A stretch of 64,000 nucleotides of DNA from Thiotrichaceae bacterium. Its GTDB lineage: Bacteria; Pseudomonadota; Gammaproteobacteria; Eutrophobiales; Eutrophobiaceae. The notes under the pieces were generated by a model. That model saw only the letters and a program-made list of their open reading frames with translations, did not search any database and was not told the DNA's origin. The position numbers were made by a program, and so were the translations under genes. Below are positions 1 through 64,000 of this stretch, one piece after another. Where the stretch lies: the NCBI GenBank assembly GCA_012960105.1, contig DUBV01000005.1, positions 71,433 through 135,432 on the forward strand, written 5' to 3'. Positions within the stretch are counted from its first letter, which is position 1; every line of letters starts with the position of its first letter.

Positions 1-693
1 GCCAAAAATTGCCCACCAATAGGATACGAAAAAGTCTGAAGCATCTACCAGAAATTGAGTCAATGCCGGTAAATCAGCGCCAAAATCAGAAAATAGTTCC
101 GAAAATTGAGGTATGACAAAAATCATCAAAATGGAAACAACGATAACAGCGGCAGCTATAACTGCTGCAGGATAAAACAAGGCTGCTTTAATCTTTGATT
201 TTAATGCTTCGGTCTTTTCCATATAAGATGCAAGTTTATGTAGGATAGCTTCAAGAATACCAGCATGTTCACCAGCTTCTACAAGATTGCAATAAAGAGC
301 ATTAAATTCTAAAGGATGTTTTTTCAGCGCTTCAGTTAAATTATTACCCGCTTCAACATCAGCTTTAACGCCAAGAATTAAATCTTGCATGCCAGCATTT
401 TCATGACCACGACCAACGATTTCAAAAGCCTGTACCAAAGGTACGCCAGAGGACATCATAGTGGCTAATTGTCGACTAAAAACGGTAATATCTTTCGGAG
501 TTATTTTAGCTTTTTGTCCGCCGCCAAATAAGGGTTTTGGTTTTTTTTTGCACTTGAGAGGGTTTATACCTTGACGTCTAAGAACCGCTTTTACGAGTGC
601 TTCACTTTGGCCACTCGTTTCTCCCTTAACGCGTTTCCCTCTTTTATCCATGCCTTCCCAGACATACATATCTGCTTTCTTTACTTGAGCCAT
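1..693 (-). CDS. pilC: Type IV pilus inner-membrane platform protein PilC / type II secretion F family, 5' part (3' end outside window)
   Basis: Reverse-strand frame opens at ATG 693..691 (MAQVKKADMYVWEGMDKRGKRVKGET...), runs off the left edge, and lies directly downstream of pilB. Confidence 0.9.
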   Translation of the reverse strand, partial: MAQVKKADMYVWEGMDKRGKRVKGETSGQSEALVKAVLRRQGINPLKCKKKPKPLFGGGQKAKITPKDITVFSRQLATMMSSGVPLVQAFEIVGRGHENAGMQDLILGVKADVEAGNNLTEALKKHPLEFNALYCNLVEAGEHAGILEAILHKLASYMEKTEALKSKIKAALFYPAAVIAAAVIVVSILMIFVIPQFSELFSDFGADLPALTQFLVDASDFFVSYWWAIFG

Positions 694-700
694 AATAATA

Positions 701-2416
701 TTACTCTACAGTTACTCGGTTAACTTCAGTTAAACTGGTGACGCCAGAGGCAGCCTTCATTAAACCTGATTTACGGATGTCCCAAATACCCTCTAATGCC
801 GCCTGGTCAGCCAGTTGTACAGCATTGGCACCTTCAATAATCAAACGTTTCATATCATCAGATATAGGCATAACCTGATAGATGCCCGCTCTTCCCTTAT
901 AGCCAGGGTTTGTTTCTGTATCTTCGGCAGGGCCATATAAAGTGATCCCCTTTTCAATCAAATCATCAGGATAACCTTCATCTCTTAACGCATCATCAGG
1001 CATTTCGACGACAACTCGATTATCCTCTTTCAGGCGTCGAAGCAATCGTTGTGCTGTAATAAGATTAATACTAGTTGCGACTGCAAATGCCTGTATGCCC
1101 ATGTCCTGTAGACGGGTCAGGGTTTGTGGGCTGTCATTGGTATGTAGTGTCGACATAACCATATGTCCTGTTTGCGCAGCTTTTACTGCAATACCTGCCG
1201 TACCCAGATCACGTATTTCCCCAACCAGAATAATGTCTGGATCTTGCCGTAGGAAAGATTTCAAAGCTTTATCGAATGTCATGCCGGTTCGTTCGTCAAC
1301 CTGTACCTGATTGACACCAGGTAAATTGATTTCAACCGGATCTTCAGCCGTAGAAATATTGATATCGACCTGATTGAGGATGTTGATACCCGTATAAAGT
1401 GATACGGTTTTACCACTACCTGTAGGGCCGGTAACGAGGAACATGCCATAAGGTTTATGCAGATTGGTCAGGAACACTTCTTTCTGGTGATCTTCATACC
1501 CTAATTGATCAATTTGCAATGCAGCAGCATCTGAATCCAGAATACGCATTACTGTTTTTTCGCCAAACAGCGTTGGGCAAGTACTGACACGAAAATCGAT
1601 AGATTTTGTCTTTGAGAGTTTTAACTTAATACGACCATCTTGCGGAACTCGTCGTTCTGATACATCCAGTCGTGACATGACTTTTATTCGAGCCGCAATC
1701 TTCATGTTAAGACTCAGAGGAGGTTTTGCCACTTCCTGCAAAACGCCATCGATACGAAACCGAACACGGTACATTTTTTCATAGGGTTCGAAATGTAAAT
1801 CTGAGGCACCTTTTTTAATGGCATCCAGTAAACATTTATTAACGAAACGTACTACTGGTGCATCGTCAACATCAGAATCATCCTGTTCTTGTGCACCCTC
1901 TTCAGCGACTTCCAAATCGTCCAAGTCATCGAAATCATCGCCGTCCATGTCGCCGAGACCACCATCTGCATCTTCCATGGCTTTTTCTATCGCTTTAGCG
2001 AGTTTATCTTCTTCTACGACAACAGCATCTGTGCTTAAGCTGGTGGCAAATTTAATTTCATCTAAAGCTTGAATATTGGTGGGGTCAGAGACAGCAACTG
2101 CAAGGCGTTTGCCACGCTTGAAAATTGGTAGGGCGTTGTGTTTTTTGATGAGATCTTCTTTGACCAGTTTGATGACATCAGGGTCGATTTCCAAAAGATC
2201 GAGATCAACCAGTGGTGCACCAAATTCCTGTGCAGCGGCTAATGCTATAGCACTACTGGCAACAAGGTTGTTTTCAACAACGAGACTAACAAAAGGTCTT
2301 TTCTTCTTTAATGACTCTGCAAATGCACTTCGCGCCTTTTCTTCGTCTAGTAGCCCATCAAGCACGAGCTTGCGTGCCAAACCAGTTAGATTTAATTTTT
2401 TTGTTGAAGCCGCCAT
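701..2416 (-). CDS. pilB: Type IV-A pilus assembly ATPase PilB
   Basis: 571 aa GspE/PilB family; Walker A GPTGSGKTVSLYTG, Asp box and His box motifs; followed by pilC. Confidence 0.97.
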   Translation of the reverse strand: MAASTKKLNLTGLARKLVLDGLLDEEKARSAFAESLKKKRPFVSLVVENNLVASSAIALAAAQEFGAPLVDLDLLEIDPDVIKLVKEDLIKKHNALPIFKRGKRLAVAVSDPTNIQALDEIKFATSLSTDAVVVEEDKLAKAIEKAMEDADGGLGDMDGDDFDDLDDLEVAEEGAQEQDDSDVDDAPVVRFVNKCLLDAIKKGASDLHFEPYEKMYRVRFRIDGVLQEVAKPPLSLNMKIAARIKVMSRLDVSERRVPQDGRIKLKLSKTKSIDFRVSTCPTLFGEKTVMRILDSDAAALQIDQLGYEDHQKEVFLTNLHKPYGMFLVTGPTGSGKTVSLYTGINILNQVDINISTAEDPVEINLPGVNQVQVDERTGMTFDKALKSFLRQDPDIILVGEIRDLGTAGIAVKAAQTGHMVMSTLHTNDSPQTLTRLQDMGIQAFAVATSINLITAQRLLRRLKEDNRVVVEMPDDALRDEGYPDDLIEKGITLYGPAEDTETNPGYKGRAGIYQVMPISDDMKRLIIEGANAVQLADQAALEGIWDIRKSGLMKAASGVTSLTEVNRVTVE

Positions 2417-2571
2417 TTTCTAATTTCTTGACCTATTTTTATCAAGTATTTTGGTAAGATATTAGAGTATATGAGCTAAATAACCAACTGTTTTAATTAA
2501 TAAATCAGTGCAAATCGTAGGATTTTGCCTAAATTGCTATTTTCAATAAAAAATCAATAAACGATAGAAAA

Positions 2572-5163
2572 TCATGCCACATTTGTCTCAAGTTCAGAAA
2601 ATTGCAATTTTTCGTCCGTTATACTGATTTTTATCTGTGATCCCGGTCTATATAGCCCAGCCAGGATTTTTTCGGCAATAGGTGTTTCAAGTTTATCCTG
2701 AATAGCACGTTTTAGTGGGCGAGCGCCATAAACAGGGTCGAATCCGGCTGTGCCCAGGCTCGTAATAGCATCATCAGTTAATTCCAATGAGATATCTTGT
2801 TCATTTAAACGTTGTCGTAAACGGTCAATCTGTATTTCTGTAATAGCGTGGATTTGTTGTTGAATGAGTGCATGAAAGACGACGACATCGTCGATTCGGT
2901 TGAGAAACTCAGGTCTGAAATGACGGCTGACTTCATTCAAGACGACTTCTTTCATATTGTCATATTCTGAATCAGCAGATATTTCCTGTATTAGATCAGA
3001 ACCGAGATTAGAGGTCATCACAATAACCGTATTTCTAAAGTCTACAGTACGCCCTTTTCCATCGGTCAAACGTCCATCATCGAGCACTTGCAACAAAATA
3101 TTAAATACATCGGCATGAGCCTTTTCAATTTCGTCCAGTAATATCAAACTATAAGGACGTCGTCTGACGGCTTCGGTTAAATATCCACCTTCTTCATAGC
3201 CAACATAACCAGGTGGTGCACCAATCAAGCGTGCAACAGCGTGTTTTTCCATATATTCAGACATATCAATACGGATCATGGCATCTTCACTATCGAATAA
3301 AAACTCCGTTAGGCTTTTGCATAGTTCAGTTTTACCTACACCTGTAGGACCTAGAAAAAGAAAACTGCCATTAGGTTTGTCTGGGTCAGAAAGGCCTGCT
3401 CGTGATCGACGGATAGCATTTGAAACAGCAGTGATAGCTTGCTCTTGTCCAACCACACGGTTATGTAAAATACTTTCCATAGACAATAGTTTTTCACGCT
3501 CGCCTTCCATCATTTTGCTGACGGGGATGCCAGTCCAGTTTGCAACTACTTCGGCAATTTCATTCTCAGTTACTTTATTTCTGAGCAACTTCATATCTTG
3601 CATTTCAGCCTGACTAGCCATATCCAGTTGTTTTTCAAGTTCTGGAATGACTCCATATTGAAGCTCTGACATCTGATTTAAATCGCCCGTTCGTTTAGCG
3701 GCATCAAAATTGATTCTTGCTTGCTCAAGTTTTTCTTTGATGTTGTGCGTTCCCTGTAAGGCAGCCTTTTCTGAAATCCATATTTCTTCCAGATCGGTGA
3801 ATTCGCGTTCTATTTCTTTAATGCCTGTTTCAAGTAATTCCAATCGTTTTTTTGATGCATCGTCTGTTTCTTTTTTTAATGCTTCCCGTTCGATTTTCAT
3901 TTGAATCACTCGACGTTCAAGTCGATCCATCGACTCTGGTTTTGAATCAATTTCTATACTGATGCGGCTTGCTGATTCATCAATTAAATCGATGGCTTTA
4001 TCAGGTAATTGTCGGTCAGTGATATATCGATGAGATAAGGTCGCAGCAGCAACGATAGCGGGATCGGTTATCTGTACATTGTGATGTACCTCGTAACGTT
4101 CTTTTAGCCCTCGAAGTATAGCGATGGTGTCATCAACAGTAGGCTCTTTTACCAGTACTTTTTGAAAACGACGTTCTAGTGCAGCATCTTTTTCGATATT
4201 GTCTCGGTATTCATTTAGTGTTGTTGCGCCGATACAATGAAGCTCGCCTCTAGCCAAAGCCGGTTTAAGCATATTACCCGCATCCATAGCACCTTCGGCT
4301 TTACCTGCGCCAACCATGGTATGTACTTCATCGATAAACAGTATTATTTGCCCTTCCTGTTTTGAAAGATCATTCAGCACGGCTTTCAAACGCTCTTCGA
4401 ATTCACCTCGAAATTTAGCGCCGGCAATTAATGCAGCCATATCAAGTGATAATAATCGTTTATTTTTTAACGATTCAGGTACTTCACCATTGATGATGCG
4501 TTGTGCCAAGCCTTCTACAATGGCTGTTTTTCCTACTCCGGGTTCACCAATTAAAATAGGATTGTTTTTTGTACGTCGTTGTAAAACCTGAATCGTGCGT
4601 CGAATTTCTTCATCGCGACCTATTACAGGATCCAATTTTCCTTTTTCGGCACGAGCGGTAACATCAGTCGTATATTTTTCTAGTGCTTGTCTGTTTTCTT
4701 CAGCGTTTGCGTCACTGACTTTTTCTCCGCCACGTAAAGCATTAATAGCAGAATTAAGTTTGTTTTTGTCAGCACCGTTTTCTTTTAATAAGGAGCCTAA
4801 TTTTTCTTTGTCTTCCAATACAGCAAGAACAAAAAGTTCACTTGCAATAAAATCATCACCTCTATCCTGAGCGGCCTTATCCATTAGATTCAATACGCGA
4901 TCTAAATCGCGGCTGATATGGACATCACCACCAGCACCGCTAACGGTTGGTAACGAACCAAGAAGCTTTACTATTTCTGAACTTAGTTTATTTAGATTAA
5001 TACCTGAGCTGGTCAGTATATGAGGAAGTATTGCGCCATCTTGATTAAGTAATGAGTAAGCCAGATGGACGGGCTCGATATATTGATGCTCACGACCGAT
5101 CGCTAAGCTCTGTGCATCGGCCAGTGCCATTTGTAATTTTGATGTTAGTTTGTCAGGTCGCAT
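2572..5163 (-). CDS. clpB: ATP-dependent chaperone ClpB
   Basis: 863 aa; two AAA domains ([32 protein letters not shown]), Clp N domain and middle coiled coil. Confidence 0.98.
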
Positions 5164-5217
5164 TTTTACCTTCCTATTTATATAGCAGTCTTAAATATGG
5201 GAAGACGTATAGAAAAT

Positions 5218-5245
5218 AAATTGGGACGAAAAAACAATCTTCAAG
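5218..5245 (-). promoter_or_regulatory. Sigma-32-like (heat shock) promoter for clpB
   Basis: Minus strand CTTGAA (5245..5240), 14 nt spacer, CCCAATTT (5225..5218); resembles CTTGAA-N13/14-CCCCATnT; about 50 nt upstream of the clpB ATG. Confidence 0.6.
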
Positions 5246-5279
5246 CCTGTGAGATAAAATTAAATTACAAGGCTTGAAA
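5229..5279 (-). terminator. Candidate rho-independent terminator of the glutamate dehydrogenase gene
   Basis: Minus strand TTCAAGCCT...AGGCTTGAA (perfect 9 bp arms, + strand 5240-5248 / 5270-5278), then GATTGTTTTTT. Confidence 0.55.
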
Positions 5280-5321
5280 TTATGGCAACGCAACTTGTTA
5301 GAAAGGCCTCAGTTTATAAAA

Positions 5322-6743
5322 TTAATAAACACCAATATCAATATATGAGCGTACTATTTTTTGAATTGCGACAACATAAGATGCGGTTCTAAAGTCATCA
5401 ACTTTTTCATTAGAGTCCAGCACTTCTTTTAATTGTTGATAACTGCCTCGCATGGTGTCATCAAGGCCAGAACGAACCAGATCAAGTTCATCTGCGCCGC
5501 TTGCCAACTCTTTTTTCATCCATTCTTCTGGTTGCTTGCCGGTCATAGCTTCCAGTGCTTGTAGCATTTGTGTTCCACGCATTTCATCGTGTTGCCTTTC
5601 CATGCGACCAAAACGAATATGAGCCAAATTGCGTACCCATTCAAAATACGAAACCGTCACACCACCCGCGTTAACATAAGCATCAGGCAATATAGTGATA
5701 TCACGTTGACGTAAGATATTGTCAGCTTCAAATGTGACCGGTCCATTTGCAGCCTCTACAATCAATTTTGTTTTTATTCTTTCAGCATTTTCTTTGGTAA
5801 TTTGTGCTTCCATTGCAGCAGGAATTAAAATATCACATTCAATTTCCAAACCGGAAGCGCCGTCTTCAGAGAATGTTGCATCAGGAAAACCTTTAATAGT
5901 TTTATGTTCGTTAATATGGTTACGTACATTTTCAATACATAGGCCTTCATCATTAACTAAGACGCCATCTCGTTCGACGATAGCAATAATTTTGCTTTCA
6001 TCTTCTTCATCCAATAATTTTGCCGCGTAATAGCCTACATTTCCCAGGCCTTGCATGACGATACGTTTTCCGCCTAGACCGGGTGTTAGTCCTGCTGCTT
6101 TAACATCATCTGCATGGCGAAAGAATTCACGGATGGCATAAACAACCCCACGACCTGTGGCCTCGGTTCTTCCTCGTATGCCACCATGGGCAACTGGTTT
6201 TCCCGTAACACATGCAGCGTAATTTATATCTTCAGGATGGAGGTGTTTGTAGGTATCAGCAATCCATGCCATTTCTCTTTCACCTGTTCCCATGTCCGGT
6301 GCTGGGACATTGGTGGCGGGACTGAGAAATCCTTTACGAATAAGTTCACGTGCGAAACGTCGAGTAATCCTTTGCAGGTCATCACGTGTATATTGATAAG
6401 GGTCGATTAATAGTCCGCCTTTAGAACCACCAAAGGGAACATCTACAATGGCACATTTATAGGTCATCAATGCTGCCAATGCTTCGACTTCATCTTCGTT
6501 AACTATTGGAGCGAATCGAATTCCGCCTTTTGAAGGTAACCTGTGACTGCTATGAGTTGAACGCCAACCGGTAAACACTTCAATTTTGCCGTTGATTTCT
6601 ACTGGGAAGTTGATTTTTATGGTGGAATTACAGGCTTTAATAGCTGCTGATATACCTTCATCAATTTCAAGTACAGTTAATGCGCGATCAACCATAAAAT
6701 TGACACTTTCGCTAAAACTTAGCGACTTATTGTCTTGTCCCAT
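5322..6743 (-). CDS. Glu/Leu/Phe/Val family glutamate dehydrogenase
   Basis: 473 aa; KGGIRFAP, PFGGSKGGL and MQGLGNVGYYAA Rossmann motifs. Confidence 0.93.
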   Translation of the reverse strand: MGQDNKSLSFSESVNFMVDRALTVLEIDEGISAAIKACNSTIKINFPVEINGKIEVFTGWRSTHSSHRLPSKGGIRFAPIVNEDEVEALAALMTYKCAIVDVPFGGSKGGLLIDPYQYTRDDLQRITRRFARELIRKGFLSPATNVPAPDMGTGEREMAWIADTYKHLHPEDINYAACVTGKPVAHGGIRGRTEATGRGVVYAIREFFRHADDVKAAGLTPGLGGKRIVMQGLGNVGYYAAKLLDEEDESKIIAIVERDGVLVNDEGLCIENVRNHINEHKTIKGFPDATFSEDGASGLEIECDILIPAAMEAQITKENAERIKTKLIVEAANGPVTFEADNILRQRDITILPDAYVNAGGVTVSYFEWVRNLAHIRFGRMERQHDEMRGTQMLQALEAMTGKQPEEWMKKELASGADELDLVRSGLDDTMRGSYQQLKEVLDSNEKVDDFRTASYVVAIQKIVRSYIDIGVY

Positions 6744-6804
6744 TCTGTTTCTCCCTGATTTTTATCAAACAGTTTTTAAACTAAAGCTTAGTCTAATATT
6801 GTGA

Positions 6805-7548
6805 CTATTCCATCCAGATCATTGATGCAGTACGTCCAGTATTGCCATCTCGCCGATATGAAAAGAATAATTCGTCCATTTTGTATGTGCATAGATTACA
6901 CTCAAAAATTGCGCCAACTCCACTGTTTTTTAGAAGAATTTTGACAATTTTATTTAAGTCACAATGCCAATGATTCATGTCGGTTTGATGAAATGCACTT
7001 TTGAGCAAATTTGAATGATTTAAACAGTTTTCATAAACATCTTTGCCGACTTCATAGTGCTCGTTGCTGATGCAAGGGCCTATCCAGACGAATACTGTTT
7101 CGGGCTCAGGAAATACCTTAATGGCTTTTTCAATGATTCCTCCGCAGATTCCTTTCCAGCCGGCGTGAATAGCGGCGACTTTTGTTCCGTCTTTATTACA
7201 AAGCAAAATGGGAACGCAGTCTGCAGTCATAATGACGCAAACCTTATTTTGTTTTGTTGTATAGCAGCCATCGGCATTTAGGCTATCAGCTGCTGTATCG
7301 AGGGAAATGATCTCTGTACTATGAATTTGATTTAGCCAAGTGGGGTCTGATTGTAAATTAAGATGCTTTATCAGAGTTTCACGGTTTTTATTAACATTAG
7401 TGGACTTATCACCAACATGTAGGGCGAGGTTAAGATCATTGTAGGGTTTGTCGCTATGCCCCCCGAGTCTGATTGATACGCCCGCGCGAATATGTTCTGG
7501 AGCCGACCAATCTGCCCGAAGCCAATATCTATTTATTTGTTTGGTCAT
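6805..7548 (-). CDS. pgeF: Peptidoglycan editing factor PgeF (YfiH / laccase-domain family)
   Basis: 247 aa; TADCVPILL and AAIHAGWKG motifs; next to rluD as is common. Confidence 0.93.
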   Translation of the reverse strand: MTKQINRYWLRADWSAPEHIRAGVSIRLGGHSDKPYNDLNLALHVGDKSTNVNKNRETLIKHLNLQSDPTWLNQIHSTEIISLDTAADSLNADGCYTTKQNKVCVIMTADCVPILLCNKDGTKVAAIHAGWKGICGGIIEKAIKVFPEPETVFVWIGPCISNEHYEVGKDVYENCLNHSNLLKSAFHQTDMNHWHCDLNKIVKILLKNSGVGAIFECNLCTYKMDELFFSYRRDGNTGRTASMIWME

Positions 7549-8485
7549 AGCTGTTTAATGCTTCTATTAATGAATTTATATCATTGGGTAGAACAGCATT
7601 AAATTTCATTTTGTCCTTGGTGATAGGGTGGGGAAGCTCGAGGGAATATGCATGTAATGCTTGGCGCTTAAAGTTTTTAATAATTTCACGTAATGGGGAA
7701 TCGACGCCTTTTTTTACGGAATTATTATTTCCATAAACAGGATCTCCGACTATAGGGTGTTTGATGTAAGACATATGTACTCGTATTTGGTGAGTTCTAC
7801 CGGTTTCTAGTTGAACATCCAGATGAGTGTAATGTTGAAATTTATTGATAATCCGATAGTGAGTTACTGCCTTTTTACCAGAATTTGTCACAGCCATTTT
7901 GATGCGGTTAACGGGGTGTCTTCCCATGTTGTTTTCGATAGTTCCCCCCGCAACAAGCTGTCCACAAACTATTGTCTGATATTCACGTTTAATATTTCTT
8001 TCCTGTAGCTGATGAACCAGAAAGGTATGTGATTCTAACGTTCTGGCGACAACCATTACTCCGGTAGTTTCTTTATCGAGACGATGAACGATGCCTGCAC
8101 GAGGCACCATATCAAGCTTGGCATCAAAATTTAGCAGGGCATTTACCAACGTGTGATTTGGGTTTCCTGCCCCAGGATGTACGACGAGTCCTGTCGGTTT
8201 ATTAATAATAATAATCGCATCATCTTCGTGAATAATATTGAGTTCGATATCTTCCGCCTCATGTTTTTCGATGCTATTAAGTTCTGTGCTTATTTCAATG
8301 ACATCGCCGAAATTGACTTCGTCCTTTTGTTTATAATTTGAGTTATTAACACTAACGTCACCGGATTTAATCCAGGATTGAATTCTAGAGCGCGAATGTT
8401 CAGGGCATAGTTTGGAAAGAGCCTGATCTAGACGTTTTCCTGATAGCTCATCGGGAACAGTAATTTGAAATTGAAATTTACTCAT
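7529..8485 (-). CDS. rluD: 23S rRNA pseudouridine synthase RluD
   Basis: 318 aa; S4 domain and RluA signature (GIVHRLDKETTGVMVVA). Confidence 0.95.
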   Translation of the reverse strand: MSKFQFQITVPDELSGKRLDQALSKLCPEHSRSRIQSWIKSGDVSVNNSNYKQKDEVNFGDVIEISTELNSIEKHEAEDIELNIIHEDDAIIIINKPTGLVVHPGAGNPNHTLVNALLNFDAKLDMVPRAGIVHRLDKETTGVMVVARTLESHTFLVHQLQERNIKREYQTIVCGQLVAGGTIENNMGRHPVNRIKMAVTNSGKKAVTHYRIINKFQHYTHLDVQLETGRTHQIRVHMSYIKHPIVGDPVYGNNNSVKKGVDSPLREIIKNFKRQALHAYSLELPHPITKDKMKFNAVLPNDINSLIEALNSYDQTNK

Positions 8486-8607
8486 ATATGTTTGAACCTA
8501 AAAGCCTCAGTTGACAGGCTCTAAAATTAGTATGTATGTGTTTAAAAATAGCAACTTTATAGTGTGAGAGATGGTCATCTATAAATTATCTTTACCTGCC
8601 TGCTTTA

Positions 8608-8700
8608 TTGCACGTTTTTCAAGCTCATTTGCTTAACAGCGAAAGCCTTACGAGAATTACTATGCTCGGCTTTCTGGTCGTGCAACTGAACTTGAAAAAC
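8608..8700. other. Region of interlocking inverted repeats (candidate structured RNA or cis element) upstream of bamD
   Basis: TTGCACG 8608-8614 / CGTGCAA 8679-8685; GTTTTTCAAG 8614-8623 / CTTGAAAAAC 8691-8700; GAAAGCC 8641-8647 / GGCTTTC 8668-8674. Confidence 0.45.
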
Positions 8701-8778
8701 TCGCACTCAAATAGCTTCAACTGAGGATTCTAGCTTGTGGCTTTGCCCTCAAGATAGGATTAGGCTAACCTACAGTCT

Positions 8779-9552
8779 ATGCGACATTTATATACTTTAT
8801 TACTGATTTTTATCATTTCCGGTTGTTCTTATTTTGGCGACGAAAAAGAAGATGAGACCGTAAATTGGGATGCTGAGCATTTTTATGCTGAAGCAAGAGG
8901 GGCACTGGACTCTGGAGATTATTCAAAAGCAGTGGAATTGTATCAAAAGCTGGAAACCAGATATCCATTTGGGGTGCATGCACAGCAAGCTTTGTTGGAT
9001 TTAGCTTATGCACATTATAAGGATGAAGAACCTGAGGCGTCTATTGCTGCAAGTGATCGCTTCATTAAGCTATACCCGCAAAACGTCCATGTTGATTATG
9101 CATACTATTTGAAAGGTCTTTCAAATTTTAATAAGGGGAAAGGTTTTACTCAGCGTTATTTACCCACAGATGAATCTCAACGGGATCCCGGTGCGGCTCT
9201 CCATGCTTTCCAATCTTTTTCCGAATTGATAAAACGTTATCCAGATAGTGAATATGTTGCAGATTCAGAACAACGTATGCGATATTTGCGAAACGTACTT
9301 GCAAAAAATGAAGTGCATGTTGCGAATTATTATATGCGCCGGGGTGCCTTTATTGCCGCTGCCAACAGAGCAAGGTATGTGATCGAAAACTATCCGCGCA
9401 CACCCTCCGTGCCTGATGCCTTGGTAGTATTGGCAAAAACCTATCGTATATTGGAAATGAATGATTTGTCGGATGATGCCTTGCGGGTTTTAGAGTTGAA
9501 TTATCCTAATCATCCTGGAGCCTATGAAGCAAAAAATGTGAAGGTTAAATAA
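8779..9552 (+). CDS. bamD: Outer membrane protein assembly factor BamD
   Basis: 257 aa; lipobox LLIFIISGCSYFGD, TPR repeats, FQSFSELIKRYPDSEY signature; divergent from rluD. Confidence 0.95.
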   Translation: MRHLYTLLLIFIISGCSYFGDEKEDETVNWDAEHFYAEARGALDSGDYSKAVELYQKLETRYPFGVHAQQALLDLAYAHYKDEEPEASIAASDRFIKLYPQNVHVDYAYYLKGLSNFNKGKGFTQRYLPTDESQRDPGAALHAFQSFSELIKRYPDSEYVADSEQRMRYLRNVLAKNEVHVANYYMRRGAFIAAANRARYVIENYPRTPSVPDALVVLAKTYRILEMNDLSDDALRVLELNYPNHPGAYEAKNVKVK

Positions 9553-9578
9553 ATATAGTATTTTGAATACTCCATCAA

Positions 9579-11165
9579 TTGAGTAATAAAAAAGAATCTT
9601 ATTGTTGGAGTGAGTATACTAATTATGTTGCGATTGGGTTTATTGCCCTCATAAGTATTTTCTATTTTTATTTATCTGCGAACAATAAAATAATTGGCTT
9701 AATTGCTGATGATGCTGTCTATTTATTGATGGCAGATTATTTTTCTCCATATTATAGTTCGCTTAGCCAAAGTGCTGCTTTCATTATTAAAGTAAGCCAG
9801 TTTCCTCCTTTATACCCAATCTTTTTAGCACTCTTCGGTGCAAGTAGCGAGAATATTGTTATTGCACATTTAGTAACAACTAGTTGTTTAATAGGAGCAA
9901 TAATAGTTTATATCCTTTGGCTTAGAGAAAGTGCTGTAACGAAAACAGCGAGCCTATATTTGGCATTAATTTTTATTTGTTTACCTGCATCATTTCTTAT
10001 GAATATTGATTTGTGGAGCGAGCATTTATATTTATTTTTTACAATGAGTGTACTTTTTTTAATTGAAAAAGCCAATGCAAATAAAAAATATTGGATAGTA
10101 GTTGCTTGTATTGTTGGACTGATCCCCTTGGTAAGAATAGTTGGCGTATCATTTTTAGCCGCATTTTTAATTTACCTTCATATTCATAAAATTCATGGGC
10201 GCTATAAATATTTTATAATTAGTGTTTTTCCTATTTTAATATGGAAAACCATTTCAATAAGTTTTAGCCCCTTGGACATGAACGAAGGCCCTTTGATGAT
10301 TGAGGGTATTCTGCTTACATTTTATCAACATGATTTTGTAGATATTCTCAATAATTTATTTTTTGTACAGTTTCAGAATTTATGGAATGGTTGGCATGAA
10401 TGTATAGATGTACAAAAAAATATTTGGAGCGGAATAATCTGTGCATCTGTATTATTTTTTGCTCTATTAAGTTGGTTGCCTCGGCTGTATAAAAAAAAGA
10501 TTGATAGTATATATTTATTATTTTACTTAATAATAATTTGGATGTGGCCTGCACAAGATCATGACATGCGATTTATGTTTGTTGTATGCCCTATTTTGTT
10601 TTATTACAGTTATTTATCCTTCTCTATGTTAATGAGGAATTATGCAGTAAAAAATATAAGCCATATTATTAATTATGCGAGCATATTATTAATATTAATA
10701 ATTATGCTGCCTACGAATTTATATGCCGTACATAGGTTATTTACAAGTATCCCTCCTGAGTTAAGTGATTATCGAAATACGAGATACTGGATGACTGAGC
10801 CGGATAATCTCCAAACCGAAGTATCAATTATAATTTTAAATAGAATGATTGAGTCTTATAAAGATGCGAAGCAATTTATTCCAGAAAAAGATTGTGTGTA
10901 TTCTGTCCATCAGGAACAGTTTATGTTTTATACACGTAGGATAGCGATGCCTCCGCCTAATGCAGATATAGTAACTGAAAAAACTTTTAAGAAAGGCGTA
11001 AGGAAATGTGAATACGTTCAAATTACTCATACAACTAGCCATCCTTATTACCCCGGAGGATATCCAATTAATGAACTGGGAGGTAATTATAAATATTTAT
11101 CTACAACTAGATTAGATACGGGAAATGATATTGCCGTCATCGGCGCACTTCTGCAGCTTTACTAA
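9579..11165 (+). CDS. Polytopic membrane protein, GT-C (ArnT/PMT-like) glycosyltransferase candidate, paralogue A
   Basis: 528 aa, TTG start, many TM segments; first-loop motif ADDAVYLLMADYFSPY...FPPLYP; aligns by eye with 29301..30857 and 32687..34243. Confidence 0.7.
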   Translation: MSNKKESYCWSEYTNYVAIGFIALISIFYFYLSANNKIIGLIADDAVYLLMADYFSPYYSSLSQSAAFIIKVSQFPPLYPIFLALFGASSENIVIAHLVTTSCLIGAIIVYILWLRESAVTKTASLYLALIFICLPASFLMNIDLWSEHLYLFFTMSVLFLIEKANANKKYWIVVACIVGLIPLVRIVGVSFLAAFLIYLHIHKIHGRYKYFIISVFPILIWKTISISFSPLDMNEGPLMIEGILLTFYQHDFVDILNNLFFVQFQNLWNGWHECIDVQKNIWSGIICASVLFFALLSWLPRLYKKKIDSIYLLFYLIIIWMWPAQDHDMRFMFVVCPILFYYSYLSFSMLMRNYAVKNISHIINYASILLILIIMLPTNLYAVHRLFTSIPPELSDYRNTRYWMTEPDNLQTEVSIIILNRMIESYKDAKQFIPEKDCVYSVHQEQFMFYTRRIAMPPPNADIVTEKTFKKGVRKCEYVQITHTTSHPYYPGGYPINELGGNYKYLSTTRLDTGNDIAVIGALLQLY

Positions 11166-11172
11166 TTATATT

Positions 11173-12792
11173 TTATTTGTCATTTTCACTGTAGCCAGAT
11201 GTTATTGGGTAGCGTCTATCTCTTCCAAAACCTCTTTCAGTTATTCGCACCCCTGGTGCTGCTTGTCTGCGCTTATATTCATTTTTGTCGACTAGTTGTA
11301 TGAGTTTATACACAGTGTCAGCATCGTAGCCATTTTTAATTATATTTTTTGGTGATGTATCAAACTCAATGTATTGTTCGAGAATTGCATCGAGAATATT
11401 ATAATCAGGTAGTGAATCCTGATCTACTTGGTCATGACGTAGTTCCGCCGAAGGAGGTCTGCTTATCACTCTTTCAGGAATAACTTGTCCTTGTGTATTA
11501 CGCCATGTTGCTAATCGGTAAACCAACGTCTTCCATACATCTTTGAGAGGTGCATAACCTCCGGCCATGTCTCCATAGAGTGTTGCGTAGCCGACAGCCA
11601 TTTCACTTTTATTGCCCGTGGTTAGTACCAGTTTGCCACATTTGTTTGATGCCGCCATGAGCAGAGTTCCTCTGCAACGTGCTTGTATATTTTCCTCAGT
11701 CGTATCAGTCGATAAATCATTAAAGCGGGGCTCGAGCACTTTAAGAAAAGATTTAAAAGGCTGTTCAATAGAGATAGTTTCATGTTTAACGCCAAGTATT
11801 TCTGCTTGTATGTAGGCATCTTCATTACTCATGTCTGCGGTGTAGCGCGAAGGCATAAGCAATACTTCAACATTTTCCGCACCTAAAGCATCTACTGCAA
11901 TACTTAATGTTAATGCTGAATCTATGCCGCCGGATAAACCAATGAGTGCGCCTTTAAAATTATTTTTTATGACATAGTCTCGTACACCTAAAACAAGTGC
12001 GTTATAAATATTTTCTTCTTCAGTTTGATGAGCCTTTATATTTTTACTGATGTTCGATTTTTCAAGGTCTAGTTCGAAACTATATAAGCCTTCTTCAAAT
12101 TGAGGCGCATGAAAAATTGTTTCTCCCTTATTATCAACGATCATTGAATTGCCATCAAAAACAAGTTCATCTTGTCCTCCAACCAGATTGGCATAGACAA
12201 TGTGCATATTAGAATTTTGAGCACGTTTAGAGATCATTTCTTCACGTTCAACTAGTTTATTTTTATGATAAGGAGAAGCGTTAATATTGAACATGATTTT
12301 AGCGCCCGCAGAAGCAGCATAAGTGATAGGTTTCTGATCCCATATATCCTCGCATATAGTTATTGTCGCAGTGATACCTTTAATATTAAATAAACATGTT
12401 TCATTTCCGGCAGTGAAATATCTTTTTTCATCGAAAACACCGTAATTTGGAAGATGTTGTTTGTAATAGGTTTGTTTGATCTCTCCATTATGTATAAGGC
12501 TGCATGCATTGTATAAAGTATCATTATGCTTCGTTGGGTAACCAAGTAGGGCATGAATATTTCTGGTTTTTTTTACAATTCTATCTAATGCGATATTTAT
12601 GTAATCATTAAATGCAGGACGCAACAATAAATCTTCAGGAGGGTAAGAACTTATACTCAATTCAGGAAAAATAATAATGTCGGCATTATGCTTAAGTTCA
12701 GCATCACTAATGGAATTTATTATTTTTTCTGTATTGCCCTCAATGTCTCCAACAGTGAGGTTTAATTGGGCAAGTATTATGTTTATTTTCAT
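11173..12792 (-). CDS. nadE: Glutamine-dependent NAD+ synthase
   Basis: 539 aa; N-terminal nitrilase/amidase domain plus NadE domain with LSGGIDSALTLSIAVDALG and TTGNKSEMAVGYATLYGDMAGG. Confidence 0.96.
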   Translation of the reverse strand: MKINIILAQLNLTVGDIEGNTEKIINSISDAELKHNADIIIFPELSISSYPPEDLLLRPAFNDYINIALDRIVKKTRNIHALLGYPTKHNDTLYNACSLIHNGEIKQTYYKQHLPNYGVFDEKRYFTAGNETCLFNIKGITATITICEDIWDQKPITYAASAGAKIMFNINASPYHKNKLVEREEMISKRAQNSNMHIVYANLVGGQDELVFDGNSMIVDNKGETIFHAPQFEEGLYSFELDLEKSNISKNIKAHQTEEENIYNALVLGVRDYVIKNNFKGALIGLSGGIDSALTLSIAVDALGAENVEVLLMPSRYTADMSNEDAYIQAEILGVKHETISIEQPFKSFLKVLEPRFNDLSTDTTEENIQARCRGTLLMAASNKCGKLVLTTGNKSEMAVGYATLYGDMAGGYAPLKDVWKTLVYRLATWRNTQGQVIPERVISRPPSAELRHDQVDQDSLPDYNILDAILEQYIEFDTSPKNIIKNGYDADTVYKLIQLVDKNEYKRRQAAPGVRITERGFGRDRRYPITSGYSENDK

Positions 12793-12948
12793 ATGAATTT
12801 ATTGGTTTCTATTTCGTAGAATATTATTTCTGGGACGAAGAAGTATTTTATGAAGGAAAAGTAATTAGAATATTACCTACAATTTTAATCTAATTATAGC
12901 CTTGATTAGCAGGTAAACCATAGACTTGTTGGAATTCGATTGATTTAA

Positions 12949-13698
12949 TTATATATCAACATTTTTTACAAGCTCAATATCTACGAAACTTCCAAAGTCA
13001 TTTGTGATTCGCAATAAAAACTTATCAAGCATGATAGCTAATGGAATAAAAATTTTTGGAATAAGATTCCACTTTTTTAGTCCTCCACTTAGCCAATAAA
13101 ATAAAGGTGTATGTGGTTTGTATTTAATCAATTTTAACTCGGGATATTTCTTTTGAAACAATTTTAAGTCTCTTCGAAAAACGATCCAAGTAAGAGCGCC
13201 ATTTGCATCTGTTACTGGGTTACTTGATTCAAATGTCCATGAATTAGTTTTGTCGTCGTAATTTTCATTGTGAAGGTATTTTAAAATCCATCGGCTAATT
13301 AAACCAATGTGTTGGTCGATCATGAGTATTCTTCCCTGAGGAGCTAAACACCGACTTACTTCACTTAGAAATAATTCTACATCTGAGATATGGTGAAAAA
13401 CGTTAAGCATGCAAAATAGTCGAATACTATCGTTTTTAAAGGGCAATGTTTTTCCATCAATAACACAGTCTAACTCTGGAAATAAAATGACATCCGTTGT
13501 TATGAATTCTGAAATAAAATATTTTGTAAGCCCCGCTCCGGAACCCAATTCAATAGCTAGTCCTTTTTGGGGGCAGCGATTAAGTATTTCGGTATATTTT
13601 TGATAAGATTTTTGATAAAAATATTTTTTTGCAGCTGTATTAATAATACGCTTTTTTAGTTCTGAGGTATCCTCCGTTTCAACAAGCTTATTTGCCAT
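12949..13698 (-). CDS. Class I SAM-dependent methyltransferase
   Basis: 249 aa; AIELGSGAGLTKYF motif I and FHHISDVELFLSEVSRCLAPQGRILMID. Confidence 0.85.
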   Translation of the reverse strand: MANKLVETEDTSELKKRIINTAAKKYFYQKSYQKYTEILNRCPQKGLAIELGSGAGLTKYFISEFITTDVILFPELDCVIDGKTLPFKNDSIRLFCMLNVFHHISDVELFLSEVSRCLAPQGRILMIDQHIGLISRWILKYLHNENYDDKTNSWTFESSNPVTDANGALTWIVFRRDLKLFQKKYPELKLIKYKPHTPLFYWLSGGLKKWNLIPKIFIPLAIMLDKFLLRITNDFGSFVDIELVKNVDI

Positions 13699-14998
13699 GT
13701 GGCAAACCTAGCTTTAATCGAAGAATGCCGATGAGTGTTATCTTAAAAAGCATGCTGCCATGGTTAAATCGATCAATATTCGTTTCCCCATAAGTCCGGG
13801 CACGATAACGTATTGGAATATCTTTTATTCCAAGTGCCATAACAGATGCGGGAAATAAAAGCTGGAAATCACCAAAAGGATCGTGTTCTCCAAAGTCATC
13901 CCACCATTTAATAATTCTTGCATAATCATCACGGTGAAACAGTTTTGTGCCGCATAAAGAATCACCTAAAGGAACCTCCAGTATCCAACTTAAAAGTTTT
14001 GCGAAGAAAATATTTCCGAGCCAATTTAAAGGACGCATTGCTTGTCCTTCCATCGGGTAAACTAACCGGGTGCCGTTAATAAAATCTGCATGTCCATAAT
14101 GAAAAGCATCTATGAATTGTGGTAATAGTTCAGGAGGCATAGAAAGGTCTGCATCCAGAATAGTCAGAAGTTCTCCTTTTGATTTTTCAAATCCAAGACG
14201 GACAGCATCACCTTTTCCTTTCCCCTTTTGTTGGAAAGTTTGAATTGAATAATTATCTTTAAATTCTTCCGCTATATTCAGGATCTCTTCCCATGTGTCA
14301 TCTGTAGAATTGCCTTCTATAAATATAACCTCAGTCTCATTCTCTAGTTTAAGATCTATTAACCTTTCCATTATATCTCGAATATTTCCGTATTCATTCC
14401 TTGCTGGAACCACAATGCTGAGAGAACGTTTTGTTTGATCTACAATAATAGGTCGAACGGTAATTAGATAAACTTGAGAAAACCATTTTATAAAAGGAAT
14501 TTTTTCAAGGACAAGGTTAATAATTCTACCAAACCCAAATAAATTCCAGGGAAAAACGCCAACGCATTTAGTTTGGATTATTTCATATCCACTAAGATCC
14601 AGTATATTTTTCAGATCCGTTCGTGTTAGGTAAGTTGTTGGCAATGGAGTCTTCTTAAGCCCCACTTTTTTTAGAAGTGAATGTGCCCAGGCAAAATATG
14701 GATTATAAAGCACAATTGCCAGACGAGAAAATCTATTTATTTTAGATTTAATATTTAACATTAAATCATGGATATCATAATTATGATTTAGATTACCGTT
14801 AAGTAAGATGACTGATTTTTCTGAATTTGAAGAGGCAGTTAACTCTTCAAAAGAGGAACTAATATTTTTTTTATTTGCTTTGATTTTTTCAAAAAGATAT
14901 AGCTTGTCATGCTCCATCGGTTTCAGCTGAACCAACGTATCTGCATAACTACTTAATTTCGATATTTCAGTTGCCAATTGATTAAGAACTGCGCGCAT
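13688..14998 (-). CDS. GT2 glycosyltransferase with an N-terminal methyltransferase-like (motif-I-less) segment
   Basis: 436 aa; GT2 core SIVVPARNEYGNIRDIMERL...ILDADLSMPPELL; the N-terminal ~180 aa resembles the C-terminal half of the methyltransferase part of bifunctional MTase/GT2 proteins. Confidence 0.85.
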   Translation of the reverse strand: MRAVLNQLATEISKLSSYADTLVQLKPMEHDKLYLFEKIKANKKNISSSFEELTASSNSEKSVILLNGNLNHNYDIHDLMLNIKSKINRFSRLAIVLYNPYFAWAHSLLKKVGLKKTPLPTTYLTRTDLKNILDLSGYEIIQTKCVGVFPWNLFGFGRIINLVLEKIPFIKWFSQVYLITVRPIIVDQTKRSLSIVVPARNEYGNIRDIMERLIDLKLENETEVIFIEGNSTDDTWEEILNIAEEFKDNYSIQTFQQKGKGKGDAVRLGFEKSKGELLTILDADLSMPPELLPQFIDAFHYGHADFINGTRLVYPMEGQAMRPLNWLGNIFFAKLLSWILEVPLGDSLCGTKLFHRDDYARIIKWWDDFGEHDPFGDFQLLFPASVMALGIKDIPIRYRARTYGETNIDRFNHGSMLFKITLIGILRLKLGLPHGK

Positions 14999-15264
14999 CA
15001 GTTTGCCTATTTGTATATTTAGAAAAGCGTCCTTAGGACGTGGAAAGGTTCAATGCTTATAAATTCAGAACCTGTTTATACATTCGACTGATACTATAGC
15101 CATTTGTTATTAATCTCAATTGTGTTGTTTTACTTTAATGATGATTAAGAATAGAAACATATATAATTATTTGTTGCAGCTTCAATAATTTTATACTTAA
15201 TCCTTATAAGTGATTTAATCATCAAACAGTATTATTTTATTTAAAATAGCTTGTTAAATTTAGC

Positions 15265-17076
15265 TTAGTTATTTTCTTCTCTTTCAAAAAGAATATGCTG
15301 GTCAATCCGTGCCATTTTTTTCGCTTGCTCTATATGATATAGCTTATGCTGCATATACTTTTCAGGAGTTAGCGAAGCTGCAGTGATATGTGATTCGACA
15401 AGAGCCGAATCTTGAGGTGCTGCGGGCAGAATACTGTCAATCATGTAATGTATTTGATCCGCTGTATTTACATGTGAAATATCTGGATTCTTATTATTTA
15501 GTGTAATTAATGAAAAACCAGTGAATGACTTTAAGTCGAGATCTTCAGGCCATTTAGAAAGTTGCCATTCAAAAGGGGATTGACGTATGTCAGGGATGAA
15601 CGGGAATCGAGAATGACTGGTCAAAAAATAGTTACGATAATGGAATATAAGTAATACGGGTCGTATTGTTATCTGCACAAGTTTATTTTTTGCCTCTGTT
15701 AATTCTGCCATGGAGGCTCTAAAACTTTGTCCATAATAATATCGGGAAAAAAAAGCGAATTCCGGTTGCCAGTGTTTAGAAGGTTCAAGTGTCGAGTAAA
15801 CAATCAAAGATTCTGTACTATATTGTTCACTAAGGTACTTTCCTACCTCTCGCCAATCTGATTTTTTTCTAATGGATTTAAAGTCAGCGACCGTAATTAT
15901 TGCCGTGCTTATAATTATCACGGATGCAATTATAGTGACGAACTTTAAAGTATTTTCTTGATTGTATCGAGTTAATAATATCCTGATTTTTTCCAAAGAA
16001 TACGAGGAAAGCAGTAGAGCCATTGGGAGTAAATAAATAGCGTATGGAGGGCGGAAGGGAAAGCTAGTATGAAGACGAAATACTGTATAGTGAATAAAAA
16101 AACTAAGAGGGAAAAGGACTGTTAGTAGACATATCAAAGTGTGTTCGTTTTTATTTTTTTCGCTGAAAATAAATACTAAGCTTAAGCCGTACAAAATAGA
16201 AAATAGTATGGCAAAAGGTTCAAGTTGTACGAACCATGCTTGCCTAATATCATTAAATGAAAATTCCGATAATCGAGAAATAAAATACTCAAGGTTATGA
16301 ACTTGTGTCTCATTTAAATATGATTGACCAAACTGTAATATTTTTAGAAAAAGTGGGAGGTATAGTAATAAAGAGACTGATAGAATAATAAGTATAACAA
16401 TAAGCCGAGTTTGTTGTGGGTAGAATGATGTCTTTTCGAGAAAGCCGTTCTTAGCTAAGTCTATTGCAAACTGGATAAAAAGAATGGTTCCTAAGCTTAC
16501 GTATGTCGCTAAAGGAGAGAGAGTACGGCTCAATAGAAACGCGAAGCATAAGATAAAAAACAAAAAGTAACTGCGAGCTCTTACCCTATTGGAAGTTAAT
16601 AAATACTGAAGACTAGTTAGCATTGCAAGCAGGAAAAAGACAGGAATGCTGTAAGGTCTAGCTTCCTGTGAGAAATAAATATGGTAGGGACTAAGTGCCA
16701 TAATTAATCCGGAAAATGCAGCAATAGGCCAGCTGGCAAATGTACTGGATAAGAACATTATTAGTAATACAGACCCTGTTCCCCATAAAGCGGCAGGAAA
16801 ACGGATCATGTAGTCGCTTTCTGATAACTTGTAAAAAAGCGATCCAACTAAGTAATCTAAGGGCGGTTGTTGTTGTTGAATGGCACCTTTTATAACCTCA
16901 AAAAAGGTTTCTTTATAGTATGAAACCTGAAGGATTTCATCCACGAATAAACTTTCGTAATCAAGATGATGAAGTCTCAATCCAAGTGCTAAACAAGTGA
17001 TGAAAAAAAAGACGAACCACTTACTTGAAGTAAGTAGGCTAAAATTATAACGGCTGTTTAAAATCTTATTCATCAT
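15265..17076 (-). CDS. ArnT-like GT-C family glycosyltransferase
   Basis: 603 aa, polytopic; HHLDYESLFVDEILQVSYYK loop, QQQPPLDYL, SPYHIYFSQEARPYS (GT39 / DUF2723-type motifs). Confidence 0.85.
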   Translation of the reverse strand: MMNKILNSRYNFSLLTSSKWFVFFFITCLALGLRLHHLDYESLFVDEILQVSYYKETFFEVIKGAIQQQQPPLDYLVGSLFYKLSESDYMIRFPAALWGTGSVLLIMFLSSTFASWPIAAFSGLIMALSPYHIYFSQEARPYSIPVFFLLAMLTSLQYLLTSNRVRARSYFLFFILCFAFLLSRTLSPLATYVSLGTILFIQFAIDLAKNGFLEKTSFYPQQTRLIVILIILSVSLLLYLPLFLKILQFGQSYLNETQVHNLEYFISRLSEFSFNDIRQAWFVQLEPFAILFSILYGLSLVFIFSEKNKNEHTLICLLTVLFPLSFFIHYTVFRLHTSFPFRPPYAIYLLPMALLLSSYSLEKIRILLTRYNQENTLKFVTIIASVIIISTAIITVADFKSIRKKSDWREVGKYLSEQYSTESLIVYSTLEPSKHWQPEFAFFSRYYYGQSFRASMAELTEAKNKLVQITIRPVLLIFHYRNYFLTSHSRFPFIPDIRQSPFEWQLSKWPEDLDLKSFTGFSLITLNNKNPDISHVNTADQIHYMIDSILPAAPQDSALVESHITAASLTPEKYMQHKLYHIEQAKKMARIDQHILFEREENN

Positions 17077-17354
17077 GGTTATGAATCTTATAGATGTGTA
17101 GTCTTAAGTAATTGCAAAATATTCACGTATAAATGGTGGGGAGTACATCAGAACATGTATATAGGAAGTATTGTTGTGGGTAAAGTTATGTTGTAATTAT
17201 TTGTCACCTGAATGTCTCGTTGAATTATCATCAGACGAAAATAACCAGGTAAATAACGGGAAACTGAAGGCCTTAATATTTTTAAGACTCTTCAGCGCAT
17301 TTGAAAGAATGCTATTCTTGATTTTTTAAACTACCTTAATAAATAAGATAGGTT

Positions 17355-18224
17355 TTATACTAAAGATGCAATTGCTTCTCCAAGTTGACCTGGAGAACGT
17401 ACCGTTTTTACATTCGCTTCTTCTAGTGCGGCAAATTTATCATCTGCCGTTCCTTTACCTCCGGAAATTATTGCACCAGCATGACCCATACGTTTTCCTG
17501 GTGGTGCTGTAACACCGGCTATATAACCAACCACAGGTTTAGTTACATTTTCTTTAATAAATTGTGCTGCTTCTTCTTCTGCAGTACCACCGATCTCTCC
17601 AACCATAATAATGCCATTGGTGTCAGGATCTTCTTCGAATAGACCTAGACAATCTATAAAATTCATACCATGTATTGGATCACCACCGATACCGACACAG
17701 GTGCTTTGTCCTAGTCCATTGTTTGTGGTCTGATGAACTGCTTCATAAGTGAGCGTGCCTGAGCGAGAGACAATACCAATGCCGCCGGCTTTATGGATGC
17801 TTCCAGGCATGATGCCAATTTTGCATTGGTCAGGAGTAATAAGACCAGGGCAGTTAGGTCCGACCAAACGAGTGTCAGGAAATTGTTCAAGATAAGCTCT
17901 TACCTTGACCATATCTAAGACAGGAATACCTTCAGTAATACAAACAATAATGCTTATGCCCGCATCTGCCGCTTCAGTTATTGCTTCAGCAGCATAAGCA
18001 GCAGGAACCATAATCATACTTGCGTTAGCGCCAGCTTTTTCGACCGCATCCGTAACAGTATCAAATACAGGTCGATCAAGATGTTTTTGGCCGCCTCTGC
18101 CGGGTGTGACACCACCAACGATTTGCGTTCCATATTCAATGGCTTGCTCAGCATGGAATGTACCTTGTCGCCCGGTAAAACCTTGAACGATAACTTTCGT
18201 GTCTTTATTAATTAAAATAGCCAT
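17355..18224 (-). CDS. sucD: Succinyl-CoA synthetase alpha subunit
   Basis: 289 aa; [32 protein letters not shown]. Confidence 0.98.
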
Positions 18225-19393
18225 TATTGATTCCCTCCAACAGCAGCAACTGCTTTTTCAGCAGCATCCGTTAAATCATCAGCTGTAACAATAGTAAGTC
18301 CACTTTCTGCTAATAATGCTTTTCCTTCATCCACTTTTGTTCCTTCCAGTCGAACAACAACAGGAACGTTAACGCCGACTTCTTTTACTGCTTTAATAAT
18401 GCCTTCAGCTATTAAATCGCAACGTACTATACCGCCGAAAATATTGACCAAAATTGCTTCAACATTTTTATCAGAAACAATAAGTTTAAATGCCTCGGCA
18501 ACTCTTTCTGCTGTTGCGCCGCCGCCAACGTCTAGAAAATTTGCTGGGTCGCCGCCATGTAATTTAATGATATCCATCGTTGCCATGGCTAAGCCTGCGC
18601 CATTGACCATACAAGCAATGTTGCCATCCAATGTGATGTAATTAAGATCGAAGCGTTTTGCGATACTTTCTTTTTCATCTTCTTGAGTGGGATCACGCCA
18701 CTCTTCTAAATGAGATTGTCTAAATAGCGCATTGTCATCAATAGATATTTTGGCATCCAGTGCTTCCAGATCGCCATCTTTATTTATCGTTAGCGGATTA
18801 ATTTCAACGAGGCTCAAATCTTTATCGATATAGAGTTTATATAAGCTTTTTAAAATAGAAATTAATTGTTTTCGTTGTTTGTCATCAAAACCAAGCGCAA
18901 AGCCAATCCGGCGACTCTGGTGATCTTGCAGACCTAAAACAGGATCAACGGTAACACTGATAATCTTTTCTGGTTGGGTGGCAGCAACTTCCTCAATATC
19001 CATTCCGCCTTCAGTCGAAGCCATAATGGCGACGCGGCGACTGGCACGGTCAACAACGAGGCCAAGATATAATTCTGATTCAATACCTGATATTGATGAT
19101 ATCAATACACAGTTTACAGGCTGACCATTTGGAGCAGATTGTTTGGTAATCAGTTGAGAGCCTAGCATTGAACGGACAACGGACTCGAGTTCTTCAGAGC
19201 CTTTTACTACTTTTACTCCGCCGGCCTTACCTCTTCCTCCGGCATGAACTTGTGCTTTAACGACCCAACCATCGCCGCCCATATCAGCAGCATGGCGTAG
19301 TGCTTCTTTAATAGTATGAGCCGGTTTACCGGGTGGAACCGGAATACCATAGTCTTCGAATAGCTTTTTAGCCTGATATTCATGTAGGTTCAT
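18224..19393 (-). CDS. sucC: Succinyl-CoA synthetase beta subunit (ADP-forming)
   Basis: 389 aa; [40 protein letters not shown]. Confidence 0.98.
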
Positions 19394-19583
19394 GTTATAT
19401 CCTTATAGCGATGGGTTGGGCTTTATATCGGGTTTATCTTATTTTTCTTTAAATATAGTCAAATCTATTATCTTTTTATACTTTTAAATAGCAGTAAATC
19501 CATTTTAATCAGCTATTTGTATGATTTATCTTCAATAAATGTGCCAGTATAATTATTTAATCAATCATTTTTAATCATAGGTA

Positions 19584-21197
19584 ATGGATAAAGTTAATAA
19601 AATAATTCGTAATCAATCTAAATCCATAGATTGGCGTGCATTACAGTATTATAACTATTATCGAATTTTGCTCTCTGGCTTATTTGTTATATTGGTTTAT
19701 ATAGGCCAATTACCTGAACCGCTGGGTAGTCTAGATGATCATTTCTTTTCAATAACAAGCCATATTTATTTATTACTAGCCCTAGTTTTTGCATGGTTCA
19801 TATATAAGCAAGTTCCTCGACTTAATCTTCAGATAGCAGTTCATACTCTTGTCGATATCATCATGTTGAGTCTATTGATGTATTCGAGTAATGGACTAAG
19901 TAGTGGTTTTGGCATGCTCATTATTATTGCTGTTGCGGGCGGCAGTATCTTAAGAGAAGGCACGATTGCAATTCTATTTGCAGCTATTGCATCTTTCTCG
20001 GTTCTTGGCCATGAGTTATACATCCAGTTTTTTCGCGATTTCGATACGGTTAATTACACGCATGCAGGTATTTTGGGAGCCACTTTTTTTATAGCTGCAA
20101 TTATAGGTAACCTTTTATCTGCTCGAGTACGTTCATCAGAAGCCTTAGCTGAACAGCAGGCGATTGAAATTAATGAATTAGCAAAATTGAACGAACATAT
20201 TGTGCAACGCATGCAATCGGGAATTATTGTTTTAGATAGCAATATGAATATTTTGCTGATGAATGAATCTTCTAAACGTTTACTGGGACAACAGGGAAAA
20301 GATACACATAAAATATTTAATTTCATTAATAATTATCTTAAAAATTATATTCATGAATGGCTACATAATGATGCCCAACAGAATGTCATTATTAAGCTAG
20401 AGGAGGATGAAACTGAATTACAAGCCTCATTTATAAAACTAACGTTGGTTTCTAATTATCAAATATTAGTTTTTTTAGAGGATCTGGCTCGAATTAGACA
20501 ACATGCTCAGCAACTTAAGCTCGTTTCTTTAGGTCGCTTGGCAGCGAGTATTGCGCATGAAATCAGGAATCCATTAGGTGCTATTAATCATGCCGGTCAA
20601 TTATTGCAAGAATCCAATACGGTCAGTTTAGAAGATAAACGTTTAACAGAAATTATTAATGACCATTCACTTCGGGTTAATAATATAATTGAAAATGTAT
20701 TAAGCGTTAGTCGCAGAGAACAAACAACGTCAGAGGAAATTGAAATATTTGGGTGGCTGAAAAATTTTGTAACTGAATTTGAACAACGATTTAATTTATC
20801 TGATGGGGATATCAGGCTGAATATAAAAAGAGATGATATTAATGTCAGGATGGATCCTTCTCAATTACATCAAGTCATCTGGAATCTATGTGAAAATGCG
20901 ATACGTTATAGCCAGGTTAAACCGGCTATTACGATAATTTTTGATCTAAGTAGTGAAACACAACGACCTTATATTGATATAATTGATTACGGTTCTGGCA
21001 TGTCTGAGGAAATTAAGCAGCAACTTTTTGAACCATTTTTCACAACAGAGACGAAAGGTTCTGGTTTAGGATTATATCTTGCCCGTGAACTATGTGAGGC
21101 CAACCAGGCAAGTTTGAATTTATACTCGACATCTGATGTGGGCTCAGTATTCAGGTTGAACTTTATGCCTCTCAACAAACAGGACGAATTAATTTAA
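19584..21197 (+). CDS. pilS: Sensor histidine kinase PilS
   Basis: 537 aa; N-terminal TM segments, PAS, HisKA (AASIAHEIRNPLGAINHA), HATPase; followed immediately by pilR. Confidence 0.92.
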   Translation: MDKVNKIIRNQSKSIDWRALQYYNYYRILLSGLFVILVYIGQLPEPLGSLDDHFFSITSHIYLLLALVFAWFIYKQVPRLNLQIAVHTLVDIIMLSLLMYSSNGLSSGFGMLIIIAVAGGSILREGTIAILFAAIASFSVLGHELYIQFFRDFDTVNYTHAGILGATFFIAAIIGNLLSARVRSSEALAEQQAIEINELAKLNEHIVQRMQSGIIVLDSNMNILLMNESSKRLLGQQGKDTHKIFNFINNYLKNYIHEWLHNDAQQNVIIKLEEDETELQASFIKLTLVSNYQILVFLEDLARIRQHAQQLKLVSLGRLAASIAHEIRNPLGAINHAGQLLQESNTVSLEDKRLTEIINDHSLRVNNIIENVLSVSRREQTTSEEIEIFGWLKNFVTEFEQRFNLSDGDIRLNIKRDDINVRMDPSQLHQVIWNLCENAIRYSQVKPAITIIFDLSSETQRPYIDIIDYGSGMSEEIKQQLFEPFFTTETKGSGLGLYLARELCEANQASLNLYSTSDVGSVFRLNFMPLNKQDELI

Positions 21198-21199
21198 GC

Positions 21200-22507
21200 A
21201 TGTCTAAACTTGCACTAATCATAGATGATGAACCTGATATTCTGGAGTTATTACAGATAACATTGCAGCGAATGAAAGTCGATAGTCATTGTGCTGAAAA
21301 TTTATCTACGGCGAGATCATTATTAAAAGAATATAAGTTTGATTTGTGTTTAACGGATATGAAGCTACCAGATGGAGATGGTGTTGAATTTGTTAACGAA
21401 TTACAAATAAATCATCCACAAATACCCATTGCTGTGATTACAGCGCATGGAAGTATGGACAGTGCTATTCAGGCGTTGAAATATGGTGCATTTGATTTTT
21501 TGATAAAACCTGTCGATTTAAATTCGTTGAGATCTGTAGTGCAAAGTGCATTAAGTATTAAACCAAAACAAGCTTCTACTAAGCCAAGCATCATTGGTAA
21601 TAGTCAGATTATTCAAGATTTACGGGAAACTATTGGAAAGGTGGCGCGTAGTCAGGCACCTATTTATATCAGTGGTGAATCAGGGACAGGCAAAGAACTT
21701 GCGGCGCATATGATTCATGATTATGGCCCACGTTCAGATAAACCTTTCATCGCTATTAACTGTGGTGCTATTCCAAATGATTTAATGGAAAGCGAATTTT
21801 TTGGTCATATTAAAGGCAGTTTCACGGGGGCCGTTTCTGATAAAAAAGGATTGTTCCAAGCTGCGGATGGAGGAACATTATTCCTTGATGAAGTCGCGGA
21901 ATTGCCGCAACACATGCAGGTTAAATTATTACGTGCTATTCAGGAAAAAGTAGTGCGACCCATAGGTGCGCAGGAAGAGATTCATGTTGATGTTCGGATA
22001 TTGAGTGCGACAAATTGTGATTTGTCAGAGCAAGTCAATCAGGGCTTATTTCGTCAAGATTTACTTTATCGTATTAATGTCATTGAATTAAAAATACCTC
22101 CATTAAGATCAAGAGTAGAAGATATACCCGATCTAATTGAGCATATACTTAAAAAAATAGTTCTGGATTCTGGTAATAAAAAACTGGAATTAAGCAAGGA
22201 AGCTGGACAATTACTGGAATCATATAATTTTCCTGGAAATATTAGAGAATTAGAAAATATTCTCGAACGTGCCGCAACCTTATGTAGTGATAATCTTATC
22301 GACAAAGCAGATATACAACTTACTGAGTCTCCTCATACAGTGGATGAAAAACATACGGCATTAGATTCAATGTTGGGAGATATAGAAAAGCAAAAAATTA
22401 TGGAAGCGCTTGAAAAAACAAGATGGAATAAAACGGCGGCAGCAAAGTTGCTTGGTATCAGTTTTCGGGCATTGCGATATCGATTAGAGAAGTTAGGTAT
22501 GGATTAA
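21200..22507 (+). CDS. pilR: Sigma-54-dependent response regulator PilR
   Basis: 435 aa; REC, AAA+ GESGTGKELAAHMIHDYGPRSDKPF and ESEFFGHIKGSFTGA, Fis-type HTH. Confidence 0.95.
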   Translation: MSKLALIIDDEPDILELLQITLQRMKVDSHCAENLSTARSLLKEYKFDLCLTDMKLPDGDGVEFVNELQINHPQIPIAVITAHGSMDSAIQALKYGAFDFLIKPVDLNSLRSVVQSALSIKPKQASTKPSIIGNSQIIQDLRETIGKVARSQAPIYISGESGTGKELAAHMIHDYGPRSDKPFIAINCGAIPNDLMESEFFGHIKGSFTGAVSDKKGLFQAADGGTLFLDEVAELPQHMQVKLLRAIQEKVVRPIGAQEEIHVDVRILSATNCDLSEQVNQGLFRQDLLYRINVIELKIPPLRSRVEDIPDLIEHILKKIVLDSGNKKLELSKEAGQLLESYNFPGNIRELENILERAATLCSDNLIDKADIQLTESPHTVDEKHTALDSMLGDIEKQKIMEALEKTRWNKTAAAKLLGISFRALRYRLEKLGMD

Positions 22508-22548
22508 GTAGTGCGATGATATTTTCAAACTGCCGTATTACGTCACAT

Positions 22549-22580
22549 TTTGACAATAAAGAGTGGGAGTTTATGTCAAA
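22549..22580 (+). promoter_or_regulatory. Candidate PilR upstream activating sequence (inverted repeat)
   Basis: TTTGACA (22549-22555) and TGTCAAA (22574-22580), a perfect inverted repeat about 110-140 bp upstream of the -24 element. Confidence 0.45.
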
Positions 22581-22685
22581 CTCAGGTTCTTAAAATGAGA
22601 TTAATAAAAATCACTGCTGTTAATTATTTAGTATATTCAATTAGCTAAGTGCAACCTGAGTGTTTTTTGTAAAATATTTTATCTC

Positions 22686-22701
22686 TGGCATAAATGATGC
22701 T
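22686..22701 (+). promoter_or_regulatory. Sigma-54 (-24/-12) promoter of pilA
   Basis: TGGCATAAATGATGCT; GG and GC dinucleotides at the spacing of TGGCACG-N4-TTGCW; about 125 bp upstream of the pilA ATG. Confidence 0.75.
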
Positions 22702-22826
22702 CTAATAGATTTGCTTTACTGCTCAAATGGATCTTAATATGAGGATTATATTGAGCTATGAAGCGATCTTTGCAAAGATTGTTAAAAATAAAAGCGGTAT
22801 TTAATTAACATTATCAGGAGTTTATA

Positions 22827-23243
22827 ATGAAAAAAACACAACAGGGTTTTACCCTTATTGAATTGATGATCGTTGTGGCAATTATCGGTATTCTTGCCGC
22901 AGTTGCTATCCCTTCTTATCAAGATTACACCAAGCGTGCGCATGTGGCTGAAGGTTTTAGTCTAGCGGGTGCAGCAAAGTTAGCAGTTGCAGAATACCAT
23001 GCATCTGAAGGCGCATTTCCTACTACAAATGCTTCAGCGGGTATGTCATCTGCTACTTCTATCACTGGTAATGCTGTAAGAAGCGTTTCGGTTGGTGCTG
23101 CGGGTGCAATTACGATTACTTATAACACCAAAGTAACTGCAGGTGCGACTGTCGTATTAACGCCTTCAAATGCTATTGGCTCGATTAAATGGGTTTGTTC
23201 AGGTGGTGTAGCAACCAAGTTAAGACCTTCTAATTGTCGTTAA
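22827..23243 (+). CDS. pilA: Type IV major pilin PilA
   Basis: 138 aa; [39 protein letters not shown]-terminal disulfide loop [14 protein letters not shown]. Confidence 0.96.
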
Positions 23244-23268
23244 TAATTTAACTTATTAGAAAATAGAT

Positions 23269-23303
23269 AAGCCGTTGCTGCTTTAATGCAGCATCGGCTT
23301 TTT
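23269..23303 (+). terminator. Rho-independent terminator downstream of pilA
   Basis: AAGCCGTTGCTGC-TTTAAT-GCAGCATCGGCTTTTT; 13 bp arms with one mismatch, then a T run. Confidence 0.8.
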
Positions 23304-23325
23304 ACTGTATGTTATTTAGTTAAAC

Positions 23326-25242
23326 ATGAATAGATTCATAATAAATAAAATCCAGCCTTTCTTTATCCCCTTTGCTCTATTATTTTCTTATTTTATTTAT
23401 TCTCCCGGCTTTAGTGGAACTTTTCTTTTTGACGATGGTGTTAATTTAGGTCAATTCGTAGAAATACGTGTAGGAAACGAAGGCCTATGGCAATTTTTCA
23501 GTCATACAGAGCGTCCGTTAGCATTTCTCTCGTTCATGCTTAACGACAATGTTTGGCCATCTGCATCTGAAAGCTTTATTAAAACAAATGTTTTGTTGCA
23601 CTTGCTTTCTGCTTGTTTATTGATGATTTGCCTTATTCTAATCGGTAAAAATCTAGCTTGGGACAGAAGAAAACGTGAATCAGTAGCCATGTTTGCTACC
23701 TTAATATGGATGGTTCATCCATTTTTTGTATCAACGGTACTCTATATAGTACAGCGGATGACTATATTGTCAGCGATGTTTGTTGTACTTAGTTTAATTT
23801 CTTATCTGTACGGCCGCCTACAACTTAATAAAGGCAATAATAAAGCTTGGTTTTGGCTAATTTTTGCAACACCAATCTTTGGCTTATTTGGGTTTCTTTG
23901 CAAAGAAAACGCCGCATTAATACCTTTCTATTTACTAACTTTCGAAGCAATACTATTTTCTAATGAAAAACAGACGTCACGTTATTATCTTTTATGGAAG
24001 AGATGTTATATCTATCTACCAATAATTATTATGCTCGTGTGTGTTTTTATATTTAAAAATTCATGGATAAATGATTATTCATTTCGAAGTTTTAGTTTAA
24101 TTGAGAGGCTGCTAACACAGGCAAATATCCTCGTATATTATCTGTTTATGTTATTGATACCGAAATCATCTACGACAGGACTCCATTATGAAAACTATCC
24201 AATTTCGACGAGTTTAATTGAACCTTGGACAACCTTATTAGCCGTTATATTTATTGTAAGCATTATTTTGTTTTCAATTTTCTATCGAAAGAAATATCCG
24301 ATATTAACATTTTCGATACTTTTTTTCTTTTTTGGACATTTAATGGAGTCTACTTTTATTGCATTGGAACTATATTTTGAGCATCGTAACTACTTGCCTT
24401 CAATGATGTTTTTCTTTGCTCTGGCCCATATTTTGTTTCTCTGTTATGACAAATATAAAAGGAGCGTCATTTTAGCGGCGCTTGCTATAGTTTTTACATA
24501 TAGTGGATTAACTTACGCCCGATCGGATTTATGGGGGAACCCATTATTGCTTTTGTCGGTCTGGACGGAAAATAACCCAGGTTCTTCTCGCAACTATATA
24601 GAAGGACACGTTCAAGCACATCGACTTCATCGATATGATTTGGCTCAAAAATTCCTGGAAAGGGGTATAGAAGCGTTACCCGATAATATTTTTTTACGAA
24701 TTGGTTATACTAGCTATGGTTGCGGAAGAGGGTCATTGCTGAAAAGTGATGTAGAAAAGCTGAAGATCATGTTGGGAGAGACGGAACAAACTATTTCGCA
24801 TTATCTTTATCAGAATCTTGCACAATTATTAGGAACTTCTTTTTCTCCTGATTGCAAACTTATAACGCATGAAGATATGAGAGAGATTATTTCTTCTGTA
24901 TTAAATAACCCTAATATCTTGACGTATGAACTTAGACTACATGAAATGTTACATTTAATGGGGCGGTTTGAATTGCAAGTGGAAAATTATTCAGAAGCAA
25001 AAGAAGCGTTTTTAAAATCTTTGTTGCTTAATCTAAATCCATCTACTGCTCTCCAGCAAGTTGCTCTGATTGCTACTTTTGAACAATATGAATTAGCTTA
25101 TGAATATCTAAAAGAAACAAGAGAGTTGATTTATGGGAGAGATGATGTAGAACTGCGTAAACAATCTGCAGGTTGGGAGGAATTTGAGTATATGGAATCT
25201 GTGTTATTAGAGGAATTGAAAGACATGCCTTTGAGAAATTAA
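23326..25242 (+). CDS. Polytopic GT-C-like membrane protein with TPR-like C-terminal half; candidate pilin glycosyltransferase
   Basis: 638 aa; FLFDDGVNLGQF first loop, about 10 TM segments, then soluble helical repeat region (YDLAQKFLERGIEALPDNIFLRIGY); directly downstream of pilA. Confidence 0.6.
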   Translation: MNRFIINKIQPFFIPFALLFSYFIYSPGFSGTFLFDDGVNLGQFVEIRVGNEGLWQFFSHTERPLAFLSFMLNDNVWPSASESFIKTNVLLHLLSACLLMICLILIGKNLAWDRRKRESVAMFATLIWMVHPFFVSTVLYIVQRMTILSAMFVVLSLISYLYGRLQLNKGNNKAWFWLIFATPIFGLFGFLCKENAALIPFYLLTFEAILFSNEKQTSRYYLLWKRCYIYLPIIIMLVCVFIFKNSWINDYSFRSFSLIERLLTQANILVYYLFMLLIPKSSTTGLHYENYPISTSLIEPWTTLLAVIFIVSIILFSIFYRKKYPILTFSILFFFFGHLMESTFIALELYFEHRNYLPSMMFFFALAHILFLCYDKYKRSVILAALAIVFTYSGLTYARSDLWGNPLLLLSVWTENNPGSSRNYIEGHVQAHRLHRYDLAQKFLERGIEALPDNIFLRIGYTSYGCGRGSLLKSDVEKLKIMLGETEQTISHYLYQNLAQLLGTSFSPDCKLITHEDMREIISSVLNNPNILTYELRLHEMLHLMGRFELQVENYSEAKEAFLKSLLLNLNPSTALQQVALIATFEQYELAYEYLKETRELIYGRDDVELRKQSAGWEEFEYMESVLLEELKDMPLRN

Positions 25243-25319
25243 AGTTTATTTTTAGAGCGCTAGTATAAATGAGAAATTTAGTGAAATTTAATCAGTAAAA
25301 ATAAGGCGAGTGTATTAGA

Positions 25320-25494
25320 AATAATTTTTATTATGTTATTAGTTATACGGTAGAATTTATTATCTATACACTTAACTATAGTGTGGGATGTTTCACGAGT
25401 ATGAGAGTCTTATTGTTTACTGCCGTGGTAACTATATTCTTTATGGCCTAATATCAGAGCAGATATCTAATTTGATTTATAATCAGAATATGAA
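25320..25494 (+). pseudogene. Frameshifted remnant of a GT2 (DPM1-like) glycosyltransferase C-terminus
   Basis: Frame from 25380: SVGCFTSMRVLLFTAVVTIFFMA*, then +1 frame LISEQISNLIYNQN; compare intact MGRFTNMSALLFTTSVTIFLMGLISEQITSLLYSKAGDN at the end of 34275..35132. Confidence 0.75.
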
Positions 25495-25590
25495 CTTGTT
25501 GGGAGTATTGATATTTATAGATAGTTATGAAATAGATATAAACAATAAGTATAAAGATAAACAGATTATATTTTTTTATTATAAAGGTGG

Positions 25591-26007
25591 GTGAATATGA
25601 TTAACAAAAAAAAAGAAACGACAAATATTGAGCCACTGGTAAATTTGTTACCACCATATACTGATGAAAGAGGTGCTATTTATCCTTTAGTTGATGCAAC
25701 TATGCAGAGCGCAGTATTAATCACTTCAAAGAAAGGAAGTATACGTGCTAATCATTATCATAAAACAGATTGGCATTATTGCTATGTATTAGAAGGAATA
25801 ATTGAATATTATCATCGCCCACACGGTTCAAAAGATGAGCCCGAGTGCGTTATGGTAAAGAAAGGCGAGATGATGTATACCCCTCCAATGGTTGATCACG
25901 CAATGCTATTTCCCGAAGATACGGTTTTCCTTACATTGGGCGGAAACCCGAGAGACCAAGAGACTTATGAAGCGGATATTGAGCGTGTTGAATTGATAAC
26001 ATCATAA
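25591..26007 (+). CDS. Cupin-domain sugar-nucleotide-pathway protein
   Basis: 138 aa; ANHYHKTDWHYCYVLEGIIEYYHRP...MMYTPPMVDHAMLFPEDTVFLTL cupin motifs. Confidence 0.8.
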   Translation: MNMINKKKETTNIEPLVNLLPPYTDERGAIYPLVDATMQSAVLITSKKGSIRANHYHKTDWHYCYVLEGIIEYYHRPHGSKDEPECVMVKKGEMMYTPPMVDHAMLFPEDTVFLTLGGNPRDQETYEADIERVELITS

Positions 26008-26015
26008 ACATACTC

Positions 26016-27254
26016 ATGGCTTTTTATCACCGAGATTCTTGCAGGTTGTGCAGTAGTGCAAATTTAGTCAAAGTTCTTTCGTTAGCATCAACGCCACCTG
26101 CGAATGCATTTGTTTCAAAAAATGAGTTAGATGAAAAACAAGATTGTTTTCCTCTTGAACTTTGGTTTTGTCGAGGCTGTTCGCACCTGCAATTATTAGA
26201 CATTGTTGCTCCTGATATTTTATTCAGTGACTACGTTTATGTATCAGGAACATCGTCAGTCTTTGTTAAGCATTTTGAAAATTATGCTTCTACTATAATA
26301 AATTATGCCGAGTTGGATAAAGATAGTCTGGTTGTTGATATAGGTTCCAATGATGGTACGCTTTTGAGATGTTTTAAAGATGCTGGGTTTCGTGTCTTGG
26401 GTATTGACCCCGCAGCTAAAATTGCTGAGCAGGCTACAAAGTCGGGGATAGAAACGATACATGCCTTTTTTAATAAAGAAATTTCTGAAGAAATAAAAAT
26501 GTCTTTCGGGCAGGCGGATGTTATCACCGCTAACAATGTATTTGCTCATATCGATAACCTCGAAGAAGTTATTTCTGGCGTCTACTCATTATTAAAAAAT
26601 GATGCAATATTTGTCTTCGAAGTCTCATATTTACTGGATATGTATGAAAAAACTTTATTTGATATGATTTATCATGAACATCTTGATTACCACTCGGTAC
26701 AACCGCTGATGCAATTTTTTAAACGATATAACATGGAAATCATTAAAGCTGAGCGTGTAAATACTCATGGTGGAAGTTTGCGTTGCTATGTCCAGAAAAC
26801 TACAGCTAAGAAAAATGTTGATTCCAGTGTCAGTGAATTTATAAGCATGGAAAGAAAGCATAAGTTGGACGATGAAAATACTTTTATTTCATTTGCAAGA
26901 GAAATAAAAGAAAAAGGACAGGCTCTCAGATCTTTGCTTTCTGATTTAAAATCATCGGGTAAACGGATTGCGGGGTTTGGCGCTCCTGCTAAGGCAACTA
27001 CATTAATGTATCATTTTGGTATAGATGAAAATGATATTTCATTTATTATTGATGATAGTCCTATAAAGCAAGGACTATATAGCCCCGGACTTCATATTCC
27101 GGTACTGCCAGCATCGGCTATTGAAGAATTCAAACCGGATTATTTACTTATTCTTGCCTGGAATTTTGCAGACTCAATTGTAAGCAAGAATAAACAATTT
27201 TTGAACGATGGTGGTCAATTCATCATCCCGCTCCCTGAACTAAAAATTATATGA
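26016..27254 (+). CDS. Class I SAM-dependent C-methyltransferase (NDP-sugar C-methyltransferase-like)
   Basis: 412 aa; N-terminal Cys zinc-binding domain (CRLCSSANL...CRGCSHLQL), VVDIGSNDGTLLRCF, C-terminal AGFGAPAKATTLMYHFG domain. Confidence 0.88.
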   Translation: MAFYHRDSCRLCSSANLVKVLSLASTPPANAFVSKNELDEKQDCFPLELWFCRGCSHLQLLDIVAPDILFSDYVYVSGTSSVFVKHFENYASTIINYAELDKDSLVVDIGSNDGTLLRCFKDAGFRVLGIDPAAKIAEQATKSGIETIHAFFNKEISEEIKMSFGQADVITANNVFAHIDNLEEVISGVYSLLKNDAIFVFEVSYLLDMYEKTLFDMIYHEHLDYHSVQPLMQFFKRYNMEIIKAERVNTHGGSLRCYVQKTTAKKNVDSSVSEFISMERKHKLDDENTFISFAREIKEKGQALRSLLSDLKSSGKRIAGFGAPAKATTLMYHFGIDENDISFIIDDSPIKQGLYSPGLHIPVLPASAIEEFKPDYLLILAWNFADSIVSKNKQFLNDGGQFIIPLPELKII

Positions 27255-28312
27255 ATACATTTTTACTAATGACAGATGTTGATGAAATTATTGAACAATT
27301 AGATGAAATAACTGCTGATTATGATGGTAAAACAATATTGTTAGCAGGAGGACTTGGATTTCTTGGTCGCTATTTTATGTCTGTTTTCGCAAGATTAAAT
27401 GAAACAAAGTTTAGTGAGCCATGTAAATTAATTATTCTTGATAATTTAATTACATCAGGAAAAGCAAGTAACTACATTGATCAATATCCAGAGTTTAAGT
27501 TCTTAGAACAAGATATAACAACCCCGTTAAATATTGATGAGCATATAGACTTTGTTATTCATTGTGCTGGAATAGCAAGTCCCTTTTACTATCGTGCACA
27601 TCCTTTAGAAACAGCTGATGTGGCTATTGCTGGCAATAGAAACCTGTTGGAAGTTGCTAAGAGTAATCAGGCACGCTACACATTTTTCAGTTCTAGTGAA
27701 ATTTATGGTGACCCCGATCCTAAGCATATTCCAACACCTGAAAGTTATAGAGGCAATGTTTCTTCTCAAGGTCCGCGAGCTTGCTATGATGAAAGTAAGC
27801 GGATGGGGGAGACACTATGTTATATATATAACCACCTGCATGGAACTGCGACGACTATTATTCGGCCATTTAATGTTTATGGGCCGGGGATGCAAGAGGC
27901 TGATTATCGAGTATTACCTAACTTTGCAAGTCTCATAAAAGCCGGGAAGCCTCTTAAGGTTTATGGAGGAGGGAATCAGACCCGGACTTTCTGTTATGTG
28001 ACTGATGCGATCAATGGTTTTCTAAGGGCTATTGCCAAAGGAGTTCCTGGTGAAACCTATAATATCGGTAATCCTAAACCGGAAATTTCTATGGTTGAAC
28101 TCGTGCAACACTGTAGCGATGCAATTGGAAAGAAAATTGATCATAATATTATAGAGTATCCTGATTCTTATCCTGCCGATGAACCTAATAGACGTTGTCC
28201 TGATATCCGTAAAGCTAAATTACAGCTTGAATATGTTCCTAATGTTGATCTTAAGACTGGATTGCAGCGCTTTTTGTCATGGACAGATGATAATTTTGTT
28301 GGGGAACAATGA
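27251..28312 (+). CDS. NAD-dependent epimerase/dehydratase (UDP-glucuronate decarboxylase-like SDR)
   Basis: 353 aa; ILLAGGLGFLGRYF, SSSEIYGDPDP, YDESKRMGE (YxxxK); 4 bp ATGA overlap with the upstream gene. Confidence 0.88.
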   Translation: MNTFLLMTDVDEIIEQLDEITADYDGKTILLAGGLGFLGRYFMSVFARLNETKFSEPCKLIILDNLITSGKASNYIDQYPEFKFLEQDITTPLNIDEHIDFVIHCAGIASPFYYRAHPLETADVAIAGNRNLLEVAKSNQARYTFFSSSEIYGDPDPKHIPTPESYRGNVSSQGPRACYDESKRMGETLCYIYNHLHGTATTIIRPFNVYGPGMQEADYRVLPNFASLIKAGKPLKVYGGGNQTRTFCYVTDAINGFLRAIAKGVPGETYNIGNPKPEISMVELVQHCSDAIGKKIDHNIIEYPDSYPADEPNRRCPDIRKAKLQLEYVPNVDLKTGLQRFLSWTDDNFVGEQ

Positions 28313-29223
28313 GTGAAGACTTAAAAATCGGTCTTATTGGAGCAGGGAAATGGGGAAAGAATATAATTCTTACGCTGGATACTATACCTGGGGTTCAACT
28401 CACACATATAGCTACTCGTATACAGAAATCAGTAGAAAATATACCGTCATCCTGTGTTGTTAGTACGAACTGGAGAGATGTAGTTACGAATTATGATTTA
28501 GACGGTATCATTATTGCCTCCCCTGCTGGTTTGCATGCTGAAATGTCTGCATATGCTTTGAAACAAAATAAAGCCGTTTTTGTAGAAAAACCTATGACAT
28601 TGACAGTAGTTGAGGCGCAACAACTTTACGATCTTGTTGAAGAATATTCCGGTATTTTACATGTTGACTATACAGACATAGCCAATCCTGCATGGCAAAG
28701 TTTAAAGGACAATCTATCTTTAGTCGGAGATATTAATAGCATAGAGGCTAAATTCGGTGGTATGGGGCCAGTACGAGCAGATGTGACGCCGCTATGGGAC
28801 TGGGGGACACATCCAATAGCTTTAATTATTAGTTTGCTAGAAGAGCCAATTCACGTCAGTGCTAACTATCGGTATAAAAATCATACTGAAATTGGTTATA
28901 TTGAAGATATCAATATAGTACTTGATTACAAAATGATTAATGCAAAGGTTTCGGTAAGTAACAATTATTCAGAGTCAATACGAAAATTATCTATTGAAGG
29001 AAATAAAGGAAGCCTGATCTATGATGATAAAGCTATTAATAAATTATTGTTCATAACAAAAAATATAACAAAAAAAATAGAGTACTCAAAAATTTCTCCA
29101 TTAAGATCTGCTTTAGATCGTTTTAAAGAATCTATTGTTAAAGGTTCGCCATATTATAAAGATGTGTCATTAGGATTGCGAGTGACAAAAGTGTTATCAA
29201 AACTAGATGCAGTTTTAAATTGA
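28309..29223 (+). CDS. Gfo/Idh/MocA family oxidoreductase
   Basis: 304 aa; KIGLIGAGKWGKNII, VFVEKPMTLTVVEAQ (EKP motif); ATGA overlap with the upstream gene. Confidence 0.92.
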   Translation: MSEDLKIGLIGAGKWGKNIILTLDTIPGVQLTHIATRIQKSVENIPSSCVVSTNWRDVVTNYDLDGIIIASPAGLHAEMSAYALKQNKAVFVEKPMTLTVVEAQQLYDLVEEYSGILHVDYTDIANPAWQSLKDNLSLVGDINSIEAKFGGMGPVRADVTPLWDWGTHPIALIISLLEEPIHVSANYRYKNHTEIGYIEDINIVLDYKMINAKVSVSNNYSESIRKLSIEGNKGSLIYDDKAINKLLFITKNITKKIEYSKISPLRSALDRFKESIVKGSPYYKDVSLGLRVTKVLSKLDAVLN

Positions 29224-29300
29224 GCAAGTCGTTAGCTTCGATGTGGACTGCATAAACATTCAATTTATTTATGAAAAAATATTAAATTATTTTATAAGTT

Positions 29301-30857
29301 ATGAATAATCGATATATTTTTGAATCTACTTCAAACATTGTAATAGCAGCTATCATAATAGCTGTTTCTATTTTCTATTTTTACTTTACTTCAGGTGATA
29401 GTGTTGTTGGTATGTTGGGAGATGATGCGGCATATTTGCTGCAGGCTGAGCTGTACTCGCCCTGGGTTAATGATAGTTCCCCCGCAATTGATTACATACA
29501 AAAAAGGAGTTTTTATCCGCCAATATATCCTATCGTATTAGGAATGTTTGGCGCGGATACTCATAACTTAATTCTTGCCTCTAACTTAACCGTATCTTTT
29601 TTATTATTATCATTTTTAATCATTGGATATTTTGTATATGTTCTAACGGAATCAAAATTTACAGCTATATTAATCGCTTTAATGGTAGCTTTTCTTCCAA
29701 AATCATTATTGTTTTCGCAAGATTTGTATAGCGAATTTCTTTTTATGTGTTTTATTTACGCGGCCTTTATATTAGTGAATGATAATGAGATTAGTTCAGA
29801 GCAGTGGTTGTTAGGGGCATTAGTTATTTCGTTAGCTTCATTAACAAGATCAATAGGAATCGGTTTGTCTTGTGCTTTTATAATATTATTAATTATTAAG
29901 CGTCCAAGGTATTATTTTTATTATATTTCTCTTTCCTGCATGCCATTTTTAATGTGGATGTTTAATCGCTATGTGTTGATTGGTGATGTGAGCTATATTA
30001 CTCAGATGGTGGCTAATTCAAATGCAATAAGTGCTTATGATGTCTTTAGTTTATTGCAAAATAAAATTATTATTTTAATTCAAAGTTGGTCGAGACTTTT
30101 TACGTCCAAAGTGGACAATACTATTTTTGTTACTTCATTTTTAGTGATGTTTTTTATTCTTTCGTTAATTGGATTCTATTCACGATTGATTAAATATAAA
30201 CTCGATGCGATATTCATTCCTGTTTATTTGTTACTAGTAATAATATGGCCGTTTAACGAGTTTTATTTATTAGAGCGGTTTATTTATCCCGTCTTTCCCG
30301 TACTGTTAATCTATATAATAATAGCCATTCAAAAATTATTTTCTCAAAAAAAATATCAATACATTTCATTTGGCGTAATATTATTATTTAATATAAGTAT
30401 CGTTTTGCCTACGAGTATCAGCTATATAAAGAGAGGTTTCATAGATATTGAACCAAATTTAAAGCCTTACACAAGAACAGGACACTGGTTGGCGACAAAA
30501 GATTACGAAGATGCTTTTCAATATGCATCTATTTTAAAAGTAGTAATCGAATCATTACCGTACGTATCAAATTATGTGCCTGAAAGCGCATGTATTTATT
30601 CGGCTCGGACACCTTTAGTATTATTATTTACACATCGTAAAAGTTTGTACTTTCCGGATGTAAAAAATTCGGCAGATGATTTCCATGAATATACTAGTAC
30701 ATGTGATTATTTTCTTGCTATGCCAATGACATCTTCGAATAAGCAATCTATATATTACCCAATAGAAATAGTTAAGTCTGATGCTAGATATGAGGTGTTT
30801 CCAATTGCAGATGAAAAACAGGGTAAAAATAAAATATTTCTAATTAAAAGAATTTGA
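29301..30857 (+). CDS. Polytopic membrane protein, GT-C-like candidate, paralogue B
   Basis: 518 aa; MLGDDAAYLLQAELYSPW...YPPIYPIVLGMFGA; C-terminal ESLPYVSNYVPESACIYSAR; aligns with 9579.. and 32687.. Confidence 0.7.
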   Translation: MNNRYIFESTSNIVIAAIIIAVSIFYFYFTSGDSVVGMLGDDAAYLLQAELYSPWVNDSSPAIDYIQKRSFYPPIYPIVLGMFGADTHNLILASNLTVSFLLLSFLIIGYFVYVLTESKFTAILIALMVAFLPKSLLFSQDLYSEFLFMCFIYAAFILVNDNEISSEQWLLGALVISLASLTRSIGIGLSCAFIILLIIKRPRYYFYYISLSCMPFLMWMFNRYVLIGDVSYITQMVANSNAISAYDVFSLLQNKIIILIQSWSRLFTSKVDNTIFVTSFLVMFFILSLIGFYSRLIKYKLDAIFIPVYLLLVIIWPFNEFYLLERFIYPVFPVLLIYIIIAIQKLFSQKKYQYISFGVILLFNISIVLPTSISYIKRGFIDIEPNLKPYTRTGHWLATKDYEDAFQYASILKVVIESLPYVSNYVPESACIYSARTPLVLLFTHRKSLYFPDVKNSADDFHEYTSTCDYFLAMPMTSSNKQSIYYPIEIVKSDARYEVFPIADEKQGKNKIFLIKRI

Positions 30858-30931
30858 TTTTTTTTACAGGGTTAATATTATTTTGAGGAGTTTGCCTATT
30901 AATTAGTGCGTGTAGATGTAAGAGTTAAGTA

Positions 30932-31627
30932 TTAATGGAAGAATAATCGAGCTCTGATAATCATCAGTAAAACTGCAATAGAGTGATAAGCTTTGATTTT
31001 TTTCCCATCTTCGTATGTGCGCCCATGATAACTAATAGGGACTTCATAAAATACTTTTCCTTTTCGAACTGCTTTAGATAAAATTTCTGCTTGTTGTTCC
31101 CAACCTTCAGTTTTTAGTTGTTCCGCATCAATCAATGAACGACGAATAACAAGATAACAACTATATATATCAGTAAAAGTTGTATTGTTAAGAATATTAA
31201 ATAAAAATGTTATCAGTCTATTTCCTATTTTATGCCAGTAATAATGAACGCGTGTGCATTGAGGAGCAATAAACCTGCTTCCATATACGATATCAGCAGA
31301 AAATTTTAAAATGGGGTAAAATAATAAACTATAGTCATCAGGGTCATATTCTAAATCTGCATCTTGAAATAATATATATTCGCCCTTAGATGCTTTTAAT
31401 CCTTCTTTAATCGCTGCGCCTTTTCCTTTGTTATGAGAGAGTTGAATAATTTTTGAATATAGCTCTGGGTGTTGTTGCAATACGAGTAGAGTTTCATCTA
31501 TTGAACCATCATCAATGATTATTATTTCAAAAGTGATGTCATCAATATGTTGTGCATTTACTTTATTAAGTAATTTTATAATGGAAGCGCTTTCATTATA
31601 AACAGGAATTAAAATAGAAATTAACAT
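30932..31627 (-). CDS. GT2 family glycosyltransferase (DPM1/DPG synthase-like)
   Basis: 231 aa; ISILIPVYNESASIIKLL, IIIDDGSIDET, LFQDADLEYDPDDY. Confidence 0.92.
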   Translation of the reverse strand: MLISILIPVYNESASIIKLLNKVNAQHIDDITFEIIIIDDGSIDETLLVLQQHPELYSKIIQLSHNKGKGAAIKEGLKASKGEYILFQDADLEYDPDDYSLLFYPILKFSADIVYGSRFIAPQCTRVHYYWHKIGNRLITFLFNILNNTTFTDIYSCYLVIRRSLIDAEQLKTEGWEQQAEILSKAVRKGKVFYEVPISYHGRTYEDGKKIKAYHSIAVLLMIIRARLFFH

Positions 31628-31753
31628 GGCATATTTATGGGAATTTATAGTCCACTTAAAATAGTAGAGTAGAAACCAATTGTCAAAATAATAAATATAT
31701 TGTAACTAAAAATAAAGTAAGATGTATGAATTTTATCATCAGGCATTACAGAT

Positions 31754-32476
31754 ATGAAAAATATAATTGTTGAATCTATTGAGAAGCCTCAATATTTTGG
31801 CCGAGACTTGGAAGCGATGTCTTTTGCTACTAACTACCATAACTGGATTGCAGATGAATTTAAGCCATACTTAGGAAATAATGTTGCTGAAATTGGAGCG
31901 GGAACAGGAAATTTTTCAAAATTACTAATTGAAAGCACAAAAAAAATAGTTGCATTTGAGCCTTCAGAAAATATGTTTCCTCAGCTCCAAGAGCAACTGA
32001 GGGAATACAAGAGTATTACAAAAATTAATAATTATTTTGTTGATGAATATTTAAAGTATAAAGAACACTTTGACTCAGTTGTATATGTCAACGTGTTAGA
32101 GCACATAGAAGGTGATGAGAAAGAACTTAGTTGTGCCTATAGTGGGTTAAAAAAAGGGGGGCACATATTAATTTTCGCTCCTGCACTCTCTTATTTATAT
32201 AGTGATTTTGATCGAAAAGTTGGGCACTATCGACGTTATCACAAAAAAGATCTGATAATGATCGTTAAACGAGCAGGATTCAAAATAGTAGATGTGAGGT
32301 ATTTAGATTTTATTGGTATTTTACCGTGGTATGTAGCTCTTGTTCTACTAGCGAAGACCCTATCCGCGGAGAAAGTTTCGCTATATGATACTTTAGTTAT
32401 TCCAATTGTACGGAAAATAGAGAGCATAATTACTTTTCCAATAGGAAAAAATATCCTGTTGATAGCACAAAAATAA
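31754..32476 (+). CDS. Class I SAM-dependent methyltransferase
   Basis: 240 aa; NVAEIGAGTGNFSKLL, YVNVLEHIEGDEKEL. Confidence 0.9.
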   Translation: MKNIIVESIEKPQYFGRDLEAMSFATNYHNWIADEFKPYLGNNVAEIGAGTGNFSKLLIESTKKIVAFEPSENMFPQLQEQLREYKSITKINNYFVDEYLKYKEHFDSVVYVNVLEHIEGDEKELSCAYSGLKKGGHILIFAPALSYLYSDFDRKVGHYRRYHKKDLIMIVKRAGFKIVDVRYLDFIGILPWYVALVLLAKTLSAEKVSLYDTLVIPIVRKIESIITFPIGKNILLIAQK

Positions 32477-32686
32477 TTACAGAAGATTAGGGGTGTTGAT
32501 TTATTTGCTGTTTATGTACTTATTTTATATAAATTCTCAAATACCCTAATATTTTAGTCCTCATTATTGCATTCTTTACTAAGGCTGTTTTTTTGATTAT
32601 GAAAAAATTATGTTTAAGTCTGATCAGGCCATGTCTCATTTTATTAAGATAGTCATGTTGGAATTTTCATAAACGGTCTTAAGAAA

Positions 32687-34243
32687 ATGATTTCTAGAAA
32701 TATATTTCTCCAGAAAATCTTCATGCCAATTGGAGCATGCTCAGTAGTCATTATTTCTATTATTGCCACTTTATATTTTATATGGACGTGGAGTCCTATT
32801 CTCGCTCAGTTTGGTGGAGATAATGCAACATACCTGCTGACAGCTAAATTGTTTTCACCTTATTCTCAATCAACTTACGCTGTAGAATATTTTTCTATTC
32901 ATAGTCGATACCCCCCGCTTTATCCATTGTTATTGGGTTTGCTAGGAGGAGGTGAAAGTGTATTAATTGCACACTTATTAACGACATCATTTCTAATAGC
33001 GGCCATTTTAGTTTTGTATAAATGGGCTTCCATCATGGGGCTCGGAAGATTACATTCTTTAGTGTTGATTGTTATTTTTTCTATGATGCAAAATACGTAT
33101 ATGCAGGCTTTATCAATACTTAGTGAAAATCTCTATTTGTTGCTAAGTTTGTCAGTGCTGTACATAATTTCGTTGAAAGATAATAGTGAAAAATGGGCTT
33201 GGGTTGCAGTGCTTCTCATTGTATGTGCTACTTTGACTCGAAGTGCAGGACTTCCTTTGGTTTTGTCTTTTATCATCTATCTATTTATAAATAGAAATAA
33301 TAATAAATATCTATTTTCATTCTCTGCAATATTGCCAATGATCGCATGGGGGCTATTTAATAATCAGGATAGCATTTCATATGCCGGTCAATTTTCTGAT
33401 CGTTATTCTACTGACCTTGTTTCTATATTATTACAAATACTAGATCAATCAGTTTATATGTTAAGTATATGGCACCGGTCATTTACTAATGGAAACACTG
33501 GATATTTATTATTATCTATTATTGCTATTTTTTGTTTTTTTGGAATGATGTACAGTTTATATTTAAAGAGAATAGAAGGAATATATGTTTTTTTGTATAT
33601 GTTAATGGTTCTTGCTTGGCCATACCCTGCTGAATCTATGAGGTTATTGTACCCTGTCATTCCTGTTCTTCTGGTTCAAACGAGCTTCATGATAAAAAAT
33701 TTAATGCCTAGTTTGAATTCTGTATATGGCTTCCATAAAGGAAATTTTGTTATACAAGGAATATTACTAATTATTTTAGTGCCAAATCTTGTGTTAACAA
33801 TCAACAGGTTTAATGCGCCGGTTGATGAGTATTTAATGCCCTATAAACGGACGTATGATTGGTATAATCCAAATCCTGTTGCAGCTGTAAATGGAGTGAG
33901 ATTTACTCATGGAGTAATTTCAAGCCTTAAAGATGCGAGGAACTATATACCTGAGGATCAATGTGTTTATAGTATAAAGCCTTCTATCATTGGCTTATAT
34001 ATGGAGCGAATAAGTCATAAACCTCCTGTTGCAAGTATCGATGATATAAGTTTTTATAAACTTATAGAGCAATCTGAATGCAGACATTTTTATTTGCTGC
34101 CATTTGCAAGCCCTACTTATAATCAGCCATTCTATCCTTACGAAAGGATGAAGGATTATATTGACATTATTAAAGTATATTATTTAGATGGCAACAATAA
34201 GGGAAATATTGTTGCTATATTGGCTAAGTTGAATAATATTTAA
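32687..34243 (+). CDS. Polytopic membrane protein, GT-C-like candidate, paralogue C
   Basis: 518 aa; FGGDNATYLLTAKLFSPY...YPPLYPLLLGLLGG; C-terminal SSLKDARNYIPEDQCVYSIK; paralogous to A and B. Confidence 0.7.
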   Translation: MISRNIFLQKIFMPIGACSVVIISIIATLYFIWTWSPILAQFGGDNATYLLTAKLFSPYSQSTYAVEYFSIHSRYPPLYPLLLGLLGGGESVLIAHLLTTSFLIAAILVLYKWASIMGLGRLHSLVLIVIFSMMQNTYMQALSILSENLYLLLSLSVLYIISLKDNSEKWAWVAVLLIVCATLTRSAGLPLVLSFIIYLFINRNNNKYLFSFSAILPMIAWGLFNNQDSISYAGQFSDRYSTDLVSILLQILDQSVYMLSIWHRSFTNGNTGYLLLSIIAIFCFFGMMYSLYLKRIEGIYVFLYMLMVLAWPYPAESMRLLYPVIPVLLVQTSFMIKNLMPSLNSVYGFHKGNFVIQGILLIILVPNLVLTINRFNAPVDEYLMPYKRTYDWYNPNPVAAVNGVRFTHGVISSLKDARNYIPEDQCVYSIKPSIIGLYMERISHKPPVASIDDISFYKLIEQSECRHFYLLPFASPTYNQPFYPYERMKDYIDIIKVYYLDGNNKGNIVAILAKLNNI

Positions 34244-34274
34244 TTACAATAGATGAGGAAAGGTAACGGCATAA

Positions 34275-35132
34275 ATGAAAATAAGTATTATTATCCCTGC
34301 GCTTAATGAAGGTGAGAGCTTGAAACACTTATTGCCAGTATTGGTAAGCGAATATCCGAACACGGAAATCATCATTGTTGATGATGGATCTACTGATGTA
34401 ACTAAAGAGATATGTGCAGCTCAAGGTGTAATCTGTCTCAGTCACCCTTATAGGAAGGGCAATGGTGCGGCTATTAAAACAGGCGTTCGAGCTGCAACTG
34501 GTAAGATGTTTGTATTTATGGATGCAGATGGCCAGCATGATCCCAAGAATATTTCAGGGATGCTTAAAAAAATTGACGAGGGATTTGATATGGTTGTTGG
34601 TGCCAGATCAGCCTCTTCACAAGCTAGTGTAGGTCGGCTATGTGCTAATACCCTATATAATTGGTTCGCATCTTTTATGGTGGGACAAAAAATTGAAGAT
34701 CTAACCTCCGGCTTTCGTGCAGTAAGAGCCGAGAAATTCAAGAAATTTCTTTATCTTTTACCAAATGGATTTTCTTATCCCACTACGTGCACGATGGCAT
34801 TCTTTCGATCTGGTTATAGCGTTGGATATATACCTATTGAAGCGAATAAAAGAATAGGTAAAAGTCATATCAAGTTGCTAAAAGATGGAATACGATTTTT
34901 ATTGATATTGTTCAAAATTGGTACATTATATTCACCATTAAAAATATTTTTTCCCTTAAGTCTAATTAGCTTACTTACAGGGATGTTATATTATGTATAC
35001 ACTTTTATGGCGATGGGTCGATTTACTAATATGAGTGCTTTACTGTTTACAACATCAGTTACTATTTTTCTAATGGGACTAATCTCTGAACAAATTACTA
35101 GTTTGCTCTATTCAAAAGCGGGCGATAATTAA
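34275..35132 (+). CDS. GT2 family glycosyltransferase (polyprenyl-phosphate sugar synthase-like, C-terminal TM segments)
   Basis: 285 aa; ISIIIPALNEGESLKHLL, IIIVDDGSTDVT, MDADGQHDPKNI. Confidence 0.93.
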   Translation: MKISIIIPALNEGESLKHLLPVLVSEYPNTEIIIVDDGSTDVTKEICAAQGVICLSHPYRKGNGAAIKTGVRAATGKMFVFMDADGQHDPKNISGMLKKIDEGFDMVVGARSASSQASVGRLCANTLYNWFASFMVGQKIEDLTSGFRAVRAEKFKKFLYLLPNGFSYPTTCTMAFFRSGYSVGYIPIEANKRIGKSHIKLLKDGIRFLLILFKIGTLYSPLKIFFPLSLISLLTGMLYYVYTFMAMGRFTNMSALLFTTSVTIFLMGLISEQITSLLYSKAGDN

Positions 35133-35146
35133 TTCGACGCATTATT

Positions 35147-35911
35147 TTGAAGGAGGTTGATTTGGGTAGAGGATATCAAAATGATTACTCTAGTAGTGCA
35201 AAGCATATGTATGATCTGGATATGCGAAAAAACAAAGCTCGTACTATGGTAGCAATTCTTGAAGATTATTTGGGAGGACTTGAGAATTTAAATTGTTTAA
35301 ATGTAGGCGGATCTGCAGGCATAATTGATCTTTATCTTGCCGAATATTTTAAATATGTCATTGGTGTCGATATCGATGAAAAAGCAATTAGTTATGCGAA
35401 TGAGAATTTCTTAAAAGAAAACCTGGAATTTCAAATCGGTGACGCAATGGAATTGAAATTTGCAAGTGAATCCATAGATATAGTTATTTCATCTCATGTA
35501 TATGAGCATGTTCCTGATTCTAGGCAAATGATGAAAGAAATATATCGGGTGTTAAAACCAAATGGCATATGTTTCTTTGCTGCTGGCAATCGATTGATGC
35601 TGAATGAGCCACATTATAATTTACCTTTTTTATCTATTTTTCCAAAAGCATTGGCACATATCTATTTAAGAGCTTTGGGAAAAGGGAACCATTATTATGA
35701 GACGCATTTAAGTTACTGGGGCTTGAAACATCTAACTCGTGATTTTGATGTGTTTGACTATACAGAAAAGGTAATTCAACAGCCCGCCAAGTATTTTACT
35801 GAATATATGCTTAGACCCGATAGTTTTAAATCGAGAATTGCTTTATTTATGGCGAAATATTTTATATGGATAGTCCCAAGTTATTTATGGGTGTTAAAAA
35901 AAGTAGAATGA
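35147..35911 (+). CDS. Class I SAM-dependent methyltransferase
   Basis: 254 aa; CLNVGGSAGIIDLYLAEYFKYVIGVDID, SSHVYEHVPDSRQMMKEIYRVLKPNG. Confidence 0.9.
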   Translation: MKEVDLGRGYQNDYSSSAKHMYDLDMRKNKARTMVAILEDYLGGLENLNCLNVGGSAGIIDLYLAEYFKYVIGVDIDEKAISYANENFLKENLEFQIGDAMELKFASESIDIVISSHVYEHVPDSRQMMKEIYRVLKPNGICFFAAGNRLMLNEPHYNLPFLSIFPKALAHIYLRALGKGNHYYETHLSYWGLKHLTRDFDVFDYTEKVIQQPAKYFTEYMLRPDSFKSRIALFMAKYFIWIVPSYLWVLKKVE

Positions 35912-35938
35912 ATTTGAATTACTTTCTGCTGAGTTAAA

Positions 35939-37000
35939 CTATGCTCTAAGAATTGTTGCTAGCTCAGTATAATACTGTTGCGCAACATGACTCCATAGAC
36001 ATTTTGTTTCAATATAACGTTTTGTTTTTGTAGATAAATCTTGCCGTAGGTTATCATCATCCAAAAGTGCAGATAATACCTTTGCATAATCTATCGATTT
36101 TTCAGGGTTTACCAACAGTCCATTTTCACCATGTTTGATTGCATCACATAATCCTTCTAGCTTAGAAGCAACAATTGGTAAGCCAGCTGCTCCCGCCTCA
36201 AGTACAACCAGGCCAAAGCCTTCCATATCTCCTTCAATCGGAATATTAGGTTGAACAAATATGTCTGCTGCTTGTAATAAAGCCACCTTTTGTTCATCAC
36301 TGACCGAACCGAGTAGTATGACTCTATCCTGTAAACCAGATGCCACAATAGATTTTTCTATATCAAGTCTATCAGAACCATCTCCTGCAATAAGATAAAT
36401 GACATTATTATCCAGTTTGTTCATAACTTCTCTGACAAACCAGGAGACACCTTTCCGTTTAACCAGACGTCCTATGGTTAACAGATATTTCTTTTCAGCT
36501 TGTAAGTTTAATAAATTTCTCGCTTCAGTTTGACTCATAGTGGCATTAAAAAGATTTACACCAAGTGGGATAAAAACACAGCTTTTTTCATCAATACCAT
36601 GAACTACAGCCTGATGAATTGTTTCATTGCTACAAGCAAATAAGGAATCAAGTCGTTTCAAAGCAAACTTTACCCAAAGTCTTTGATAAAAAGAGTTTCT
36701 AAAAGTCACATCCAGACCAACAATAATTGAAACGACGGGTTTTCGAGTTAAAACTTTTAACAACCAACCGGATAGTCCTAAAACACCATCACCTAATAAA
36801 ATGACATCATATTTTCGAGCTATAAATAATGCTTTTATGAATGAATAGAATAGGAAGAAAGGAAGGGCTGATTTTCCTTGGGTATTAGCGATGACTTTTA
36901 TATCTGCGAACTCAGTTAGAGCATGAGATATCTCAAAGTTTAGTTTTTCTATGCCGCCAACAACAGGAGGATAGGCTCTGGATATAAATAGGATTTTCAT
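35939..37000 (-). CDS. GT4 family glycosyltransferase
   Basis: 353 aa; RAYPPVVGGIEKLNFEI, LLTIGRLVKRKGVSWFV, EGFGLVVLEAGAAGLPIVASKLEGLCD. Confidence 0.93.
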   Translation of the reverse strand: MKILFISRAYPPVVGGIEKLNFEISHALTEFADIKVIANTQGKSALPFFLFYSFIKALFIARKYDVILLGDGVLGLSGWLLKVLTRKPVVSIIVGLDVTFRNSFYQRLWVKFALKRLDSLFACSNETIHQAVVHGIDEKSCVFIPLGVNLFNATMSQTEARNLLNLQAEKKYLLTIGRLVKRKGVSWFVREVMNKLDNNVIYLIAGDGSDRLDIEKSIVASGLQDRVILLGSVSDEQKVALLQAADIFVQPNIPIEGDMEGFGLVVLEAGAAGLPIVASKLEGLCDAIKHGENGLLVNPEKSIDYAKVLSALLDDDNLRQDLSTKTKRYIETKCLWSHVAQQYYTELATILRA

Positions 37001-37228
37001 GTGATGCTATCGGGTTTCGATACTTATTACAGAATATAACGGTAATAAACTTGATTTTGCCATGATAAATACAATCATAGATTTGGTCTCATCGATTGTT
37101 ACTAAATAGGAAGTATCTTCTTATTGTTTGAAAGAGGCTATTATTATAATATTTCGAATAAATTAAGAACATCAATAATATCACAGTTTGGCACTAATTC
37201 AGTTTCAAGCTTTTAGTTGTGATAGTAG

Positions 37229-38173
37229 ATGAATCAAAATAGTAAAGGGAATATGCCAATATCACGTCTAAAAATCACATATGCACTATATTCCTTAGGC
37301 TTGGGATTTGTTTTTTACTTGCTTTACAAATCATGGCCGGAAGTCAGCGCTCAAATTATAGACTTTAAAATTAGCTACCTTGTTATTTCTACAATTGCTT
37401 TATTGTGTAATACCTTAATAGGATGTTGGTTATTAAAAAAACTTCTTAACTCTTATAAAGTATCTATAAGCTATTTCCAAACGTGTAAAATATTTTATTT
37501 ATCACAAATATCAAAATATTTACCGGGCGTTGTTTGGGGTCTTGCAATGCAAGCATCTATGCTTGACTCTGATAAAGCAATGAAAAAAATTGTATTTTCA
37601 AATATTCGATTCTTGTTATTTATTACAGCTTTTTTTCTTTTCACTAGTTCCGCGTATCTAGCATTGAGATACTCATTAATAATAGCTTGTCTTTTATTCA
37701 TAAGCTCTTTTGTGACGGTTTTTTGTCTAAATAAAGACTCTATTCTCAATATTATTTTAACTCCCTTTCATAAACTCCATTCATATTTTTATCTGGAAAA
37801 AATAAATGAATGTAAAATAAGCACTGATAAATTATTTTTATCTTGTATAGGGATATATATAACTTATATTCTAACAATTTCCACTATTGTTTTGGCTTTT
37901 TATGAAGTAACTTTATATGAGGCAATAGAAATTTCTATATATCAATGTATAGCATGGGTTGCAGGAATGTTAGTATTTTTAGTGCCGGCTGGTATGGGTG
38001 TAAGAGAGGCGGCTTTTCTTGCCTTGGGAAATCTTTCAACTAATTTTTCTACAGAACAAATACAGTCTATTGCCATTCTGACAAGGTTTGTTCAGTTGAT
38101 TCAAGATGTCATACTATCATTAATAGCGATACTTTTTATCAAAGCAAGGAGGTTGAGTCGCAGTTTAGGATAA
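37229..38173 (+). CDS. Lysylphosphatidylglycerol-synthase-TM / AglD-like flippase-family membrane protein
   Basis: 314 aa; ISKYLPGVVWGLAMQ and VPAGMGVREAAFLAL motifs of the UPF0104 family. Confidence 0.85.
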   Translation: MNQNSKGNMPISRLKITYALYSLGLGFVFYLLYKSWPEVSAQIIDFKISYLVISTIALLCNTLIGCWLLKKLLNSYKVSISYFQTCKIFYLSQISKYLPGVVWGLAMQASMLDSDKAMKKIVFSNIRFLLFITAFFLFTSSAYLALRYSLIIACLLFISSFVTVFCLNKDSILNIILTPFHKLHSYFYLEKINECKISTDKLFLSCIGIYITYILTISTIVLAFYEVTLYEAIEISIYQCIAWVAGMLVFLVPAGMGVREAAFLALGNLSTNFSTEQIQSIAILTRFVQLIQDVILSLIAILFIKARRLSRSLG

Positions 38174-38229
38174 ATTAAGAGTAGTTTAATATGCTACAAG
38201 TAAGTGTTCTAGATATTTATAAAGAGTTA

Positions 38230-38370
38230 ATTTGTCTCTCTATCCCTTCTTGCGAGAAGTAAATTCTTCTAGTAATGTTTTCGCCTGAGTTTTGTTTCTG
38301 GGCTTCTATCGAGTAGCGTGACGATAATACCTTTTAATAGTTCTGCTGTCTCCATCACATAAATTTGCTA
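38230..38370 (-). pseudogene. Possible GT4 glycosyltransferase C-terminal remnant
   Basis: Minus-strand frames read ...YVMETAELLKGIIVTLLDRSPETKLRRK, then in another frame AKTLLEEFTSRKKG, resembling the C-terminal region of GT4 enzymes; no intact ORF. Confidence 0.35.
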
Positions 38371-38762
38371 TGTTCGTTTTCTGTAAGTTATTTATAGTTT
38401 ATTCTGTAACAATTAATGAATGTACATGAATTTTGTGATGTTCTATTCCTTCTAAGAGAATATGGTGGAGCCATGTGATGGCTTGGAAGGAAGCCTGCTG
38501 TGCTTCACTAGGATTAATTGAAAATATGCGGTTAGGCATATTGTGTGTATTACTTGGAAGGGATATCAAAATTTTTGGTTTCGATTGTTGAATTTTATTA
38601 AGAATAAGAATTTAACTAAAGTGCTAAGGATAGTAGTAAAAGAAAGAGTGTTTATCCGAAGCAAAGATATGACGAATACATGTATCAATTATTTAGTTAC
38701 TATTAAGGTATGGGGCCAGAGAATATTTCTGATTTCTGTAACATTAAAATAGATAAAAAATT

Positions 38763-39797
38763 ATGAAGAAACGCGCATTAATTACTGGCATCTCAGGACA
38801 AGATGGGGCTTTTTTATCACAGTTCCTCCTAGAAAAAAATTATGAAATTTATGGTGCGTACAGGCGTAGTTCATCTCCAATTACTTGGCGTCTTAACGAA
38901 TTAGGGATTGACGGCGATGTAAAAATGGTACCGTTTGAACTGCTGGATTATTCAAACATATTAAGCGTAATTGGCGAAGTGCAACCGGATGAAATATATA
39001 ATTTAGCTGCACAAAGTTTTGTTAAAGGATCATTCGAAAAACCGATTTATACCGCTGATGTAGATGCTGTTGGTGTGTTGAAAGTATTAGAGGCAATTAG
39101 AGTTGTTAATCCAGAAATAAAATTTTATCAAGCATCAACGTCTGAATTATTTGGTGTCCCAAAGGAATTTCCTCAAACAGAAACAACACCATTTTATCCT
39201 CGGAGTCCCTATTCCGCAGCGAAATTATTTGCACATACTATTACTATTAACTATAGAGAAGCGTATGGACTTCATGCTTCTGCTGGTATCTTATTTAATC
39301 ATGAGTCGGAATTTAGAGGAATAGGTTTTGTAACTAGAAAGATCACCTCTTCATTAGCTAGTATAAAACAAGGGAATCTCGATTCTTTCGAATTAGGCAA
39401 TATATATTCCAAGAGGGACTGGGGCTACGCAAAAGATTATGTGTCTGCTATGTGGGAAATGTTACAGCAGGAAAAAGCGGATGAATATGTTATTGCAACT
39501 GGAGAATCACATACAATTAAAGAGTTTATTACGTTAGCAGCTGCGTCTATTGGGTTTGATCTAGAATGGTCTGGAGAAGGAGTAAATGAATATGCAATTG
39601 ATAAAAAGAGAGGAAAAAAAATAATTACGATTAATGAGAAGTATTTTCGTCCTTCAGAAGTTGACATGTTACAAGGAGATATAAGTAAAGCGAAAGAAAT
39701 ATTAGGTTGGGAACCAACTGTTACGTTTGAACAACTTGCTGAAAAAATGGCAGTATCAGATTATGAAAGAGTGAAAAATGGAAAGCGGTTAGTTTAA
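38763..39797 (+). CDS. gmd: GDP-mannose 4,6-dehydratase family protein
   Basis: 344 aa; ALITGISGQDGAFLSQFLLEK, STSELFGVPKEFPQTE, YSAAKLFAH, FNHES. Confidence 0.88.
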   Translation: MKKRALITGISGQDGAFLSQFLLEKNYEIYGAYRRSSSPITWRLNELGIDGDVKMVPFELLDYSNILSVIGEVQPDEIYNLAAQSFVKGSFEKPIYTADVDAVGVLKVLEAIRVVNPEIKFYQASTSELFGVPKEFPQTETTPFYPRSPYSAAKLFAHTITINYREAYGLHASAGILFNHESEFRGIGFVTRKITSSLASIKQGNLDSFELGNIYSKRDWGYAKDYVSAMWEMLQQEKADEYVIATGESHTIKEFITLAAASIGFDLEWSGEGVNEYAIDKKRGKKIITINEKYFRPSEVDMLQGDISKAKEILGWEPTVTFEQLAEKMAVSDYERVKNGKRLV

Positions 39798-39895
39798 TGA
39801 GTTTATTAAGGTTCGTTTACAACTATAGTGCTCATAATAGTTAATAGGCTATTTTAAAATTAGTATACTTTTGTAATTAATAGTCGAAAATTAAC

Positions 39896-40678
39896 CTAAG
39901 AGATCAATTTAAGCATAGCTTTTACCATTTTAGGGTTTGCAGAAACTATATTTCCGCTTTCTAAGTAATCTAATCCGCCTGATATTTCACTGCTAATTCC
40001 ACCAGCTTCTTGTACTATTAGTACCCCAGCAGCAATATCCCAAGGTTTTAAATCATATTCCCAGAACCCATCAAGACGACCACAAGCAACATAGGCTAAG
40101 TCTAGTGATGCTGCACCGGCTCTTCTAATGCCTGCTGCTTTTGGGAAAAAGGATTTAAAGTTTCCTATAAATCTATCCATGTCGTGCCCTTCCTTGAAAG
40201 GAAAGCCAGTGCCAAGTAAAGCACCATCTATTGTTTTTTGTGAACTCACACGAATTTTTTTATTATTAAGTTGTGCGCCTTTGCCTTTTGAAGCAGTAAA
40301 TAATTCCTGTTTTACCGGGTCGTATATAACAGCTTGATCTAGACGATCTTTATATTGAAGTGCAATAGAGATAGCAAAATGAGGGAAACCATGTAAAAAA
40401 TTAGTTGTGCCATCAAGCGGGTCAATAATCCAGACGTATTCACTATCGCCAGATTTACCTGATTCCTCTGCGAGAAAAGCATGATCAGGGTAAGCCTTTT
40501 TAATGGTTTCGATGATGATATATTCAGCTTGTTTATCAACTTCTGTGACAAAGTCATTTTTTCCCTTTATATCAATCGAAATATCACTGACGCGATCCAT
40601 TTCACGTACAATAGAGTCGCCGGCAGCTCTAGCTGCTCGGATAGCGATATTAAGCATGGGGTGCATAGTGTTCTCCAA
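39896..40678 (-). CDS. suhB: Inositol monophosphatase family protein SuhB
   Basis: 260 aa; EESG, WIIDPLDGTTNFLHGFPHFAIS, WDIAAGVLIVQEAGG. Confidence 0.95.
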   Translation of the reverse strand: MENTMHPMLNIAIRAARAAGDSIVREMDRVSDISIDIKGKNDFVTEVDKQAEYIIIETIKKAYPDHAFLAEESGKSGDSEYVWIIDPLDGTTNFLHGFPHFAISIALQYKDRLDQAVIYDPVKQELFTASKGKGAQLNNKKIRVSSQKTIDGALLGTGFPFKEGHDMDRFIGNFKSFFPKAAGIRRAGAASLDLAYVACGRLDGFWEYDLKPWDIAAGVLIVQEAGGISSEISGGLDYLESGNIVSANPKMVKAMLKLIS

Positions 40679-40732
40679 ATAGTTAGCGGGGTATTCTACG
40701 TTGTCAGTAGTAATGAGTGAAGCAATACAAGC

Positions 40733-41458
40733 ATGAAAAATATTTTTGATAAAATTAGGATTGTCTTAGTCAGTACAACACATCCCGGTAATATTGGTGC
40801 AGCAGCCCGCGCCATGAAAACCATGTCACAGGAAAATTTGTATCTTGTGGAGCCTAAAATTTTTCCTTCAGCCGAAGCGACATCAAGAGCAACAGGTGCA
40901 GATGACGTACTAGCCGCAACCACGGTGTGCTCTAGTTTAAAAGAAGCTATTGCCGGTTGTGATCTGGTGATTGGCACTAGTGCCCGAACCAGAAGTATAC
41001 CTTGGCCGATGGTTTTGCCGCGTGAATGCGCACAAACAGTTTCCGAAGATAAATATTCATCTGTCGCTATTGTCTTCGGCCGGGAGAATTCAGGTTTAAG
41101 TAACGATGAACTGGAATTATGTAATCTTGTTCTGCAAATACCTACTAATACAGAATATAGCTCATTGAACTTAGCCTCGGCCGTTCAAATTATTTGTTAT
41201 GAGATATATCTGTTAGGCATCTATGAAAGCAGGGTTGAGTCGGCCGAAACGGACTCGCCTTTAGTTCATCAGGATAAAATGGAAATGTTTTATCAGCATC
41301 TAGAAGAATGTATGGTCGACATCGGTTTTCATGATGTAGATAACCCGCGTCTATTAATGCATCGAATGCGACGGCTATTTAATCGCGCACAATTGGAAGA
41401 AAGTGAATGCAATATCTTGCGTGGAATTTTGGCGAAGGTTCAGGGAAAAATTAAATAA
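40733..41458 (+). CDS. trmJ: tRNA (cytidine/uridine-2'-O-)-methyltransferase TrmJ
   Basis: 241 aa SpoU family; [34 protein letters not shown]; divergent from suhB. Confidence 0.95.
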
Positions 41459-42530
41459 TTACTTTATTTTCTGAATCGTTGCCTGCAATGATTTTTCCAA
41501 TCTCCCAGGCCGTCTCACCACTATTATTCAGATAACTAATTGCTGCTTTCTTATTCTCTTGTGCCACACAGACAATCATGCCGACACCACAGTTAAATGT
41601 TTTATACATTTCGTGTGCTTCAACATTACCTTGTTCTTGAAGCCATTTAAAAATGGGAGGCAGTGACCAACTAGCCGCATCAATTTCAACAGATAGATTA
41701 TCAGGAATGACTCGCGGAATATTTTCGATTAATCCACCCCCAGTAATATGGGCAATGGCATTCACAGGTACTTCATTAATTAATCCCAGAATTTGTTTTA
41801 CATAGAGTCGTGTAGGTTCGAGCAAGAGGTCTAGTAGTGTTTTGTCGCCCAGCTTCTCAGATAGATCCTGATTCGTATGTTCAATTATTTTTCTAACCAG
41901 AGAATAACCATTTGAATGACAGCCGCTAGATGCAAGTGCAATGACCGCATCACCTTCAGATACATTTTCTCCGGTAATTATTTCATCTTTTTCAACAACG
42001 CCGACGCAAAATCCGGCCAGATCATAATCACCTTCTGTATACATCCCTGGCATTTCCGCCGTTTCGCCACCAATGAGACTACATCCCGATAAGGAACAGC
42101 CTTCTGCAATACCATTAATGACTGTTTCAGCAACATCAACATCAAGACTTGAGGTGGCAAAATAATCCAGAAAGAATAAAGGATCTGCGCCTTGCACTAT
42201 CAAATCATTCACACACATCCCGACTAAATCTATACCAATAGATTCGTGTCGATTATTTTCAATAGCGAGTTTGATTTTGGTGCCAACACCATCGGTGCCG
42301 GAAACCAGGACAGGATGCTTGTAATTTAATGAACCGAGGTCAAATAAAGCACCAAAGCCACCAAGACCACCCATAACACCGGGTCGATGGGTTTTGCCGA
42401 CGCTCTTTTTCAGCCGCTTAACCAGTTCATTGCCTTGCTCTATATCAACGCCAGCGTCTTTATAGCTGAGTTTTTTGTCTGAGGGGTTATTCATGGTGGC
42501 TATGGTATCGATGTCGACTGTTAACCGCAA
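41451..42530 (-). CDS. purM: Phosphoribosylformylglycinamidine cyclo-ligase
   Basis: 359 aa; [40 protein letters not shown]. The start is probably one of the in-frame ATGs near 42494 ([17 protein letters not shown]). Confidence 0.96.
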
Positions 42531-42551
42531 TCCTTGACTTAAAGAGCAGTC

Positions 42552-43619
42552 TTGAATAGCGTGCCTACTATGAAATTTAAATTATCTATTATCGTTTGTT
42601 TATTCGTTCTTACTTCCCAACCAGTCTATGCCATAAAGGTTTCCGGCCTATATCAGGCGACTGCGACAGTTAGTGATGAATCAGCAGCAAAACGTAAGCC
42701 AGCCATTAAACGGGCGCTTCTACAGGTATTAATAAAGCTGACGGGAAATCGGAATATTGCCAAGAGCAGTGGTATTAGTAATTTAATCGAGCGTCCAGAG
42801 CAGTATGTTCAGCAATTCCGTTATCAACAAGCAAGCAGTCAGGATAATGGACTGGAGCAATCCGCCATTCAGGAGCTATGGGTTCAATTTGATGAAAGTG
42901 CTCTGAATGATGTGCTACGTAGCTACAGCATTAGCATCTGGGGCAAAGAACGTCCGTCGATACTGGTATGGTTCGCTCATGAAGGCGGTGAAACTCGCAG
43001 TCTGGTGACTTTTGAAGAAAGCCCAGAATATATCACGATGCTGGATAATGGCGCTGCAGCTAGAGGTATCTCACTATTATTTCCATTGCTCGATCTTGAA
43101 GATACTTCGAAAATTAGTGTTAGCGATGTTTGGGCAGATTTTAAAGAACCGGTATTAGCCGCGTCGACTCGCTACCAATCAGATGTGATATTGACGGGTA
43201 AATTAATTCAAGTTCTACCCACGTTGTGGGAAACACAATGGTCGGTTTATATTGATGCCAGTGAAAATCGCTGGACGACACAGGGAGAATCACCAGAAAT
43301 CGTCCTGGAAGAGGGTATTGATGTGCTCGTCGATAGGCTAGCACATCAATATGTGAATACCGGCTCGACGCGTACAGAAGTGATATCGTTATTAGTTACC
43401 GATATTAATAATGTGGATAAATATGCTCGAGCATTATCCTATCTGGAATCATTACACTTTGTCCGTGCCGTGCAAGTGAAACACGTATCCGAGAATGAAG
43501 TCTTGTTCGAAGTCATTAGTGACGGTGGCACGTCGGCAATTAACCAGACGATAGCGCTAGGTAAAACATTAGAGCTAGTGAGCAATGAAGAACAGTTGCA
43601 TTACCGTTTAATTAGATGA
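42552..43619 (+). CDS. DUF2066 domain-containing protein
   Basis: 355 aa with signal peptide; divergent from purM and upstream of the AI-2E transporter and hda, as is common in gammaproteobacteria. Confidence 0.85.
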
Positions 43620-44680
43620 GCGTACAAATAACAGATGCCCAGAAATGGTTAATTCTGGTTGCAATCATAGCGACAGGCTATTTGTTATATTTATTGGCAC
43701 CCATACTCACTCCATTTCTGATTAGTGCTTTTCTCGCCTATATCGGCGATCCTGCAGTCGACCGACTGCAAACGATAAAGTTTTCAAGAACACTCGCTGT
43801 CGTTTTTGTTTTTTGTCTAATGTTAATTATAGGTTTATGTTTTATGTTAGCGGTGTTTCCGTTAATTGAAGAACAGATCAGACTGCTACTAACACGCATA
43901 CCGGTCATGATCGATTGGGTACAATCAGAATTCATCCCTTGGATAACGCAACGATTTGGTTTACAGCCAGATGCGATAGATCTAGGAGGACTAAAACAAT
44001 CACTCATGGGACATTGGCAAACCGTTGGTAATGTTGTCGGAAAATTTTTGGCGAAGGTTTCTGCTTCAGGACAATTAATCATACTCTGGGTCAGTTACAC
44101 ATTATTAGTACCGGTAGTTACTTTTTACTTGCTAAGAGACTGGGATATTCTTGTAGATAAAATAAGAGAATTAATCCCCCGACGGTATGAAACTGTTACC
44201 GTTAAATTAGTAAAAGACAGCGATGCAGTATTGGCTGAATTTTTTAGAGGGCAGTTACTGCTTATGTTTGCACAAGCTATTTTTTATAGCATAGGCTTGT
44301 GGGTAGTCGGTCTAGAGTTTTCATTATTAATAGGCATGACTGCCGGCTTAGTTAGCTTTGTACCTTATCTAGGTGTAATAGTCGGAATAGTCGTTGCAGG
44401 TATAGCCGCTTTTATGCAGTTTCATGATGTAGTTCATATTGTCTATATATTGGTAGTCTTTGGCATGGGTCAGATGTTAGAAGGCATGGTGTTAACGCCA
44501 TTACTCGTCGGTGACAGAATAGGCCTGCACCCAGTTGCTGTTATTTTTGCCGTTATGGCCGGTGCGCAATTATTTGGTTTTTTTGGCATGTTAATAGCTC
44601 TGCCAGTTGCGGCAGTTATAGTCGTACTACTAAGACACTTTCATGAACAATATTTAAACAGTAATTTTTACACTCCGTAA
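43616..44680 (+). CDS. AI-2E family transporter (PerM-like)
   Basis: 354 aa; polytopic, GMGQMLEGMVLTPLLVGDRIGLHPV signature. Confidence 0.93.
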   Translation: MSVQITDAQKWLILVAIIATGYLLYLLAPILTPFLISAFLAYIGDPAVDRLQTIKFSRTLAVVFVFCLMLIIGLCFMLAVFPLIEEQIRLLLTRIPVMIDWVQSEFIPWITQRFGLQPDAIDLGGLKQSLMGHWQTVGNVVGKFLAKVSASGQLIILWVSYTLLVPVVTFYLLRDWDILVDKIRELIPRRYETVTVKLVKDSDAVLAEFFRGQLLLMFAQAIFYSIGLWVVGLEFSLLIGMTAGLVSFVPYLGVIVGIVVAGIAAFMQFHDVVHIVYILVVFGMGQMLEGMVLTPLLVGDRIGLHPVAVIFAVMAGAQLFGFFGMLIALPVAAVIVVLLRHFHEQYLNSNFYTP

Positions 44681-45396
44681 TGCCAAGTGATTTTTCTGAA
44701 AATTCTTCTTTAGACCAAATTCCATTTCAGTTTGGCAATTTTCAGCAGGATGATTTCTCCTCATTTTTGTCAGGAGAAAATCAAGAGTTGTTGACGCTGA
44801 TGAATAAGATTTCTAAAAAAGAAGAAATTCATCATCTCTATATTTGGGGTGCAACCGGATTCGGCAAGACGCATCTATTGCAAGCCGCATGCAAACAAGC
44901 CTCTGAATCTGATTTGCAAGTAGCCTATCTTCCTCTTAAGCAGTTATCAGAATTAAGCTCTGAAATGTTACATGACTTAGGTGAACTGGATTTAGTTTGT
45001 GTTGATGATATTGAATGTGTCGCCGGACAAATAGAATGGCAACAAGGTTTAGTCTGGCTATATAACGAATTGCGCGACAATGAACATTCCATGATTATAA
45101 GTTCAAATGTTTCAGCGACAAATATTGAGCTTGAAGTCGATGATCTAAAATCCAGGTTAAGCTGGGATCAGGTACTTCGCATTAAAGAAGCTGATGACGA
45201 ATTGAAAATACAAATACTAAAACAAAAAGCCAATGCACGATCATTTGAACTGAGTGATGAGGTTATAGAGTATTTAATTGTCCGAGTTGACCGTAATCTA
45301 GGTTCACTAATAGACATATTGGATAAAATCGATCACGCATCGCTTGCGGCAAAACGGAAGATAACGATTCCTTTTGTCAAAGATTTGATTAACTAG
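44680..45396 (+). CDS. hda: DnaA regulatory inactivator Hda
   Basis: 238 aa DnaA-like; HLYIWGATGFGKTHLLQAAC, LVCVDDIE. Confidence 0.93.
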   Translation: MPSDFSENSSLDQIPFQFGNFQQDDFSSFLSGENQELLTLMNKISKKEEIHHLYIWGATGFGKTHLLQAACKQASESDLQVAYLPLKQLSELSSEMLHDLGELDLVCVDDIECVAGQIEWQQGLVWLYNELRDNEHSMIISSNVSATNIELEVDDLKSRLSWDQVLRIKEADDELKIQILKQKANARSFELSDEVIEYLIVRVDRNLGSLIDILDKIDHASLAAKRKITIPFVKDLIN

Positions 45397-45611
45397 TCAT
45401 TTATAGCAATTGTAGCAGTATTATCATTGTTACAAGTGATTGCGATTTTAGTAGGTCGATGAAACACATTAATTAAATTTTTAATCTAACCCTGATTTTC
45501 TATGTTTAGTAGGCATAATTATTGCTAATTTTATAGTTTGGTATTAGGCCAATGTGTGCACAGTAAGAGCCACTTTAAATAATTCGAAGAACTGTAAGTA
45601 AAATAGCATCA

Positions 45612-46748
45612 ATGAATTCAAATCTAAAAAATACAGATATGCAGGATATCTTACTTAATATATTAAAGGGTATCTCCTTTGATTCAGGTCAATCTTATTT
45701 TGCCTCATTGACTAAGCAATTAACGGAAGTTCTAAAGGCAGATTTCGCCATCATCGGTAAATTAAAAGATGACAAAATTGCACGTATTCAGACACTAGCT
45801 GTCGTTACAGAAGGTGAATTAATTGAGAATTTTGAATACGATTTGGAACACGCACCTTGTGCAAAAGCCATTAGCAATTCGATATGTATTCATGCAAGCG
45901 GTATACAAGAAATATACCCTCAAGATTCTTTTTTAGAAGCGAAGAATATAGAAGCTTACGCTGGAATTCGTCTGCTTGACGCTAATGGAAACCTGTAGGG
46001 CATTATGAATGTGCTCTATCGCCATTCGATTGAGAATTTGAATGTAGTTGAATTTATACTGAAAGTCTTAGCAGTGCACACTTCAGCAGAAATAAACAGG
46101 ATCAATATAGAAAAAGAGCTGCTCGAGTCCGAGAGAAAAAATCGTGCCTGGATAGAGAAATCTCCGGTTTGCACCAAAATACTGGACCTTGATTTTAATT
46201 TGCAATACATGAGTTCTGCAGGTGTGCAAGCGCTTAATATTGACGACATCACTTTGCACTATGGGAAACCCTATCCTTTAGAATTTTATCCTGAGTCATT
46301 CAAAAACAAGATGCTTGAAAGTTTGAAAAAAGCTTTAAAGACAAATGAAGTTGTTGAACAGGAAGCCCCCGTGTTCGATGTGGATGGAAATGAATTATGG
46401 TTTCATTCGACCATAATCCCTGTTCTGGATGATAAATGTGAAAATGACTACATCATGGTCTTATCCCTCGAGATTACCGATCGCAAACGTGCGGAAGATA
46501 ATCTGAAGCAAAGTGAAGAACGTTTTAACTTTGCTATGCAAGGTGCCAATGATGGTCTGTGGGACTGGGACTTGAAGACCGATGAGGTCTACTATTCGCC
46601 ACGCTGGAAAAGCATGTTGGGATATAAAGATGATGAAATTAAACATCATGTATCAGAATGGAAACGACTGTTGCACCCAGATGATTTGGACATGACATTA
46701 GCCAATGCTGAAGCCTGTATAAATGATGAAAAAAATAGTCGTTGTTGA
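45612..46748 (+). pseudogene. GAF-PAS sensor protein interrupted by in-frame TAG at 45996-45998; C-terminal output domain missing
   Basis: 45612..45998 and 46005..46748 share one frame; the GAF domain reads YAGIRLLDANGNL*GIMNVLYRHSIENLNVVEFILKVLAVHTSAEINR across the stop; the second PAS ends abruptly at LHPDDLDMTLANAEACINDEKNSRC. Confidence 0.8.
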
Positions 46749-47088
46749 TGACGAACCTGAAGTTCGAAGCGCAATAAATGTCATGTTGTCTGATCAATAC
46801 GAAATTAAGGAATTAGTAACGGTTAATGAAGTGATTAAATACTGAAATAAAAATTCAGTTGATCTGATTATTACGGACTTATTTATGCCGGAAAAATCAG
46901 GTCTGGATCTGATCGAAATCATCAATGAAATGAATTATGATGTTAAATTATTAGCAGTATCAGGTGGCAGCCGCAAAAGTAAATGTGACTTTCTTCCTGT
47001 CGCAGAACTTATGGGGGCACATGATATTTTGCATAAACCATTTACTCCAAATGAACTTCGGGGAAAAGTGGGGGCGTTATTAAACTAA
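46723..47088 (+). pseudogene. Response-regulator receiver domain with in-frame TGA at 46843-46845
   Basis: MMKKIVVVDDEPEVRSAINVMLSDQYEIKELVTVNEVIKY*NKNSVDLIITDLFMPEKSGLDLIEIINEMNYDVKLLAVSGG...GAHDILHKPFTPNELRGKVGALLN in one continuous frame. Confidence 0.8.
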
Positions 47089-47158
47089 GAATTATATAAC
47101 TTAAGGTTATGTAAAAATAACTTTTCATAAGCAAATCAAAAGAGTCATTATCGATTAA

Positions 47159-48116
<958 letters not shown>

Positions 48117-48210
48117 GGCAATTCCTACTGTATATTAAGCATTAAGATTTAATTGATGATAATTAAAATAAAAGCAGTTGACGAGTTGAATTTAATTAAA
48201 CAAGGACACT

Positions 48211-49467
48211 ATGTCAGAAAATCTTATTAATATTATTAAAGTAGCACTGGTAAATATATTTTATTTTACCCGTTTCTTTCTGCGTCATTTCTATGCCCTT
48301 CGGGGCATGCAAACCGCATCGTCACTCGCGTATACCTCACTGCTTTCTCTTGTTCCCTTAGTTACAGTCATGTTTGGCTTATTTGGCAGCATTTCAGTTT
48401 TGCAGGATTTTTCTGATGCAATTCAAGATTTTGTCTTTTCCAGCTTTGTACCTGAATTTGGCTGGACGGTGCAATCCTATATCTCCGATTTTTCTACCAA
48501 AGCATCGCAACTGACAATAAGTGGTAGTTTGGTTCTGGTTTTGATAGCCATCATGTTAATGGCGACGATTGATAATGCTTTTAATCGCATCTGGATCGTA
48601 AAGAATAAACGTAGCCCAATTGCGCGCTTACTGGTTTATTGGGGTGTGTTAACAATGGGGCCGTTATTAATCGGTGCTGGTTTGGCGACAACTTCTTATT
48701 TGCTTTCGTTACCCGTTGTTGCTGATGTTGATACAACATTTAATTTAAAAGCACGTTTGCTTAGTTGGCTGCCTTTTCTAACAACATCAACTGCATTTAG
48801 TTTGATTTATATTCTGATCCCGAATTGCTTTGTGTCAAAAAAACATGCTTTGACGGGCGGTGTTATCAGCGCCGTGTTATTTGAATTAGCAAAATATGGA
48901 TTCGGAATCTATGTAAAAGAAATGCCGAGTTATGAAAATATTTACGGTGCTGTTGCAGTCATCCCTCTTTTTCTAATCTGGATTTATGTGTCATGGGTGA
49001 TAGTTTTGTTTGGTGCCCATATTACATTTTGTCTTTCATCGTTTCGTTTGCAAGATGAGATAGAACATCGTAGTAAAGGCAGTTGGACGTATCTTGATGC
49101 ATTGCGAGTACTTGATGTTATGTATCAAGCGCAAAAAAATGGTGAGACTATTTCTGTTTCTAAATTAATAAAAAATAATATTTTATTGCCGCATCATCAG
49201 ATGAACGAGCTTCTGGAACATCTGAAAAGATTAAAATGGGTTAATCAAAATTCAAGTGATCAATGGTTGTTATCAAAAGATATGAAAGAAACCAGTCTGT
49301 ATGATTTACATACGGTATTGCCGGTTCGCTTGCCTATAACTACTAATGAACTAGAGCAAGATAAGTTTTCCAGTAAATTGAAAGCTTGTCTTGCTAATCA
49401 CCATCAGGAAGTCGCTCAACATTTATCTATATCGATACATGATTTTCTTAAAGAGGAAAGTGCGTAA
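48211..49467 (+). CDS. YihY family inner membrane protein
   Basis: 418 aa; MQTASSLAYTSLLSLVPLVTVMFGLFG, GAVAVIPLFLIWIYVSWVIVLFGA. Confidence 0.93.
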   Translation: MSENLINIIKVALVNIFYFTRFFLRHFYALRGMQTASSLAYTSLLSLVPLVTVMFGLFGSISVLQDFSDAIQDFVFSSFVPEFGWTVQSYISDFSTKASQLTISGSLVLVLIAIMLMATIDNAFNRIWIVKNKRSPIARLLVYWGVLTMGPLLIGAGLATTSYLLSLPVVADVDTTFNLKARLLSWLPFLTTSTAFSLIYILIPNCFVSKKHALTGGVISAVLFELAKYGFGIYVKEMPSYENIYGAVAVIPLFLIWIYVSWVIVLFGAHITFCLSSFRLQDEIEHRSKGSWTYLDALRVLDVMYQAQKNGETISVSKLIKNNILLPHHQMNELLEHLKRLKWVNQNSSDQWLLSKDMKETSLYDLHTVLPVRLPITTNELEQDKFSSKLKACLANHHQEVAQHLSISIHDFLKEESA

Positions 49468-49472
49468 ACTAC

Positions 49473-51062
49473 CTACCTCGTCTTATAGCTGAATACTTCA
49501 TAAGATGTTGTCGACTCAAACATAGTGTTGGCGGCAATCAATTCACTTTTATCGTCAAATTTTATTTCCATTTCTCTTTCAGCAGCATAAAGACCTTTCT
49601 CTACTATGATTGAAAGTTCATTCGGATCACTGTTGTGACTGACTAAAAATGCTGGTTTGAACAGGCAATCTGCTTTCTTTCCATTACTGGCGCGTAGCGC
49701 AACAGGCTTGGCCGTTTCGGCAATAACTTGTAAGCCTATTTTATGTACGGTTTTACTTACCATTAACCATCGAGTGACCGCTATGTTCCATGAATTGTTT
49801 TCACCATCGAGCTTTATACCGACGAGGTCGCCTACGCGAATTGCTTTTTTGGGTTTATCGTCGCGGATTATTGCGAAGCCGCCGGAACCCTGATCAACAA
49901 TTCGCCAACCTTCAGGAGTGCAGTGTGTTCCTGTATGTGAAATAGTTACATCTTCTGAAATATCGATCTCATCTTCTTCATTATCAATATTTGTATCACT
50001 TTTGAAGGCATTGCCATTGTTTAAAAAATAATAAACCGCACTGATACCAGAAACTACACTTAAGCTGCCCGATTTTGTTTTCCTTGGAAAATAACGTTTA
50101 GGTGGAAGCCCCCATGCTTTTAACATATGTGCGAGTAATGATTTTGCATAAAACGGTGATAGCACAATTGACTGATCGATAGGTTGATCTATCTGAATTA
50201 AATCAATTTGTTTTTGTATTAAGTTTTCAAGCGGGGTTGAATCAAGTAAGCGTGTTTTGTTATTGATATTGGCTTGATCAAACTTTGCATAAGCGACCGC
50301 TTTATTATCTGTTTTAAGATCAAAAACAAAATAACCACTGGTATTTGAAACGGATTGCATCGGATGTATTTGTGTATATTCCACCCAGCTATTAAGTTGT
50401 TCGAAAATTTCCCAGATTGCACCAAACGGTAAATGATGTGGGTCAACCAGAGAAGCCATCATGATGCGTTTATAGGTATGGTCTATGGTCGTGGTAATCT
50501 CTTTATTATTGGGGCCCGGTATAGAATAGATTTTTTTATGACACTCCATTGATTCAGCGAAGTCATAAATAAAATTAAGTTGTTGCCAAACACTTTTTGG
50601 AATTGGTGCGTACTCCAAAAAGCTAAATATCAAAGCATGTGATAAGTAATTCATCGACATTAACATTGCTTCAGTGGGTGGTTTGGTTTTTTTCCAAAGC
50701 GTTTTTGTATTCAATGCTGAATCAAATGCGAGCTTACAACTGTAGCTCAGAGAAACAGCGATGTGTTTCAATTGTGTCAGTTGGGTTCCCACTACTTCAA
50801 TCGTTTGTAATGTATGTTGCGCGCCGGTGTTTATTTGCGATTCCACATAATATTGATAAGGGCGGTTATAGAGTTCGATTAATTCAATTCGAACTGAAGA
50901 TTTGATATCTGCTTTATTCGTAGCAATTAGCGCTTCGTTTAGTAAAGCGCAGGTTTTTTTGAAGTCGAGGTAGGGCAGTGACTCAAGCCATTCCTCAATA
51001 TAGAGTGGACGAGTCTCTATCTCATCTCCTTGGGCAGATTTTTTTAGCGGTAGTTGATCCAT
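49473..51062 (-). CDS. PilZ-domain-like (c-di-GMP receptor family) protein
   Basis: 529 aa; C-terminal WRIVDQGSGGFAIIRDDKPKKAIRVGDLVGIKLDG...WNIAVTRWL; long helical N-terminus. Confidence 0.65.
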   Translation of the reverse strand: MDQLPLKKSAQGDEIETRPLYIEEWLESLPYLDFKKTCALLNEALIATNKADIKSSVRIELIELYNRPYQYYVESQINTGAQHTLQTIEVVGTQLTQLKHIAVSLSYSCKLAFDSALNTKTLWKKTKPPTEAMLMSMNYLSHALIFSFLEYAPIPKSVWQQLNFIYDFAESMECHKKIYSIPGPNNKEITTTIDHTYKRIMMASLVDPHHLPFGAIWEIFEQLNSWVEYTQIHPMQSVSNTSGYFVFDLKTDNKAVAYAKFDQANINNKTRLLDSTPLENLIQKQIDLIQIDQPIDQSIVLSPFYAKSLLAHMLKAWGLPPKRYFPRKTKSGSLSVVSGISAVYYFLNNGNAFKSDTNIDNEEDEIDISEDVTISHTGTHCTPEGWRIVDQGSGGFAIIRDDKPKKAIRVGDLVGIKLDGENNSWNIAVTRWLMVSKTVHKIGLQVIAETAKPVALRASNGKKADCLFKPAFLVSHNSDPNELSIIVEKGLYAAEREMEIKFDDKSELIAANTMFESTTSYEVFSYKTR

Positions 51063-51382
51063 AATATTTATTCTTTATTATTTATAGCCTGTATTTATTG
51101 CTTTACTACTTAAAAATGTAGTTTGGTAAATACTCTATCAGCAATATCCGTTCCAATAGTTAGTTTTTATTTTGGAAATACTGTGATGGACTACTCGTTA
51201 AGTGTAGTTCAAGGTAGGCACAACAAACTTGCATTAGGTTTTCCTTAACCATCAAGTATTTCCATATATATCAATAAGATATGTTTGTTATTTTGTTTTA
51301 CAGCATTATATAAATGCTCAAACAAATACTAAGCGGAGAATTATGTCTCAATTAAGAGACAGCCATAATGATATTTAAGTGA

Positions 51383-51661
51383 TTGATAATTATGAATAAA
51401 TCAATAAATTGTTATGTCAGCGGACGCGTTCAAGGGGTTTGTTTTCGGATGTCGACCAGCCAACAGGCCAAAATACTGGGTTTAACCGGTTGGGTGAGGA
51501 ATCTGGACGATGGTCGGGTTGAAGTTCTTGCTAGTGGAAAAGCGCCACAAATAGATCAATTACAAAAATGGTTGGCGCATGGCCCTAGCATGGCAAAGGT
51601 TCTGAATATTGAGTACCGAGTTATCGAATACCAGGAGTTTCCAAATTTCTCAATTCGCTAA
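51383..51661 (+). CDS. Acylphosphatase
   Basis: 92 aa; NCYVSGRVQGVCFRMSTSQQAKILGLTGWVRNLDDGRVEVLASG; actual start probably 51392. Confidence 0.95.
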   Translation: MIIMNKSINCYVSGRVQGVCFRMSTSQQAKILGLTGWVRNLDDGRVEVLASGKAPQIDQLQKWLAHGPSMAKVLNIEYRVIEYQEFPNFSIR

Positions 51662-51662
51662 T

Positions 51663-53381
51663 CTAGCTCAGTTTTTCTTTAATAAATTCAATAGCTGTTT
51701 CTAAAGAAATATTCTGGTTATCCGTATCTGTTCTCGCCTTATATTCAATCTCACCGGCATCCAGCCCTTTTTCACTGAAGACCATGCGATGCGGAATACC
51801 TATTAATTCCATATCGGCAAACATAACGCCAGGGCGTTCACGTCTGTCATCAAGAACGACATCTACACCAGCAGCTAACAGTTGCTCATAAAATTCCATA
51901 ACAGCGTCACGTAGTCGAACTGATTTGTGCATATTGATAGGAACGAGGGCGAGTTCAAAAGGCGCTATGGATGCGGGCCAGATAATGCCTTTTTCATCAT
52001 TGTTCTGTTCAATAGTGGCAGCGACGATGCGCGAGACACCGATGCCATAACAACCCATCGTGAGCGTGGTTGCTTTGCCTTGTTCGTTGAGACAAGTGGC
52101 TTTTAATTTAGAACTGTATTTAGTACCGAGTTGAAAGATATGTCCGACTTCAATACCGCGGGCAAATTCTATTTTTCCGGAACCATCTTCAGCCATATCG
52201 CCTTCGCAGACATTACGAATATCAACCGTAGTTGCTAGTGGACAATCACGTTCCCAATTAACACCCGTTAAATGCTGTCCATCGGTATTCGCACCACAGA
52301 CGAAATCAGAAACAATACCTGCACTATGATCAACATAAACAGTAATGGATGTTTTATCCGATATTCCGACTGGCCCGATTGATCCAACACCACAACCAAT
52401 TGCAGATTCAATCTCTTTATTGTCTGCAAAAGTAAGTGGGCTTAATACGCCGTCTAATTTTTCTGCTTTGATTTCATTCAATTCATGGTCGCCTCTCAAA
52501 ACAAAGGCAACTAACCCGTCATCGTTAGATTTAACAATTAGTGTTTTCAAACATTGCGCTGTGTCGATATTCAAAAATTGACTGACTTCTTCAATGCTAT
52601 GTTGATCAGGCGTATCCACCGTTTCCATCGTTTTAACGGCTTCAGGCCGAGCTTGTTCAGGTTTTACTGCGACAGCTTGTTCCATATTCGCGGCATAGTC
52701 GCCTTTATCAGAAAAGACGATAAGGTCTTCGCCAGAATCAGCCAATACGTGAAATTCATGCGATTTGCTACCACCAATACTGCCTGAGTCCGCAATCACT
52801 GCGCGGAAGTTCAAGCCGACGCGAGTGAATATATTTGAATAGGTGGTGTACATCTGTTCGTAGGTTTCTTGCAAAGATTCGTCAGTCAGATGAAAGGAAT
52901 AAGCATCTTTCATTAAAAACTCACGTGCGCGCATAATGCCAAAACGTGGTCGCACTTCATCTCTAAACTTGGTTTGAATCTGGTAAAAATTGATGGGTAA
53001 TTGTTTGTAACTGCGAATTTCACGTCTGGCCAAATCGGTAATGATTTCTTCATGAGTTGGGCCAAAGCAGAATTCACGGTCATGACGATCATTGATTCTC
53101 AATAACTCAGGGCCATATTGTTCCCAACGTTCAGACTCTTGCCATAACTCAGCAGGCTGAATGGCAGACATCATAATTTCCTGTGCTCCAGCGCGATTCA
53201 TTTCGTCTCTGACAATCGCTTCTACTTTACGCAAAACACGTAACCCTAGTGGTAACCAAGTGTAAATCCCCGAAGCTAATTGTCGGATCATGCCCGCGCG
53301 TAGCATTAACTGATGGCTAGCGATCTCGGCATCGGCAGGTGCTTCACGCAGCGTTGCCATTAATAATTGTGATGTTTTCAT
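51663..53381 (-). CDS. proS: Prolyl-tRNA synthetase
   Basis: 572 aa; class II synthetase motifs, [40 protein letters not shown], YbaK-type insertion. Confidence 0.98.
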
Positions 53382-53530
53382 ATTATCGGTCTAAGTTTGG
53401 GTCTAATTATTTGGGTCTATTTTTATGGGCTGTTTCAGAAAAACTTCAAAGCTTGAGAATATTCTAAGTGAAGCTTATTAAACGCCGTATCATAAACGAT
53501 TAATGAAAAGAATGCGTATGCTAAGTAGTC

Positions 53531-53617
53531 TTGAATGTATTCAATAATTACAGTGAAATTTTAGCTGTTATTGCGCTGATTTTAGCTATTCTCCCGAATA
53601 TCGAATACATTGCTTGA
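53531..53617 (+). promoter_or_regulatory. Candidate ilv leader peptide (Ile/Leu/Val-rich) upstream of ilvI
   Basis: TTG-initiated frame MNVFNNYSEILAVIALILAILPNIEYIA* ending 70 nt upstream of the ilvI GTG. Confidence 0.45.
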
Positions 53618-53686
53618 CCTGACCCAATAATCTCAGTAACTTCGCGCGTTTCGACGCAATTTATTAACAAACTGGTAAGGCAAGTA

Positions 53687-55420
53687 GTGGCTAAAAATAA
53701 AGAGATTTTACGAGGGGCAGACATATTCTGTCGCGCATTGAAGGACGAAGGTGTTAAACACCTATTTGGTTATCCTGGCGGTGCGGTTTTACATATTTAT
53801 GATGCACTTTATAAGCAAGATGCTGTAGAGCATATTCTTGTGCGCCATGAACAAGGTGCAACTCATGCAGCGGATGGTTATGCGCGTGCAACGGGTAAGC
53901 CGGGCGTCGTGCTGGTGACTTCAGGTCCGGGTGCGACTAATGCTGTAACCGGTATTGCTACTGCTTATCTGGATTCTATTCCTCTCGTCGTATTCACCGG
54001 TCAAGTGCCTCGAGCCATGATCGGCAATGATGCATTTCAGGAAGTCGATTCCATTGGTATTACGCGTCCGTGTGTAAAACATAATTTCCTCGTCAAAGAT
54101 GTGAAAGATTTGGCGACAACCATAAAGAAAGCATTTTATATTGCCACTAGCGGTCGTCCCGGCCCTGTAGTGGTTGATATCCCTAAAGATGTTACCGCTG
54201 ATTCGTGTGAGTACGAATATCCAAAAACAGTGGTTATGCCTTCGTATAAACCGGTCCTTAAAGGTCATCCTGGGCAGATTAAAAAAGCGGCAGATTTAAT
54301 TCTGGCAGCGAAGAAGCCGATGATTTATTCCGGTGGCGGCGTTATTTTAGGTGAGTCCAGTAAAGAATTAAGAGAGTTTACAAAATTACTCGGCTATCCC
54401 ATTACCAATACCTTGATGGGACTGGGCGCCTATAAGGCAACGGATAAACAGTTTGTTGGTATGTTGGGTATGCATGGTACCTATGAAGCCAATATGGCGA
54501 TGCATCAATGTGATGTCTTGATTGCTATTGGTGTACGGTTTGATGATCGTGTTACCGGCGATTTGGAGAAGTTTTGTCCTAACGCGAAAATTATTCATAT
54601 TGATGTTGACCCATCTTCTATTGCCAAGAACGTTCCTGTTGATGTGCCTATCGTCGGCGATGTTAAACATGTGCTTAAAGATTTAATCGGCTTATTAAAA
54701 GCGGATATAAAGAATCTTGATAAAAAAGTGATTAAGCCGTGGTGGAAACAAATTGATGAATGGCGTGCTATTGATTGTCTGAAATTCGATCGCACTACCG
54801 ATGTTATTAAACCACAGTATGTTATCGAGAAGTTATGGGAGCTGACCAAAGGTGATGCTTATGTGACTTCTGATGTAGGCCAACATCAAATGTGGGCGGC
54901 ACAATTTTATAAATTCGACAAACCACGTCGCTGGATTAATTCCGGTGGTCTCGGCACCATGGGTTTTGGTATCCCTGCGGCGATGGGCGTTAAAATGGCA
55001 TTTCCTGATGAGACCGTGGCCTGTATTTCTGGTGAAGCCAGTCTGGTGATGTGTATACAAGAATTGTCTACTTGTTTGCAATATAACACCGGTATAAAAA
55101 TCTTAAGTTTGAATAACCGCTACATGGGTATGGTGCGTCAATGGCAGGAATTCTTTTATGACAAGCGTTACTCTCATTCCTATATGGAAGCCTTACCTGA
55201 CTTTGTCAAAATGGCAGAGAGCTATGGTCATGTTGGCATGCGTATCGAAAAGACTAGCGATGTCGAAGGCGCGATAAAAGAAGCGCTAGCATTAAAAGAC
55301 CGTACGGTATTAATGGATTTCGTTACTGACCAGACCGAGAATGTCTATCCAATGATCGGTGCTGGAAAGGGTCATCATGAAATGCATTTGTCGACAGATA
55401 TCAAGAGGGAGCTTGCTTAA
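53687..55420 (+). CDS. ilvI: Acetolactate synthase large subunit
   Basis: 577 aa; ThDP enzyme, FGYPGGAVLHIYDALY, INSGGLGTMGFGIPAAMGVK; GTG start. Confidence 0.96.
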   Translation: MAKNKEILRGADIFCRALKDEGVKHLFGYPGGAVLHIYDALYKQDAVEHILVRHEQGATHAADGYARATGKPGVVLVTSGPGATNAVTGIATAYLDSIPLVVFTGQVPRAMIGNDAFQEVDSIGITRPCVKHNFLVKDVKDLATTIKKAFYIATSGRPGPVVVDIPKDVTADSCEYEYPKTVVMPSYKPVLKGHPGQIKKAADLILAAKKPMIYSGGGVILGESSKELREFTKLLGYPITNTLMGLGAYKATDKQFVGMLGMHGTYEANMAMHQCDVLIAIGVRFDDRVTGDLEKFCPNAKIIHIDVDPSSIAKNVPVDVPIVGDVKHVLKDLIGLLKADIKNLDKKVIKPWWKQIDEWRAIDCLKFDRTTDVIKPQYVIEKLWELTKGDAYVTSDVGQHQMWAAQFYKFDKPRRWINSGGLGTMGFGIPAAMGVKMAFPDETVACISGEASLVMCIQELSTCLQYNTGIKILSLNNRYMGMVRQWQEFFYDKRYSHSYMEALPDFVKMAESYGHVGMRIEKTSDVEGAIKEALALKDRTVLMDFVTDQTENVYPMIGAGKGHHEMHLSTDIKRELA

Positions 55421-55422
55421 TT

Positions 55423-55914
55423 ATGCGTCATATCATTTCCCTATTGATGGATAACGAAGCTGGAGCTTTGTCACGCGTCGCCGGTTTGTTTTCTGCGCGT
55501 GCGTTTAATATAGAATCATTAACCGTTGCGCCGACAGAAGATCCTGACGTTTCGCGTATGACTGTGGTGACTAATGGTTCAGACGCCATCGTTGAACAAA
55601 TCATGAAGCAATTGAATAAATTGATCGATGTTATCAAGGTGGTCGATTTAAATGATACACGTCATATCGAACGTGAATTGATGTTGATTAAAGTATCAAC
55701 GAAAAAGGCTGCCCGTGATGAAGTAAGATGTCTGGTGGATATTTTTCGTGGTCGTATTATTGATGTCACAGAAAATACTTACACAGTAGAAATGACCGGT
55801 ACTTGCGATAAGCTAGATGCCTTCATCGAAGCATTGGATCACGACTTGATCCTTGAGGTTGTACGTTCCGGTGTCTCGGGTATATCCCGTGGCGACAAAC
55901 CGATTCAATCCTAA
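55423..55914 (+). CDS. ilvH: Acetolactate synthase small subunit
   Basis: 163 aa; MRHIISLLMDNEAGALSRVAGLFSARAFNIESLTVAPTEDPDVSRMT. Confidence 0.97.
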   Translation: MRHIISLLMDNEAGALSRVAGLFSARAFNIESLTVAPTEDPDVSRMTVVTNGSDAIVEQIMKQLNKLIDVIKVVDLNDTRHIERELMLIKVSTKKAARDEVRCLVDIFRGRIIDVTENTYTVEMTGTCDKLDAFIEALDHDLILEVVRSGVSGISRGDKPIQS

Positions 55915-55938
55915 GCAAATAAACTTAAATATTATTAA

Positions 55939-57005
<1,067 letters not shown>

Positions 57006-57039
57006 TAAGCTATAATGCGTTTTACTATTTGATTGCCTT

Positions 57040-57705
57040 ATGAAGATGCCAAGTAACCGGTATCCGTTCATTGCTCGTGAAGCATGGCCATTCCTGTTTT
57101 TTGTTTTTGGTTTGGCTGTGCTAGCGCAATTTCTTATTGGCGCAAGTGCATCTATCGTTTTACTCCTTATCTTTGTTGTTTTTGTTTATCTGTTCCGTGA
57201 TCCTACTCGCGAGATACCTTCCGAACCCTTAGCCGTTGTTAGTCCTGTTCATGGCGTGATTACTTTAATTGAAGAGGCTGAAGAAATTCATCCGCATGCA
57301 AAGACGATACGAGTACAGATTAATATGCGAGCTCATGATATCTATTCCTTACGTGGTCCAATTGAAGGCAAGGTCATGGAACAATGGTGTTCTTCTACAG
57401 ATAAAAATGAATCACGTCGACATTTTGATTTTCATATCAAGTCGGATGAAGGTGATGACGTGGTTACGGCTATTCGTTTGCGAGATGTGATTCGTAAGTT
57501 TCATGTCTATATGCATTCTGGTGAACGCATAGGTCAAGGGCAACGCGGTGGCTATATTTATTTCGGTGGCCTTGTTGATGTGTTTTTACCAATTGAATCA
57601 AAAGTAAAAGTCGAAGTTGGGCAATATGTTGAGTCAGGTAGCAGCGTATTAGCGCATATCATTCATTCCAAAGCAGCTAGCGTAATTCAAGACGAAGATA
57701 ACTAG
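57040..57705 (+). CDS. Phosphatidylserine decarboxylase-family protein lacking the Gly-Ser pyruvoyl cleavage site
   Basis: 221 aa; VSPVHGVITLIEEAEEIH, INMRAHDIYSLRGPIEGKV, GYIYFGGLVDVFLPIESKVKVEVGQYV; normal family members have FGS at the FGG position. Confidence 0.85.
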   Translation: MKMPSNRYPFIAREAWPFLFFVFGLAVLAQFLIGASASIVLLLIFVVFVYLFRDPTREIPSEPLAVVSPVHGVITLIEEAEEIHPHAKTIRVQINMRAHDIYSLRGPIEGKVMEQWCSSTDKNESRRHFDFHIKSDEGDDVVTAIRLRDVIRKFHVYMHSGERIGQGQRGGYIYFGGLVDVFLPIESKVKVEVGQYVESGSSVLAHIIHSKAASVIQDEDN

Positions 57706-57814
57706 TCGATATCACGATCGCTGATTTTAGTTTCATTTCTTTCAGTAAACCCCGTTCAAAGGTAAACTCCATGATATGTTTACTTTTTCTTACAAACTCA
57801 TAAAGGCCTAAAGT

Positions 57815-58552
57815 GTGATGAAACGCAGACGTGGCATTTATCTATTACCGAATCTGTTTACCACAGGCGCATTGTTTGCTGGTTTCTATTCTATTATTGC
57901 GTCGATAAATCAGCACTTCGAAGCCGCTGCGATAGCCATTTTTGTTGCCATGATACTTGATGGTATGGATGGTCGAATTGCACGAATGACTAATACCCAA
58001 AGTGATTTTGGTATGCAATACGATAGTTTGTCAGACATGGTCTCATTTGGCATGGCACCAGCATTAGTCATGTATCAATGGGCCTTATTTGGAATGGGAA
58101 AGCTCGGTTGGTTAGCCGCTTTTGTTTTTACGGCGTCAGCCGCATTGAGACTATCACGCTTTAATACGCAAGCTGCAAGTCAGGACAAACGTTATTTTCA
58201 AGGTTTACCGAGTCCTGCGGCCGCTGCAGTTTTAGCCGGAATGATTTGGTGTGGGACAGTTTACAATTTGATTGATGAGACGACATCATTAGTTTTTTGT
58301 CTTCCGGTAACGGTTATCCTCGGCATCTTAATGGTGAGTAATGTTCGTTATCATAGTTTTAAGGAATTTGATCTCAAGGGACGAGTGCCCTTTATGGCTA
58401 TTCTGGTAATTGTGCCAATATTTGTTTTGATTGCGATGGAACCACCATTAGTCTTATTTCTCTTGGCAGCAAGCTACGCTATTTCAGGGCCAATTTTGAC
58501 TTTGCTTACTTTACGTAAACATCGAGAAGCTAGAAAAGCGCCCGAATCCTGA
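57815..58552 (+). CDS. pssA: CDP-diacylglycerol-serine O-phosphatidyltransferase
   Basis: 245 aa; CDP-alcohol phosphotransferase signature DGMDGRIARMTNTQSDFGMQYDSLSD. Confidence 0.95.
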   Translation: MMKRRRGIYLLPNLFTTGALFAGFYSIIASINQHFEAAAIAIFVAMILDGMDGRIARMTNTQSDFGMQYDSLSDMVSFGMAPALVMYQWALFGMGKLGWLAAFVFTASAALRLSRFNTQAASQDKRYFQGLPSPAAAAVLAGMIWCGTVYNLIDETTSLVFCLPVTVILGILMVSNVRYHSFKEFDLKGRVPFMAILVIVPIFVLIAMEPPLVLFLLAASYAISGPILTLLTLRKHREARKAPES

Positions 58553-58616
58553 TTTTCCTTGATACTGAACTAGGACAGTACTTGAATTATATTTAAATCA
58601 GTTTATATTCGCGTCT

Positions 58617-58709
58617 ATGAACTCAAGCAACATCACAATCAATTCTTTTTCTACTGGCACTCAAGTTCAGCCAGCAGTACTGTCTCGCCTGCTATTCCTT
58701 CTGCCCTAA
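58617..58709 (+). promoter_or_regulatory. leuA leader peptide (leucine attenuator)
   Basis: ATG ORF MNSSNITINSFSTGTQVQPAVLSRLLFLLP*; 5 Leu within the last 9 residues; followed by the hairpin GCGTTTAT-ATAA-ATAAACGC before leuA. Confidence 0.65.
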
Positions 58710-58748
58710 GGGGCTAATAATCGTTTTACACAATCAGGTTTTGTTATC

Positions 58749-58775
58749 GCGTTTATATAAATAAACGCTAATTTC
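58749..58775 (+). terminator. Candidate leu attenuator hairpin
   Basis: GCGTTTAT ATAA ATAAACGC: perfect 8 bp arms 58749-58756 / 58761-58768, then TAATTTC. Confidence 0.5.
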
Positions 58776-58833
58776 ACATTTGTATTGCTCAGGCTATCAA
58801 CATAGACTGAGCGCGAGTATCGGAGTAAATAAA

Positions 58834-60369
58834 ATGCAGGATAAATTAATTATATTTGACACGACTTTGCGTGATGGTGAGCAAAGTCCCGGCGCCTCAA
58901 TGACGAAGGATGAAAAGATTCGTATTGCCAAGGCCTTGGAAAAATTGCGCGTCGATATTATCGAAGCGGGTTTCCCTATTGCCAGTCAGGGCGATTTTGA
59001 AGCGGTAAAAGCCGTGGCTGAAATTATCACTGAAAGTACCGTATGTGGTTTGGCGCGAGCACTTGATAAAGATATCGATCGAGCGGCTGAAGCACTTAAG
59101 CCAGCAAAATCATCACGGATTCACACGTTTTTAGCGACCTCACCTATACACATGCGCGAGAAATTACGTATGTCACCAGATCAGGTCGTTGAACATGCGG
59201 TGCATGCTGTAAAGCGTGCAAAAACTTATACCGATAATGTTGAGTTCTCACCGGAAGATGCTGGACGTTCTGACTTTGACTTTTTATGTCGAGTGATAGA
59301 AGCGACCATTGATGCGGGTGCAACAACTATTAATATTCCGGATACCGTTGGTTATAACTTACCGCAGTTCTTTGGTGAGTTGATTAAAAACTTAATCGAA
59401 AATATTCCCAATTCAGATAAGGCGATATTTTCTGTGCATTGTCATAACGATTTGGGTTTATCGGTGGGTAATTCATTAGCCGCAGTATTGAATGGTGCGC
59501 GACAGGTTGAATGTACCATTAACGGATTGGGTGAACGTGCAGGTAATGCTTCACTCGAAGAAGTCGTTATGAGCGTGCGAACTCGTCGAGATATTTTTAC
59601 TTGTGATACTCGAATAGATACAACTCAGATCATGAATTGTTCACGATTGGTGTCGACAATCACTGGTTTTCCGGTGCAACCTAATAAAGCTATCGTTGGT
59701 GCCAATGCATTCGCTCATGAATCGGGTATACATCAAGATGGCGTATTAAAAAGCCGTGAGACTTACGAAATTATGCGTGCAGAAGATGTTGGCTGGAATG
59801 CCAATCGTATGGTCTTGGGAAAACATTCTGGTCGAAATGCCTTTCGTTCACGCTTGGAAGAATTAGGCGTTACTTTTGAAAAAGAAGAAGATTTGAATGA
59901 TGCTTTTTCTCGTTTTAAAGATTTAGCGGATAAGAAGCATGAAATCTTTGATGATGATTTACAGGCGTTGGTCAGTGATGCACTTCAAGATAGTGCCAAT
60001 GAAAAGATTAAACTTGTTTCAATTAAAGCATCAATCGAAACGGGTGAAACACCTAAAGCAGAAATAACGCTTTCTATAGACGGTGAAGAGAAACAAGCTA
60101 AAGCTGAAGGTGGCGGGCCAGTTGATGCAACCTTTAAAGCTATCGAAAGCATGGTGAATAGTGGTTGTGATTTGCAATTATATTCAGTTAATAACATAAC
60201 CAATGGTACCGACTCTCAAGGTGAAGTAACCGTTCGTCTTGATAAAGGAGGTCGCATAGTTAATGGTTTAGGTTCAGATACAGATATTGTGGTTGCTTCT
60301 GCAAAAGCATATATCAGCGCGCTAAATAAAGTGTTGGATCCTTCTCAGAAGGCACACCCGCAGCTTTGA
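58834..60369 (+). CDS. leuA: 2-isopropylmalate synthase
   Basis: [38 protein letters not shown]; start placed at ATG 58834 (GGAG RBS), not 58780, because 58780 would put the attenuator region in the coding sequence. Confidence 0.96.
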
Positions 60370-60385
60370 AATATAAAAGTTAATC

Positions 60386-61123
60386 ATGCAAGCATACCAG
60401 CAACAATATCTAAAAGAGATGGGCATTGATGTCTGGGTAGATCGTCAGGCAGAACAAGTATTGAATGTCTCTGAAGATATAACTGCTAGTAATGTTTCTA
60501 AAGCTATTACTTCTGAAAGACAAATCCCTGAGCCGGCTCCCAAGTCGGTTCAGGTTTTTCCAGAAGCATTAGCAACATTAAAGAAAGAAGTATCAACTTG
60601 TGAGAAATGTGAATTACATACATCAAGAACACAAACTGTATTTGGTGTTGGTAATCCAGATGCAGACTGGTTAATTATTGGCGAAGCACCAGGTGCGGAT
60701 GAAGATAGACAAGGAGAACCATTTGTTGGACGTGCTGGACAATTATTGAATTCGATGTTGTTGGCAATGGGTTTGAAAAGAGAGCAGGTATTCATTGCCA
60801 ATATATTAAAGTGTCGGCCACCAGACAATCGAGATCCGAAGATCGGTGAAGTAATAGCTTGTGAATCATATTTAAGACAGCAGATCGATTTAATCAAACC
60901 AAAAATTATTTTAGCGGTTGGCCGTATAGCAGCACAAAATCTATTGAAGGTGGATACTCCAATTGGAAAAATGCGCGGTAATCAATATCAATATCCTGAT
61001 AGTAAACTACCTGTGATCGTGACGTACCATCCAGCGTATCTATTACGTTCGCCAAGAGAAAAACGTAAGGTCTGGGAAGATCTTAAAATTGCAATGCGGC
61101 TTTATAAAAATATAGATGCATAA
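60386..61123 (+). CDS. Uracil-DNA glycosylase, family 4 (Fe-S type)
   Basis: 245 aa; [60 protein letters not shown]. Confidence 0.93.
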
Positions 61124-61142
61124 AGAGGTTGAATCATAGGAT

Positions 61143-61616
61143 ATGAGCGCTGTAATCAAACAAGATGAATTATATCTTCGACCTATGTCTGAAGAAGACT
61201 TGGTGTTTGTTGTGGCGAATGAAAATCGCGCTTATGAGTTTCCCTGGAGTGAGACTATCTTTCAGGATTGTTTGCATGTTGGTTATTGCAGTTGGGTACT
61301 TGAGTGTGATGGAAACATCATCGCTCATACCGTAATGTCAGTAGCAGCAGGTGAAGCACATATTCTAAATATCTGTGTGCATCCTGATTATCAGGGACAA
61401 GGTCTTGGCCGAAAGTTATTAGAGCACTTATTAGAGTTAGTATTGGATCATAATGTTGACATGATGTTTCTTGAAGTACGACCAACTAACTTTGGAGCAA
61501 TCAAGTTGTATCTAGATGTTGGCTTTGATGAAATAGGTATGCGAAGAAATTATTATCCCGCAAAAATGGGGTGGGAAGATGCGTTGGTTTTTGCTAAAGC
61601 AGTGATAAAGGATTAA
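61143..61616 (+). CDS. rimI: Ribosomal protein S18-alanine N-acetyltransferase
   Basis: 157 aa GNAT; HILNICVHPDYQGQGLGRKLLEHLL, FLEVRPTNFGAIKLYLDVGFDEIGMRRNYYP. Confidence 0.93.
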   Translation: MSAVIKQDELYLRPMSEEDLVFVVANENRAYEFPWSETIFQDCLHVGYCSWVLECDGNIIAHTVMSVAAGEAHILNICVHPDYQGQGLGRKLLEHLLELVLDHNVDMMFLEVRPTNFGAIKLYLDVGFDEIGMRRNYYPAKMGWEDALVFAKAVIKD

Positions 61617-61637
61617 ACGGATATATTCGCTCACTAC

Positions 61638-61665
61638 GTCATACCCGCGCAGGCGGGTATCCAGT
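61638..61665. repeat. Short palindromic GTCATaCCCGCG-type intergenic repeat
   Basis: GTCATACCCGCGCAGGCGGGTATCCAGTAA; perfect ATACCCGC/GCGGGTAT arms; resembles the widespread GTCATTCCCGCGCAGGCGGGAATCCA repeats. Confidence 0.7.
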
Positions 61666-61719
61666 AAGTCGACGTGTAAATAAGATGGCATTGATAGATA
61701 CCATATAATTAACAATCAA

Positions 61720-62628
61720 ATGAATATGAATAATAAAGACGACTTCCCAACACTAGAATCATTTGTTGGCAACACACCGTTAGTAAGGTTACAACGCTTA
61801 CCGGGTAAGACGAGTAATGTTGTGCTTGCCAAGCTTGAAGGAAACAACCCTGCAGGTTCGGTAAAAGATCGTCCTGCACTAAGCATGATTAAACATGCCG
61901 AAGCGCGCGGCGATATAAAACAGGGTGATACTTTAATCGAAGCCACTAGTGGTAATACCGGTATAGCATTAGCAATGGCCGCAGCAATACGTGGTTATAA
62001 AATGATATTAATCATGCCGGAAAGTATGAGTGTCGAACGTCGTGCAGTAATGAAAGCCTTTGGTGCGGAAATAGTTTTAACTTCTGCTGATGGCAGTATG
62101 GAAGAAGCCATCGATGTTTCTCGCGAAATGGAAGCCAAAGGTGAAGGCAAAGTATTAGATCAGTTTGGTAATCCCGATAATCCACGTGCGCATTATGAAG
62201 GTACCGGTCCGGAGATATGGCGTGATACTAATGGCAAGATTACACATTTTGTTAGTGCCATGGGTACGACGGGAACCATTATGGGTACATCGCGTTTTCT
62301 AAAAGAACAAAATCCGGATATTCAGATTGTTGGTGTTCAACCTATTGAGGGTGCAAAGATCCCGGGCATACGTCGTTGGCCGGAAGCATATATGCCAAAG
62401 ATTTATGAACCTGCCCGTGTTGATCGAATTATGGATATGGGGCAAGAGCTCGCAGAAAAAACAACATTAGAACTCGGATCGAAAGAAGGCATCTTTGCCG
62501 GTATTTCATCCGGTGGTGCAATGGCAGCAGCATTGCAATTATCAGAAGAAGTTGAGAATGCAGTAATAGTCACAATCGTATGTGACCGTGGAGATCGGTA
62601 TCTGTCAACGAATGTCTTTCCTGGATAG
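61720..62628 (+). CDS. cysM: Cysteine synthase B
   Basis: 302 aa; NTPLVRLQRLPGKTSNVVLAKLEGNNPAGSVKDRPALSMI, EATSGNTGIALAM. Confidence 0.95.
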   Translation: MNMNNKDDFPTLESFVGNTPLVRLQRLPGKTSNVVLAKLEGNNPAGSVKDRPALSMIKHAEARGDIKQGDTLIEATSGNTGIALAMAAAIRGYKMILIMPESMSVERRAVMKAFGAEIVLTSADGSMEEAIDVSREMEAKGEGKVLDQFGNPDNPRAHYEGTGPEIWRDTNGKITHFVSAMGTTGTIMGTSRFLKEQNPDIQIVGVQPIEGAKIPGIRRWPEAYMPKIYEPARVDRIMDMGQELAEKTTLELGSKEGIFAGISSGGAMAAALQLSEEVENAVIVTIVCDRGDRYLSTNVFPG

Positions 62629-62648
62629 CTTCTTTTAAAAAACCATTA

Positions 62649-63374
62649 ATGATATTTATGATTCAAGCAATAAAAAGAATAATTGTTTATATTATATTAA
62701 TTATTTCGCTGATAATATTGATTCTTTTCTTTAGCGGATATATTTCAATTTATTCAAAAGAAAATTTTGAAAGAAGTTATTCTCAATTTCATAGTATTAA
62801 TAAGAAAGATGAATATATTATTGCTGAAGAAGTCAATCAGGTGACATTCAATATATCTGAATACAAATATATTTTAGGAGATTTTCCGATTGGTGACAGT
62901 GAAGTTGATTTATCTTTAGTGGCGAATTTTAAATATTTTATAAATTTTTCTGAACTTACTCATGAACTATATGAAAGAACCTTAATTATAAATATACCTA
63001 AGTTATATTTATCAACTCCTGTAGCTATTAATACAGGATCTATTAAACAAAAAGGAGAAAGGTTTATGCTTGGGGCATCTCCTGAAAAGTTATATGAAAA
63101 ATTACTTAGCCAAGTATCTGGAAAATTAAAAACTATTGGGGAGGCACAAAAGAATAATGTTAGAGATAAAGCGGCTCAATCAATGGCTGAAAATTTGAAT
63201 GATTTTTTATCCAATAATAATAGTTCTGGCCATTACGATATTATAAAAGTGGTTTTTAATGATGATATGAAAGATGCTATCCGACTATATGAATTTAATA
63301 ATAGCTTTTGCCCACAAAAGCTATGTAAATTTGAACTAGAATTTCTAGATGGAAAAACCATAGTAATAGAGTAA
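62649..63374 (+). CDS. DUF4230-like membrane-anchored protein
   Basis: 241 aa; one N-terminal TM segment, LGDFPIGDSEVDLSLVANFKYFINFSELTHE...LIINIPKLYLSTPVAIN. Confidence 0.5.
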   Translation: MIFMIQAIKRIIVYIILIISLIILILFFSGYISIYSKENFERSYSQFHSINKKDEYIIAEEVNQVTFNISEYKYILGDFPIGDSEVDLSLVANFKYFINFSELTHELYERTLIINIPKLYLSTPVAINTGSIKQKGERFMLGASPEKLYEKLLSQVSGKLKTIGEAQKNNVRDKAAQSMAENLNDFLSNNNSSGHYDIIKVVFNDDMKDAIRLYEFNNSFCPQKLCKFELEFLDGKTIVIE

Positions 63375-63386
63375 GTATTATAAATT

Positions 63387-64000
63387 ATGAACATACTTGT
63401 ATTTGATATTGAAACTGTACCGGACGTTGAGTCGGGTAAAAAATTATATAATCTTGAGGGTTTAAAAGCTGAAGATGCGGCTGAATTGATGTTTAGTCAG
63501 CGTCGTCAGGAAACTGATGGTAAGTCAGATTTCTTACGACATTACTTACATAGGATTGTTGCTATCTCTGTGGTATTAAAAACACAGGATAAACTCAGTG
63601 TTTGGTCTTTAGGTGATGTTGATTCGGATGAGAAAGAAATTATTCAACGTTTTTTTGAAGGTATAGAACGTTACACGCCGACGATTGTTTCGTGGAATGG
63701 TAGTGGCTTCGATTTACCGGTTCTGCATTATCGTTCGCTTTTACATAGCGTGGTAGCGCAGCGTTATTGGGAAAATGGTGAAGATGATCAGAGTTTTAAA
63801 TGGAATAATTATTTATCACGCTTTCATAGTCGTCATACCGATTTAATGGATGTGATCGCGGGTTATATGCCTGGAACGAAAGCGCCTCTGGATCAAATTG
63901 CTACTTTACTTGGCTTTCCAGGAAAGATGGGTATGAGTGGTGATAAGGTTTGGGATACTTATGCGGCGGGTGATATAGAAGCGATACGTAATTATTGTGA
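63387..64000 (+). CDS. 3'-5' exonuclease (PolB-type DEDD domain, COG3298-like), 5' part
   Basis: ATG 63387 opens MNILVFDIETVPDVESGKKLYNLEGL...PTIVSWNGSGFDLPVLHYRSL; runs off the right edge. Confidence 0.88.
   Translation, partial: MNILVFDIETVPDVESGKKLYNLEGLKAEDAAELMFSQRRQETDGKSDFLRHYLHRIVAISVVLKTQDKLSVWSLGDVDSDEKEIIQRFFEGIERYTPTIVSWNGSGFDLPVLHYRSLLHSVVAQRYWENGEDDQSFKWNNYLSRFHSRHTDLMDVIAGYMPGTKAPLDQIATLLGFPGKMGMSGDKVWDTYAAGDIEAIRNYC

Follow-up and report, generated by a model that had tools for sequence, protein, structure and literature searches.

A conserved phosphatidylserine decarboxylase homologue lacking the catalytic triad, encoded between ilvC and pssA in Gammaproteobacteria

Background

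The phosphatidylserine decarboxylase (Psd) of E. coli cleaves itself by means of a triad, D90/D142-H144-S254 (PMC7952604). In AdoMetDC, a catalytically dead paralogue activates its pyruvoyl enzyme (PMC5201418). For the enzyme that supplies phosphatidylserine (PS), PssA, replacement of the E. coli protein by the integral PssA of B. subtilis made PE rise with enzyme amount; the native E. coli enzyme is self-regulated at the lipid level, while the B. subtilis enzyme in E. coli is not (PMC8027125). A search of the open literature for a PSD pseudoenzyme or an ilvC-psd-pssA locus returned nothing relevant. Here we describe such a locus in a 64,000-nucleotide stretch of contig DUBV01000005.1 from a Thiotrichaceae bacterium (assembly GCA_012960105.1), referred to below as the window.

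Results and discussion

The locus and its psd homologue

The gene order at the locus is ilvB-ilvN-ilvC-psd-pssA-leuA. On the forward strand ilvC (55963-56979) is followed by the psd homologue (57040-57705), by pssA (57815-58552), which encodes an integral-membrane PS synthase of the CDP-alcohol phosphatidyltransferase type scoring over the TIGR00473 cut-off, and, 3' of pssA, by leuA (58834-60369). The original prediction of an intact reading frame in the order ilvC-psd-pssA-leuA thus holds, the frame running through 221 codons without a break and ilvB-ilvN extending the cluster upstream. Scanning the surroundings of the gene for promoters and terminators yielded fewer sites than shuffled sequence did and was uninformative.

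The encoded protein belongs to PF02666 (PS_Dcarbxylase), with a Pfam score of 50.8 bits against a gathering cut-off of 22, yet it falls far below every NCBIfam cut-off for Psd equivalogs. Its best match is NF003680, at 130.7 against the 262 bits called for, whereas three of four canonical short Psds used as controls pass that cut-off (L128, L160 and L188, at 307-318 bits). Searching the window protein against PDB sequences with phmmer gave no match. We refer to the protein as a degenerate short-type Psd homologue, or pseudo-Psd.

Loss of the catalytic residues

The canonical reference was a sample of 17 short Psds of the same class, all of which carry Asp, His and Ser in the three triad columns. 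In the alignment the pyruvoyl Gly-Ser cleavage position is occupied by F175-G176-G177 (ttc-ggt-ggc, 57562-57570), with G177 in the column that holds the pyruvoyl Ser in 17 of 17 canonical proteins. A Gly-Gly without Ser at this site had been predicted, and no other Gly-Ser of the protein aligns at the catalytic position. Beyond that prediction the other two members of the triad are gone as well. The Asp of the SPxDG motif is His71 (57250-57252), the window reading SPVHG for SPADG, and the His of NVHSNR is Tyr102 (57343-57345), within DIYSLR; this column holds Tyr or Phe in 97 of the 116 members of the degenerate clade described below. Window residues were matched to the E. coli triad numbering by eye, in our own alignment. 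The invariants of the canonical substrate loop (FxNAxLDKASxENER) and the VQVAGLxARR segment are lost in the degenerate clade, and six alignment columns are deleted.

Two candidates for a displaced cleavage site were considered. The first, G200-S201-S202 (57637-57645), was rejected because position 201 is unconserved (S, T, E, A, V and others) and the turn to which it belongs, with a widely kept G200, is also found in canonical Psds; the original prediction had placed this later GSS in an unrelated segment. The second, Cys170, was rejected on conservation, and the window protein itself has no Cys at that position. Judged by its sequence, the window protein has almost certainly lost PS decarboxylase activity.

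Predicted structure

An AlphaFold2 model of the window protein, built with 84 sequences, reached a pLDDT of 85.7 and a pTM of 0.81. The predicted fold comprises a beta-domain and a pair of hydrophobic helices at residues 13-32 and 35-51 (57076-57192, forward strand; mean hydropathy 1.43 and 2.78), which probably form a membrane hairpin. The top PDB matches of the model were to PsiD, an enzyme of the PSD family (8x4q), at an E-value of 1.3e-2 and a probability of 1.00, and no PDB structure matched it at 0.001 or better. A canonical short Psd modelled as a control matched E. coli PSD (7cnz) at 1.4e-4. The model is that of a divergent Psd fold.

A clade of degenerate homologues

Within its genus, 11 of 12 genomes, counting that of the window, have a homologue of the window protein, as do 31 of the 53 genomes of its family; the remaining 22 family genomes gave no pseudo-Psd match. 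Across the Gammaproteobacteria, homologues at the ilvBNC-[psd]-pssA-leuA locus span about 50 family codes and constitute one clade, and in almost all of the loci fetched across the class the pseudo-psd lies between ilvC and pssA. Among 322 genomes sampled from the class, a profile of this clade (A1) recovered a homologue of either kind, degenerate or canonical, in about one in three. When the clade was sought beyond the class, the 29 loci drawn from a phylum-wide sample (16 from the same class, 13 from other classes) all proved canonical. Long open frames of 577, 568 and 543 aa, which had hinted at fusions, were dismissed as high-GC read-through overlapping ilvC.

An intact D-H-S triad is present in none of the 116 clade members, against 17 of 17 canonical short Psds. 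Gly-Ser is kept in 13 of the 116, but with Tyr, Phe or Gly in place of His; six others keep the His without the Ser, and the His is lost in 110. The triad columns vary within the clade, reading HYG, DYA, DYG, DYR and other combinations. In the tree all homologues without the triad lie on one side of a single branch that separates them from the canonical short Psds (SH-aLRT 100), and the same split was recovered once the active-site columns had been removed (SH-aLRT 95). The window protein groups with the other triad-less homologues of the ilvC-pssA locus in both analyses (monophyly, support 100 and 95). The finding is thus one that extends to a large clade, for which loss of catalysis is well supported. 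The suggestion of a new variant, made from the window alone, stands in so far as the clade is undescribed, but not in the sense of a novel pyruvoyl chemistry.

Several individual genomes depart from the common arrangement. In G002 the cluster is split, the pseudo-psd still following ilvC (L208, contig C3) while pssA-leuA is on another contig (L241, C2). At L256, L257 and L260, where no pseudo-psd was detected, pssA directly follows ilvC, the picture of a clean loss from the cluster. In family f83 neither G134 nor G251 has a PF02666 match, although G134 carries a very divergent pseudo-Psd adjoining pssA (L198) that was found by the clade profile only.

Selection and residues gained by the clade

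In a codon model covering the genus and near relatives, omega was 0.073 for the pseudo-psd, 0.071 for long-type Psd, 0.048 for PssA and 0.022 for IlvC; strong purifying selection on the pseudo-psd is well supported. The clade also carries constraints of its own at positions that vary in canonical Psds. By weighted frequency these are E109 (57364-57366) at 100%, the acidic turn D136-E137-x-D139 (57445-57456) at 100% for D136 and E137 and 96% for D139, R163 at 100%, G165 at 99% and Q166 at 92%, along with P60, P63 and L64. A hairpin motif, GERxGQGQRCG (57520-57552), is a signature of the clade. The window protein has E109, this motif and the clade's TDExDD in full, save for Gly in place of Cys170 and SDEGDD for the acidic turn. 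Residue 170 (57547-57549) is Cys in 92 of the 116 members; Gly occurs in the window protein and in no other of them, whether through natural variation or through an error in the assembly.

Because omega is as low as 0.073 and new invariant residues have been gained, the gene is no relic. A decaying pseudogene, carried along within the ilv-pssA-leuA cluster, would explain why the catalytic residues drift freely and why 22 family genomes, some with pssA right after ilvC, have no match. It would not be expected to evolve as slowly as a functional Psd, to keep intact frames over a very deep clade, or to combine clade-specific invariant residues with a good predicted fold, and we consider it extremely improbable. 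That the pseudo-Psd has a function under selection is well supported.

The same derived residues bear on the possibility that the clade is a new, non-pyruvoyl enzyme built on the Psd fold, in which E109, D136/E137/D139 and the GERxGQGQRC segment would serve as an active or metal site. Strong purifying selection and the restriction of these invariants to the pseudo clade are what such an enzyme would show. However, the core of the fold has no invariant His, Cys170 is mostly conserved but missing in the window protein, the conserved set is rich in Gly, Pro and acidic residues in the manner of structural turns or interfaces, and no known reaction can be assigned, so that we regard a new enzyme as distinctly unlikely.

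A second psd in the same genomes

The assembly from which the window derives contains exactly two PF02666 matches, the window gene and G000:C14:54597-55250. The latter is of the E. coli (long) type, with 294 aa, an intact triad (SPVDG, DYHRIHMP, NMGST) and 240 bits to TIGR00163, over the cut-off. The genome search proposed with the original prediction, for a second canonical psd, was thus positive, and PE synthesis need not rely on the window gene. In the class sample a canonical Psd is encoded elsewhere in 87 of the 93 genomes that carry the degenerate gene, against none of the 17 with a canonical short gene. One of the 93, G166, has a copy cut off at the end of a contig, and its type is uncertain. 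Fisher's exact p for this co-occurrence is 2.6e-15, a value that ignores shared descent; phylogenetically, the association comes down to what is essentially a single event. The most parsimonious history has PE synthesis pass to a long-type Psd, with the short copy at the pssA locus relieved of catalysis on one occasion. The window protein has no triad, none of the 116 clade members has an intact one, a canonical psd is present elsewhere in the genome and selection is strong; the proposal of a pseudoenzyme is thus well supported.

Long-type Psd was not detected in a few genomes (G134, G233, G256, G277, G318 and G347). Such genomes, and the PF02666 homology itself, would suit a protein that is still a pyruvoyl PS decarboxylase and matures at GSS 200-202 or at Cys170. 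We hold this to be very improbable given that position 201 is variable and that canonical Psds have the same turn, and given the missing Cys170 of the window protein, the loss of His in nearly all of the clade, the lack of an intact triad in every member and the loss of the FxNAxxxKASxxNER and VQVAG motifs.

Family f91 includes three genomes from two genera, G347 (L085/L226), G256 (L229) and G373 (L230), that have pssA and a pseudo-Psd and no detectable canonical Psd, at completeness values of 95, 96 and 86%, respectively. PE may be absent from these bacteria or made by another route. G142, of the same family, does carry a canonical Psd.

Co-occurrence with a long-type Psd could also indicate that the dead paralogue acts as a prozyme-like activator or PS chaperone, dimerising with the E. 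coli-type Psd or passing PS to it, for which the AdoMetDC prozyme is a precedent in another pyruvoyl decarboxylase (PMC5201418). Against this, the pseudo-psd adjoins pssA and not the long psd, the three f91 genomes hold a pseudo-Psd only, the 87 of 93 amounts to essentially one event on the tree, and many family members have a long Psd and no pseudo-Psd. An activator of Psd is therefore unlikely.

A possible partner of PssA

The reading that we favour, to which we give about even chances, is that the protein is a membrane-anchored Psd pseudoenzyme that acts with the integral-membrane PssA, either as its partner or as a regulator that senses lipid. A role with PssA, as suggested with the original prediction, is plausible from synteny; PssA binding and lipid sensing are inferred. 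In outline, an ancestor shared by many lineages of Gammaproteobacteria would have had a short-type Psd that turned into a pseudoenzyme. With an E. coli-type Psd elsewhere to provide PE, in this ancestor or its descendants, the copy beside pssA could lose its triad and active-site motifs, while the membrane hairpin and beta-domain would be retained and the new set of invariant residues gained. The uncleaved, non-catalytic protein would then stay in the membrane as a partner of the adjacent PssA, its old substrate region might bind PS, PE or an anionic lipid and act as a lipid sensor, and it would in this way tune, stabilise or scaffold PS synthesis.

A role with PssA fits the three f91 genomes without canonical Psd better than a Psd activator does. 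The AdoMetDC prozyme (PMC5201418) serves as a precedent for this reading too. In addition, since an integral PssA can lack self-regulation at the lipid level (PMC8027125), bacteria having such a PssA could use a separate governor. The pseudo-Psd is not an obligate PssA subunit, because pssA persists without it, being present in 52 of the 53 family genomes against 31 for the pseudo-Psd. The presence of PssA is uninformative as a correlate, TIGR00473-type matches being nearly universal in the class (316 of 322 genomes, 288 over the cut-off). Against a role with PssA, synteny with ilvC and leuA equals that with pssA. The position of the gene could be due to nothing more than operon inertia. G002, too, speaks against it, having kept its pseudo-Psd with pssA on a different contig.

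A dead but conserved Psd encoded next to PssA is a concrete and testable candidate. In practical terms, a psd annotation at the ilvC-pssA locus should not be taken as evidence of PE synthesis.

Comparison with known systems

The closest described relative is the short-type Psd (NF003680/PRK05305, TIGR00164-like), with which the window protein shares locus, length and fold class as well as the N-terminal IAREGW segment, RDPxR, SPxxG and the GxRxG hairpin. It differs from the short type in having no D/H/S triad, in the partial deletion of FxNAxxxKASxxNER and in the replacement of VQVAGLxARR. With the long-type Psd of E. coli (TIGR00163, PDB 7cnx/7cnz) it has the PF02666 superfamily in common, but it is short, is predicted to be uncleavable and is a paralogue of its genome's own long-type Psd. 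The best structural match to the model, PsiD (8x4q), is an L-tryptophan decarboxylase of the PSD family; unlike the window protein it is an active fungal decarboxylase, and the two are 9% identical in sequence.

The nearest functional parallel is the trypanosomatid AdoMetDC prozyme (PMC5201418), which is likewise catalytically dead, is paralogous to a pyruvoyl decarboxylase and has lost further active-site elements. The prozyme, however, belongs to an unrelated fold family and forms a heterodimer with its active paralogue, whereas the genetic link of the pseudo-Psd is to the upstream enzyme, PssA. Beside the trypanosome protein, the clade described here would be a bacterial addition to the pseudoenzymes derived from pyruvoyl decarboxylases, a Psd-family member that may be maintained through its own set of selected residues.
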